Positions 1 through 64,000 of a stretch of DNA of 64,000 nucleotides are shown one piece after another. This stretch comes from Xestospongia bergquistia (taxonomy: Eukaryota; Porifera; Demospongiae; Haplosclerida; Petrosiidae), in contig OZ014413.1 in NCBI GenBank assembly GCA_963965975.1, positions 3,420,001-3,484,000 of the forward strand, read 5' to 3'. How positions within the stretch are numbered: the stretch's first letter is position 1; each line of letters begins with the position of its first letter. The position numbers were made by a program, and so were the translations under genes. Under the pieces are notes generated by a model. The model had not been told where the DNA came from. It ran no database searches and saw only the letters and a program-made list of their open reading frames with translations.

Positions 1-90
1 TTATATCACTCTTTATTCCCTTCAGATAGTGCTTGATCTCTAGCAACTATAACCATTGTTTAGATTAATGCATGCCCCCATTTATATTGT
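1..90. repeat. Direct repeat, copy 1 (partner at 3902-3991)
   Basis: About 90 bases recur almost unchanged at 3902-3991, with only a few differences in the first 20 bases. Similarity stops abruptly after the shared end ...CCCATTTATATTG. The first copy may continue upstream of the window. The two copies bracket the single-exon gene at 866-1681 and a dead Death exon. Confidence 0.85.
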
Positions 91-324
91 TAAATGAGGG
101 CATGTTTGAAAAGATCATAGCCTTCATTTCTTCTTGAATGCAGAAATGGCACTCAGAATGCATCTCAGCGTGTCTAAAATCAAAAATTTTCTGGGCAAAC
201 ATGACCCCACCCACTAGATTTGGCAGCATGCTACACACACTGCAAAGACCTAGCTTAGATAATTAGCCCCCCTCCCTTTGATAAATCCTGGGGAGAACAT
301 TGTGTATGTATCAGGTAGTTGTCT

Positions 325-415
325 GTCCATCCATCCATTCATTCATACGTTTATCCAACCATCAATTCATTTGTCCATTTATCCATTCACCCATTCATTC
401 ATCCATCCATCTAAC
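325..415. repeat. Degenerate CATC/CATT tetranucleotide repeat
   Basis: An imperfect run of CCAT/CATT units (tccatccattcattcat type). Similar runs occur near 20560-20640, 58430-58505, 59045-59110 and 59340-59465. Confidence 0.8.
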
Positions 416-772
416 TCACAGATCCCATAAGACGTAGGATATTTTCAGTCACATTGGAGCATCCCTTTAAGGACATGATTTAATTCAAGAGTCTGCACTT
501 GAGAGACAAGTACACTACAAGTCTAACAAACGAGAAAATTAATTAACATTTTTTTAACGTGATTGTTATAACATTACTGTAAGATTGCCGGCCATACAAG
601 TAAGTCTGGTTAGATAGTTGAGAGCAATTCTGATATTATAAGGCCAGGTACAAAGTACTGACCAGAGATTCTCTTTATCAGTTGAAAACTCAGCACACTA
701 CTAGAAAAAGGGTGTGGTCAATTATCAATATATGTACATATGCGTTGTTATTAGTCATACACAAACATAGCA

Positions 773-780
773 TATAAAAG
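773..780 (+). promoter_or_regulatory. Probable TATA box of the 866-1681 gene
   Basis: TATAAAAG lies 86 bases before the ATG, a plausible core promoter for a short 5' leader. A GGGTGTGG motif at about 709-716 resembles a KLF-type site and is similar to the GGTGTGG box near the start of the 7.9-14.6 kb gene. This is motif recognition only. Confidence 0.5.
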
Positions 781-865
781 CCAATGGTATAGGAGATCTG
801 TTACATTGACTGGATTTGTAATTACATCAGCTGTGACTACAAAACACATTTCTTAGCTGGATGCA

Positions 866-1681
866 ATGACAACTTCTAGTGAAACCATCCAAAAGGTTGT
901 GGAAGAAGTGTTCCAATACATTTCTGAGCATGATCCAGAAAGTTTCGAAAAACTCAATGCTGATAAGCCCGCAAAAGACGAATTGATTACAAAAATCAAG
1001 CAAGTTGCTGAAGACGAAATTTTGCAAGGCAAGGAACTCGAACGCAATGGACATGATCTTACCAAACTCGACCTACCTCCAGGTAGGTTAGAAGACATCG
1101 AGAATGGGTTAAAAATGACCACATACAGGGTTGAAATTGTCGAAAAAGTGGCAAAAGTTACGTTCGTAGATGGCACAGACTTTATGACTATCCATCTCGA
1201 TACACTAGCAGACATAAACTATGCATCCTACGTACAAATAGCCAGCATCATTATTGAGGGAGTACTTCTTGTTTTGACTGTCATTGGGTTAAAAGTGCCT
1301 ATCAGCAATGCAATACTTAAAAAGACAACAAAGTTAGTCGTGGGAGATCTTCAAAAATCCAGTGCTTTTCGACAGGCTGTTACGAAGTTTGTGGAATCAT
1401 GGGATAGTACCTCTAGTTTTTTCGCTAAGGCAAAGGCACTATTTTATCTTTTGAAAGATACTTATTCTCTTGGTATGTTGTGGAACATCATCAAAACACT
1501 GTGTTCAAATATGGGTTGGTTGGATTGGTTAAAAGCAGCAGCACTAATTGCTGCACAACTTGTTGCAGCATTTGCAACTGGAGGTCTTGCTCTTATTGCT
1601 AAGATTGCGTTGGCACTGAAATCAGCGTACGATTTCGTTCAAAAAATCCGCAATCTGAACACTCTCAAAGAAATGAAATAA
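866..1681 (+). CDS. Single-exon 271-aa protein of unknown family with hydrophobic segments
   Basis: An open frame of 271 codons with no intron, unlike the multi-exon genes around it. The base composition is visibly less AT-rich than the flanks, and the coding frame is strong. The N-terminal ~115 residues are charged and helix-like. A hydrophobic segment follows at about residues 122-145 (QIASIIIEGVLLVLTVIG), then an amphipathic middle. A second hydrophobic Ala/Gly-rich region lies at about 211-252 (LIAAQLVAAFATGGLALIAK). There is no signal peptide. The first ATG of the frame was chosen; it lies 86 bases after a TATAAAAG. An AATAAA overlaps the stop codon and further ones follow. I do not recognise the family. 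The hydrophobic parts suggest membrane association, but that is inference. The intronless state and composition would fit a retrocopy or a gene acquired from bacteria. Confidence 0.8.
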   Translation: MTTSSETIQKVVEEVFQYISEHDPESFEKLNADKPAKDELITKIKQVAEDEILQGKELERNGHDLTKLDLPPGRLEDIENGLKMTTYRVEIVEKVAKVTFVDGTDFMTIHLDTLADINYASYVQIASIIIEGVLLVLTVIGLKVPISNAILKKTTKLVVGDLQKSSAFRQAVTKFVESWDSTSSFFAKAKALFYLLKDTYSLGMLWNIIKTLCSNMGWLDWLKAAALIAAQLVAAFATGGLALIAKIALALKSAYDFVQKIRNLNTLKEMK

Positions 1682-2407
1682 ACGATTGACTTTAAGCTGG
1701 TTTTTGACTTATAATATAGGCCTATGTTTTTTAATGTATAGGATGTAGCTGTTTATTTTAGATTTATAATTATGATATTATTATGCCATTTTGTAGTTTT
1801 CTAGTATGTGTGATTCTTTTTTCAATCAAAGTTTAAAACAGTTTACTAAAAATAATATTATACCTTTCTAAGTGATACAAACACCTCAGTACAAAACCTT
1901 TGTAATGAAACTTATACTTATTGTTTTATTTTTATTGATCCGGATCACCAGTCTGGGCTTACAAAATGATTAAAAGATGTCTTTTCATAGGTACTACACC
2001 AGACATTATAATAAGTTTATACATCAACTACAATTTTGTATCTGGATATCAAATAAAAAAATCGTTGTATTAACTGCATTGATGTCATTATGCCGTCGTG
2101 GGAGAGTCCCTCTCTGTTTATGGCAGCTGTTCTTTTTCAAGTAATCACAATAAACTGACATTTCGCGTCATTATCAAGTATGATTCTGCAGTAGATTATG
2201 TTCTGATTATGTAATACCGACCACACCCATAAAACACACCCACCCATAAAGTTACTTCTTCCAATTAAGGCCTCACCCATTAATTACAATTCCTTGTAAA
2301 GCATGTAAATCTGACAACAAATGGTGACAAGTGAAATAATGTATTGATCAACTAATTAATCATAGCCAAAGTTGACATTGTCATATAATTATTATAATAT
2401 AACATAC
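1682..2407. other. 3' flank, no gene seen
   Basis: AT-rich sequence with several AATAAA-type signals (for example near 2052) that could end the transcript of the preceding gene. I see no open frame or RNA gene. Confidence 0.5.
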
Positions 2408-2640
2408 CAAGAATGACCTCTTTCTTGCCAAGATTAACTAAGCTTTTTCAAATTGTGTCAATGGACCTCCTGTAAGTTCCCATTCCTCTAACAAGTACAT
2501 TATCTGTTTTGTAGAATCTTCTTCACTCTTGATATCAGTCAGTACAAACTGATCTATATTAAGTTGAAGACCCAATCGTTCCCAATCCTCTTGTATAGAG
2601 GTTGTAGAATTACTTTAAGCTAGGGAAGATAAGAGAAGAT
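2408..2640 (-). pseudogene. Dead Death-domain exon
   Basis: The reverse strand matches the Death-domain exon at 58534-58767 along its whole length, including the donor site and part of the intron beyond. Recognisable peptide includes EDWERLGLQLNIDQ and LLEEWELTGGPLTQFEKA, the W..LG and LL..W hallmarks of a Death domain. The frame is interrupted by stop codons and no neighbouring coding exons were found. It is most likely a stray duplicate of the exon from the 55.6-59.6 kb gene family. Confidence 0.75.
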
Positions 2641-5136
2641 ATCTAAAGTAATAAATGGTAAATAAAGTACTAAATTATAACACATCAACCTGTTTTCTTT
2701 AATTGTTGTTCATACTCATGGGGTTTTGTTAGGTGTTTTGTTACAATCAGTGCTCTATTCTACACCAACTACTTGTGATATAAAGATTCCTCCACCTGAT
2801 TCACTCACTAGCATGATTATTAAAAAATTATACATTCAAAGTTTTGTTTATATGCTTTTGTAGTTATAATTGGGAAGACTCATACAAAGCAATGCCTCCA
2901 CCATAAATGCCAGAATTCTTTAAAATATGCTATGACCATCAAACATTTTTTGGCTATTGAAACACATGCACTAAAGCAGTCATGTTATCATCACTAACTT
3001 TAATTTGGCCAAACAGAACATTAGCAATGTTGAATAACACCACAGCAGATATACACAGCAAAAAACACAAGGTTAAAACTACCCGCAATGGTTGTATCAA
3101 CTACAATACAAAGTGGTTATATTGACCTACATGTAGTTGAAGTGACACTCCTGGGTAACTTTAACTAAAATGGATTAATGTAACTTAGTTGGTTGAAGCT
3201 ACCATGTTGACTGACTGTTTCTATAACTAGTTTAACACCAAAATAACAATGTAATCTAGTTATTAAAACAAATTGGTAAAAGGGAGAAAAAGCAATATTA
3301 GTTTTTATATAACATAGTGTTTTAGATAAATAAAACATCTGTTAGTTTATGACCATGATAAACATTATAATCAAATAAATCAGATATTAATGACTGGTGT
3401 GAAGAAACAGTAATGACATAGGCATAATAATGCACTTAAAATACCATTTTGTCATTTCACCCAGAATCTCATCAAGTTGATGTAAACCCAATATTGAGTT
3501 ACCACAAAGCCAAAAACTGGTCTAACTTAATATGTGAAAAGTCAACTAAAAGCCAAAAGTAGTCTTTGTAGTTTATGTCTAATAACGGAAATTATGAGGA
3601 AATGGTAGATACTAATTCAACTTAACTAACTTAGTATCTACTTATAGCTTTAATTGAAGCCACAATTTGACTACTATAGCAAAGTTAGTGTAAAAGCAAT
3701 GTGGTTGTAGATAACAAACCAATTATGAAGATGGGATATATCTTAACAATTATTCCTGCACTGCATCTTTGTAATTTATTTTAAACTTCTCCATTATAAG
3801 TACCTGTACATATGAAACATTAACAATTATGTAAATTGATACAGACTGTACCTCTGGCCAGACTATTATTTGTGAAGTCTGGGAAAAACATTGGTTGCTC
3901 CTTTATATCATTCTCTATTCCCTTCAGATAGTGCTTGATCTCTAGCAACTATAACCATTGTTTAGATTAATGCATGCCCCCATTTATATTGCTACTATAT
4001 CATCCAGAGTGATTGATCATTTGTCATTGGACCTCTTTACCATAAGTTTTCTCTGTTTGGTGTAATCACTATGTCATACATTCAAGTACAGCTTGCTGCC
4101 TGTTAAGTATTAGAATTTTGTATACATGTTTTAAAATAAACTTCATGCTTTTTTGAGAGTGGACCTTATGAAGCTTCTTGTAAAGATGGAATTTCTAATA
4201 AAAAAGGAAAAATGGGGACACAGTTACCTTTCACTCATTGCAACTTACTTATCACTTTTTTCTCTTTCTAAGTAGGGGTACATGCATGGCTATGAAAAAC
4301 TGTTCTCCCCAATTTCTGTCATTTCTGTAGAGGTCACACAGTATACATTCAGCTTATTATAATATGTTGTTTCTAGATTTTGTTTTTATTTTACTAGGAT
4401 TGATAGCAACAGTTCATAACAATGACTTTTTAACATAATTGATAATATATCTACTGTATAAGAACAAATCTTATTATATGAGATTTATTGCTACAGGGAT
4501 CTGTTTACCCATAATAATCTAATGACTATGTTAAAATATTCATTTAATAAAATGTTAATATACTTATTAACATTTTAACTATTTGAATATAACACATAAA
4601 AGCTTTTGAATAGCAACATAACCATCTGTAGTGAATGCATGACATACTACAGCAGTATGGTAACTATGCAAACTCAGTATTATAATAGAATGTAGCCAGA
4701 AATATTAACCATGGAGTCTTCAAATGAGAGTAATGGATTCTTAGAGACAAATATTATTATTAATTGCATGGTACAGAGTTATGTTTTAATGTAAGCTTAA
4801 TTAGGTAATGAAGCTATTTAAAGGATTCTGTTTTAGAATGGTAGTCGATATGGTTGTTATAAATATAATAACTAATAAAATATGGTTCTTATAATAGTAA
4901 TAACTAATATAACATGGTTGTTATAATGGTAGCTGGTCTATACATGTTTGTTATAATGGTAATAAGTCTACATCATTGATAATGGTAGTTTATATAGTTA
5001 TAATGTAGTTAGTCATTGAGTCACCGTTGTTGTTATAATGACAATCTCAATGGTTATGACTGTAGTTGTAACAACATCACTTCAAGTCATGGAATTCATT
5101 CTGTTACTATGTCACAGTCAACTGATTATTGACCAT

Positions 5137-5137
<1 letters not shown>
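2641..5137. other. AT-rich spacer, no gene seen
   Basis: About 2.5 kb without a convincing open frame. It contains the second copy of the 90-bp direct repeat (3902-3991). From about 4840 to 5060 there is a degenerate series of short ATAATGGTAG / ATAACTAATA-like units. Confidence 0.5.
3902..3991. repeat. Direct repeat, copy 2 (partner at 1-90)
   Basis: Near-identical to bases 1-90 in the same orientation, 3.9 kb away. No open frame crosses it. Confidence 0.85.

Positions 5138-5170
<33 letters not shown>
5138..5170. repeat. (TG)n microsatellite
   Basis: Uninterrupted TG dinucleotides. Related impure GT/GA tracts follow near 5500-5550 and 6085-6105. Confidence 0.95.
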
Positions 5171-5507
5171 GTTAAGCCTGTTTTTAGAACTCCTGCTATT
5201 CTTATGTGATGCCCAAAGAGTTGAAACCCAAGAAGTTAATATTGAAACAACTAATGAATATCGTGCTATGGTAGGTTTGCTGTTGATTATCAAGGAGGAC
5301 TCTCTCCTAGATATGATGTAAAAATGTCTCTAGTCTAGAGCTTTGTTGTTACTATCTTTACTCTAGAGTATTGCATCATCTCTATTATTGTATTATTGCT
5401 GACTGTAATTGCTTAGTTTTTGTTATTTAAGTCGTGTTTTTGGTTGCTTCTTTATTATATTGACTTTTTAACTAATAAAGTCTTTGTAATCCTTATTGGA
5501 TAAAAGT

Positions 5508-5690
5508 GTTTGGTGGTGGTGCTGGTGTGTGTGTGTGGTGTGTGTGCATTAATATAATTATAATCAGATATTATAATAACAGGATCATCATACCTTAATC
5601 TCAGCATGCTATAACAGACTACGTATTCTTATTCTCCCTTGTCATAGTTCTTTTGAGCAAATGCTACCATCACTTATTGACCATTGTCTT
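5508..5690 (-). pseudogene. Diverged duplicate of the last-exon segment at 6085-6265
   Basis: This stretch parallels 6085-6265: a GT-rich tract, an AT spacer with ATAATA, a CAGCAT motif, then a similar ~50-base segment. On the reverse strand the segment reads VMVAFAQKNYDKGE then stop. The other copy reads VMVASAHRTSVKSE then stop at the same place. Matching stop positions suggest two copies of a real last exon. I found no upstream exons for this copy. Confidence 0.35.
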
Positions 5691-6149
5691 ACCAATTAAC
5701 GTTTTACTAATTTCATTATGCTAAGTAAGTCAATAATATGACAATAGATCATTGCTGAAAACAACAGTAGCTAATTGGATAGTATTGTTACTAAATATAG
5801 CACATAACAATGAGTTACAAAGCAATTACATATTCAATCTTCTCCTGATTTCATAAACTAAATTCTCTACTTAATAAACATCCATAAATAATGAGATATT
5901 ATAATAAACATTGACAAGGTAGATAACTTCAACTTACCTTTTCTTGAGTTTTAATATTTCTTAACTTGACTCATCCTTGTATTCCCTTTTATGCAATAAC
6001 CACCATTATAGGGGTAGTATTGTGTTTACAATATTGTATTTGATTAGGGAATTTTTGATTTATTTTGTATGTTATCTCAGTCTAGAGAGAGAGAGAGTGT
6101 GTGCGTGTCAATATTAAAAATAAATATTTAAATAATTATACTAATAATA

Positions 6150-6450
6150 ATATCTTAATCCCAGCATCCAATATACATTCTCATTCACTTTTGACACTAG
6201 TTCTATGAGCAGATGCTACCATCACTTCAGTATCAGTAGTTCTTACTTGTCCTATGACTCCAGCCTACACAATAGAAACAATATTAGTGATGGAATGTAG
6301 AAACATGTGATGGTGTGCATTCAAGCAAATAGATAATAACAGAATGTGGATTTATTTGTTACCAACTTCAATTTATCCCCTCTGGAATTAAAGCATCCAA
6401 GTCTTCTTGGCAGTCTCTGTCTTCTTCTTCTGTTAATAAATGTAATGATT
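6150..6450 (-). CDS. Possible last exons of a small unknown gene
   Basis: Reverse-strand reading gives an acidic stretch after a consensus acceptor (EEDRDCQEDLDALIPEG, about 6370-6430). About 100 bases on, GQVRTTDTEVMVASAHRTS leads to a stop near 6180. The second part has a paralogous copy at 5508-5690 with a conserved stop. I could not settle the splice sites or find a start, so the exon model is tentative and the family unknown. Confidence 0.3.
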
Positions 6451-7909
6451 TCATATCATCAGATTTATATGAAGCAATTTACAAGTTGCTCCCAATTCAA
6501 TCTATAATTTCATACATTATTAAATTATAAGTTATGTAATGTTAAAAGATTAGATAAGTTTTACCATAAATTAAGAAAGTTAAAGGTTTTGATTAGTTCC
6601 ATTCAATATGATAGTGCTCGTAATAAATTAAATTAAAATCATCATTTGCTATATATGTGTGATGGTGGTCATTGGGTGGGGATTAATTTTTAATTATTGG
6701 TCACAATCAATAGTCAAAACAAAAACAAAAATGATTACATATGACTGCCTGACATGCTTAGTGTGTCAAGTAGAATAAAAATATTCAAATCTATTAGTTT
6801 TTCCAATTAACAATAAACTTTAAAATGTATACAGATAAGAAAGAAACTTTATGATCAATATATATTGATGGTATTGATCCATCCATCTATCCCTATATAA
6901 GTCTGTTAATATATCTGTTTATCTCTTCTTCTGAATCCTCTATAATTATTAACTTAAGCTTAACTCTAATAATTTACAATGTTGACTGATTAGATCATTA
7001 GCGCCATGATCGATGCATGAACAAATCTATCATGTAGTTCTTTTCTCTTTCCATTATCTCTTAACAGATTTTTGCAAATAGTCAAATAATAAATTCGAAG
7101 TTTCGAACACACCTTAAATTCATCTATGATATATTCCGTTTTTGTAGTAAACATTACCATGTGGTAGATTAACAACCTCTGTAGTTGTTTTTGCCAGGTG
7201 TATAAATATTCGAGCACAATTGCAGGTAGTCAATTAGTTTGCAGCAACTTGTAAGAGAAAACAGCAACTCAAGTCTTTTCATAGCATATAAGAAAGTGAA
7301 GAAACATGTTCATTTTTTCTATCTGATATGGACTACTAAAGGTCAAGGTAAAGTACTTAGCTTTGTTTTCCTCTCTTAAAAATCCCAATTTTTTTTAGAT
7401 ATTCAATGCCCAAATTCACAAATTGCTCTAGTTTTGCTAGAGGCTATATGGTAAACCAATAAAGTAGAGTTGGATTTGTTGGTATAAAGAATAAGAACAA
7501 CATTGAAAGTTTTGTATTGAAAACATGAAAAGTTTTATACTATGACACAAGTCAGTAAGTATTGACTTATCAATACAAGGTCTGTAATTAAATTGCAAAT
7601 AAATGAATTGAAGAAATAGCTTTAATATCTCTGTTAAATTGATAGTGAAATACTTCTTACTGTATGTTAAGAATTATATAACTTGATAATTAGCCAATTA
7701 AATATAACAGTCGTCACTTTTAAAGTATAAAACGTTACACTTATGTCGTTGTTCTTCTTTACCAATCATGTTGAATGTTAGTACATGCTACATCATAATT
7801 ATGCCTTATATTTAAGAAGGCTTAAAAATTGAATATTTTAATAAAAAAACCTGCAACATAGAATAAAATAAAAATGGAAACTTGTATTTTGGAACATGTT
7901 ACTAATGAT
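6451..7909. other. Spacer downstream of the 7.9-14.6 kb gene
   Basis: AT-rich, and I recognise no gene. A 75-codon reverse-strand open frame (6990-7217) resembles nothing known to me and has no supporting splice or paralog evidence, so I do not call it. Confidence 0.4.
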
Positions 7910-10900
7910 TTACAAAAGATCATGTTCCATGTTCTCAGCCATTGACCTAAACACCTCTAACTTCTTTAGAACAATAATTAATTCTTCTAATATCTGCGGC
8001 TGTATATTGATTGAGGTCATTAAACCTTTCATTAGTAGGACACCCTTTTCCATATCAGTCTTTGCAGCATTATCTGTAGCACTATTATAACAGTCTAATG
8101 TAATAAGTCGAGCACTGAACAGTTCATTTGCTAGAGATAATCTGTTATTAGAATCAAAGACTAGACGTGATAACTCAGCATAATGTGTCCTAAACACATC
8201 TTGTGGTAAGGGGTGTCGACCTGTGGATTGAAAAGGCTATGTTAAATATATTCTTCAATAACAATATGATAAACATATAGTGCACTTTATAATAAGTCTA
8301 TATATACGAATACTATTACCATAATTATTTACAAGAATATAAAGTACATACAAACAGAGAAGTCTATTTACTACTTAATTTATCTAATACAATACAGCCA
8401 ATATTCACAAGAATAAGTCAAACACTGTATTCTTTTAAATATGCTGAATAGCTTTAAACTAAAATAAGGAGACAAAATTATATCATTTTAATCTTTACCT
8501 AGCTTGGTATGTGAAGTTGTCATAGTTACAATGTCACCTTCAGATTCTTCATGAATTTCATGAGCAGAGGAAGCTAAGTAAGTAAATATAAAAGTAATTA
8601 AATAATGTAACAACTAAATATACCTTTAACTTCAGGTGTAAACCAAGGTAGCTGACGTTTCCTGTCAACAGGAGAGTAATTTATAAAACAAGTAAGTTTT
8701 GTCTTGTCTTCATTCAAGTGACAAAAGTGTTCTGGTTGGTTACAAAATGGACAATGAAATCTTTCTTCAGGCTCTTCAAGGCTGTGCATATAATGAAATT
8801 TGTTAACAACTGCCTTAATTCCCTCTTTGACAGTTTCATAAATATGATAACACTTATTTGGTGGACCAGTGTATAATAGTTCTAGCCAGTATATACCATC
8901 AACTAATAGAACTGCTCCAGCAAAACTACAACATTCCAAACAAATAGCATTACGAAATTGGAGGTCGTCAGATCGTGGAGTTGAGAGATAAAATTTTGGT
9001 GAGCAGTTGCGAGAAAGAAGACTAACAATTAGTGCAGGAAAAAGACCTTGTGGAAGAGGCTTTTCATTCCATGTCAAAATAAGAGGATCAACTTTGTCTT
9101 TAAAAGAAGCTCTCAAAGATTCTAAGTCAGTGGTAGTGGGCAGAACACAAGGAAGGAAGTATTCTCCTGTCTGAGGTAGAGGAGATAAAATAAACAAATA
9201 TTCCATCAACTTCAAAAAATCATCAGCTGAAAACTCTTTTGAAAATCCTTGTGAAAGGGATTCTGTTAATAGACTCCGTGTAAAGATTCCTTGAATTTTG
9301 AGCTTCTCATGAGTACTATGATGAACACGAATACCTAGTGTTCTCTTTAAGTCATCAACGGCATCAGTGAAAGAGATACTAATCAAAAGAGACAGTTTGT
9401 CAAGAAGTGGTTTTGGATTAACAAAGACAACATTAGGAAGGACTTCAGGAAAATAAAGATAAATAGTCAAATCATGATAGTACATTAAGGCAGCATTTAC
9501 ATCGTCCTCATCCATTTCAAGAGTACTACCAATATTGATACATTCAGATTTGCTAACAATAGAGCTATTAGAAGTCATTTGGTGCTGTTCTAAATCTAAC
9601 TGAAATAAGAACCATCGAACAGGAATCTCTGCCTTCGTGTAAGACTGGCATATTTCATGACGAATTTCCTTAGCTATTATTTGCCTGTTCATATCTTTAG
9701 CAATTGTGTTAACAGGAAATATCACTTCCTTTCCCCGAATATGATGTAAAATTAATGCATCTCCATACTGCTTTAATGTTGAAAAGAGTTTATTGTTTTT
9801 TTCAGCTAAAGACTCACCAGAATCATTTATCTTGTCATAAAATGTTCCTAAAACTAGACAGACTGGCTCCAGATCTTTGACTGAACTAGGAATACCAGGT
9901 AAATTAGGTGGATTAACAGATGTTAGTGAACGAAAAGATGCTTCTATAAGTTGCAGGTTTGTAATTTGTCGTTTCACTGGATTACCAATTACTTCTCCTT
10001 TAATACTGAAGTAAAAATTTGATAAGTCTTCAAGTTTTTCATTTAGTTTGTGCGTGAGAATATTCACTGAATTATAACGCAATAAACCTGGAGCCATATC
10101 TAGAAAAGCAGCTTGACCTCCAGAATCTACTGCATATATCCAGTGTGACTCAAACAGTGGAAATGATTCCTTCACATCAGGTAACCTCTCTAAGATTTCT
10201 TTGGTAGCATTAGAAACTGGAGATGATAACAACTGTTGAGGTTGAGAGACAGTTTCCAAAGATACTTCATTTTCTTGTTGTTCAAGATCTTGTGCTTCAT
10301 CAGAAGAAGAATGATCACTACCATCATCTTTATCACTTTGTACTGTTGATGATGAACGAGGTTTGACTCCTTTCTTGATGGCTTCAGCAAGCATCTCCTT
10401 TAAAGAGTCAATATCTACCTTAATAAAAGACTGGGTAGCTTCACCAACTAAAAGAGGTGTAGTTGTTACCATTCTTACTTCAGGTACTGCCACTACTGGA
10501 GTGCTATGATGATAGTATGGTGGATCTTCATCAAGTAACAGTTTTATTATGCATGACTTTCCACTTCCTGGAGGACCAGAGACAAAAAGTTTGGTCCATT
10601 TAATTGTGACATAACCCTCTTTACGAGCTTTATCAAGTAACTCAGAATAATCTAGTATAAAAAGGAGATGAATGTGATTGTTATCTACTGTGAAGACATT
10701 TTGGATGGCACTATTGATTTGTAAATATTTTTAATGGCTACGTTTGCCAAGAAGTAAGAAATAGACTTTGACATAAAGAATATTTAGTGAAGCTGTTCTT
10801 CATGAAAAGCCATAACACTGTCTACAAAATGTTTTTATATACTGCTATTAATATTCAAAAATGTGAATTAAAAATATTATATAAGATAAAACTAGACAGT

Positions 10901-12079
10901 AAATATCATCTCTATATAATTGTGAATTTACTTTTGCTATATGGTTGGATCAACAAATAGTATGGTAACTGTATGCTATCACACGTCTTCTGCTATAATA
11001 CTCAATTGTCAAAACTGTCCATGCAATCCCCGGGTAGGGGTTTCTAAGGTATCAAAATGTTGTGAATAAGTTAATAAATGTTTATTAAAAATGCACAGAT
11101 TTTATATTATCTACATTTTCTATATCAAGTGAGTGATCCTGCACTATCTTATTTGTCCTAGATTTTGTGATCATATTTAACAATTGATTGGATTGTTGTA
11201 CCTTTCTTTTTGACAAGAATAAATTCTAAATCCTTTTCTTTATCTTGAAGAGGACCTGGACAAATACAAAATCTTGTCTCATTTGTTAATAATTTTGTTG
11301 TCAATAATTATATGTTACTTCACTAAGATGAAATTTCATAGTTAATTTTGAATTCTAGACCTCCTGACTAAATGGAAAAAGTCAAGTAGAATCAGCACAT
11401 TAAAAATGAAAAAAACATTTTATGGCAAAATACTTTATCAAGCATTCTGTAAATGTTTTGTTTTTTGGCTGTCTGCCATATGCATTTTGTCTCAGTGGCC
11501 TGTAATTGCAGCCTTGGGGGGATTGAAGCTTCCCTAGGCCCCACCCCCATTCTATCTCTATGCATGTTATAACTTATCATGAGATTCATATTAATAATCA
11601 CCTCTCACTATCACTTCATAGTTAAAATAGCATATCACTGGTGATTAATATTTTTAAAAAATCTTGAGTTGGTAGGTTCATAAAAGACCCATTAACAATA
11701 ACAGACTTGTCATAGATGTGTATAAACCAGCCGTCATGTCATTTATGAACAAAAGTATAATTGAAAAATCATCTTATAAATGTTATGGAAGATATTAACA
11801 TTACAGTGTAACACTGCAAGAGCTACAACATCAGATAATTAGCAGCAGTATCACTGGAAGACTAATAACTATAAAATGCTAGAAATGTAGGCAGAGAAGA
11901 AAGATAGCAAGAAGCTTCAAGCATGATCAGCCACACCGATCATCATAGTATCACAGCATTAACAATATTCATTGGTTGCTATATGCATTGATAGTTAAGG
12001 ATGCAGTTTAATTTTGATTCATTTGATGCTTTAAATTGTCACATACAACAAAAGAATAAAATGAAACAAATGGACACAC

Positions 12080-12113
<34 letters not shown>

Positions 12114-14572
12114 TTTATTCATGGTCCAAAATGATTATAGGGCTACATGGCATGAGCAGTTGCTAACCAGAAAAGGGATAGCTTTATATGTTATATGGAA
12201 ACAGCCCATAATCAAATTGTATACCTATGAATCTCATGCAACAAAACTTTGATAGCTTATGAATCTTATTAGAGACTATACTAATTTTATACATTCTTGA
12301 GGTTAGAAATTTATTAACCTCGCTGTGCGTGGGCGCATAGCAAGGGTTACTGTAGTCTGTCAGTGTGTGTGTGTGTGTGTGTGACACACACACACACACA
12401 CACACACTGCCTGGGTAACAGACACTGTCTGTTACCCAGGCAAATGGCTTCGAACTGCTTTAACTCGGCAAACAAGGCACTGGTAGCCACCAAACTATAG
12501 TGAACTGTAGCAAAACGTCTGTACTTCTTAAATACTAATACTGCCAAAAGGAGCGTAAAACGAACAAAAAGCTTTAAAAGTCTGAAAAACCTTTGAAAAA
12601 AAGCATAGCTTTCAGTGAAGACTCGAAAATTCAATAAAAACCTCCTGCATACAGCTTATGATATTCTCTAACTTTTTAAAGTGAGACTTTTGGCCAAAAT
12701 ACTTCATTGGAAAGTTATGACAGTTTTACTAACTTTTGGCAGTTATCTTTGTTGATACATTGAGGGCGAACTAAAAATACTAGCACCATAGCTGTCATTG
12801 GAGAATCACTAACTTTTACTAAGAAGTTGGAAAGTATTGGACATTTTGTCAATTAGAGTGCAAAGTACCCAGTAGACGCACCAAAAGGCAAAGCTTTTTC
12901 CCTTTGATTGAAGAGAAATGGTGAGTAATCAATAATCATCTTGTGCAATCACGTGAGATTATGTCACTTGAGGAGATCTCTGGATAAGCGGCAGCAAGGT
13001 TAAGCACTTTAGTGCATTTCATTTTTCTTGTAATTTGATATTCAATGAGATAAACAAATATTATTTTTCATCCATCATTAATAGTTAGACAGTGAATCAC
13101 AAACATTACATTCAAGAATCAGGAAAGAAGGTTGGGGAATTAGTTAAAGATTTTCTCAATAGAGGCAATGTCAGTTTTAGCAATGGGCACAACCACTTTC
13201 TATTAAGAGAGGCAACTCTCCTAACAACACTAAAAAATTTGCTAACAAAATAAGGTTTGTATTTCAGAGAGTGTGTAAGCAATATAACAGCAATTCATTT
13301 TGGACAAATGAGTTTCATGATTTAAAGGGAGGTTCCACTGTATCAGTGAACAATGTGGGTCATCCCTATATACATAGTGTTATAGCCTCTTTGATATACA
13401 AAAAGACAGGTTGGTTTAAACGTTTCCTATAGCTATTGAACATGTAATTTGTAACAGTATGTAAACATTTTAATTTCACTACAATTATTCTTTTTTATAT
13501 AATTAAATTACATACCTAGTTGTAGTTCTACTCCACATTTAGCTCTACTGTCTTTAATCCAGTCTTGTTGAAGGACTTGACTAACTTGAGCATATGTACC
13601 TCCCATATCATTAAGTGTTGACAGGAATTTGGTACAGTATTGCTCGATTTGATAGATACTTGTCATTGAATTTAATTCTCTTGCTAATTCAGCTATGATG
13701 TTATCAAACGAAGGTGACTGTTGGATGTCTAAGCTAATTAAGTCAGCATCATACATCTGATCAGCTAGGTAATGTAGACTATGCCAACTTAAATCACGTA
13801 ATGAAATATAATGCCTAGAGAGGCCACTGTCAATAACTTGTCTCAACATGGTAACATCAGCTTCTAATAGCAGAGAAAGGAATCATTATGATAATATCTA
13901 TAATTATACATTATTAGCCAAGTGTCTTAGTTCAACGCAATTAATCTAAATAGTACAGCAACGTTTTAGCTTAATTTATATATAAAGACGCAAAGGACAG
14001 TTTTTTACCTGAAATTGTTAGGACTTCTATTTCAATATTAACATACTTCAAAGCAGCAAAATGTGATGCAAAAAAATATTTTATCACTTATCATAGTTAT
14101 AGGACTAATAGCTTTCAAGTTATAATGTCATTCAAGAGTAATGGACAGACAGATACACACATACATAATAAGTAAGTATTGTAGCCCTCAGCTGTAATAA
14201 GCTAGATACCAAGGTTTAATGGATTATGTTTACTAATATAATATGTATATATTACTCACTTTCTTTTAATGCCTGTACATATTCCTCAGCAACAGCACTC
14301 TCACCAATAGCATCTTTCTGGAGCATCTCTATAACTTTTCTTCTTGTACAATTGGGGTTAGTTTTCAGCCATAAATCAAACATTTTTAAAGCTTTAAAAT
14401 TACTGTCTTGTTTCAGTTCTTTTATAGCATCTAGTTCAATATTGGGTAAACAGAGAAGCAAACCAAACTCGTGCCACTTTTTACTAACTCTGACATATTT
14501 CATTAATTCATCAAGAGTTGGTCTTTTGTTCAAAAACTGTTGGAAGTACGCATCATCAGCTTGTTCTGCCAT
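7910..14572 (-). CDS. Death / death-fold-like / Roc-COR / CARD-like protein (1,042 aa, six exons)
   Basis: Exons: 14572-14260, 13863-13516, 11255-11202, 10651-8624, 8573-8499, 8220-7910. All five introns have GT-AG ends and are phase 1, and the joined frame is open to the stop. Residues 1-104 form a Death domain (KKWHEFGLLLCLPNIELD core). Residues 105-220 are an all-helical, death-fold-like domain that recurs at 50.4 and 63.3 kb. Residues 239-914 form a Roc-COR (ROCO) unit: Walker A GPPGSGKS at 264-271, DSGGQ switch motif at 414-418, a GTFYDK G4-like motif, then COR features (FVNPKPLLDKL, GEYFLPCVLP). A Cys/His cluster (HCPFCNQPEHFCH) lies near 870. Residues 940-1042 resemble a CARD. ROCO proteins are GTP-controlled scaffolds, and Death/CARD domains recruit partners by like-with-like binding. 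A cytosolic signalling platform is inferred. The family is clear; the individual role is unknown. Confidence 0.88.
12318..12999. mobile_element. Non-autonomous piggyBac-type element (MITE) with TTAA target duplication
   Basis: A 682-bp segment lies in the large second intron of the 7.9-14.6 kb gene. It is flanked by TTAA on both sides (12314-12317, 13000-13003). The ends form short inverted repeats, CCTCGCTG and CAGCAAGG, with one mismatch. TTAA duplication is characteristic of piggyBac elements (family knowledge). There is no transposase. The left part holds two adjacent perfect palindromes. Confidence 0.65.
12361..12442. repeat. Two adjacent long palindromes inside the MITE
   Basis: 12361-12409 is CAG(TG)n then (CA)nCTG: two 23-base arms around a 3-base centre. 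12408-12442 has perfect 17-base arms (TGCCTGGGTAACAGACA and its complement) around a single C. Both could extrude as cruciforms. Confidence 0.9.
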
Positions 14573-14598
14573 TGCGAGTAGAAAGCAGTGTTCGTCCT

Positions 14599-14630
14599 AG
14601 GGTGTGGCTCATACAATATGCGCATGCTCA
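14599..14630 (-). promoter_or_regulatory. Proximal promoter element shared with the 30.8-39.6 kb gene
   Basis: On the reverse strand TGAGCATGCGCA, then ATTG, TGAGCC and CACCCT in fixed spacing, 27-58 bases upstream of the ATG. The same 32-base arrangement with about four differences is at 30718-30749, before the other intact Roc-COR gene. GCATGCGC resembles an NRF1 site, and the CACCC box a KLF-type site. Confidence 0.6.
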
Positions 14631-14632
14631 AA

Positions 14633-15868
14633 ATCTTATAATTAGGGTGGAGCTCATTTGTTGTCAATCGTTTCAATACACAATGTATTAAAAGTAATCA
14701 AACAGAGCTTACGTGGATTTCAACCAGATATAGATGGTACAGGTACTAAATTACTAAAGATGTATTGACCTAAGTATCAATTTTATAATAGAAAATTATT
14801 TTGCAAAAATTATCAAAATTATTGTTGGCATAATATACTCAACCGATCTCTTCATAAAAGCTGAGTCGTACAAACTGTAAAAGAACAAAAGTAATTGAGA
14901 AATCACTAGTCTACCAACTATAGTTTAACAAACCAGTAGTCACATGCATCACATTTATGGTTGACTGTATTGACATACTCTGTTTACTATATACTTAACT
15001 TAATGAGTGTGTAGTTAAATATTCGCTTATATTGATTGCAATAATTAATTATACTTTTATCTCAAAGACTTTACAGAGTATTTGATGCAACTACTTGCAA
15101 CTGTTGGTGCTACACTGTAAAAATTAGTTTTTTAATTCAACCTGTTGTATTATTTAGAATGCATTGGACAAATAATCATTAATTTTACTTAAGTAGTTTA
15201 TTTTAAAGACACTGTATTATCATATACACAAAAAATATATAAACACAGGAAATGTACATTGTTTACTATCATATTCAAAGAAATATCTATTTCTCATTAA
15301 AATAGTTATTTGACTCAAAATTTTTGCAATGACCTTTCTGTACTATTAATAGCTAATAATCAATGTCTGTCTCCACTTATGTCATTAATCATGATTATAT
15401 TGCTATATGTTTTAATATATTAATAATTTTAAATGTATTAACTTTACTATATCCTACAACTTGTAGAAAATGCTTTCTCTTCTATTACTTTACATTGTAT
15501 TAATGGGTGCTATCACTCTATTATTGTTGAGTGTTTGAAATTTTGCCATCAGCTGTCAAATGCTAGAAGGTAGAATTCAAATTTTCCAACTAGTTCAAAA
15601 TTAAAAGAAGCTTCAAAGCTTTAATTTATTGTAGCACATACAATAAAGACTATAATGAAATTTATTACTTGTCAAGTTTGTCTGCAGTTCATTTTTTGTA
15701 ATTAGAATATACAGTGTGCATGAATGGACATGACCATATTACATAGTATCACAGGGTCTGAAACATTTACAAAATTAAATGGCATGTTGTATGTGCCATA
15801 CAGAATAAATTAAATCATGTCTATATTTCTGCTGTAAGTTGTATAAGCTGATTATGGTTTTATTTAGA
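14633..15868. other. Spacer between divergent genes
   Basis: AT-rich, with no convincing open frame. It separates the start of the reverse-strand Roc-COR gene from the forward-strand decayed gene beginning at 15869. Confidence 0.45.
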
Positions 15869-17100
15869 TCTTTCAACTTTAGTGAGGCAATATGAGCTCT
15901 CATGTGAAGAATTAGAAGAAGAGAGTGATGATGGAGTTTTCATTGAGGTCTTACAATATATGAATGATGACTATATAGCAGTTGGTTATTGTCTTGATTT
16001 ATCAACTCAAAAGATGCTTAGTATTTCACAAAGTGATAAAAGTGATATACAAAAGAAAAATGAACTGTTGTGGACATGGAAAAAAAAGATGGGTAGTGCA
16101 GCTACCTCCAAAGAATTGGTAAAAGCTTTATTAAAATGGAAGATCAATTTGTAGCTGAATCCAGTTTGAGATATCTTTCAAAGAGAACGACATCATTAAC
16201 GCAAAATGCGCCATTTCATCTTGCTCCAGAGAAAGCAGAAAATCGTTACCCAAACTGGAATGAATCAACAGATAGTGAACAGGAAACAGTAAGAAACCAG
16301 CTAATGGATAGCAATCATGATGTACATGAAGCTTAATACTGTCTTTGTTGCTCAACTTATACAATCATTTGTCAAACGTGAAGTTCACCCAAGACTCATT
16401 CAATCTATTGTATGTAGCTATGGTGTTTCAGGAGACCATCAATGTCAACCAATTGTGTTTGATTTTCAATGAGATGACAGTGTGTATGGTGTATTTTCTG
16501 AGTTGTCTAAACACTGCACATGGTTCAACTATGAATCATTTCAAGTAATAGTTAAGGTTTTAGGAGATGAATATGAAAGGAAGAGTTTAAAGGAATATGA
16601 AGATAAACATCTTATTCCATATTTAAGATGTTCCATTTTTGAGATACCTTGTGCTTCTTTACACAATCAGTCTCAATGTACCAAGTTTGTCCTTAAAGTG
16701 TCTGCAGACCTAATCATAACTGGAAGAGAAGTAAAAGCTATTCAACGTAATTTTGCCCAATTGTTGGGTTTTCAAAGTTGTGCTATCTTACACTTCCATG
16801 ATTACAATGAAGGCTGTATTGAATTAGTATTTAGTTTTCCCATGGTAGTATTGGGGAAAAGCTCTCCTGAATCCATTGTGTTCACTTACATTGAATGGAA
16901 CAAGTCTACCGATTCTTACAAAGTTAATGTTGATCTAGTGTCTATGTTGTAAGTCTTATTCTGAATGCATTCTCACTTATGTCCTATATTAGATTATGTT
17001 CTGATGAACCAGAATTATCTCTACTTGTTAAGTTGCTACAAATAAAAGAGGATGCTCTTAAAGAACTTTTAGCGAGAGAAGACACAAAACAAAGTTAATA
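15869..17100 (+). pseudogene. Decayed Death-domain gene with an unnamed conserved domain
   Basis: After a TTTAG acceptor the frame reads a Death domain (VGYCLDLSTQKMLSI, ELLWTWKKKMGSAATSKEL). It then shifts by one base in an A run near 16134; the next frame continues the last helix (EDQFVAESSLRYLSKRT). From about 16335 another domain reads VFVAQLIQSFVKREVHPRL, meets an in-frame TGA near 16470, and continues CTWFNYESFQVIVKVLGDEY to CIELVFSFPMVVLG at 16952. A following exon (16992-17098) ends in LKELLAREDTKQS. The second domain has the same layout as the N-terminus of the 30.8-39.6 kb protein (FVL...ITGREV...F). One frameshift and one stop suggest a recent pseudogene or base-call errors. Confidence 0.6.
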
Positions 17101-17290
17101 TTTTATATGTAATTATATATGTACTCTGACCTATACTACATTGTGTCATCCATAGCTTCTTGCTTGCTCTCAGATCATCATAATTACATTTTAAACTCTG
17201 ATTAATTAATTTATGCCTTCACTGCATAGGAGGCTAATGATAATTAGCTCTTTGCTATAATATGAAAATTTTGTTATTACTAGCACACAG

Positions 17291-17820
17291 TATGGAAAGA
17301 GAAGGACCACAAGAACAATCATCAACAGACACTACTTTATCAGGTACTTGTACTTTAATAGAGATATATCTATGTACCTAATATAAACAGAGAAGCTGAA
17401 ACTATTGGATAGAATGAATAAAGCTAAGACATTAGAAATTGAACAGTTGACCAGGCATAAAGAAAGCGAGCTACAGTACTGTTAATAGTTGCACACATTT
17501 ACTGGTATATTCTTATGTTCAATAGTAACTGTAAACTATTAGAAGACAAACAAGAAAAGATAGAAGCATTACAAGTGGAAATAAAGTCACTGAATGTAGA
17601 AATAATAACAAGAGAAGAAAGTGGAATCAATCAAATGGTGGAGAAAGTGAAAAGTAATAAAAATGTAAAATATTATGACATGCCTCTACAAGCTATCATT
17701 GCTATACAAAATCTATGTAAGAATATAATAATTATTAATATAGGTTCAAAAATGATTGACACAAAATTGAAAAACACAATGTCACTAGAATTTAGTCAGT
17801 TAAAGTCAACACAAAACTAA
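17291..17820 (+). pseudogene. Coiled-coil exons of the same decayed gene
   Basis: Three exon-like blocks: MEREGPQEQSSTDTTLSG ending at a GTACTT donor; EKLKLLDRMNKAKTLEIEQL at about 17389-17480; and CKLLEDKQEKIEALQVEIK with heptad-like spacing, 17531-17820. The first two match reverse-strand exons at 48975-49040 / 48853-48933 and at 62.2 / 62.1 kb. I could not find a clean splice between the second and third block. Confidence 0.5.
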
Positions 17821-17941
17821 CATACAATAAACAATAGTATTATTGTGACCACATAATGAGAAAAGATAAGCTCTTTACTTTACCTGTTGTGACTTATAGA
17901 ACTGATATCCCAGATATTAGTGATCAGAGATCTCCTTAAAA

Positions 17942-18373
17942 CTAATTATCCACAGCTGAGTCAAAAACTTGAAGATGCAGGTGTGTAATGTTTCGTCCCT
18001 CTGGTTTGTTTATTTGACATCCATCAATGCTGTAACAAAACTTACATTTGTCTTTAAATTTTTCATTTAGCTTATGTGTGAGTATGTTCACTGAAGTATA
18101 ATGTAGCAATGCAGGAGCAATGTCTAGATAAGCAGCTTGACCTCCAGAGTGTACTGCATATATCCATTGTGACTTAATTAGCTGAGGAGACTCCTCTATA
18201 CTGTGTAACTTATGTAGGATCTCATTTTTAACTGTACAGTATTCTGAGGGGATAGAGGGTCTGAAGATAGTTTGAACAGATGGCAATATTCCTTCAAAAA
18301 ATGCAGATGAATTAAAGAAATTATCTTTACATCTTTGTACTAAATAGTGCACAATGTCTTCAGCAACCATCAT
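17942..18373 (-). pseudogene. Roc-domain relic, switch-region part
   Basis: A 143-codon open frame matches the 7.9-14.6 kb protein around its switch motif: SQWIYAVHSGGQAAYLDIAP against HWIYAVDSGGQAAFLDMAP. The usual Asp of DSGGQ is His here. The frame ends before the G4 region. The P-loop half lies 1 kb away at 19320-19545, separated by a transposon remnant. It is a truncated copy and unlikely to function. Confidence 0.75.
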
Positions 18374-18549
18374 AGGCGTATTTAGACCCGGGCCAGCATG
18401 GGCTTTGCCTGAGTAAACTTGACAAGAGCAAAATTAATTATATTTTTTCAAAAATAAATTCATTGCTTTTGAATTTTAACCAAAATAAAATTCATAATCT
18501 AATTAACCACTAACACATGCCAATCCACATGTATGACTTCACAGTTAGC

Positions 18550-19190
18550 AATTAGCATCTCTATTGTAGAGTTTTGATCATTTTGTGAACTGTGATCTGA
18601 GTCAGACTGAGTGCCAATATATGAAAAGAACTCTTAAATACTTTTGGGCTTCTAGTAATAGTACCAGTAGTGGTGTAGGTTCATCAAAAAAAGGATACAA
18701 TTTTCCAGAGAGTGAGGAAGATGACAGTGGAAATGACAGCAATGAAGAAATTGAAAGAGAAATTAGAAGATTAAATGATCAAGATGGTTAGGTGTAAATT
18801 TAATAACAAAGTAGTTTGAAATTATTCTTTCTACTTTTCTTGTACTGTACAGATACAGATGGTGATGGTGTTGATCTAGAGAGTCTGTAATATACCCACA
18901 ATACCAGAAGTTAACATACATGTCCATGTTAGCATCAAGCTCAAGCCAGAGATCCTGCAGACATAGATAAAGAAAAATTAAAAAAAACCTACTCAATCAG
19001 TCGGCATTGATTTTCCACTTTCTGTTTTTGGAAAGGGTAGTCGATCGTTTCAACCTAGATGGTACCAACAGTTTCCATGGCTTGAATATCTAAAAGCTTG
19101 GATGCTGCTTTTTGTTTCCCATGTGTATAGGTTTTTCCGGCATAGCAATCCAGATGATGCATTCACTCAGAGCAGGTTCAGGGACTAGAA
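18550..19190 (+). mobile_element. hAT/ZMYM-type transposase remnant
   Basis: MKRTLKYFWASSNSTSSG followed by an acidic stretch (18615-18790) resembles the N-terminus of ZMYM1-like hAT transposases. Further on, RWYQQFPWLEYL and, one frame over, SLDAAFCFPC match the TTF-type zinc-finger start. No catalytic domain was found. It is a DNA-transposon fragment with frameshifts and stops, lodged between two halves of the Roc relic. No clear terminal repeats were seen. Confidence 0.5.
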
Positions 19191-19319
19191 ACATGTCTTG
19201 TTTTTGGTTGAGTAAAAGTTTAAAATTGTTAATAACTACTAAATAATAATGATGAATAATTAATAACCCAAATAGACCCAGATACTCCTTTAGTAAATCA
19301 AGATCTATCTTACTCCAAG

Positions 19320-19545
19320 ACTGGGTATTTTATTCAACTTTATAGGGTGTAGTTGTTACCATTCTTACTTCAGGTACTGTAGTGGAGTACTATCATGATC
19401 ATGAGGTGGATCCTCATCCTCATTAAGTAATAGCTTCATAACACATGATTTTCCACTTCCTGGTGGACCAGAAATGGAGAGTTTGGTGCATTTATCTTTG
19501 ACACATCCTTCTTTAAGAGCATTCTTGAACCAGAATAATCTATTA
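19320..19545 (-). pseudogene. Roc-domain relic, P-loop part
   Basis: KLSISGPPGSGKSCVMKLLL matches the P-loop exon at 10500-10651 (KLFVSGPPGSGKSCIIKLLL). The similarity continues through the Asp-Glu-Pro-Pro / His region to GVVVTILTS-coding bases at 19341-19378. Walker A is intact, but the frame does not reach the switch-region relic at 17942-18373. Confidence 0.75.
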
Positions 19546-19935
19546 GAAAAGAAAAACAATTCTTCATAGTACAATATACCAAGTCTTGTAGCTATAAACA
19601 CATTTGTGATAGTGTTGTTGCTGAATGTATCACAGACAGACAGACACACTGTTCCTTCAACTTCTTGTCCTAGGTAAGCTTAGCTTGGTAGCTTTATTAA
19701 TAGAAATTGTTTGGATCTAGTGGTTACTGGTTATTTAAAACAAATATCACACTTCTCTATGACCTCAACAAACACTTCTGATTAGCACACACTCTGTAAT
19801 AAACTAATTAAAGCAAAATTCTTTCTCATGCTATACAGGAGTTCCACCACAAGAAAGAACTTTGTTTTGGTCTTCTGTATTCATTGCCACATGTTTAGCA
19901 AAGAGGAGAAGGAGAACATATATATAATCATTTAA

Positions 19936-20330
19936 AATGAACTACAATCAGATATAATTACATTACCTTTCTATATAATGGCTGTTCGTTAGTTTGTGGC
20001 TGGTTTTAGCATTTTTTAATTCAATTCATGAGTTTTAAAATTATTCAAGCTCAAGGTCCTCATACTATGCAAGGATTGTTAATTGGAATATGGTACATAA
20101 GAAAAGTGTTGTTGCGTACAACTAACTATGGCAATCTCACCATTAGGATGCAGTTGGTAGTATTATGCTATTAAGACACGTGTTGTTTTCATTTCAGTAA
20201 TTGTTTACACTGTTGCTGCATATAAATATAAATATAGACAATGTAATGAACTATCTGATGTTAATGAAAGATTGATCATTACAGAATATACTGAAAGACA
20301 ACTACTGTTTCCTTGTAGGATGAATAATGC
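19936..20330 (+). pseudogene. 3' fragment of a POT transporter gene
   Basis: About 390 bases match 23265-23645 of the downstream transporter gene, including QGPxTMQGLLIGIWY and the tail YKYRQ..NELSDVNERLIITEYTERQLL. Frameshifts and stops are present and the 5' two-thirds of the gene is absent. Confidence 0.8.
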
Positions 20331-20393
20331 TGTGTCCATAATTAATTTGCAAATTACAATAACTAATAATTATACTAATACATTATCAATATC

Positions 20394-20396
<3 letters not shown>

Positions 20397-20430
<34 letters not shown>
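20397..20430. repeat. (TA)n microsatellite
   Basis: Perfect TA run. Similar runs lie at about 12083-12112 and 21919-21950. A CATC/CTAT tetranucleotide tract follows at about 20555-20645. Confidence 0.95.
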
Positions 20431-20434
<4 letters not shown>

Positions 20435-20699
20435 TATATATTTATACAATTAATAAAAAATCTGTTGTTTACAAATTTGTTTATTTAACTTACTTTTAAT
20501 TGTATGTCAGTTCATGTATTTATCCTTCTATCCATATTATTAATCTATCTACCTATCTATCTATTGATTGATCCATCCATCAATCTATCCATCTGTCTAT
20601 CCATCCATCCATCCATCCATCAAGCTATCTATCTATTCATCAATCAAGCTAGATGTCTCAATAATGAATCTAAAATTACCTTTTGACATGGTGCATTTT

Positions 20700-21915
20700 A
20701 AAAGATATATTATCAAAAGATGATTAGACGGACCCACACTTGTGTAAAGTTATAATCTAGCGAGCTAAGATCCCTAAATTAATCAATTTATAATTAATTA
20801 TCCTACAACATTTCCTGACAAATATTATAATATTGCTTAATTAATATTAACATGGTAGGTAGATATAATAATATAAGGATCGATGGATGGATTAACAGAA
20901 TACAACTTGCTATGGTTGACATTGAGGAAGAAGTTAAGACTAGTCAATTATCAATTGGAGGCTACAATAGACAGAGGAAGAGTCTAATCCTTCCACTACT
21001 GTGATCACTCCAAACATAACCACAGTTGTTAGAGAATATCTAGAAACAACAAGATTATTTAAAATCTTCCCATAGTAACCCATTAAATGAGTCACTTTGA
21101 ACCATTAAAAGTTCAGAGCCATGTACAGTAATGGAGACAATTGATGAAGGAAGTTTCTCATTTTACCAAGTTGAGTTAGTTTCAATACATTGTACTAATT
21201 AAATGTATGTAATTAGTGAGAATAAATTAATGTTACAGTTATAACTTCAAAGATTTTTAGTATATCTTTGACTAGTGGTACTAAAGATATACTAAAAATG
21301 AATATTAGGGTCAACAACACCCGGGGAGGGGGGGGTGTTGTTGACTCTAATAATTATTTATAATTATTTCTAGTTTGACTGGTTATGTAATTATTGTTCA
21401 TGTTAATATATCATATATTTTTCTATGGATTTTACTTTCTATGGATCACTAACTGGTTTGAACAGAGTCCATGCAATCACTATATTATTACTATCTAATA
21501 CTACTAACATTGCTAGATTATACTCTCACTAATACGTGACCCAAAATTATAAATCCTTCCTGAGTTGAGTGTGTTATATATTTTTTCAAGATCCTTCTAT
21601 TTTTTTAAAAAATTCTATAGAAAAGCATTATAGCGTTTTAAGAATAATTTATCATTTTTTCTAAAACATTTTCAAAAGCTCTGCTCAATATAATTTTAGT
21701 GTTGAAAAACAAAAGTAGAAATAAAAACAATTTCACTATCTACTAAAGTTAAGTTGGCCACTTTGAAAATACTTTTTAACGTTGTTGTTAGTCTTGTTAA
21801 CTGTGATAATGGTAAGTAGGTTATAAATAAGCCTCTAGTCATTTTTAACAGTTATTTGAAAGGATATTAGTGTAATAGATTGAAAGTTACAGTTATTCTA
21901 TTCACTTTTATCATA

Positions 21916-21956
<41 letters not shown>

Positions 21957-22077
21957 ATTACCTTCTTAATAGTAGGTATACATGAGTTGTTTTCAGCTCT
22001 AGCTCTATTTTTTAAAAACTGATTTTCTGTGGTACTATACCAATCGACTCACTTATTAAACTACAAGATAAACAGAG
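20700..22077. other. Spacer upstream of the POT gene
   Basis: No gene seen. It holds a pair of adjacent hairpins at 21254-21351 and a (TA)n tract at 21919-21950. Confidence 0.5.
21254..21351. repeat. Two consecutive perfect or near-perfect hairpins
   Basis: Hairpin 1: TTTTTAGTATATCTTT (21254-21269) pairs perfectly with 21283-21298 across a 13-base loop. Hairpin 2: 19-base arms at 21304-21322 and 21333-21351 (ATTAGGGTCAACAACACCC type) with one mismatch and a G-rich 10-base loop. They could be a miniature foldback element or a small hairpin RNA; the sequence alone does not decide. Confidence 0.75.
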
Positions 22078-23744
22078 ATGAGCTACAAGAACGTTTGTGT
22101 TAGTTCTAAAGGAGCTCTTGTGATACTGGCAACAAGTATCTTACTAACAACTAGTAATCTTATATTAGCAGGACTTTCCACAACTTTCGTTGATAATTAC
22201 TCATATGTCATATTTGCTGGAATCAGTTTCCACTTTCTCTTTTATCCTCTACTTGGTTTGTTAGGTGAGAAATGGATGAGATATAAAATTCTACTGGTTG
22301 GAATAATATTACTATTTGTTGGATTCTTTATTGGAATTGTTACATTTGTGATTCTATATTTTGTACATCTAAATAGTATTACTGTAGTTGGTATATGTTT
22401 AGTTGTAGGTTTTCCATTCTTATTTGGATATGGTATATTTGAAGCTAATGTTATCCAATTTGGTACTGATCAGCTTCAGTTTGCATCATCTCAAGAGTTA
22501 AGTAGTTTTGTTTATTGGGTTTTATATCTGGGCTTTTTTTTAGTTGCTTTCATTTTGTTAATGGCATCAATTATAACAGCTACTGTTTATAAAAACACAT
22601 TTTTTTTACTTCTTGTTTTATTTTTGGTTCCAGCGTACTTATTGTCATGATTGGAGTCTTGTCTTTTTGTTGTTGCAAACATCATTTAGTTATTGAGCCA
22701 GCTCAACACAACAATCCTATCAAACTAATCTGGAGAGTAATGAGGTATGCTTGGACTCACAAACAACCAGAGAGACCTAGTGCCTTTACATATGGAGAGT
22801 CTCCTCCCTCAAGACTTGACCTATGTAAAGAGAGATATGGAGGACCATTTACTACTGTACAAGTAGAAGATGTTAAAAGCTTTTTCTACATACTTAGTAT
22901 TGTTTTAGGAACATTTCGATATGGATTTATTGACACTAAATCGAAAATCTGTGATCAATATTTAGTTCTTATAAAAAAAGATAGTGCAAATAGTTTCACA
23001 GAAAATCTCCTACTGACATATCCTCTAACAGTTCCATGTCTTTTTATTGCATTTGCTGTTCCTATCCATCAATTCATAATAGTTCCTTTCTTCTCTAATT
23101 GCATTCCTAGTATGTTGAAACGTATATGGATTGGACTAGCAGTATTATTAGTAGAGTCAATAATAACAACTGTTATAAGCTATTTCATGACTAGAGATAT
23201 CAGAAATGCCTTAATTATCAATGATTTGTGTTTGACATTTGTCAACAACATATCCTTTCAAAATGAACTACAATCAGATGTTATCACACTACCTTTCTAT
23301 ATCATGGCTGCTCCTCAATTTTTTGCTGGTGTCAGTATTTTGCTAGTTCACTTCACAAGTTTTGAGTTTATTCTAGCTCAAGGTCCTCGTACTATGCAAG
23401 GATTGTTAATTGGAATATGGTACATGAACAATAGTATTTATTGTGTACACCTAACTATGGCAAGCTCATCATTAGGATGCAGTTTGGAGTATTATGTTGT
23501 TAAGACAGGTGTTGTTTTCATTACAGTTATTGTTTACACTATTGCTGCATATAAATACAAATATAGACAACGTAATGAACTATCTGATGTTAATGAGAGA
23601 TTGATCATTACAGAATATACTGAAAGACAACTGCTACAGGAATATGGCATAAATGCAGAATATACTAGATGACAACTGATACACAAAGAAGGTGAAGATG
23701 ATATTGACAGTGACACAACTGCAGGTGGTGTTGATTCTGTTTAA
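22078..23744 (+). CDS. POT/PTR2-type (SLC15-like) oligopeptide transporter, interrupted frame
   Basis: Two overlapping frames (22078-22650 and 22647-23672) together match one ~555-aa POT transporter, the family's usual length. The first holds several membrane spans, the POT-like GLLGEKWMRYK loop and FEANVIQFGTDQL. The second holds PSRLDLCKERYGGPFTTVQV, further spans and QGPRTMQGLLIGIWYMNNS. The frames meet at an ATGA: the sequence is one base short of a continuous reading. A TGA at 23670-23672 then cuts off 23 further in-frame codons (QLIHKEGEDDIDSD...) with a usual acidic tail, so the C-terminus is also altered. The gene has no introns. POT proteins carry di/tripeptides and histidine with protons across membranes. 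It may be a young pseudogene or carry base-call errors. Confidence 0.7.
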
Positions 23745-26700
23745 AGCATTCATGCATAATGACTTATTTAGATGCAATGCCATATAATATAAATAATTCT
23801 ATATCTACAAACAATTTGAATTTTTTATGCATATCATAATTACTAAAAAAATAATTTTATGTATACTTTAATTATCTATGTACATATAGATAGTGAGTAT
23901 AATTTGTTTATATACAGTTAATCTTATAATTTTTTATAATTTTTGATTAATTTTGTCACATGCCAAGATGAGTATATAACTTTACATACACCCACTAACT
24001 CAAGTTATGACCAGACAAAGAGGTAAGAATAGCATATGTAGGAATATAGAGAGATAGTGAGAGCTAGAGATGAATGGTTAGGATTGATGGCCAAATAAAT
24101 AGACTGGTTGAATAGAATTAGTCCAAGACCAAGGAAACTACGTTATTTTAAAACTTTTAAGTCATCACTCTGAAGCCTGAGTGAGCATATGTGAGACCTT
24201 TATTAGGCTTGCTGCCTTCTAAATTGTGTAGTGTCCATTTGGTCCATGATTCTAACCGATTTAACAAATCTAACACATGTTGAAGGAACTAGTGAGTAAC
24301 TGGGGAAGCCCAGCAAGTATCTAAAATATAGTTATCTATATCTGACCAATCAGATATCTTGATTTAATAATTAGAATGTATGTATAATCTTATAGACATC
24401 TAGTCGGTTTGGAACGAAACTTGCTATTAGAAAAAGTATATCTCTATATATGCAACATAATGTAGAGTACTTGTGTTTGTCTTACATGTATTGTGTAATA
24501 AATCATAAAATACGATGATGTACTTGTATATAGAAGATATCCTATTGATATAAATTGTTGATATAAATTTAGACTACATTCTTTGGATCTTGTTGAAAGA
24601 AGAAATTGGTCTAAATTAAAGATAAACTAACTTAATTACATTTCATTATACTTTGTATTCAAACAGGTCTTTAGAAGATCAGTAATATACAAGAGAAACA
24701 CAACTGTGATTATATGGATAGACAAACAAGATAAAAGATATTATTAAACTATATTTCCCTCTTATACAAGTTTTAAATCATCTTGAGGTAAATAAATGAC
24801 TACATGTAACAGGTCCATCAATGCTAGCCACCTTTCTTTTACAGTACCTGCCAATTTATTATTTAAAAAACGTCTTTTAAAGTCTTGAGCTTATTCTGTC
24901 ATTGATTATCTCAAGGTTCGCTGAATCTACTGATTTAAAGATTTTAACAATGCAAATACGGATTTTTGAGCCACACCCAATCTTATTATTTAAATTATGA
25001 CTATATGTGTATGTAACTGTCTTTATACAGACTAAAATGACTCAGTTATATTATCATATGTAATACCTATTTAATAATAGTGCATTCAATACTCATATAC
25101 ATTGTACTGTACAATTATAGTCTTAATTAAAGTATATGTATTTTGATGATGTACACTGTACATGTGTATTGACATTGTATGTTACTACATGTTTCCTTCC
25201 TATTTTAGAATGTTGTTTATTATTAATTTATTTGTCTTTTTCTATATATTTTATCTTCCTCATCTCATTCAGTCAATTTTAGTGTCTAAAGGAATAGACG
25301 AAAGACATAAAGACCATATCTCTCACCATAGGGGTGGGTAAGGAGGGGGGGCAGGGGGGGTGAAGCCCCACAACTTGAAATCAGGGGAGCTAGCACCCCT
25401 TATTTGCACTCAAGACTATGTACACAATAACCTCTTGACTGAATTTGTTACTGTGTTAATTTGTATACATTAACAATCAGTCACCACATTATTGTCTGGT
25501 CAGGTTACCTTCTGTAAAAGTAATTGCTATAACAAAAGTATTAATGTGTCAATGCATAATCAATGCATGTTTTTGATGAAGCGTAAAAACAGACGAATTA
25601 GTTTTTTTGGTCATTTTTGATGTTTAATAATATAATACAGCTAAATATAAGGTCAGCCCCCTCCAACTTAAACTTCAATCCTAACCCTCTGTCTCTCACT
25701 ATTTACTAAGATATTGTAAAAGGTTAAAATTTACATACACATATTATATTAACATTATAACTATACATTACATATACACAAATACATTGCTTGACTTTAA
25801 AGATGATACATAATCAGCATGATAATTATTGGTACACACAGTCCACATTTTAAAGTTCTTTGTCAATTTAATTTCAAAATTAAGTGTTATTGACATTAAG
25901 CAAGCAAATAATTAAAGAATATCATTTTCATGCTTTAGTAAGGACTTAAGATATGAGGTTTATCTTAAGAAGTTGAACTACTAAGGTGAGTCATTTAAAC
26001 TAAATAATAATGATTACAATAATTATTAACAAATGATATATTCCAAATTACCTGTACATATATTTAATGCCTTGAATCCTGTTAGTACATTATTTAGCCT
26101 CTGTATTGATAATGTGCTTATATTAAAGACAATAGTTTTCAAAGTGTTAACTATAAAAACCTTTTATTGCCTGGCATGCTGTGTGTGCCAGGCAGTCTTA
26201 ATTTTGGTTTGGACCACATGTTAAATATATTTGTATGTCTATTATATACTATATAATATTTGTATGTGTATTTTCTTCATTATATTATATTGTTGTATGT
26301 GACTATTGTTAATGACCAAAAAAATTAACACACATATGGTAACCACTGATGTACATAGCAACCAATGAATATTATGCAGTTAGTTACATGTACATAGTGT
26401 TCACTATTATAATCTATTATTATTTTATGCACATAGGAAATGCTTTCAGTGAGTCCAGCTATTATTATGCTCACATAATACCCCTCTACCTAAGCCTTTT
26501 TCAACTATTATACTCACAATAATTTTGAGTAGTACAAAGTATGTTTTAAATTAGTTTGATGGATGAATAGAGAGACACATGTATGGATTAATGATTATTA
26601 GATGGAAGGATCATAGGAGGTTGGATTAATTTGTAAAAAGGTTGGATGTATTAATGAACCAACTGATGATAACTGCTTCAGATATTATTTTTTACATCTA

Positions 26701-28587
26701 CTTTTAGGTTTACTGTACTGAGTTTCTAGGCTTGATTCAAAAAAGACAAGTCATTATTAAAAATGTACATTTTATACATGAGTATATATATATTGCATGT
26801 GTGTGTACAGTATCAGTTCAATTATAACCTGTCTATTTTATTTTCTATAGGGATATATCTATCTCCATTGTAAAAAATGATATGATATGCTTTGAAATGT
26901 AATAAATTTAGGAGTAGACTATTACAAGATTTTGTGGTAAATTGATGATATTTAGATTATGAAATAATGTATATGTACATGTTAAATGGTTTGGTTAATT
27001 GACAGAAGTACCTGTATATAACTATCCTATTTCCATCAAACATATACACTGTATAATATAGTAATCTCTCTCTGTCTAACTTACAATGAAGATTTGTAAG
27101 GAGTCTTATTCTCTATGTATGAGAAATCTACATGAGTTGTTGGGAGAGGAACATCAATTACATCATTTTTATTTGTCTACAATACGGTCTATTTTTAAAG
27201 AGTATTTGTATCACATTAGATCAAGAACTACAGTTTGGAAGGAAGAGATTAAGAGAATGGAACTTGACAAGGTATGGATAGCACATCTGAGGTTTTAAAG
27301 TGTACACTATTTTGGTCTAAATGCAATATTCTACTTGATCTTAATGGTTTACATAACGCCATAATGACATAGTTTACTAAGAGCTACAAAACATTCTTCT
27401 GAACAGAAAACATTTTATGTGCTTGACTTTTTCTATATCACAGAAGTCTTTATAAAAAGCTCTTTACATATGATCCACACCTCACAAAGTGGAAGGGGTC
27501 TAAAAAGGGTGTGGTTGAGACCAATTGTTACCATAATAACATACTGTATTATATTATATAGACTTCTTTATTATTGTAGGCATAATGAAGTATAAATGAC
27601 TCACTACTTGTCAATTAAATATAAGTAGTAGCATAAAGTGTTTATTATATTATGATTATGTGCATTTAATAGAGCATGATAAGTATTACCTTTACCTTAT
27701 GATTATGTACTAATTAATAGTCATTGTCAGATCTTTTGGAATAAGCTCTACATTTTCGGACAAACAATAAGTAGGATCTCTGTCTTCTGATGTTCACTTT
27801 TGCGGTCTGAACAAGCCAATTACGACAATACATCATCTGATAATGATTTACATTATGACAGCTGCTAAGCAGAGATAAAAAGGAACAGACAAGATCTTAT
27901 AAGAAAAAGTAAATAATAAGGTAGAAGTAAGTAAAAGTATTATGACAAAGAGAAATAACCCATGACAGCTGTAGTTTTAACATGATATACATTGTAAATG
28001 TAAATATATCCTCTAATAATATACTCTTCAATATTATGGTGTCACTTTAGCTGGTCCGTTAATATGTCCACCTGATGTGTTACAGTCATTGATGTCAGTG
28101 ATCATCAGTTATATGGGTATTACAACACATGACTTTCCTCTTTTTATGTTCATTGTACACTTCATAATGTCAACTGATACACTCACTGTCTACTAGTTAG
28201 TAATGAGTGCTAGTGGAGAAATGGACAACCTTTAATATACTACATCATTTGTTTCTTCTACTACTATTTCTAGAACAAATAAGACATGTTACAATATTTT
28301 TAAATTTTTTAATACATAGTCCATTATGTTACTGGTCTTTCATGGATGTTTGCTATGAGCTGTGAAGCTTGTACAACTTTTCCTACCTTCATTCCTAGAC
28401 TCATTAGTATAAATTAAGAAATATTGAATGCTAAATTATTGTCACAAAATATATCGTTAGATAATATAAAATTAGCATTCATAATATTGATTTACTCTTT
28501 ATTGAGTTAATATGCTATTTCACTACTGAAGAGATTTCAGCTATAACTGTAAATGTAAATATAAAGAGATCAGTCACTAAGAGCCAA
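23745..28587. other. Gene-poor stretch
   Basis: Nearly 5 kb of AT-rich DNA with no gene I can support. A 70-codon forward frame (27086-27298) has no recognisable homology. Local features: a G-rich tract at about 25328-25362 (runs of G able to form a quadruplex) and a short hairpin, TGCCTGGCA with its complement, at about 26168-26195. Confidence 0.5.
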
Positions 28588-28910
28588 AGATGACACATAA
28601 CATACCTTGTCTACGATTTTATTAGCTAAATCACTTTGGTGTAATCCTTCTCTCACAATTTTCACAAATTTAGTGAAGATATCAGTATCATACTTCACAC
28701 GATCCTTTTATTTGTATCCCTACTGACCTTATCTCTTACTCTCTTGTAAACATACTCAGATATGATCTCCTCTGAATACTGTAACAGTTTCTTTGCCAGG
28801 ACAATGGGCTCAATAGTTGACTTGCTAATAATAGCAATACTTTGAACTAAAGCTCTCCTAGCTTCTTTAGAGTTCAGAGTACTATCTAAAGCATAGAGAC
28901 AATACACAGA
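28588..28910 (-). pseudogene. CARD-like exon with a frameshift
   Basis: Reverse-strand reading gives LVQSIAIISKSTIEPIVLAK, LQYSEEIISEYVYKRV, then after a frame change near 28700 KYDTDIFTKFVKIVREG and LANKIVDK followed by a GT donor. The helix spacing and the Y/D..F..FV pattern fit a CARD-like death-fold. A more decayed copy is at about 42740-42930. No flanking exons were found. Confidence 0.5.
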
Positions 28911-29282
28911 ACAGTTAGTTAGAAAATAAATTATCTATAATGAGATGGTTGGTCTATAATATGATTATAATGCTCTTGTCTAATGATAACAGTATTATTG
29001 TGAAGACAAATCTATAAATTATATATACATATTTATCTTTTGAAGCAAAAATACTCTCATTATATTTTGTTACTGACATCCTTTAATAAACATTGTAAAC
29101 ATATGCACTTATCATAACTATAATAATGAGATTGTATTTTGTTTATATCAGGTTTTGATTTGAGGTTGTAAGAAACTTTATTTCATCATGTCCAGACACT
29201 ATGATTAGCATATAAGTAAAATATTGAAAGAGATAAAAGTGAACTATAAAAAGTTTCTATATTTTATATTATATCAATAGCA

Positions 29283-29721
29283 ATAGAACATAATCATATA
29301 AGAAATATACATCTAACAATACTGTAACCTACCTTTTTTCTGCTTGAAAATTTTTCTAACATATTTTGATATAATATCAATAGCCATAGAAAATAATCAT
29401 ATAAGGTATTTACTTATAACAGTACTATAACTTAAATTTTTTTCTGCTTGAAAAAATTCCTATTACCATATTAAAATTTTAATATTACATTAATAGCCAT
29501 AAAACATAATCATATATAAGGTATATATACTAACAGTGCTATAACTTACTTTTTTCTATTTGAGAAATTTTCTATTAACATAGTCTAATATTATATCAAT
29601 AGCTATAGAACATAATCATATAAAGTATGTACTAATAACAATACTATAACTTACTTTCAATCTGCTTGAGAAATTTTCTATTAACATATTCTACCATAGA
29701 ACATAATCATATAAGGTATGT
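29283..29721. repeat. Tandem array of ~107-bp units, possibly eroded coiled-coil micro-exons
   Basis: About five units start at the motif CATAATCATATAAGGTAT, spaced about 105, 112, 107 and 90 bases apart. Each carries, on the reverse strand, a short A-rich segment ending in a consensus donor (AAAAAAG then GTAAGT or similar). Intact relatives of this exon plus intron unit occur at 43.1, 58.1 and 62.0 kb. Another unit continues after the MITE at about 30206-30310. Confidence 0.7.
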
Positions 29722-29729
29722 GTGACTTA

Positions 29730-30201
29730 GTCTCGTGAGGCCAGACCCTTAGCTTAGAGAGGAAGGGTCTGGTCTACCACACATGCTGCAGTTGTCTCCT
29801 TTCCCAGTATTCTTGGGGAAACCACTGTTCGGTCAACAGATACTTGAGCAAACCACATTAGTTTACGTAGTAGCATAAGAACATTACGTGTTAATTACTG
29901 CTCATGAAGTCTTCACGTATTTCTTCTGGACTTGAAACTCGGGAACCTGTAGTTGTCCTGTTCCTTGTTTTTAGGTTTTTCATAACTTAGCACATAATTT
30001 ACTATCATATTCAGTATGAAATTAATAGTCTCTTGAGCCTGTGAGTAGTTTATCTTGCTTGGTGCTGTGATGATAGAATTCTTGGCTGATAACCATGTTT
30101 AATTAACACATAATGATTACAAATCATAGTTATTTAATATTATACAGTTAATGAAATTCCTTTTCGACACCTGACCAGCTCTGGGTCAGGCCTCGCGAGA
30201 C
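29730..30201. mobile_element. MITE with terminal inverted repeats and hairpin ends
   Basis: The ends read GTCTCGTGAGGCCAGACCC and, inverted, GTCTCGCGAGGCCTGACCC. TA flanks both sides; the context also allows a TATGT duplication at 29717-29721 / 30202-30206. Each end folds on itself: CCAGACCCTT with AAGGGTCTGG on the left, CCTGACC with GGTCAGG on the right. No coding capacity. It is inserted in the ~107-bp repeat array and is more GC-rich than its surroundings. Confidence 0.75.
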
Positions 30202-30310
30202 TATGTACGACTAACATGATAAAACTTACCTTTTATCTGCTTGAAAAATTTTATTTTAACATATTTTAATATTACATTAATAGCTATAGAAAATAATCAT
30301 TTAATAAGGT

Positions 30311-30717
30311 ATGTACTACTATAGATAGTAGACTCTACTATTTATGGTACGACTAACAGTATATAACTTACGTGAGTTGACCTTCAGAAAACCATTGATA
30401 GTTATAATTAACAGTTATTGATCTTGTATTTCACAAGATCACTACAGAGACCACAGTAGTAGATTACTTTGTTGTACTCATGTACAAAATTTTGTAATAC
30501 AAGTATTATTGTCAAACTCTACATAACTACTGCTATGCACACATGTATATAAATCACTTTATAAATATTCTATTAGAAGTGTATATAGGAACGCTCCATT
30601 GACTCTGTTGAATCTAAGGATAAGGATTGTGAGGCTAACTTAAACTACGTGCTTCATAGCCTTCATTGTACTTACTTACAAACACCTGTAAATAAGCTCC
30701 TCCCTATTTAAATTTGC
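30311..30717. other. Upstream region of the 30.8-39.6 kb gene
   Basis: No gene seen. A TATTTAA at about 30705-30711 could serve as a weak TATA element just before the shared promoter motif. Confidence 0.4.
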
Positions 30718-30749
30718 TGAGCATGCGCAGATTGCTTGAGCCCCACCCT
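30718..30749 (+). promoter_or_regulatory. Proximal promoter element shared with the 7.9-14.6 kb gene
   Basis: TGAGCATGCGCA, then ATTG, TGAGCC and CACCCT in the same order and spacing as 14599-14630 (reverse strand), with about four mismatches in 32. It lies 17-48 bases before the ATG. The genes it precedes differ outside the Roc-COR and Death parts, so the match suggests shared regulation or a shared ancestral 5' end. Confidence 0.6.
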
Positions 30750-30765
30750 TTCTTTCTCTGCAACC

Positions 30766-33700
30766 ATGACAGCAAAAGAAGTGCAAGGTGAGGTGCTGTT
30801 TCATTATTTCAATGTTATATTCATCACTTTTTAGGTGGAGAAATAGAGCTTTATCTATGTCCTGGCTATAAGAATTATTTTAATCAAATAAATACAAAAT
30901 TTGGAGAGCTTACTCATACTATTATACCTTATATTGCTGGGGACATCCCATCACTTAAAGAAGTCAAAACATCTCTTGGAACACGTTTCCACGAGTCAAA
31001 ACCGTACCTGTCAACAGCTGAATTATTTGATGATGTTATTGAGTTAATAAAAAAGAAGTGTACGATAACAAACATTGCCTGGTTTGAGACCAATGTTGAT
31101 CATTGTAACATTGAAAAGGTCAGACCTCATATCTCAGCTTACAAATCAGCAGTTGATGAGATCTGTGTAAAATTTAAACGCAATGTATTGGAAAATGAGA
31201 ATATAATGACTGCCTCGACTTCTTTCAAATATGAGTCAATCACATTTGTTCTTGGATGGCAGCAAACAGATGACCTCACTCCTGATGACATATATGGTTT
31301 GTTATGGAAAGCATTTGGAGATATGGCTAAGAAAATAGTGCCTAAATATGGACTGAAACGTAAGCTAATAAAAATGGCACAATATTAATTAACTTTAATA
31401 ATTTATCTACATGTATATATTATCAATGCTGTTTTTAAATGCATGATGCATTGAGTAGTTTTTCATTTTGCCTGATATACAAAGAAACAAGGCTAGATAA
31501 TCTTATGTTCAGTTACTTATGTCCATTTTTCAAGATATTTGATCGAAAGTAATCATATTGATGTTATTACCACATATATTATAGTTAAAGGTTTTGGCTG
31601 GTTTTAAATGTATCTATTTTCCTTGATTGCATCCTTGTGCTTTTGGTATGTGTGAACTAGATGTTGACCTTCTAATATGTAAATGACGTGTACATGTATT
31701 TTTAAAAATGCTCAGTGGGATTCGGGTTGAATTTAAAAAAGTATAAGAGCTAGTTCGAGAGTCAAGATCTGGTTTTACAGTTAGAGAAATTATGAATTTG
31801 TCTCTTCCAGTGGTTTATATAAAAGTGTGGAAAACAGACTTGTGAACACTAAGTAAATATGTCCTTTATATTATGTTTAACTCTGTGTGTACTATATATA
31901 CTTACTCTGTTTTACAACAGGTGACATTGGGAATGTTTATTGGAGACATGATTATGCTAGTGTTTCAATCATGTCACCAAGCACTGAACAATGCAAAAAT
32001 ATTGTACGTAGATTAAAACAAGAACAAAAGGAGAAAAAATGGCGCATTGAACTCCGTTCATCAACTACTGATAATGCCCTAATACTCATAAGCAATCTTG
32101 ATCAGTTTGTAGTGGAGGAACTGTCTATAGAGGACACTTTGTTGGACAGTACGTGCATGTCAATGTTATCAGAGAAATTTATTAAAATGAAGAAACTATT
32201 GTTTAAGTCTTCCTCTCTCCCTACTGGTAGTATCCAACAAATTAGTGATGTTCTAGCACATACTGACACTTCACTCGAGGGATTCTTCCTGTGGAATGTT
32301 CCTATCACAGATGATGATGTAAATTGTTTGTCTGAAGTTTTAAGTAATGCCAAAACATTGAAAACACTAGAAATCTCCAACTGTGACATCACTGATGAAG
32401 GTGTCCAATATATCTATGAAGGGGTTGCTAAAAATCAAACACTTACTTTTTTATCCATCAGCAATAATCTTCAGATCACTTCACGTAGTACCGATGCAAT
32501 AGTTGAACTAATAAAAATGACTACATCATTGAAAGAACTATACCTCCGCAATACTTCACTGAAATATAATGATATTATGAGAATTTGTGAAGAGCTAATT
32601 AAAAACACTACAATACAACAGCTCGTATTATCCAAACAACATGAGAACACTTGCAAACTTTTTCCTAGTCTTAAAGACAGACTCTATTTTGTAATAGATA
32701 AGCAAGGTATGTTTTAATTCAATTAAGAATATAATTGCCTAAAAATTGTAATAGACTATTGACTATTAAAGTGGATAAATAAATTAATCTACACACATTG
32801 ACTGCTAATGTACATCACAACCAGAAAATTAAATATGCTCCTAATGCAAGTTTAACTTTATTGTCACATGTAACATTTTATAATTATGTTATTGTTACAT
32901 TGTTTTGCTTTTATAGACTATCCCATAATGGAGAACATTGATTGTTATACCACTGTAACAGTGCCTGAAGTAGCCGTGACTACTCTTATTGAAGGCCAAT
33001 TTGAATTTCCCCAAAAAACTAAACTAGTCAGTGCAGTGCATATTATCACTGTTTCCAAACCACTTCTTGAGCCTTATAAATTAGAAATACAACACTGTGT
33101 AAAATTAGTGACACAGGCTCAGGTTAATAGCCTACACTTTGTTAGAGCTCCCTACTCTCTTACAATATTACCTTACCAGTTCACATTGATTGAAGGAGGA
33201 CAGTTTAATCCAGGAAGTAGACATGGAATTATTGACATCATATGTCAATCAACTTGTCTTGTAGCTATTGTAGCTGACCAGAAGCAAAAAACAAAAGATA
33301 CTGATGAGGAAAATTACATAAAAAATCAAGGTACAGTGAATCAAGGTGTATTAAATGAATTACTACAATGCAATATTTACTCATCATATAGATACCAGTA
33401 GAGGAATCACTCCACTTTTATCTTTTGTATATACTGGAGTAATTAATTATGAGGAAAAAGATGATAAATGGATAGCTACTTTATCTGTTATGAAAGATCT
33501 TGAAAGTCTTTTAAAGGTAACAGTAGTTCATTAACAAACATTTTAGTATATTATAATTGTTAATGCTTTATATTGTATTTTTTAGTTTGTAAAAAGGAGT
33601 TCTAATACTGAAGATTCCATTTATTTTGATTTTGTTGATGAAAATGGATTCATTGAACTTGTTTTTCAACAAGAACAATTTCCAGGATGGAGCATTAAAC

Positions 33701-36700
33701 CAATGATTGAACCATGCAAGGTTTGATATGATGGCTATTTACTTATATTTTATTAACCTGTTTATATGTAGTTATGGCAAACTGATATTGACAAATTTGG
33801 ATCATCTCCTAACACTACAGTGTCATCATGTCAGTTTCTTATACATGCTGATGATAGTCCAGATACCATTGGGTATTTAGTGTATCCTGTTGAACTGAAG
33901 GGTATAACACCTCCAATGAATATAACAATTCATCGAAAGAAATCAGGTACAACCTTATATCATACATAGACTTTTCCTCATCATAACAAATACAAATATA
34001 GCTTAATATTGTTAACAAATATTTATTTTAATCTTGGTCAAATCCATGAATTAATTAATTCAAAAATGATATTTTGCTATGTGATACAGTTTGTAACTTA
34101 TTGTGTTTGTTACATTGTTAATTTCTACTTTGTTATGTGTATATGGTATAATGCTATGACAATGTCAAGGTTGTAATTAATTGGATAATTTGCTGGTAAT
34201 CTTCTATAAATTATTGTGCATGATTGTTTGGAAATTATTATAATAATTGTCTTCTCTTGCAGGTGGTCTAAAACATCCAGTGCAGATAATAGGTTAGTAT
34301 TTTACATTCCTATGATTTTCATTATGTATTAGTAGAGCAGTGTTTTAATGTTGAAATGATCATACAGTATGAGGCAAAGCAAAGTGCTGTATGACCATTA
34401 AAACCATACATTAACTGATGTATAACAGTGCTTGGGTTGTCAGTGCAGTACAGAAAAGTTGTGTAACTGTTTCTGTTTGTCATTAGTACTGCAAAATGGT
34501 GTAACAATACAAATAGTGACCACATCTATGGTGATAAATAAAGCACAATCACCTCAATATTGTATATTTATAGTATGATGCATGGGCATATCAAAAGGAG
34601 TGACAATGCTGTATGAAAACATATACTGCACTGTATGTTGTGGTCATTTTTGTGACGGAACTGTTGCTTTTCAGCTCTTACAGCTATTACAAGTAGATAA
34701 AACAATAATCATGCTTTTTTGTAGCCTTGTTGAGTGCCACGGATCTGCCCAAGTATCACTATAAATCATTTAAAGCGTTGTTCTGTTCTCATGCTATTCA
34801 GAATATTTTGTATTCTGGGTATGTGTTCATACAACATCTTTTGTGAAAAATATTCCATTTAACATTCAGAAACATGCTTTAACTAATATAGTGTGCATGT
34901 AGCATTGTCAACACCTTTTGATACATCATGCATTGTATTAAAACTTTATTGTGCTCACACCACTAAGTTCCTATGTGAAGTACAGTTCAATACTTTAAGT
35001 CAGCTTGCATGTAGATCTGTTCTTGACCTTTCTCATCTACTATCACAACAAAGTTGAATAGGTTTATCAAACAGTAATGATAATCAGAAATAAAGTTTCC
35101 TTCAAGTCCCAGTTTAAAACTGAGATTTGTCAGGTTCTGACTCTAGATCTAAAATTCTCTTCTTTTAAGGGTTAAAGGTCTATAAGAACCTGATTCATTG
35201 ATCTATTTTCTTGACTATTAGGTTGGTTGGTGCCTTTGATCTGTCCAGGCAAATCAACCAATCAATTAAAGCATCTTGTATTGTTACCATATGAGAAACA
35301 TTGCACAGGGTGTGGTTTTGATGTTCATGCAGCACTTAGCTTTGTTATGTGCTGTATGAATATCTCATTTCTACCTACTCTTTGTTATTTCTTGTCAATC
35401 ATTTTTAAATATACTTTAACTCTAACATCTTGTTAAGATTGTTTTGTAAACGTACTTTGCTATTAGCCTGTTACTACGTGGACAGTTTAAACTTGGTTGA
35501 TTAGCTTTGTCTCTTTTCAGACCACCAATATCTTCAAGAAGCTATCAAAAAGGGTGGAAAGGTTAAAGCCAGTGTTTCAAAAGTCCTTGTACAAGGTCCA
35601 GCTCGAGTTGGCAAGACATCAGTCAAATGTCTAATTCTCGCACAACACTACAATAAGCAAGATAGTACTGGTGTTGCTGAGCGTCCACAAGTAGCAGTTG
35701 GTGATTTTTCAATGCAAACATATGGTCAAAATGAAGAAAAGAAGTGGGAACTTATCAGTGATACAAACATAGTTGAAATGTTTGCAAATGATATCAAGAG
35801 TCTAATGGAAAAAGATAATGCAAATAGTAGAACACAATCGAATGAACATAACAATAGCAAAAAAGGAGACAGTGGTGTCCATGACAATCACATGGAAGTT
35901 CAGCAACAGGATGTTGAACAGGATGTTAGTGAAACACATCTAGATGTAGCTGATCACCCATTAAGCCATGGAAGTAGTTCAGACAACAATAATTTAGCAG
36001 GACATAATGAAAATGGAGGTGATGATGATATGTCTTTATGTCCTGAGATATCACTAGAATACAATCCTAGTCCACAATTAACAGAGACGAGACGTGATGA
36101 TTTAGCAAAACAGCTGTCAAGCCTCCTTAACAAAGCTTCTAGTAGGCCTGACAAATTAACACTGTATAAAGATTGGCTCTATTTTATTGATTCTGGAGGT
36201 CAAATCCAATTTCAGCAGATCTTACAAGCTTTTATACCATGTGTATCAGTTCTTATGTTAGTTATCAATTTAGCTCAAGACCTCTCTAGTGAATCCTCTG
36301 CTGAACTGCATTGTGAAGATGGGAAGAAATACTCGGTAAGTGAGTATTCGTTACAAGTTGAAACTCTTTTAAGACGACTTACAAGTATGATCACATTTAG
36401 GAATTATAAACAACAAAATGATATGACCAGTGAAGGCAGTCGTCGTCTTTCCTCAGCAATAAAACCTCCAGATAGATTAAAAGTAATTACTATTGCTACT
36501 CATGAAGATAAATGTGAGTTTGGACAAGTTAATGAAGTAATTGCACATAAAGTGGATCAACTTAAACAGATTTTTCAATCTGTGTCTGACAATTTGCTAT
36601 ACCAAAATCCTACTACAGGAGAACTTCTCTTTAAAGTTGATGGTCGTAAAGCATCTGATACTGAAGAAACATTTGATGATGAACTGAAGAGCACAATTAG

Positions 36701-39588
36701 TGATATTCGTAATGAATTAAGTAAACAAGCTTTTAAAGTTGATGTTCCATTAACATGGTATGCTTATGAAATTCTTCTACGTGATAGCACTTCTATAAGT
36801 TGTGGTGTGCTTACAGTGGAAGAGTGCATGACTTTAGGTATTGATTTAGGTTTGGAAGATGATGAAATTCAGCCTGTACTAAGATTTTTCTCTCTTCTAA
36901 ACTCTATTCTCTACTATCCTAAAGAAGTCACTAACCTTGTCTTTATTGATCCACATAGCCTCATTGAAGTAGTGAATGAACTAATGGTATTTGTCTGTAA
37001 AGTACGTAATGGAGTAGATATAGGTCCTGGCACACTAGCAGGACCAGACATGGCTTATTTTGGTATAATTTCCAGTGATGTTTTTTCACATGAAGAACAC
37101 TTTAAGAAGTTTCATGAAATATCCAATGCAGTTATTAATTTAAAATCTGAGGAAACTATTGATTTTAAATTACATTTGTTTAGTATCTTCACTCATCTTC
37201 TACTAGCAATTAAATTGCCTGACAGCAAACCACCTAATGAGAAATATTTCATGCCAGCCTTATTACCATTAACTGATCCTTTAAATGCAATTCCATTTGA
37301 ATCCTCTAATAACACTCCGTTACTGTTTTACTTTAGAAATGGTGTACCAGTTGGGCTTTTTTGTGCTATGGTTGTCAATCTCCTCTCAACTAAACTCAAT
37401 AATAAATTCTTGTGGTCACTAGATAAAAGCACTTCCAAGATATATTCCAATTATATTTTATTGCGTTCAAAATGTTTGCTTGGGGAAGTTACTTTGGTAG
37501 AGTCTTCAGATTGGTTTGGGATCTGTTGTGAATGTCCTGCAGATCAGCTTAAAGTCAAAGAAGCTATTGAAAATGCCATTGCAAAAACCAAAAAGAAACG
37601 GAAAATTGAAGTTGAATGGGAAATTGCTTTCTTTTGTCCTTGTGGCCAACAGCCACGTCACCATGCTTTTTTGAAACATCACTATTCTATGCTATTTTGT
37701 GAGCTTATCAAATCACCATATGGTGTTTGCATTCAAGGAACAAAAGACTTTCCACATTTTTCATGGATTTCTTTAAAAAGCAATCAAGGTTTGGTTTACT
37801 GTTATGCATGCTTATTATTATTTTCTTTTAACTACAGATAAAAGACCAGAACTCTGTTGTCTTATTGAACTGTTGGCACCAATCAGTTCAAATTGGGGCT
37901 TGATTGGTGGTAAGCTTGGAGTGGATATTCAAATCATTGATGACTTAAACAAATCAGATGAAATGAAGCTAGATGAAGTCATACAGAAGTGGATAGAGAC
38001 AAAATCTACGCCATCTCTTTGGTTTAATATTATTGAGATTGTAAAAGGGCAGTGCCCTGATATAGCTAGTACCATAAAGAAATACTTAGATCATTTTTTT
38101 AATGAACAGGAACAAGAGAAAATACAAGGTATGTAATATTTGTAAGGCTATTTGTTACATTAGTTTTGTAGTAGTATTCACTTTTCACAAGTAATGCCTT
38201 GTTTAATATGATGATTTTGTATGTGTAAAAATAGTAACTCTATATGTAGATATGTATACTCAATTGATGAGAAATAACTACAGTTAACAGTATTAAAAAA
38301 TTTAAGATCTAGCCAATTTTCCAGTCTATTTACTTTCATTTGACCCAACTGTATTAATGTCTCATTGATGTGGTACCATCAGTGTAAGGTTTTGTTGAAG
38401 TAAAGAGTTTAGAGGTAGAGGTTAATTACAATTTGTCAAACTTTAATACTTAATAATTCACAGATACAAGACCTGAGAAATGTGTTTTACTGACATTACT
38501 ACCGCCAATATATCATTTGTGGCATGAGCTTGGAGATTTACTTGGAGTTGATTCTGGGACCATTCAGAGTTTATCCACTTCTCAATGTAGTAATCTTGTA
38601 AAGATGTCCGATATATTGCAAAGCTGGTTGGATAATGAACCAACTCCTGTTACATGGAACAATATCATTGACATGATAGAGGGACCCCTACAGAATAAAA
38701 GATTTGCTGATGAAATCCGTGAAAAAGTTAAATCAAGTAAGTATTTGTAATACTGACCTAACAAGTAGTAATAATTAATTGCTCAAAAATTACTGTCTGT
38801 GCAAATTTTAATTAATTACAGTTTCGATGTAGGAATGTTTTATATGAATTTTGTTTTCTCAAGTTATAATAGTTTACTTACCAGTTCTGTTGTGGGTTCA
38901 TGCTTATTTGCTTGACAAATAACATATTATGTGATGTATATGTTCGTCTTTATAGTTTGACTGTGATTTGAATTATGAGGTATTTTCTGTTTTAACAGTA
39001 AGCTTAATAAATAATTAAACAGACTTTTTAAAAAGTCCAACCCTTGAGAAATTATGAGTAAAACTAAAAGCTAACTAACATTGCTGTATCATACTTTACT
39101 TGTTAAGTTCTTAAGTTAACAGTTCTTGATGTTGTATTAGATACAATAAAATCATCAAAGATGAACTTCAAAATACCAGTTGAGCTACAGAGATCTGTAC
39201 ATGGTATGGTATTGAAGTAATTTCATTGTATTAGATTCAAATTTTAACAGGAAAAAGAAAAAGTGAGGGCAAAGATTCTGATGAAGATACATTATATCAG
39301 AAACAACAAGCTTATGATCACAGTACGTCTTCTGACGAGGAGTCAAGGTCATCAAGTAGATGTGGAAAGAAACCAGCAGGAGTGAGATATTACACAAAGA
39401 AAAGTAAACAAAAAAGAAGATACAAAAAATTTAAAGGTATTATGATAGCTTCTATCAACTTGTATATTCATATTGTTACAGGACACAAGAGACAAAGATC
39501 AGGAGACAGCAATTCTGATGGACATAATTCATTCAGAAAACGCAAAGCTTACTCTAAAGGATCTGATTCATCACTTGATAGTAACTAA
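30766..39588 (+). CDS. LRR / ZU5 / UPA-like / Roc-COR / double-Death protein (1,799 aa, 14 exons)
   Basis: Exons: 30766-30787, 30835-31359, 31921-32706, 32917-33330, 33392-33516, 33586-33720, 33772-33946, 34263-34292, 35521-37788, 37838-38128, 38464-38736, 39141-39203, 39251-39436, 39482-39588. All junctions are GT-AG and the frame is open throughout. Residues 1-182: unnamed domain. 183-444: ribonuclease-inhibitor-type LRRs (LKTLEISNCDITDEGVQYI). 445-582: ZU5 (GQFEFPQKTKLVSAV). 583-727: UPA-like (VYPVELKGITPP). 738-1493: Roc-COR with Walker A GPARVGKTS at 763-771, DSGGQ at 961-965, THED near 1064, COR motif YFMPALLP and a CPCG cluster near 1444. Death domains at 1494-1590 and 1591-1681, then a basic Ser-rich tail with NLS-like KRKR clusters. 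PIDD1 has LRR-ZU5-UPA-Death; here a Roc-COR GTPase sits between. A cell-death or immune scaffold is inferred. Confidence 0.9.
34293..35520 (+). other. Long intron 8 of the 1,799-aa gene
   Basis: At 1,228 bp this is the largest intron of the gene, whose others are mostly 50-600 bp. I find no coding exon or terminal repeats in it; small open frames on both strands look like chance. Confidence 0.5.
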
Positions 39589-39899
39589 TGTAGTGATCAA
39601 CCTATAGAACATATAATGTATACTTTTATGACTGTATACTTCTGATTTCTACTAAATCTATATCCTTTGCCTTACCTGTTAGTGTGATTTATGAACACAT
39701 ATATTGCTTTTGAGTTGTTATTATTCACTATCTGTTATTTTAAGTTGCGTTTTGCCACTGCCAACACATTTAGGCTTCTCATGGAAGCATGACAAAGCCG
39801 TTTCAACCTAAACAACTTGTCAATTACGAATTTAAAGAAGCCTTGTTGGAAATTCTGGTTTGTGAACTGAGAAACAACACTATTCAAAAGTGATTGTTA

Positions 39900-40520
39900 A
39901 TGGAACATAGTTAAATCTCAAAGAGTTTTCAACGGTATCATGACATCAACTCAGACAACTGTTGAAGTGTAGTCGCCTCAGAGCATTTCTATTACCACAG
40001 TTAATGCTGTCACATCTCACCCACAGATGCCTTGCTATTACTGTGGTTGTAACAGATTCTTTCTGACAATGTACCACAATTTGCATCTATAAACTTTCAG
40101 AGATTCACTAAATCTAATACCATTAAGCACATTAAATTATCACTCTACCATGTATGGAGAAGCTAAAAGATTTGTACAAACACTGAAGATGACATTGAAT
40201 ATTGCAAAAAGAAAGAGGAACCAGTCGCGAGAAGCTAAGCATTTGTATTGTCTTTTTGTTGCACCCCAAATATCATCATCAATAGATTATCTTCTGCTGA
40301 TCTTTTTTAGAGACATGCACATAGGCATCAGATTAGATTCATTGAAACTATGTTGGAAGAGTCGAATACTAGACAAGCAGAAGAACAGTAAGATGGAAGG
40401 ATAGATAATTTAAGGTTGAAGACCCCATTTTAGTGACAAATCTCAGAGCTGCAAATTGGGTTAATAGACATGAAGATCATGATGATGAAGTTGAAATGAT
40501 GATCCACAAATAAATCACAA
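39900..40520 (+). mobile_element. Ty3/Gypsy retrotransposon fossil (pol, integrase part)
   Basis: Conceptual reading resembles the integrase region of Ty3/Gypsy pol (the DN.PQF and IKH segments and the region after them). It is a fragment without recognisable long terminal repeats, broken at several places, and looks old. A 27-base piece of it recurs as filler at 46141-46167. Confidence 0.6.
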
Positions 40521-41929
40521 TTAGACTAAGTTAGGTTATATATACTGTCATATTGTCATATTTCATATATGAAATTTAATACTGTTGAAAACTACTAATA
40601 TTAATTAATAATTAAAACTAATTATTATATCATAGGCAAAAACTTGTTGAGATTACATCATTTCTTTTAATGAAAAAGAAAAAAATAGGAAAATGTTTGT
40701 AGTTGTTGAAATGAAAATTTTGTTGATCCTACTAAGTACAGTAATTTAAAGCTTATGCTAGACCCTTCTTCCTGATGAAAAGCACATCATGTATTTTAAC
40801 CATCATAAGGAGGTACATCATATGCAAAATGCATTCATTTAAACTTATTGAAATGATATATAACCTTGGTCAGCGAACTTTTGATTCGAGCAACGTTTAA
40901 TTCAATTATTAAGAGTTGAATAATATCTAAAGATTCAATAAACATGACATTTCGCCATTTTATGATAAAAATGTATAATATAAATTCACTTTCAATTAGC
41001 ATGCAAAATAAATTTTAAATTTTGAATGCATTATCTTTTTCTATTTCTAGCACAGATTGAAATTTGTTTCAACAAAAATTTATTTTTAAACTTCCATTGT
41101 AAAATGAAAAAAATTTAAAAATTTCAACTACTTAATATGTAAACAATATTCAATGCATCATATGATGTTCCTGTACTCAAAAGACAACAGTAAGTATAAA
41201 TTTTTTGATGGTTAATAGAAGTCCACATTTAATGAAGATAGAGGTTATTTCACCTCAGTATAGATGAATAACTGTACTCTGTTAACATTGAGTGCTAAAT
41301 ACAGGCTATCATAATACTATTCTATAATAACTGCCATGAACACCCAACAGTACTTACTAAAATTGTCTACATTTTCAACTGGATTAAGAGGTGTAGGAAC
41401 TTTGCGAGTGTATTCAATGATACTTTCATCATCATCACTCTCAAAGAGAGTGGTAATTGGTAACAAAACCATACAACCAACAAACCAAGATGTTTTAGGC
41501 ATCCATGCTCAGGTAAGGAGCAATTCCATGACCTTTCCTCATATATATATATATATACATTCAATTATTCATCTCCACAAATTTCAACACAATAGTTTTA
41601 TAAGAATGTAGTAGGTGGAGTGCAAAATTAAAAACTATCAACTATTGAACCACATCTTTAGGTATGCTTAGTTTTATTTAAACAACAATGACCAGGTAAA
41701 AAGGCAAAGCAAAACAAGTAATTATTATATCAATAACCTGCAACCAATTTATTTATCACCTAAGACTTGTCTTCAGATTCCATTTGGAGCTCATACAAAA
41801 CAGTATATAACATATATTGTTCTAATTAAAATGTAATGGTATACACAGCCATACAAACAATAATCAATGCATGAAAATGTTATTTTCTGCTCATTGGCTA
41901 GCATAGGATGTTTAAAAGAAAATACGATT
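40521..41929. other. AT-rich spacer, no gene seen
   Basis: Very AT-rich. Overlapping open frames near 41317-41611 occur on both strands and show no recognisable domain, so I do not call a gene. Confidence 0.45.
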
Positions 41930-42720
41930 GGATGGAAATTTGATAAATTACCAGTTAAAGATAACTAAGAACCTGATGGGTTTCTCATTGCTACTCACAG
42001 ATACTGTGCTGAAGTTAGCGAAGAGCTCAAACTTAAGATAGAAAACTGTCATGAAATATTCCAAAAAGAATTTGATAGTTTTCACAATGTAGTAACTACT
42101 AACTTTAAGGAATTACCTATTCAAGTTTCTTAGTTTTCATTAAGTGCCATATTAAAAAAAGAGTAAGAAGTCAATTCACAAAGTCTAGTCATGTTTTAAT
42201 CTTGCTCAGGAGTGTGGTATACCAGACAGATATGATTTTAGTTCAACATTGTGGTTTCTTCATCACAGAGTAGAATGTATTATGCACTACCCAGGTATAA
42301 AGAATTAGAAGATATTATCATTACTGACCTCCAACTAATCTTTGATCATATTACACAAGTCCTTGTTTGTACCTTTACATTTGAAGCAACAAGAAATGTT
42401 GCAAAAGCAAAAGATTGTTGCAACACAGGGCAATTTCTAGAGTCACATATACAGACACTATCTAATAGAGAACAAGATCCACAGACTCCCGTAAGACCTA
42501 TTTCTCTTCTTAGGCATCCCCATATTATTTCTGGTCCTATGGAATTGAATGTGGTCATAAAATTGATAAGTATTACTTCATGCCTAATTGTGCTCTAAAA
42601 CCAATGTCATTTGAAGAAAAACAGAGATACCAGTCAATATTGCCTGCACCTGTATTGATCCTCTTTGAGTGTGGCTAGTGTCCTGTAGGTGTGTTCTCTA
42701 GTGTGAAGAGACAATATTTC
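41930..42720 (+). pseudogene. COR-domain relic of a Roc-COR gene
   Basis: MYYALPRYKELEDIIITDLQ, FDHITQVLVCTFTFEATRN and CNTGQFLESHIQTL, then in another frame KYYFMPNCALKPMSFEEKQR and APVLILFECG, a stop, CPVGVFSSV. The second block aligns with YFMPALLP...VPVGLFCAMV of the 1,799-aa protein and YFLPCVLP...LPQGLFPALI of the 1,042-aa protein. It has several stops and frame changes. The upstream 250 bases show weaker similarity and no P-loop. It derives from a more distant ROCO subfamily than the two intact genes. Confidence 0.65.
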
Positions 42721-42739
42721 TTTATTTACTAAAATGTCT

Positions 42740-42930
42740 AACATACCTCACTAACTTTTGACATGATTTTATCAGCTAAGTCTTTTCAACTAAAATCATC
42801 TCACAAAATAGACATCAGTACATTACTTAGAATCATACTCAGTACGACTCCTTAAATCATCAAGAATGGTTTGAAGACACCTTGTATGTCTACAGGTCCT
42901 GTCTCTTGCTAACAATCCTCAGAAATAATT
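42740..42930 (-). pseudogene. CARD-like exon relic
   Basis: Reverse-strand peptides TILDDLRSRTEYDSK and LADKIMSKVSEV resemble the end of the CARD-like exon at 28588-28910 (KYDTDIFTKF, LANKIVDK). Stops interrupt it. Confidence 0.4.
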
Positions 42931-43029
42931 TCTATTGAAAATAATATGAGCAATGGAAAATAGACTTGGAATTGGAATGTCCGTCTTTGGCTTCCATAAT
43001 ATGGAATGCCTTTTTTTTCTCTGGTCAAT

Positions 43030-43331
43030 TCACATTTCTTCTTGTTTCTCTATATAACATAACTATAATATATATAAAATGTAATACTAACAGTATATTA
43101 TAACTTACCTTTTTTCTCTTCTGTTAACTTCTTAATCTCTTCTTGTTTTCCTATATAATATAACCATATACTACTAACGTACTACTAACAATATATTATA
43201 ACTTACCCTCTTTCTCTTCTGTTAACTTTTCAATACAAATACCTTTTCTTTGTTGAACATCAGATTCTACTTTTTCTGCATTTCCAGTTGTTGTTTTAAC
43301 TTTTATTCTCTTCTTTAGGAGCTCCAACTTC
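43030..43331 (-). CDS. Coiled-coil micro-exons of an incomplete gene
   Basis: Exon 43331-43207 after an ACAG acceptor reads KLELLKKRIKVKTTTG ... CIEKLTEEKE. The next exon (about 43157-43100) reads GKQEEIKKLTEEKK and ends at GTAAGT. A third copy near 43060-43010 is degenerate. All are phase 1, Lys/Glu/Leu-rich and coiled-coil-like, matching units at 58.1 and 62.0 kb. No start, Death or ZU5 exon was found beside them, so the gene is probably a remnant. Confidence 0.45.
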
Positions 43332-43856
43332 CTGTAGATAGTAGATCTATTAACAAAAAAAGGAATTACTGTTGTGTAATACTACTTATCTCTTTCATGG
43401 TCTCTTATTTATATATCAGTGACATCTAATTTAGACAATCGACTTTGTTGTTGTGGAGTTAATACAAAATACAATTTTTGTGACATTTAATGACTATTTA
43501 CATTTTGTTAAATGTATCTATCAACCACATGATGAAGTGGTAGAAACAACAATTATATTCAGTAAAAGGATTATACAAATGTGATAATTACATGTACTTC
43601 ATAGTCTCAGAACAACACCTTATATAATTATAAAACATGTTATGTAGATTACCTGATTATCATTGGTTTTGGTAGAAATCTTTTGACTGATATCAATAAA
43701 ATTACTTTCCTTCTCTTGTAATGAACATAAATCTGACAATAAAAGGTGACAAGAGTAAACTAATTAATTACACCTAATTATAAAGTTAACATTGTCATAT
43801 ATAACATACCAAGAATGACCTCTTTCTTAATTAAGAACAGAACCAACAAAACACAT

Positions 43857-43925
43857 TGACTGGGGATTGAACTAAGTTCTCTATTCACTAATCAGGTTGC
43901 TCTACCACTAAACTAACAATACTTA
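43857..43925 (-). tRNA. Degenerate tRNA-Thr(AGT)-like sequence, perhaps a SINE head
   Basis: On the reverse strand TAGTTTAGTGGTAGAGC fits an A box and D arm, then CCTGATTAGTGAAT, an anticodon arm with AGT at the anticodon positions. AGTTCAATCCC fits a B box and T arm. The anticodon and acceptor stems pair poorly, so it is a pseudo-tRNA or a tRNA-derived SINE rather than a working gene. Confidence 0.4.
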
Positions 43926-43931
43926 GAAAAT

Positions 43932-44712
43932 TCATGTTTTAAAATAGATATTTCATGAATAAGAACAATTGAATTGCTCCAGTCATATCCATAATAGTAC
44001 ATGTAGTACTGTAGTACTAATACTTTAACAACACAAACAGTATTACATTTCTGATATACTAGGAATACTTTATTTCTTGATTTTACAATATTGATAAACT
44101 GTGTAGACACAAATTATGGAGCTGTTATGCAACACATAATATTTTGATCTAATATAATATTGGCTAAAAATTCAAGCAACTGTTATATGTGTTAATATTT
44201 ATATCTTATAACATTTTAAGTTGTGATGACAAGGATGCTTTCTTGTTTCTTTTATCTCAGAGGGCAAATTATTTTCATTATCTTAACAACACAAAGCACA
44301 ATACAAGTTTCATGTAAATTCTGAAGATACTGTACGTATACAACATTATTTTCAATTAATAACCTTCTGTTCCTTTTAATTTCTCCATTCCTTTTGTTTT
44401 CATGCTACTCTTCTTACCACAACTTTTAACAACTAATTCATCACCTGTTCTTCATGCTGGACATTTTTAGCATTTGTTGTAATGATTTTAAAAACAATAA
44501 AAATTGCAATCAAATTAGTATATATGTAGGTTTTCTCAAGGAAGACTCATACATCACTAATAGTTTTAGCCAAAGCACAAAACAATCTTACAGTGAATTT
44601 AACTTGTTATATGTTATTATAAATGAACTAATGCCAACAAAAAGCAGACCCTTGGCTGTTATATTAGGCAGGCTGTAAAATATAGACAATATAGTAGTCA
44701 GTTGGTCAGAAT
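43932..44712. other. AT-rich spacer, no gene seen
   Basis: No supportable open frame. A 74-codon forward frame at 44454-44678 has no recognisable feature. Confidence 0.4.
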
Positions 44713-46140
44713 AAGGCAAAAACTATTGTTTCTTATCAGAAATATATACATATATATACATCAAGAATTATACAAACAAATGATAGATGGTCTAAAAAAA
44801 CAAGTGTGAACAATTATTGTTTTCATCAATTGTTTTAACAAATTGATCAATGTAAACGTTTTACTTCAGTATGGTTTCTACTGACTTATCAAATTGACAT
44901 CTTTGTTTGGCTAGAAATATTACAAGAATTTTTTACCTTGGTACATAAGCTATACATAACAACCTTGTATATTATGTATATTGAATTGTACTTGTAGCAT
45001 TTAACCGGGCACTAGCTTGATAACAATGTAGCATGTAGTACATTAACTTTAACTTGTATCCATTACTTGGTTGCATACTAATAGAATATCTCTAGCTATG
45101 TGATATACACGTTCTTGATCACGTCGATAACAAATGACTTAATTATAATGTATATTTAAGTCTATTGTATTGTATTATTAAAAGATGTTCATGTTGACTG
45201 TTACTTCCCCTCTCTCTATCTCTTTCAGTTCCCCATCACTATTTTCATATCATGCCAGTCCAGTCATTATAATGTTCTTTATCCTTTTTCCATCGATTAT
45301 TTTCTTTGACTTGCTATCCAATCTTCCACCAACAGCTATTAATATGATCAGTAATTGTTACAAAACCTTGGATTTATCAGCAAAAAAATTATTCAAACTG
45401 CAGTAAATGTTTCTATACTACTAGTAGATATGTACATACAATTATAATATAATGTCATCATTTTTGTTTATAGTCAAAATTCATTTTTAAGACAACGGAA
45501 TTTCTTTACATCACTCCCCTATATTTTATTTGCCTGATAATAGGTCTTTCAAGAGAGTTCCTACATGACCAATTCTATCAAAAACTGTAGTAAAATCAGA
45601 TCCATGATTTATTTAAATATTGTAATCGTAATCAACCTTCTAAATATCCAAGTTTTGATAAATCTGTAAAATTACATAAAGATGGAGAAATAAACAACTA
45701 CTGTAATAAATTTTATGTTCCTATTAACAATTTACATATCAAAAAATCATTGCATACCTGATATATCTTCAAGAACCCATAAAATAAATAGTATTGTCAA
45801 GAGTCCAATAATGACAAATATTGCTATACCATGACCTATAACGACATTTTTCAAAGAGAACAGTTTACCCTTCAGAGGTCCAAATTTGTAGCAGAGATAA
45901 AGGACCACAAGTCCAATGAATAATACAGAAATAAATGCAATTATAAGTATATAATTATCTACAACATTCAGTAAAATTGTCATTAACAGTATATAGTGGT
46001 GTACCTTTGACTGCCTTCCAAATATTATCCTGTAATTTTGGTTGTATTATCTGATCTATTAAAAAGTAAAATTAGTATATTTAAGTGAACTTAAAGTTAT
46101 AACATACAACCAATGAAGGTTCATATTCTAATTCATAATG
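44713..46140. repeat. Tandem duplication, copy 1 (1,428 bp)
   Basis: Matches 46168-47595 at a constant offset of 1,455 bases, with no difference in the parts I compared; both internal open frames are identical. It contains the 3' exons of the coiled-coil/transmembrane gene (reverse strand): a transmembrane exon at about 45752-45958 and a short exon near 46003-46050. The same DNA in copy 2 is joined to the rest of that gene, so this copy is a 5'-truncated gene end. Confidence 0.9.
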
Positions 46141-46167
46141 CTGTCACATCTCACCCACAGATGCCTT
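46141..46167. other. 27-bp templated filler at the duplication junction
   Basis: CTGTCACATCTCACCCACAG followed by ATGCCTT, between the two duplicate copies. The same 27 bases, preceded by the same TAATG, occur at about 40010-40036 in the Ty3/Gypsy fossil 6 kb away. Confidence 0.85.
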
Positions 46168-47595
46168 AAGGCAAAAACTATTGTTTCTTATCAGAAATAT
46201 ATACATATATATACATCAAGAATTATACAAACAAATGATAGATGGTCTAAAAAAACAAGTGTGAACAATTATTGTTTTCATCAATTGTTTTAACAAATTG
46301 ATCAATGTAAACGTTTTACTTCAGTATGGTTTCTACTGACTTATCAAATTGACATCTTTGTTTGGCTAGAAATATTACAAGAATTTTTTACCTTGGTACA
46401 TAAGCTATACATAACAACCTTGTATATTATGTATATTGAATTGTACTTGTAGCATTTAACCGGGCACTAGCTTGATAACAATGTAGCATGTAGTACATTA
46501 ACTTTAACTTGTATCCATTACTTGGTTGCATACTAATAGAATATCTCTAGCTATGTGATATACACGTTCTTGATCACGTCGATAACAAATGACTTAATTA
46601 TAATGTATATTTAAGTCTATTGTATTGTATTATTAAAAGATGTTCATGTTGACTGTTACTTCCCCTCTCTCTATCTCTTTCAGTTCCCCATCACTATTTT
46701 CATATCATGCCAGTCCAGTCATTATAATGTTCTTTATCCTTTTTCCATCGATTATTTTCTTTGACTTGCTATCCAATCTTCCACCAACAGCTATTAATAT
46801 GATCAGTAATTGTTACAAAACCTTGGATTTATCAGCAAAAAAATTATTCAAACTGCAGTAAATGTTTCTATACTACTAGTAGATATGTACATACAATTAT
46901 AATATAATGTCATCATTTTTGTTTATAGTCAAAATTCATTTTTAAGACAACGGAATTTCTTTACATCACTCCCCTATATTTTATTTGCCTGATAATAGGT
47001 CTTTCAAGAGAGTTCCTACATGACCAATTCTATCAAAAACTGTAGTAAAATCAGATCCATGATTTATTTAAATATTGTAATCGTAATCAACCTTCTAAAT
47101 ATCCAAGTTTTGATAAATCTGTAAAATTACATAAAGATGGAGAAATAAACAACTACTGTAATAAATTTTATGTTCCTATTAACAATTTACATATCAAAAA
47201 ATCATTGCATACCTGATATATCTTCAAGAACCCATAAAATAAATAGTATTGTCAAGAGTCCAATAATGACAAATATTGCTATACCATGACCTATAACGAC
47301 ATTTTTCAAAGAGAACAGTTTACCCTTCAGAGGTCCAAATTTGTAGCAGAGATAAAGGACCACAAGTCCAATGAATAATACAGAAATAAATGCAATTATA
47401 AGTATATAATTATCTACAACATTCAGTAAAATTGTCATTAACAGTATATAGTGGTGTACCTTTGACTGCCTTCCAAATATTATCCTGTAATTTTGGTTGT
47501 ATTATCTGATCTATTAAAAAGTAAAATTAGTATATTTAAGTGAACTTAAAGTTATAACATACAACCAATGAAGGTTCATATTCTAATTCATAATG
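46168..47595. repeat. Tandem duplication, copy 2 (1,428 bp)
   Basis: Second copy. Its right edge runs without a break into the exons at 47.6-49.0 kb, so it is likely the original. It carries the last exons of that gene. Confidence 0.9.
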
Positions 47596-49040
47596 AGTAT
47601 TATAAAATGTTATCCATGAATCCTGGACAGAACAGTTACTACATATTTCCCATTTCATTGCTGCATTATCAGTAAAAGAAAAATCTTCTGATGCTGTCAT
47701 TAGCTGAAATATCATCGTGTAATTATGAACACATCAATGTTATTATTACATAAATTTAACTTTAATTGGTTCTTCTTAATAATCCTCCAACAACCAACAG
47801 TCTTTATTTTCAAAGATAAGACAGTTCAATTCATTACTAAATCAATTGGGACATCATCAGCTATATATCCATTATTCAACAACTCCTCTCTCTCTTTCTA
47901 AACAAAGTATTAAGAAATAATTATAATGTCATGTGATCTAAGAAATCTTATGTCTTGACTCAGATACGGTAATTAGAGCACATATTTTGATGAAAGGATT
48001 AGTATCAAAATGAGTTTTTTGTCAGTAAAGGGAGACTTTATATTTAGCATAAGTCTTTTCAGGTCCACCAACTGCTAAAGCACTTAATTCCGTCAATTGA
48101 AATGTAATAAAGCTAGAATTTGGTTCAGTATAGCCTTGTAATATTTCTGTTTCTCCCTCATCAGTTTGGTGGAGAATAACAAGTGACTTAGCTTCTTCTT
48201 CAACTGCATTGTGCTTTACCGTAAGTGTCAATGGTTGTTGACTTTTTTCACTGACTTCTATGTCACAAGTTTGAGAAAAAAGTTTATATCCCTTGGGAAT
48301 AGCAAATTGATGAGAATGGCATATAGAAACTAATATGTCAACAGTTTGCCCTTTGTAAAACTTCCAGGTGGTATATCCATTCTATAAGAACCATTTGCCC
48401 ACTGTATTGTGGCTGCTGTTCCTACAATGACATTCTTTTTAATATAATGTATATCTAAAGGAATTAAAACTACTTAATAAAGTGCAAAATAAAAATACTG
48501 TTTAAAAGTTCTTTGTCAAATTATTCTGTGCATTCATTATCCATTCATCCTTCATCATATGTATAAATTTTACAATTTAGCTTCTTTACCTTCTTTTACA
48601 TCTATGTCTTTGAAGATAGCAATGTTAACAGGAATTGCCAGTAGTAGGATACTTAAAAAGGCAATGATCATCCACATTCCTACATAATGAACATTATAAT
48701 TATAGTTTTAATATCAGATGTGACTAATTTCAATAAAAATATGTATATGATGTAAGTCTATTTTCCCTCTAATCTACTCTTAGTAATACTTTATCATTAG
48801 TTATGAAATACAACCATATATGGTATGAATTACTAACAGTATTATAGTGCACCTTTTTTCTCTCTAGTTAATTTCTCTATTTCTAATGTCCTTGTATTAT
48901 TTGTTTTATCCAATAGTTTCAGCTTCTCTGTTTCTATTAGGTACATAAATATATATTGATTAAAGTATATATACCTGACAAAATATTTGAAGATTGGTCT
49001 TCTTGTTGTTCTTGTAGATCCCTATCTACACTTGCATAAT
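47085..49040 (-). CDS. Coiled-coil / transmembrane / ZU5-like gene (partial model)
   Basis: Exons read: 49040-48975 (DYASVDRDLQEQQEDQSSN); 48933-48853 coiled coil (EKLKLLDK...LEIEKLTREKK); 48679-48590 membrane span (MIIAFLSILLLAIPVNIAIF); 48454 to about 48025 ZU5-like (SYRMDIPPGSF ... TVDILVSICHSHQFAIPKGY ... FITFQLTELSALAVGGPE); about 47704-47563 (DFSFTDNAAMKWEI); about 47505-47457; 47413-47207 with two membrane spans (LIIAFISVLFIGLVVLYLCY, IAIFVIIGLLTILFILWVL); last about 47114-47085 (LSKLGYLEG). One T is missing from a T run near 48360, which breaks the ZU5-like exon. The splice after KVSLY is unresolved. Membrane spans in a ZU5-type protein of this locus are unusual. The start lies upstream; decayed exons at 50.4-51.8 kb may be its former 5' end. 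Confidence 0.5.
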
Positions 49041-49164
49041 CTAATATACAAAATACCAAAAAGAAAATTCAAAAAAAATAGTACATTATCAACTGAGTTA
49101 CAGAAATATAGTTGAGTGATAGCTAAAAGAGAACTATTGTAGTGAATATATCAACTATAATTAT

Positions 49165-49890
49165 GCATTAGCACAATTGCAAGCCAATTAATGCAAACAA
49201 TACAGCAAAATATCACATTAGTTTTATTTTAACTAATCAATCCAAGCTAAAGTTGACATTGTCATATAAAATCTATCAGCAATGAACTCTTTGTTGTCTA
49301 TAAAGTCTTTTCAAATTGTGTCAACATTGGACATGATAATTCTTCATTATTATTGTGTTGTCATGGAAACTTAATTTACTTGCTAAGTGCATTAGCACAA
49401 TTGCAAGCCAATTAATGCAAACAATACAGCAAAATATCACATTAGTTTTATTTTAACTAATCAATCCAAGCTAAAGTTGACATTGTCATATAAAATCTAT
49501 CAGCAATGAACTCTTTGTTGTCTATAAAGTCTTTTCAAATTGTGTCAACATTGGACATGATAATTCTTCATTATTATTGTGTTGTCATGGAAACTTAATT
49601 TACTTGCTAAGTGCATTAGCACAATTGCAAGCCAATTAATGCAAACAATACAGCAAAATATCACATTAGTTTTATTTTAACTAATCAATCCAAGCTAAAG
49701 TTGACATTGTCATATATAAAATACCAGGAATGACCTTTTTCTTGTTGATAAATTAAACCTCTTCAAGTTGTATCAATGTCAGAACTGATAATTTTTTAAC
49801 ATTATTATATTGTCATTGAAACTTAATTTACTTGCCAAGTGCATTGGTATGAGGGGACTAATTCAAATAGCACAGCAAAATGTCAACTTA
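49165..49890. repeat. 224-bp tandem repeat, about three copies
   Basis: GCATTAGCACAATTGCAAGC begins at 49165, 49389 and 49613, exactly 224 bases apart. The first two units are identical as far as I compared; the third diverges in its second half and a weaker fourth start follows near 49838. The unit includes CAGCAAAATATCACATTAG, which recurs singly near 13950, 59740 and 62530, and a stretch related to the Death-exon flank at 2380-2460. Confidence 0.85.
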
Positions 49891-50434
49891 GTTTTTGCAC
49901 AAATTTATGAATACATATGTGTTTGATCATGCTTTGGAATGTGATGATTGCTTTAATGTAACTTGGAACCACAGGTATGCAAGACTTAGAGCACATCTTC
50001 AGTTATGTCCAGAGAAATACTTGATGTTTAACAATGCAAGAAACTTAAAAAAAGGACAAATTTAAAACAATCTAAAAAGCAGAAGGATGTGTGCAAATTA
50101 TCTAGAGCAGCGTGAAGATGAAGCAGGTTAAGTATATAAAAATTATGCAATAAATTCTAAAGTTTAGTTTATTATGGCCAGACTAAGTATTACAGCAACA
50201 TTTATTACTAAATCTAGCCTTTTACAAGTGCAAGGCAAACCCTATGAATCTATGAATTTCTAGTTAAGTGTATAGCCGCACCCACTATATTGCAGCTACA
50301 CCATCCTTATGCAATGGAGTTCAGATTGGTGTAAACTATTCCTACAGCTTTTGAACATGTAATTTGTAACTATAATAATATAGATATTTTAATTTCCTTA
50401 CCATTATTTTTTTCGCTTAATTATATTAACATAC

Positions 50435-50782
50435 CTAGTTGTAGTTCTATTCAACATTCAGCTCTACTTCTTTTAATCAAGTTTTGTTGAAGGGCTTGAC
50501 TAACTTGAGCACATGAACCTCTCATATTAGTAAGTATTGACAGAAACTTAGCAAAGTATTGCTCTATTTGAAAGATACTCTTCCTTGGACTCAGTTCTAT
50601 TGTTAATTGTGTCATGATGTTATCAAGTGAAGGTGACTGTTGTATATCTGAGCTAATAAAGTTAGCTTCATACATAAGATCGGCTAAATGATGTGTACTA
50701 TACCAATTTAATGTATGTAATGGAATATTATGTTTAGCAAGGACACTCTCGATAACACATCTCAACTTGTTAGCATCAGCTT
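50435..50782 (-). pseudogene. Death-fold-like exon copy with one nonsense codon
   Basis: Exactly 348 bases between acceptor and donor, as in the exons at 13516-13863 and 63291-63638. It reads LNWYSTHHLADLMYEANFIS, SSDIQQSPSLDNIMTQL and AQVSQALQQNLIKRSRAEC, then TGA, then IELQLG at the donor. Apart from this stop the exon is intact. The preceding Death exon (51494-51785) is more decayed, so the unit is probably dead. Confidence 0.65.
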
Positions 50783-51493
50783 CTAATGAGAGAGAAAATA
50801 ATATTTTCAATCATTAAAACATACATATAATTATACATTACTTGCCAAGTGCCCTAGTGCGACACACCTAATCTATATAGTACAGTAATCTCATCTTAGT
50901 TTCTAAATGTGTATGTATGTATGTGTGTATAGTTCTGTCAAGTTTAGAAATGTAATAATTGTTTTAACAGAATCTGGAATCACAGTTATGAAAAACCACG
51001 TGTATATTAGTGACTCAGTGCTAAAAAGAAAGAGTCAAGAGTTTAAATAAAAGCTAAAATAAAAAAAATCAAAAGATTGTGCTAGAAGATTGGCGACATT
51101 TAGAAAGAAGAAGCAAAGAGTAAAAGCTAAGTCATGTTGTCACACATGCTCAAAATTCACGCCTGTTATAATTAATTATTATATTACATAAGTGCAAAAC
51201 ATGAATACACATATTACTAGTATACATGTTGTTATTATTGAACAATTAAAATACACTTTTTGTCATTACTAGCAGAGAAAGAAAGCAAATAGACATAAAT
51301 ACATAGACACTACAAGTAAGTATGTACATTGTGTTTAAAGAGTAGAGAAAGACACACTGCATTCACTATTGCTATTATAGTGACAGAAGAACAATGCACA
51401 CATACACACACAAAGTAAGTATTGCAATCCTTGGCAATAAGCTAAGTACCAAGGGTTAATAGAAGATGTTTACTAATGTAATATCTATCACTC

Positions 51494-51785
51494 ACCTTCT
51501 TTTAATGCCTTTACATATTCTTCAGCAACAGCACTCTCATCAATGGCTTCCTTTCAAAGTGTCTCTACAACTTCTCTTCTTGTAGCATTGGGATTAGTAT
51601 CCAACCATAGATAAAACATCTTTAAAGTTTTAAATTTAGTGCACTCTCTTGATTAAGTTCTTCTATAGCATCTAGATCATTGACGTGCAGATGGAGAAGC
51701 TCACCAAACTTGTGCCACTTTTTAATAACTCTAAATGTTTCCTTAATTCATCAAGAGTTGGTTTTTTGTTCAAAAACTTTATCAT
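51494..51785 (-). pseudogene. Decayed first (Death) exon
   Basis: Matches the first exon of the 1,042-aa gene (14260-14572): the starts of both include coding for NKRPTLDEL-like residues, KKWHEFG-like residues and the 3' end KALKE. Frameshifts and stops are spread through it. Together with 50435-50782 it is the 5' half of a duplicated gene. Confidence 0.65.
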
Positions 51786-52145
51786 TTTAGTATACAGCAA
51801 CTGCAGCTCCACCCTATTTTATATGCTTGAAACTATAAATATTTAATAAGACGTGGTTTTCTAGTACCTGCTGCTAACTTCTTGCAGTAAGTAAGTTCTA
51901 TCATCTAATCATTGTATATAGTTCTAACAATTAGCTATACACAAATAGTCCATAGTACATTTAATGCAATAATATTATTAAGAAAAACTTTACATGATGT
52001 TTACTTTATTGTGTCAAATAATTTACCACATACATTCAACTGTATATAACCATATATTATTGGTGAAAGTAACTAATTATCAATTTTATAGTGATATATT
52101 GTGCTCAATAGATATTGACAACAGGGAAATATAGAGGTTAATCAG

Positions 52146-52361
52146 GAAGGTTTTCATAGAGCTTTATACTGATCTGCCTGACTTGTTAAAACCTTCAATA
52201 GCAGATCTAGATAAAGAAATGTATGAGGTTGGTCTTATTAATGATGATGTACTAAAGAAACCTACCTACCATGTCATGATTGGTGACTTCCTGACTGGAA
52301 TAAATTTTATGAAAAGTCACACTGAATTACAAGAAAATATGAAGAATTTTTTAATAATTTA
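52146..52361 (+). pseudogene. CARD-like domain relic
   Basis: Open stretch reading FIELYTDLPDLLKPSIADL, MYEVGLINDDVLKKPTYHVM and ELQENMKNFLII then stop. Helix spacing (L..L..P...DL....Y..GLI) fits a CARD-like death-fold. No splice partner was recognised. Confidence 0.4.
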
Positions 52362-55300
52362 AACAATCTAGTGATGATTGTGTACATGTCTCTAACATCC
52401 TTCAAGTCAAGTGGACTGAAATAATAAGAAGAGTTCAATACACATTGAACTAAACTTTATGGTAGATTAGAGTTGATATGATATAGCTGTATATTTAGCT
52501 GACATCATGTTATTATTATTGTTGTTGTTGTTGTTTTTGTAAGCACTGAAATAAATAGCAAACAAAATAATAAAATTTACAGTATTATTTTTACTGTGAT
52601 ATGAATGGGCTCTACCCTAAATCACAACATGTGGACAACTACACCCTTTTGAGAAGAACATAAACTAGTTAAGTGAATTAAACTATTAGATTAGTTCATC
52701 ATTATTAAAATTTTGGTTCTGATGTGTTTTCCAAATAGATTTTAGTTGTTTAAAAGATATTGTAAATATTCTGAGACTTGTCTTGCATAGCTGAGCCCTC
52801 CCCCTTTCATAGAATGGGAACATAGGTTGGCTATAACTCTTATTTTCCAAATGTGAAGTTAACATTTTCACTAATGTCTTACTATCATATTAAGATGACA
52901 TAGCAACTATAGGAAATAATATGCTCAGAGAGTATGCCAAGTGGATGGTTCAGTAATTAATTTGATAGTAATTATGATGATTACCTCTACAGATCAATTC
53001 TCTCATCAAGTCCCTCAATCTAATCAAGCATGTTTCAGATATAAGTGGCTGTCCTGTAATAATTTTATTCTCCAACAATAGACACATTAATTGCTCTTAG
53101 CCCTCCATCACTTAATACTACCTTCAATGCTACTAAAGTCAGTCATCAATTTCTTGTTATTTATTTTGTTCACAATATTACATTTCAGGTATTCACTCAG
53201 ATAGACACAGCCAGATTCTTGTACGTGAGAGATGTTGACACAATCACCTGTTGCACAAAAGATATGGATTTATATGTAGTATGTACACCTGTTGTATACA
53301 AAAGGCTATTCATTTAAATATTTCATCGGACAGATAATGGAAAGTTTACTTCAAATCAGCTCCCAAGACTGTACCAACCATTTTAAATCATTCAGAGATG
53401 CAGTAGTATTTCTTAAGTGTTTCTCAACCATTTATTAAAGAAGACATTTAATTTGAATAGTCCAGATCCACTAAGAGATATCTTAGATACATTTTAGGAT
53501 GTGCTAAGTTTGCCTATGCGTTGTGAACAATGTACTGATCAAAGCAAAGAAGAGTCTTGACCGATAAATGGGATTAATTAAGCTAATAATCAGTTATTGT
53601 ACTGTTTGGGATGAACATGTGAGAAATTATCTAAAAAATGATGTACTATATAGTGTGTGTAAAAGTTGGTGTATAGAATTGAGAGAACTTGTAGAGGAGA
53701 CTAGAAAGGAAATAGCTGAAATAAAAGAGTTAAAACCTTGTCATGAAGCTTGGTTATTATTATACAAAATAATGTATTTGAAACATTGTTCTATATAGTG
53801 GTAATATGGTAAAGTACATGTGTATATTACATTTGGTATATGACATTATTACTTAAAACCAATCATCAATAGACACTTATCAGGTATATATACTTAATTG
53901 AGATATAACTATGCATTTAATATAAACAGTAACTATTGAGTAAAGTGAAGACAATAGCCTTGGGGTCAGTTAGACAGTTGCTACAATAGAGAACAAAAAA
54001 TAAAGATAAAAGAATAAAAAGTTCTAAGTAACATAGAAAATAAAGATTTTATCAAGAAGATATGTATAGTTTCAACATGTTCTTGTATGTCTAACATTAC
54101 AACAACAAATACCTGTGCAGTTATTGAGGTAGCTACTATGTTAGGCTTCATGACTGATAACATTGATGATGCTCAGGCAGTAATCCTTTGAAAGTCACAC
54201 TACAGATAGATCCATCGATGATTACATAGTAATGATGATATGTGTGTAAGTATTAAGTCCATAAAGTGGTATACATGTAGTGCTAATATAAAATGTGCAA
54301 CATCTTGACAATACCCAGAGCCTAAGGTAATTACAGAATATTAAGTGCACTATAGTAGCGATCTGAAGTTTACACCAGATTATAGAATATGTAAAGTTGT
54401 TGAGACACTTACTTTATTATTTTGAAAAGGTTTCAATCTAGCTCAGATGAGGAGATTCAAACCTTTTCTCAAATGATGACTTTCTATTACCTGAAGGTGA
54501 AAAGTATGGACATTATGTAAAAAGTTTCTTTAGAAGACTCAAGTGATGGCATTACGCAGAACTACAACTTTAACAACAATCTATCAAGCATAGAATGGAA
54601 TCAAAAATAATGTGCTTTGTAGTTCAATTACCACATTCAATTGATGCTTTAGAACATCACTGGCTTAGATTTAATTGAGTCTATGACTACTGGAATTAAT
54701 CATGTTGTCATACAATCACCCATTTACCAATTGCATCGACTAGATAATAATGTAAATTTGGACTCATCTAAAAATACTTAATCAGTGAAAGAGAGAGCAG
54801 CCTTCTTAACACATGGATGTGTATGCAAGACTGTATTGTTGTATTATCACGTATTTACCTAGACCTCAATGGTAAAACCTATGCTTGCCTGGATCGTAGT
54901 TATAACGTTCACGTTGGCTGGTGCATGGGGCGCTGTAAATGCATATCGTTCATTCTCCGTTATAATCATATTCCTCTAGTGTTTTAAAACAATAATTTGA
55001 GCTGGTCATGTAAGCATTACATTGTGGTAACTTAAAGCTAGTGCATAAATACCGAAACAGCAAATTCATCTTGATCATGAAGCATCAGTATCACTATCAG
55101 TCCTGTGTGTACCTAACAATAACATTGATCCTTTTACTATAGTTCGATATTTGCTATAAAGTATCTACCTTTCGTTTTCATGTACTGTTACAATCAGAAA
55201 GGTACAAATTTTAGAAGCAAATTTAAAGACCATCTTTCTCACCAAGAGGGCAAGACATGTAGGCTTTCATTCAGATTAGTACATAATTGAGTCAGATTAT

Positions 55301-55553
55301 CAGATTGTGAGACTAACTACTAAGAAAAAACCTTCTTGATTAAAAATTAGCTCTTTCTCAAAACATCTATGACATTCTTTAAACAGCCAACAGCTAATTT
55401 TAAAAGTTGAGAAGTTATATATATATAGTAATAGCTGTAGGAGTTCATCAATGACTATGTAAATAATTAAGATAAGTTATAAAGACAAAAACACTTTAAT
55501 TTGACAGCAACATAATCCCCTTTCTTTCTTTACATAATAACAATACTAATGAT
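52362..55553. other. Stretch of eroded sequence, no gene called
   Basis: Scattered fragments only. A 76-codon forward frame at 53568-53798 is charged and helix-like (WCIELRELVEETRKEIAEIK). Bases 53875-54200 have a layout like the coiled-coil exons at 17.3 kb but with stops. I see no intact gene. Confidence 0.4.
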
Positions 55554-58500
55554 TTACAAAGAGTTATGTTCCATGTTCTCAGCTATAAATCTAAATACCT
55601 CTAATTTCTTTAGAATATTAATCAACAATATTAATAAGTGGGGCTGTGTATTGATAGAGGTCATCAAACCTCTCATTAGTAGGACACCTTTTCCATTTCA
55701 GTCTTTGCAGCATTATCTGTAGCACTATTATAACAGGCAAATGTAATGAGTCGAGCACTGAACAGTTCATTTGCTAGAGGTAATCTGTTATTAGAATCAG
55801 ATACAAGATGTGATAACTCAGCATAATGTGTCCTAAACACCTCTTCTGGAGAGGAATGACCTGTCAATTGAATTACTACACTCACAACACACACTAGCTA
55901 TTAATAATAAATGATATAATAATTATATATATCACATACTTCTATCTTGTGAAGTCTCATTAACTGATCCTGTATTAAATGTTCCTTTTCAAATAACTTG
56001 GATATAAACCAAAATATAATGGATAACTTACCATTTCTACTATTACCAAGAGATCGTATAATATATATCTTCCTGTTAGCAGGTTTGGTTCCTCTTATTG
56101 GTATACCATACTTTATTTCAACCTCTGTATCAGGTCCATGTCTAGCAGACACAGTGATAAGCAAGGAATGACAAGATGGAGGATCTTCAGACCCAAACAT
56201 GTCCACATCATTTTTATATAAGACCTGCAAATTCCACATCCACACATGAAGATCTTTAGTATCTTACTTACCACTGGCTTTTGGTGAGGCTGGATAGTCC
56301 ATCCATTGAAAGGATGCTCTTGTTCTTCATTAAGAATTAATTCAATGCAGCCATCATCTTCAAATGTGAAGTATAAGCAAACATCTTTGTCAACATCAGA
56401 TGGAAGAACTGTTTCTATATACTATACATACATTATATTATAATATATAACTCTATTAGTGTTTTACTAACCTCTAGCAAAGCATTGAGACGTTTAGCAA
56501 CCATGAAGTGCATTAACCATTTGGTACCATGACATTTAACCTCATATACTGCCTGAGCTACATACTTGTTATCAGGAAATGGTTTGTTAACAAGAGACAC
56601 ATCTACAGAGAAATATATAAGTCAGTATTGTTAAAACAGTTAGTCTACCTTTTATCTCAGACAGTTCAAGAGGTAGGGTTTTCGAGTGAAGACAATCTTC
56701 TGAACTAGATCTACCTGTAGATATGTCTACAGAGTTAATCTTATCATCAGTTAGTGAGGAAGGTGGCAATGACTTTATTCTGTCTACAACTTCAATACCA
56801 TAACTCGTTATAAGTAAATTGTCTAACATAAGAAATAATGAAATAAACTATTTTGTATTTAGAATACCTTTTGATGGATCATCTTCGTTCCCACACTCTT
56901 GAATAGATGGTTCAAGAGCATCAAAAAATTCATCATCAGAAGACGATTCATTCCTTATTGGATATCTCAGCAACCTCTTGATATAGTTCTTGACAACACA
57001 CCATAAAGAAAACTGAGAAAGAGAAATGCTGCCATATTGATCACCAGGGTGAAAGTGCCCTCCATCTTTGAGCTGGAACTGATACGGAAGTTCAGTATTA
57101 ACAGAAGCTGTAGCAAAACACAGATAACTGGTGTGATCTTGAGTGACTATATCTGCACAATGTTGTATCTCCAATGTGACTGGTTTGAGAAGTGGTTTAG
57201 AAACAGATATATTATACACAGCACTGATAAGTTCACTTTCTTCAGGTAACTGAAACTGTCCACCGACTAGTGCTGCTACTGATACTTCACAGGTATCTGT
57301 TGGAGATAAAGTGCCTTGAGGAACAATGATTCTTAATCCATATTTTTTCCATTTGAGGATCTGAAGAGAGTCTCCCTGAATTAGGAACAATTTATCACTT
57401 CCAAAACACACACCTTTAAGAATATCTAAAAAATAGACATTTAAAGATAATCCATTATATTGTTGTTAATATACCGTTTGATGGGATGAGATAATTAAAT
57501 TGAACAGAAACATTCTGTTTATTTATTGATAGCTCCATTGACTCTGTCTGTACACTAACAGTTTCCTTTGCAACTTCTGTCAAATAAATCAAGATACAAA
57601 TACATGGATATAAATTAATGTAACATATATGTTATTGTGACTGAATGTTTAAAAATTAGTAGAACCAAAAATTAAAAAATATTACATGTGTTAATGTATA
57701 TACCTTGTAATTTTTCAGTGATGTCAATAATTCAAGCAGCTAGGTAATATTATTTTTGTTATTTGTTGACTTTTAAATACAAACTTAATAAAACTACACA
57801 CTACCTATAATTTGACTTTATGATATCTTATAATTTCTACAGACTTATGTAACCTGGCATCTTTGGTACTCAGTTTCATAGAAACCAATACCATGGTGTG
57901 TGTTAATGATGTCAATAAAAACATGTTGCTGTGTTAGTGAAATATATAGTTTTCTTGCCTGTATTTGCTTTCTTTATCAAGTTAAAAGTAGTGAACACAC
58001 TAATATAGGCTTTAACATTACCTAGCATCAGCAAATCATTATTATATATGATACGTACTACTAACAGCTACTTTTCTGGCTCACCTTCTTTCTCTCTGTT
58101 TAACTTCTTAATCTCTCTTTCTCTATAGAACATAATCATACATGGTATGTACAACTAACAACTAGTACTATGGCAACATTAGTAAAGTACTACATATGAT
58201 AGGTATAGGTTACCTGATATGTTAGTGTAATTGCAATAGTCACATTGGATAGACTCATCACTGAAGTCAGTAGAGACTTGTATACTGTTATCACTAAAGT
58301 CAGTAGAGACCATGTCTTGTAAACCTAATGATAAACATATTTATGTTCAAATCATATATATATACAGTTATTGTGTTTTATTTAGTGTAACTATTTGCTG
58401 TTACTAAGGGGATAGTACTTTCTACACATCTACCAATCCATCCATAAATAAATTCATCTATTTATCCATCTGTCCACCTTTAATTCATCCATCAATCCAT

Positions 58501-59633
58501 TCATGAAGCACATTTACATGTACAACTTCTTACCAAGAATGATATATTTCATGTCAAGATGAATTAGAGCCTTTTCAAGTTGTGTCAATGTACCTCCTTT
58601 TAGAGACCATTCCTCTAACAAGTGCTTTATTTGTTCTGTAGAATCTCCTTTACTTCTGATATCAGTCAATACAGACTGATCTATATTAAGTTGAAGACCT
58701 AGTTGTTCCCAATACTCTTGTACTGGTTCTAGAAGAACAGCCAGTTTGGGAAGATATCTGACAACATCTGATGTGATATGTAAAATAAAGTAATTAACTG
58801 TTAATTATAATAATAACTAGTACCTGTAGTCTTTTGAGAACTCCTGAGTAAGAGTAGCTGATGACTGGTTACCTTGAGTTGTTGTAGTGCATCTTCCTTT
58901 TCTTTTGAGACAGTGAGTAGTTTACGATTTAGGTGAGCTATATAGCTATCCTTTTCTTGTACTAGATCATGTCGTTGTTGTAAGTCATGATGATCACTGG
59001 TAGTTGAGACTATAATATAATAAAATGATTGAATTAACACAATAACAACATTCATCCATCAATCAGTCAATCCATCTATTCATTTATCTATACAATATCC
59101 ATGTATCTATCCATTGACCCTACATGTATACATGTACACTCACTCTGTTGATTAGATTGTTCTAGTTGTTTTTGTAGTGTTGTTATGGCTTCATTCTTCT
59201 TTTGAAGTTCAGCTATATAGTTATCCTTCTCTTGTACTATATAGTGAAGTAAGTAACAACACTTAGTGAAATACAGTTTGTTTGTTCAATACATGAACAG
59301 GTACATGAATTGAGTATCCTTTGTTTTCTCCATTTATTTATTTAATCATTCATCCATTCCTTCATTCAATTATCCATCCTTTAATTCCATGTATCTTTCT
59401 GTCAAACTGTTCATCCATCCTTTCGATATTCTGGCCATCCATTAATTTATCCATATGTCCATACATCTATCCTACCTTGTTGAGATTCTAGTTCCAGTAG
59501 TCTCTCTTGAAGACTCTTCATGTTTTCTTGAGCAATTAAGAGATCACGAAGATTTTTACTATTAGCTTGAGCACCTCCTTTCTCCTTGTCTGTTGGATGG
59601 AAAGAGTCTGGATCAAAATCAATGCCCTCTTTC
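55554..59633 (-). CDS. Coiled-coil / Death / ZU5 / UPA-like / CARD-like protein, last exon frameshifted
   Basis: Exons: 59633-59476, 59236-59144, 59009-58824 (coiled coil: YIAELQKKNEAITTLQKQL), 58767-58534 (Death: EYWEQLGLQLNIDQSVLTDI), 58324-58214 (duplicated VSTDFSD..SIQ), 58120-58085, 57576-57475, 57425-56868 (ZU5: YGLRIIVPQGTLSP ... EIQHCADIV), 56822-56649, 56602-56472, 56421-56272, 56224-56032 (UPA-like), 55860-55554 (CARD-like, FRTHYAELSHLVSDSNN). Introns fit GT-AG with matching phases. The UPA part has the same 1-0-0-1 phase order as the 1,799-aa gene, but no Roc-COR follows. The ZU5 end reads SQFSLW where self-cleaving PIDD and UNC5CL have HFS. One C is missing from a C run near 55686, which truncates the CARD. 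The 5' end is not settled. Role inferred: adaptor or receptor-proximal scaffold. Confidence 0.75.
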
Positions 59634-59639
59634 CTACAT

Positions 59640-60240
59640 TGTTTTCCATTATTAAAATGGTATTATGTTGTCATAGAAACATAATTTACTTGCTGAGTAC
59701 ATTATCACAAAGAAACTAATCTAAGCAATGCAGAAAATATCACATTAGTTTTTACACAAATTATGTATAATTATATTTAGTTATGTCATACTTTGGAATA
59801 CAATAATTGTATTACTTGAAGTAGGAAGCACAAGACAGAGCGTGTGTTTAGTTATGTATATAGAGGATACTTGATGTTTAGCAATGCAAAAAACTTGAAG
59901 AAAGCAAAGAGAAGACAAAGTTAAAACAATCTAATAAGTAGAAGGATATGTGCAAGGTGTTTAGAGATGAAGTCAGAAGGTAGGTTAGGTATACAGACAT
60001 TATGCTACAAATTCTTTAATTTATTGTGGCCAGACTAAGGATCAGAGCCACAATTATCACTAAATCTACAATGTGAGGCAATCCTATGAAGATATGTATT
60101 CCTATTTTAGTGTATAGCCACACCCACTATATTGCAAGGTCAGCAGCCACACCCTCCACTTTCAAAAAAAACAATAGCACATAAAGTTTTGCTTATTTAG
60201 ATGATTATTAGTGTAAGAAAATTGCTTGCTCCTTGCAGAA
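59640..60240. repeat. Dispersed intron-derived repeat, one of several copies
   Basis: About 500-600 bases resemble 49790-50330 and 62500-62930 (shared ATTTACTTGC..AGT, CAGCA..ATATCACATTAG, a GATACTTGATGTTTA stretch, GGCCAGACTA and GCCACACCCACTATATTGCA). All copies lie near death-fold exons, so they mark duplicated gene units. Confidence 0.65.
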
Positions 60241-60289
60241 TAGTGTTAAAAATACAGTACTATAGTTTGCCTTCTTTCTCTCTCGTCTA

Positions 60290-61921
60290 CTGTCCAAGTT
60301 GAGAAAAGCCCCTTATTAAAAAAAGGTGTTTTATGCATGGGATGTAAGGTGAGGTATTTCCTCGCCTGTTAGCGCTGAAGTACGTGTTAAGTGTATTCAT
60401 TATTTGTTCATGTGGATGTCATGCGAACACACCACGTTTTTCTCGTGCTTGTAAACATGCCAAGTGGAAAAAGATTGCAATCTTTGTAGACATAAGAGAG
60501 TGGATGACAGATGCCACTATTATGAACAACCACGCATTATTGAACAGAGGCACGCTTACCTTCGTCTAATGATGAAGAACCGCCAAGAGAATAAGCCAGT
60601 TGTTTACCTTGATGAGACCTGGGCCAACGCTCATGATGGTAAGGATTGTGCTTGAATGGAGAGGGATGAAGTGACTGGTGGAACCCTTGGTGGTATAAGA
60701 AGGCCTCCTGGGAAGGGTGCACGACTTATTATTCTTGGAGCTGGTGGTGAGACTGGTTGGATTCCCAATACCACTCTCATATTCAGATCCAAAAGAAATA
60801 CTGGTGATTACCATAATGAGATGACTGCTGATCATTTTGAGGAGTGGTTTGCCACCAAACTTCTCCCAAATGTTCCAGCTAATAGTCTTATTGTCATGGA
60901 TAATGCCACATATCATAGTCGTCGTAGTGACCCTGTCCCTGTCAAAAGTTGGACAAAAAAAGATGCAAGATTGGCTTCAGGCAAAGGGAATTGAATTCCC
61001 AACAAATGCCTTGAAATCTGAATTGTACAGCATCATACAAAGATTGAAACCCACCCCTCTCTATGTTGTTGATGACATGGCTTCTGCCGCTGGTAAGTAC
61101 TCAGTCAAGATAATATTTTATTTATAGATATGTACATCATACAGGTCATGAGATTGTCCGGCTGCCTGTTGCTCACTGCACTCTCAATCCAATTGAGTTA
61201 GCATGGGCACAGGTTAAAGGTCACATCAAGGCCAATACTCAGATGTTTAATCTCCGTGAGGTAGAGCAGCTGGCATGGAAGGGTTTTGATGTTGTGACAC
61301 CTGACCGTTGGAAGAGCCTCATTCAACATGCTAAGATCCACTTTGAAGACCACTATTGGTCTAATAATGGCCTCTATGAGGAGCTAGTGGATTAGTTCAT
61401 CATTCGAGTTGGCGGTGAATTGGATGGATCTGATGATTACGATCAATCTGACAGTTCTGATGACAAATAATTTTAGACATTTTCAGTTTTCCTTTTTGTC
61501 AAAAGGTTTTTTTCAAAACCATGGTGGCTTTATAGCTGCCCAAAATCCCAAAAGACGATACCTGGTTATTTTTTTAATAGTAATAATTGATACAAAGGCA
61601 TTTATTCGTATAATTAGAATTGTAATTTTGACTTGCCACGTCATAGTCGGCTGGCTTCTCGGTGATAGTCGGCTGACTTTTCGAGGTGAAAATCAATTTT
61701 TGTTATCTGCTCGAAGGTGTGCAATTTAAAGTATGCGAAAGGTATGCCATTCAAAATGTATGGAGTTTATAGTTTGGTACTTTCTTGTAGCGCTAGAGAG
61801 CCAAATTTTATATATGAAATGCGCATTTGCAAGCTGAATCGATTGGTGCAAGTCCCATGTGGATAGCACGTAAACGGCAAAGTTATTCACATGTCTGGGT
61901 GGCTTTTCTCAACTCGGACAG
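60290..61921 (+). mobile_element. Tc1/mariner-type (IS630 group) DNA transposon
   Basis: Inverted ends CTGTCCAAGTTGAGAAAAGCC (60290-60310) and its near-perfect complement (61901-61921, one mismatch). TA precedes the left end; a TA lies two bases beyond the right end. The ~1.6-kb length suits the group. The left flank is the 3' end of a coiled-coil exon unit (CCTTCTTTCTCTCTCGTC), so the element cut into that array. It carries one transposase gene. Confidence 0.8.
60464..61470 (+). pseudogene. DDE transposase of the mariner-type element, with an intron
   Basis: Reads YLRLMMKNRQENKPVVYLDETW (first catalytic Asp), SLIVMDNATYHS (second Asp), MQDWLQAKGIEFPTNALKSE, then HCTLNPIELAWAQVKGHIK (Glu). 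Between the second Asp and Glu a 52-base intron with GTAAGT and ACAG ends (61093-61144, phase 1) restores the reading AAG-HEIVRL. The frame has a TGA near 60653 where Trp is expected, a frame change in an A run near 60955, and a TAG at 61393-61395 before an acidic Ser/Asp tail. The N-terminal DNA-binding part is not clear. It is inactive by these changes, and its structure is close to complete. Confidence 0.75.
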
Positions 61922-61959
61922 AGTATAATACTTCTCCAGTATATACTACTAATATACCT

Positions 61960-62262
61960 CACCTTCTTTCTCTCTTGTCAACTTCTCAATTTCTTCTTGT
62001 TTCTCTAATAATACTTTATCAGTAGCTATAGAACATTAACATATTTGGTATGTATTACTAACAGTATCATAGTTAACCTTCTTTCTCTCTGGTCAACTTG
62101 TTTATTTCTAATGTCTTTGCCTCACTCATTTTATCCAATAGTTTTATCTTCTCTGTTTATATTAGGTACATAGTTATATCTAAATTAATGTATATGTACC
62201 TGATAAAGTATTACTTGAAGGTTGGTCTTGTGGCTGTTTGCTGTCTACATTGGTATGATCTA
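61960..62262 (-). CDS. Coiled-coil exons of a further family member
   Basis: Reverse-strand exons: about 62262-62209 (DHTNVDSKQPQDQPSSNTLSG), about 62153-62080 (EKIKLLDKMSEAKTLEINKL) and about 62006-61963 (EKQEEIEKLTREKE), each with consensus splice sites and phase 1. They match 49040-48853 and 17291-17480. Their gene probably includes the exon at 63291-63638 and was interrupted by the transposon at 60290-61921. Confidence 0.5.
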
Positions 62263-62499
62263 ATATATAAGAAGTATAAAAATCCTTTTAAAAGTTGAAA
62301 GAATATGGGCAAAGAGAGATAAATGTCAAATATGGTAGGAAGATATATCAGAAATCATTACTTCAATGATTTAAGCAGCTAGATAACATAAACTTTGATA
62401 ATTATTTTTATTTATGTAGATACGAAGTATTGTTTATAGGTTATATTATTTATTATTGGATTTGGTAGAGATTTATTTACAGATAATAATCAATAAGAT

Positions 62500-62930
62500 T
62501 ACTTTACTTCTCAAGACAACTAACTAAACAGTGCAGCAAAATATCACATTAGTTTATGAACAAATTTATGTATATATATGTGTGTGGTTTGTCATACTTT
62601 CAAATGTGATAATTGCTTTACTGGAACCTAGAACCACAGGTACTCAAGACATACAACACATGTTTGTGCCTAAGCAGTGAGTGTGAAGGTCAATAAATCA
62701 AGGACAAAGTTAGAACGTAGGTTAAGTATACAAAAATTATGCTACAAATGCCAACGTTTACTCTATTCCAGCCAGACTACGAATTAGAGCCATAATTATC
62801 ACTAAATCTAGCCTGTTACAGAGCAAAGCAAACCCTATGTACCTATGTATTCTAAGTTTAATGTATTGCCACTTTTACAAAATTGCAAGATCAGTAGCTA
62901 CACAGTCTTTTTAAAAATACAGCAATAGAC
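62500..62930. repeat. Dispersed intron-derived repeat, another copy
   Basis: Shares CAGCAAAATATCACATTAG, the ACCACAGGTA stretch and the GCCAGACTA...AAACCCTATG segment with 49830-50270 and 59700-60100. Confidence 0.6.
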
Positions 62931-63290
62931 GTGGCTTTTGCATGAATTCTTGTGTGTTCAGGTGTTTATTAGCTAGCACAAAAAGGTCTTTGCTCCTTAC
63001 ATTTATTCAAGGGTAGTGTTATACATACAGTACCACTAATAATACTATGTAGCAGTACCTATAATTAATAAGGAAACAGAGAAGGTTCCACAATTAAGCT
63101 AAGGGAGGTACACTGTATCTTTGAACAATGTGGGATATCCCCAATGTTATAACTTGCATGACTGATATACAAAATGACAGGTTTGTTTAAACTGCTACAG
63201 CTTTTGAACATGTAATTTGTAACATTATGTAGACATTTTAATTTCCCTATCATTAAATCTTTTGTTCATGCATGCATTTAAACTACATAC

Positions 63291-63638
63291 CTAGTTGTAG
63301 TTCTATTCCACATTCAGCTCTACTGTCTTTAATCCAGTCTTGTTGAAGGGCTTGACCAACTTGAGCACATTTGCCTCCCATATTAGCAAGTATTGACAGG
63401 AGCCTGTTACAGTATTGCTCTATTTGAGAGATAGTCATCATTAAATTTAGTCCTACTGTTAATTGAGCCATGATGTTATCAAGTGAAGGTGACAGTTGGT
63501 TGTCTAAGCTAATAAAGTCAGCAGCATACATCTGATAAGCTAGGCGATGTAGACTATACCAACTTAAACCATGTAATAAAAAATGGTGCCTAGAAAGGCC
63601 ACTGTCAATAACTTGTCTCAACATGGTAACATCAGCTT
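63291..63638 (-). CDS. Death-fold-like exon of a gene that starts beyond the window
   Basis: A 348-base phase-1 exon, fully open: ADVTMLRQVIDSGLSRHHFL, YSLHRLAYQMYAADFISLDN, AQVGQALQQDWIKDSRAECG. It is closely similar to residues 105-220 of the 1,042-aa protein. The DNA upstream (63843-64000) matches 51010-51180, which in that copy leads to a Death exon some 350-600 bases further. A Death first exon is therefore expected just past the window end. This is not a complete gene in the window. Confidence 0.65.
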
Positions 63639-64000
63639 CTAATAGGAGAAAAAAGAATATTTTCAATCATTATAATAATACATATAATTATACATTAGTT
63701 GCCAAGTACCTTAGTGGAGGCAAGTAACTAAACAGTACAGTAACATCTTGCCTTAGCTTCTATATATGTGAGTGTATATGGTTCTGTCATAATTAAAAAT
63801 TTAATAATTGTTTTACTGGAACCATATGTATTAGTGATTAGAGCTAAAATAAAAAAAAATCAAAAGATTGTGCTAGAAGATTGGCAACATTTAGAAAGAA
63901 GAAGCAAAGAGTAAAACCTAAGTCATGTTGTCACACATTAATGATTTCATATAACACAGGCTCAAAAATTCACACCTGTCATAATTAATTATTATATTGC

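Follow-up and report, generated by a model that had tools for sequence, protein, structure and literature searches.

A sponge gene joining leucine-rich repeats, a ZU5-type domain, a Roc-COR GTPase and paired Death domains, probably assembled from resident gene types

Does a single sponge gene encode leucine-rich repeats (LRRs), a ZU5 domain, a Roc-COR GTPase and two Death domains, and where could such a layout have come from? The question is raised by a locus in a window of 64,000 nucleotides (the whole stretch of DNA analyzed) from Xestospongia bergquistia. A preliminary description, made from the sequence alone, had presented the product as a PIDD-like LRR-ZU5-UPA-Death protein with an inserted Roc-COR and a second Death domain. 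Our main reading, to which we give a probability of about 0.68, is that the layout was built by phase-1 intron recombination among three resident gene types, within one intact Roco-type scaffold.

Gene model and domain content

The proposed 14 exons, 1,799 codons and consistent phases were all confirmed. The spliced reading ends in a stop codon and has none internally; all 13 introns are GT-AG, with phases, in order, of 1,1,1,1,0,0,1,1,1,1,1,1,1 (phase 1 in 11 of 13). The features are collected in Table 1. Nothing pointed to a break at intron 8, the place that the preliminary description had named as an example of where two separate transcripts would refute a single gene. In a relative on another contig (L057), exons 4-10 are collinear with those of the present gene, exons 6, 7 and 8 are equal in length, and the 30-base exon 8 is kept only 183 bases (its intron 8) before exon 9; a break at intron 8 is therefore unlikely, and the locus reads as one gene.

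Table 1. Positions of the gene and its features in the window
Feature	Position	Strand	Comment
Whole gene	30766..39588	+	14 exons, 1,799 codons; ATG at 30766, stop ending at 39588
Exon 2, first part: helical N-terminal region	30835..31226	+	Death-like fold is a guess
TRADD-N-like domain	31227..32063	+	split by intron 2 (31360-31920); probable, not proven
Leucine-rich repeats, exon 3	32121..32706	+	ribonuclease-inhibitor type
Exon 4: ZU5	32917..33330	+	by homology; without the first strand and the F-[S/C] motif
Exons 5-7: presumed UPA	33392..33946	+	kept after ZU5 in other copies; no profile support
Exon 8: 30-base microexon	34263..34292	+	conserved in L057
Roc GTPase domain, exon 9 first part	35521..36731	+	motifs and fold
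Roc P-loop	about 35595-35618	+	
Roc disordered insert	about 35811-36098	+	
Roc DSGGQ	36189-36203	+	
Roc THxD	36498-36509	+	
COR domain, exon 9 second part	36732..37788	+	fold; border approximate
Exon 10: Death domain 1	37838..38128	+	sub-threshold Pfam and joint profile
Exon 11: Death domain 2	38464..38736	+	sub-threshold Pfam and joint profile; 78% identity to that of L069
Exons 12-14: charged tail	39141..39588	+	no Pfam match

The GTPase was indeed found between the ZU5 region and the Death domains. The AlphaFold model of exon 9, the 738-1493 segment for which the preliminary description had advised structure prediction, matches LRRK1/2 and Roco proteins in fold, with COR directly following Roc, and the GxxxxGK, DxGGQ and TxxD motifs are invariant across all 14 aligned sequences, the present gene among them. 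By its modeled fold and these motifs, exon 9 is a Roc-COR GTPase, with predicted nucleotide binding. The profile searches that had also been advised gave a mixed outcome: both Death domains were detected, at sub-threshold scores, while the Pfam models for Roc, COR, ZU5 and UPA all fail to match the present gene's copy. Among the 14 aligned sequences, nine match Pfam Roc weakly (best E = 0.0017), the present gene not being one of them. It is also absent from the matches listed in a COR-A profile scan of the genome, an absence that initially weighed against the preliminary description; it was the structure model that settled the identity of exon 9.

The two Death domains lie after Roc-COR, as claimed. 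Against Pfam Death, exons 10 and 11 each stay below the cut-off alone (E = 0.025 and 0.0021), and the second Death domain of another relative, L058, gives no match. When a joint profile of seven sequences was searched against the PDB, the ten best matches were all FADD Death domains (best E = 0.0058). Hence the two exons appear to encode FADD-like Death domains, with modest scores. A Pfam search of the tail (residues 1681-1799) returned no match.

Exon 4 is 51% identical over 91 residues to another exon in the window (56848-57465, minus strand) that passes Pfam's ZU5 cut-off, and because of this homology we read it as a ZU5 domain, in shortened form. The first-strand stretch of other ZU5 copies is missing from it, and both relatives on contig C6 are similarly shortened. 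PF00791 matches seven of the nine members of the ZU5 alignment, though not the present gene's copy. The ZU5 of the preliminary description thus stands by homology, but lacks a Pfam match, the first strand and the cleavage motif. A search with exon 4 within the locus gave the self-match alone, that is, a single ZU5. Exons 5-7 (with exon 4, 283 residues) were identified solely by their place after ZU5, where other copies have corresponding exons; Pfam searches yielded no match to UPA, and a PDB profile search with ZU5-UPA was likewise negative. The ZU5 profile reached ZO-1 at E = 0.072. Matches of a single ZU5 sequence to the PDB looked like chance and were set aside.

The LRRs were found in exon 3 and resemble those of ribonuclease inhibitor/NLRP. 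Upstream of them, exon 2 and the first part of exon 3 probably form a helical plus TRADD-N-like module that the preliminary description had missed. For exon 2 the genome contains at least 150 relatives; the model of this exon consists of helices and is poor (pLDDT 47), and therefore unfit as a search query. For the TRADD-N-like part, a beta-alpha-beta-beta-alpha-beta order with A-S at the turn was read by eye; TRADD-N of the NCOA6 clade is described as having this order, with a small residue and Ser at the beta2-beta3 turn (PMC8195603). PF13820 matches three of the 11 relatives (E = 0.14 at best), and in the same search a chance-looking family scored better (E = 0.0052, one member). The present gene itself has no match to PF13820, nor did a PDB search of the module return any. 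Six-frame scans with PF20694, PF13820 and PF17217 were empty in this genome and in the control genomes alike; because the TRADD-N-like and UPA-like parts are intron-split in the present gene and the control genomes gave no match either, these scans, that for UPA (PF17217) included, show little.

Relatives and assembly of the layout

DNA homology switches partner within introns 3, 8 and 10, and the closest relatives of exons 1-3 differ from those of exons 4-8. Together with the predominance of phase-1 introns, these switches inside introns argue that the gene is a mosaic, and the three gene types presumed to be its donors are still present in the genome. L058 represents TRADD-N/LRR/Roc-COR/Death: it has exons 2-3 (LRR), Roc-COR and the Death domains, without ZU5. 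L057 represents ZU5-UPA/Roc-COR/Death; it also has an exon-2 relative, and no match to the LRR exon. The third type, Death/ZU5-UPA/Death, is seen in L069, about 12-15 kb past the window's end, which reads Death/ZU5/UPA-like/Death with an HFC motif and gave no match to exon 9 over the 5 kb that were read; exon 11 is 78% identical to its second Death domain (Table 1). Since L058 joins LRRs, Roc-COR and Death domains without ZU5, Roc-COR is more plausibly a core common to these genes than something inserted into a PIDD-like layout, and that part of the preliminary description is not supported.

The partner switch in intron 3, the missing LRR exon match of L057 and the missing ZU5 of L058 would also fit two adjacent genes misjoined in the model, one made up of exons 1-3 (TRADD-N-LRR) and the other running from ZU5 to Death in exons 4-14. 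However, intron 3 spans only 210 bases, exon 3 runs stop-free into a phase-1 GTATGT donor, the LRR exon of L058 also ends at GTATGT, and ZU5 lies downstream (within 12 kb, without Roc-COR) of 10 of 35 N-modules, as judged by distance and not by gene border. We consider such a misjoin quite improbable.

Roc-COR occurs at about 199 places in the genome, and 129 of 146 COR-A places fall within frames of 450 codons or more that contain no stop. ZU5 precedes Roc-COR within 3 kb in 3 of 58 close relatives, and LRRs were found in only one of those three, the present gene. These genome counts are lower bounds (candidates scored: 150 of 171, 150 of 263, 150 of 379, 150 of 834 and 59 of 435). Because the full layout, LRRs included, turned up a single time, the gene could be a rare chimera. 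That it is one under weak constraint, with no role of its own, would agree with this single occurrence, with the shortened ZU5 and its lost motif, and with a dN/dS of 0.68 for the LRR exon; we hold it to be very unlikely, given 1,799 stop-free codons, intact splice sites at all 13 introns, GTPase motifs without variation, a ZU5 shortened in the same way in both C6 relatives and a dN/dS of 0.36 for ZU5-UPA. Exons 2-10, compared with L057 or L058, are stop-free with dN/dS of 0.36-0.68, and exon 11 compared with L069 gives 0.45.

Comparison with known Roco and TRADD-N proteins

The human Roco protein DAPK1 consists of a kinase, ankyrin repeats, Roc-COR and Death. The order Roc, COR, Death is shared by the present gene, which has no Pfam match to kinase or ankyrin and adds LRRs, ZU5, a probable TRADD-N-like module and a second Death domain. 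MFHAS1/MASL1 and LRRK1/2 are Roco proteins with LRRs. Here, too, LRRs precede Roc-COR and the Roc-COR fold is alike; in contrast, the present gene has ZU5 between LRRs and Roc, no Pfam match to kinase or WD40, and the Death pair at its end. In MASL1, also a human Roco protein, GTP binding controls complex formation (PMC3995007).

The sponge Amphimedon has 357 NCOA6-clade TRADD-N proteins, with C-termini including ankyrin, SH3-LRR, kinase, MATH, caspase and others (PMC8195603). The present case resembles these in its helical and probably TRADD-N-like N-terminus, and both show a very large lineage-specific expansion and varied C-termini, LRRs included; Roc-COR with ZU5 is not among the C-termini named in the passages cited, which mention UPA-Zu5 fusions for the DEDD2 clade alone. 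Expanded and varied Roco genes are reported from Trichoplax (at least 17 proteins, with CARD, Death and LRR; PMC4104024) and from brown algae (9-47 genes with shuffled LRR exons, proposed as immune receptors; PMC11378527), whereas here whole-domain exons are shuffled, with ZU5 and Death, across the far larger set of places counted above. Actiniarians, which also belong to an early-branching group of animals, likewise have novel combinations with Roc-COR, NG1 (LRR-GTPase-COR-TIR) and NG3 (kinase-Death-TIR with Roc/COR) (PMC5094078), with TIR and kinase there and ZU5 and paired Death domains here.

In open-access papers we found no described animal protein with LRR, ZU5, UPA, Roc, COR and two Death domains. 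Every one of the domains is already known, as are Death-bearing Roco proteins of early animals; what is new is the joint layout, its visible assembly (DNA blocks of three gene types switching partner within introns) and the scale. If expressed, the gene would offer an early-branching test system for Roco GTPases as NLR-like switches of death-domain assemblies.

The cleavage motif and a possible GTP switch

In PIDD1 the Death domain engages RAIDD and caspase-2. The protein has the layout LRR-ZU5-UPA-Death, with an autocleavage motif, HF/S, after ZU5 (PMC3210808). A true PIDD1 relative with autoproteolysis, into which Roc-COR was inserted and which acts as a PIDDosome, would account for the coarse LRR, ZU5, Death order (ZU5 by homology), and L069, with its HFC and no exon-9 match, is consistent with it. 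We give this reading little credence. The present gene has one shortened ZU5 without an HF/S-type site, LRRs of the ribonuclease-inhibitor/NLRP type, Roc-COR before two Death domains and a probable TRADD-N-like N-terminus, so the label "PIDD-like" is not supported, and a PIDDosome role is conjectural; the differing closest relatives of exons 1-3 and 4-8, and the ZU5-free L058, also speak against it.

At the motif site, the present gene reads IICQSTCLV, without F-[S/C], and the two C6 relatives read TFESSCLV; among 39 ZU5 sequences read, F-[S/C] is present in 29 and HF[S/C] in nine. Of the ZU5s read, seven have Roc-COR within 3 kb, and six of these lack F-[S/C] (the present gene, two on C6 and three on contig C3), six that represent about two lineages and not six events. 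The seventh, L072 on contig C2, keeps HFC, and the motif is kept in both L021 and L027, where Roc-COR lies at 4.1-4.2 kb. A Fisher test of the motif reading gave p = 0.013, counting one clade of three as three although kindred loci are not independent. A ZU5 on contig C15, 4.1 kb before COR-A, was set aside as an additional case, since a separate frame intervenes and its Roc-COR shares 22% identity with exon 9.

Under the mosaic reading, the product would be an intracellular Roco-type signaling scaffold with, in order, a helical/TRADD-N-like module, LRRs, shortened ZU5 plus presumed UPA, Roc-COR, two Death domains and a charged tail. A ligand on the LRRs or the N-terminal module might shift both the GTP state and the dimer state of Roc-COR, and this change could cluster the paired Death domains for adaptor or caspase recruitment, ZU5-UPA serving as an uncleaved spacer or clamp and not as an autoproteolytic release switch. 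The gene looks like a member of a very large family shaped by exon shuffling and, from the family type and the expansion, an immune or cell-death role is likely. That these genes form a family of GTPase-gated animal death-domain receptors, repeatedly assembled by phase-1 exon shuffling, in which Roc-COR beside ZU5-UPA accompanies loss of the self-cleavage site and a reversible GTP switch replaces the irreversible proteolytic one, is a speculative proposal with the odds against it; the gene, if expressed, would also provide a test of a GTP switch standing in for ZU5 self-cleavage. In the relative L018, another ZU5 frame with a DFS motif lies about 1.1 kb before its shortened ZU5.

Gene model and N-terminal module

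The genome comprises 146 Mb in 21 contigs, and the window lies on contig C3 (C3:3420001-3484000). Re-splicing of the 14 exons of the focal gene gave 1,799 codons plus a stop, with no internal stop and GT-AG borders at all 13 introns (47, 561, 210, 61, 69, 51, 316, 1228, 49, 335, 404, 47, and 45 bases, from first to last), bearing out the model of the preliminary description. Eleven of 13 introns are in phase 1, and the other two, in phase 0, fall within the ZU5-UPA block; the probability of at least 11 phase-1 introns is 7e-5 at an assumed phase-1 share of 30%, and 0.0013 at 40%. Exons 2, 3, 9, 10, and 11 are symmetrical 1-1 cassettes.

In L057, a relative on contig C6, counterparts of exons 4, 5, 6, 7, 9, and 10 are collinear with those of the focal gene (63-82% identity), and the 30-base exon 8 is also present with matching splice sites; exons 6, 7, and 8 have the same lengths in both genes (135, 175, and 30 bases). 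Because exon 8 of L057 ends at 4343 and exon 9 (Roc-COR) starts at 4527, only 183 bases apart, a gene break at intron 8, envisaged earlier as a way in which the model might fail, is unsupported. Between the two genes, dS is 0.45 and dN/dS 0.36 for exons 4-8, and 0.39 and 0.45, respectively, for exon 9. We conclude that the model is well supported and its layout unusual; intron 3 (210 bases, GTATGT donor) is the weakest joint.

The earlier domain account left residues 1-230 undescribed. The genome contains at least 150 relatives of exon 2, and in 11 of the 12 fetched the entire N-terminal module lies within one frame. The spliced module of the focal gene family aligns with these single-frame relatives over 212 columns (hhalign E 3.8e-73), which supports the exon 2-3 joint. 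NCOA6_TRADD-N was the sole Pfam family matching more than one of the 11 relatives, with hits in three and an E of 0.14 at best; the match displayed for one relative spans the expected beta-alpha-beta-beta part. The module is probably a TRADD-N. Amphimedon has 357 such TRADD-N proteins, most with one to three Death-like domains ahead of TRADD-N and with varied C-termini, according to PMC8195603.

Mosaic origin and genomic abundance

Introns 3, 8, and 10 of the focal gene each contain a switch in DNA homology partner, and the final matching block stops in intron 11 (table). The partners are L057, L058 (LRR, Roc-COR, and Death without ZU5), and L069. The last runs from a Death that matches Pfam (E 6.4e-8) through ZU5 and a piece resembling exon 7 to a Death like that of exon 11, and nothing in the 5 kb read matches exon 9. 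A 235-base stretch of exon 2 is matched by L057 too (68%). At the protein level, exon 11 shares 78% identity with the Death of L069, against only 28-34% with the second Death of either L057 or L058. We conclude that the focal gene is a new variant within the known Roco, TRADD-N-type, and Death families, a product of exon shuffling among the members of a very large resident family. The scale of this family and the shuffling visible in its DNA are more striking than the likeness to PIDD.

A profile scan found 146 COR-A places, a lower bound since 150 of 171 candidates were scored; 129 sit in frames that run for 450 codons or more without a stop. Merged with the 58 exon-9-type places, the set comes to at least 199 Roc-COR places, 136 of them within 30 kb of another. 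ZU5 lies within 3 kb upstream of 3/58 exon-9-type and 0/146 COR-A places, and within 3 kb downstream of 0/58 and 11/146, respectively. Among 35 N-module neighbourhoods, examined from at least 150 listed (12 kb downstream, ending at the next of the 35), ZU5 followed by Roc-COR occurs in two, the focal gene and C6; 10 have ZU5 only, three Roc-COR only, and 20 neither. As neither 9 kb of L057 nor the 1.5 kb preceding the ZU5 in L018, the twin of L057, yielded the LRR exon, the full layout is seen once in the genome on the stretches searched.

ZU5 cleavage site and proposed mechanism

Cleavage occurs at HF/S in PIDD and at SF/S in CARD8 and NLRP1 (PMC3210808). Of 39 ZU5 sequences read in this genome, 29 carry F-[S/C] and nine HF[S/C]. 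In the focal gene and both of its relatives on C6, STC or SSC takes the place of the motif (F-[S/C] in 0/3 versus 29/36 others, Fisher p 0.013, the three being one clade). An analogy with the PIDDosome, as proposed earlier, is possible, but the focal ZU5 lacks the HF/S cleavage site of PIDD. The ZU5-UPA probably stays uncleaved. Elsewhere, three C3 ZU5 copies with Roc-COR on the opposite side have SRC and no F-[S/C]; L072 on C2, with Roc-COR likewise on the opposite side, retains HFC. Loci L021 and L027 retain F-[S/C] with Roc-COR 4.1-4.2 kb away, and L023, L029, L033, and L037 lack it, with no Roc-COR listed within 6 kb.

In the proposed mechanism, engagement of the LRR or TRADD-N would shift the nucleotide and dimer state of Roc-COR, and the Death domains would then cluster. 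UPA lowers the CARD filament threshold of NLRP1 and CARD8 (PMC7794386); in the focal gene the presumed ZU5-UPA lies ahead of a GTPase rather than of a CARD.

Features of the window and of related loci
Position	Strand	Feature
30766-39588	plus	focal gene
30729-31416, 31762-32703		match to L058 DNA, 76-81%
32899-34344		match to L057 DNA, 76%; no L058 match in DNA block comparison
35479-38136		match to L057 DNA, 77%; most of block also L058, 81-85%
38432-38749		match to L069 DNA, 84%
857-1681	plus	274-codon open frame; no Pfam match at E 0.01
8598-10730	minus	710-codon exon encoding a second Roc-COR; COR-A match, E 1.1e-7; 22% identity to exon 9
17942-18433	minus	163-codon frame, by eye resembling part of Roc in the 8598-10730 exon; Pfam matches none; perhaps a decayed copy
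22593-23672	plus	open frame; POT/PTR2 transporter match slightly under cut-off, E 2.3e-5
56848-57465	minus	ZU5 exon above Pfam cut-off; cleavage-like motif QFS
L018 3-599		extra ZU5-type frame, DFS motif, about 1.1 kb ahead of the shortened ZU5 in the twin gene on C6; possibly a tandem ZU5-UPA pair or a neighbouring gene
L058 2709-7625		two tandem Roc-COR exons; frame break near 4060 in the first
L071 (C3:410500-416700)		reversed order, Roc-COR before ZU5, then frame with weak CARD match, E 0.03
L072 (C2:5205800-5211800)		same reversed order, weak CARD match E 0.2; exon-7-like piece accompanies ZU5
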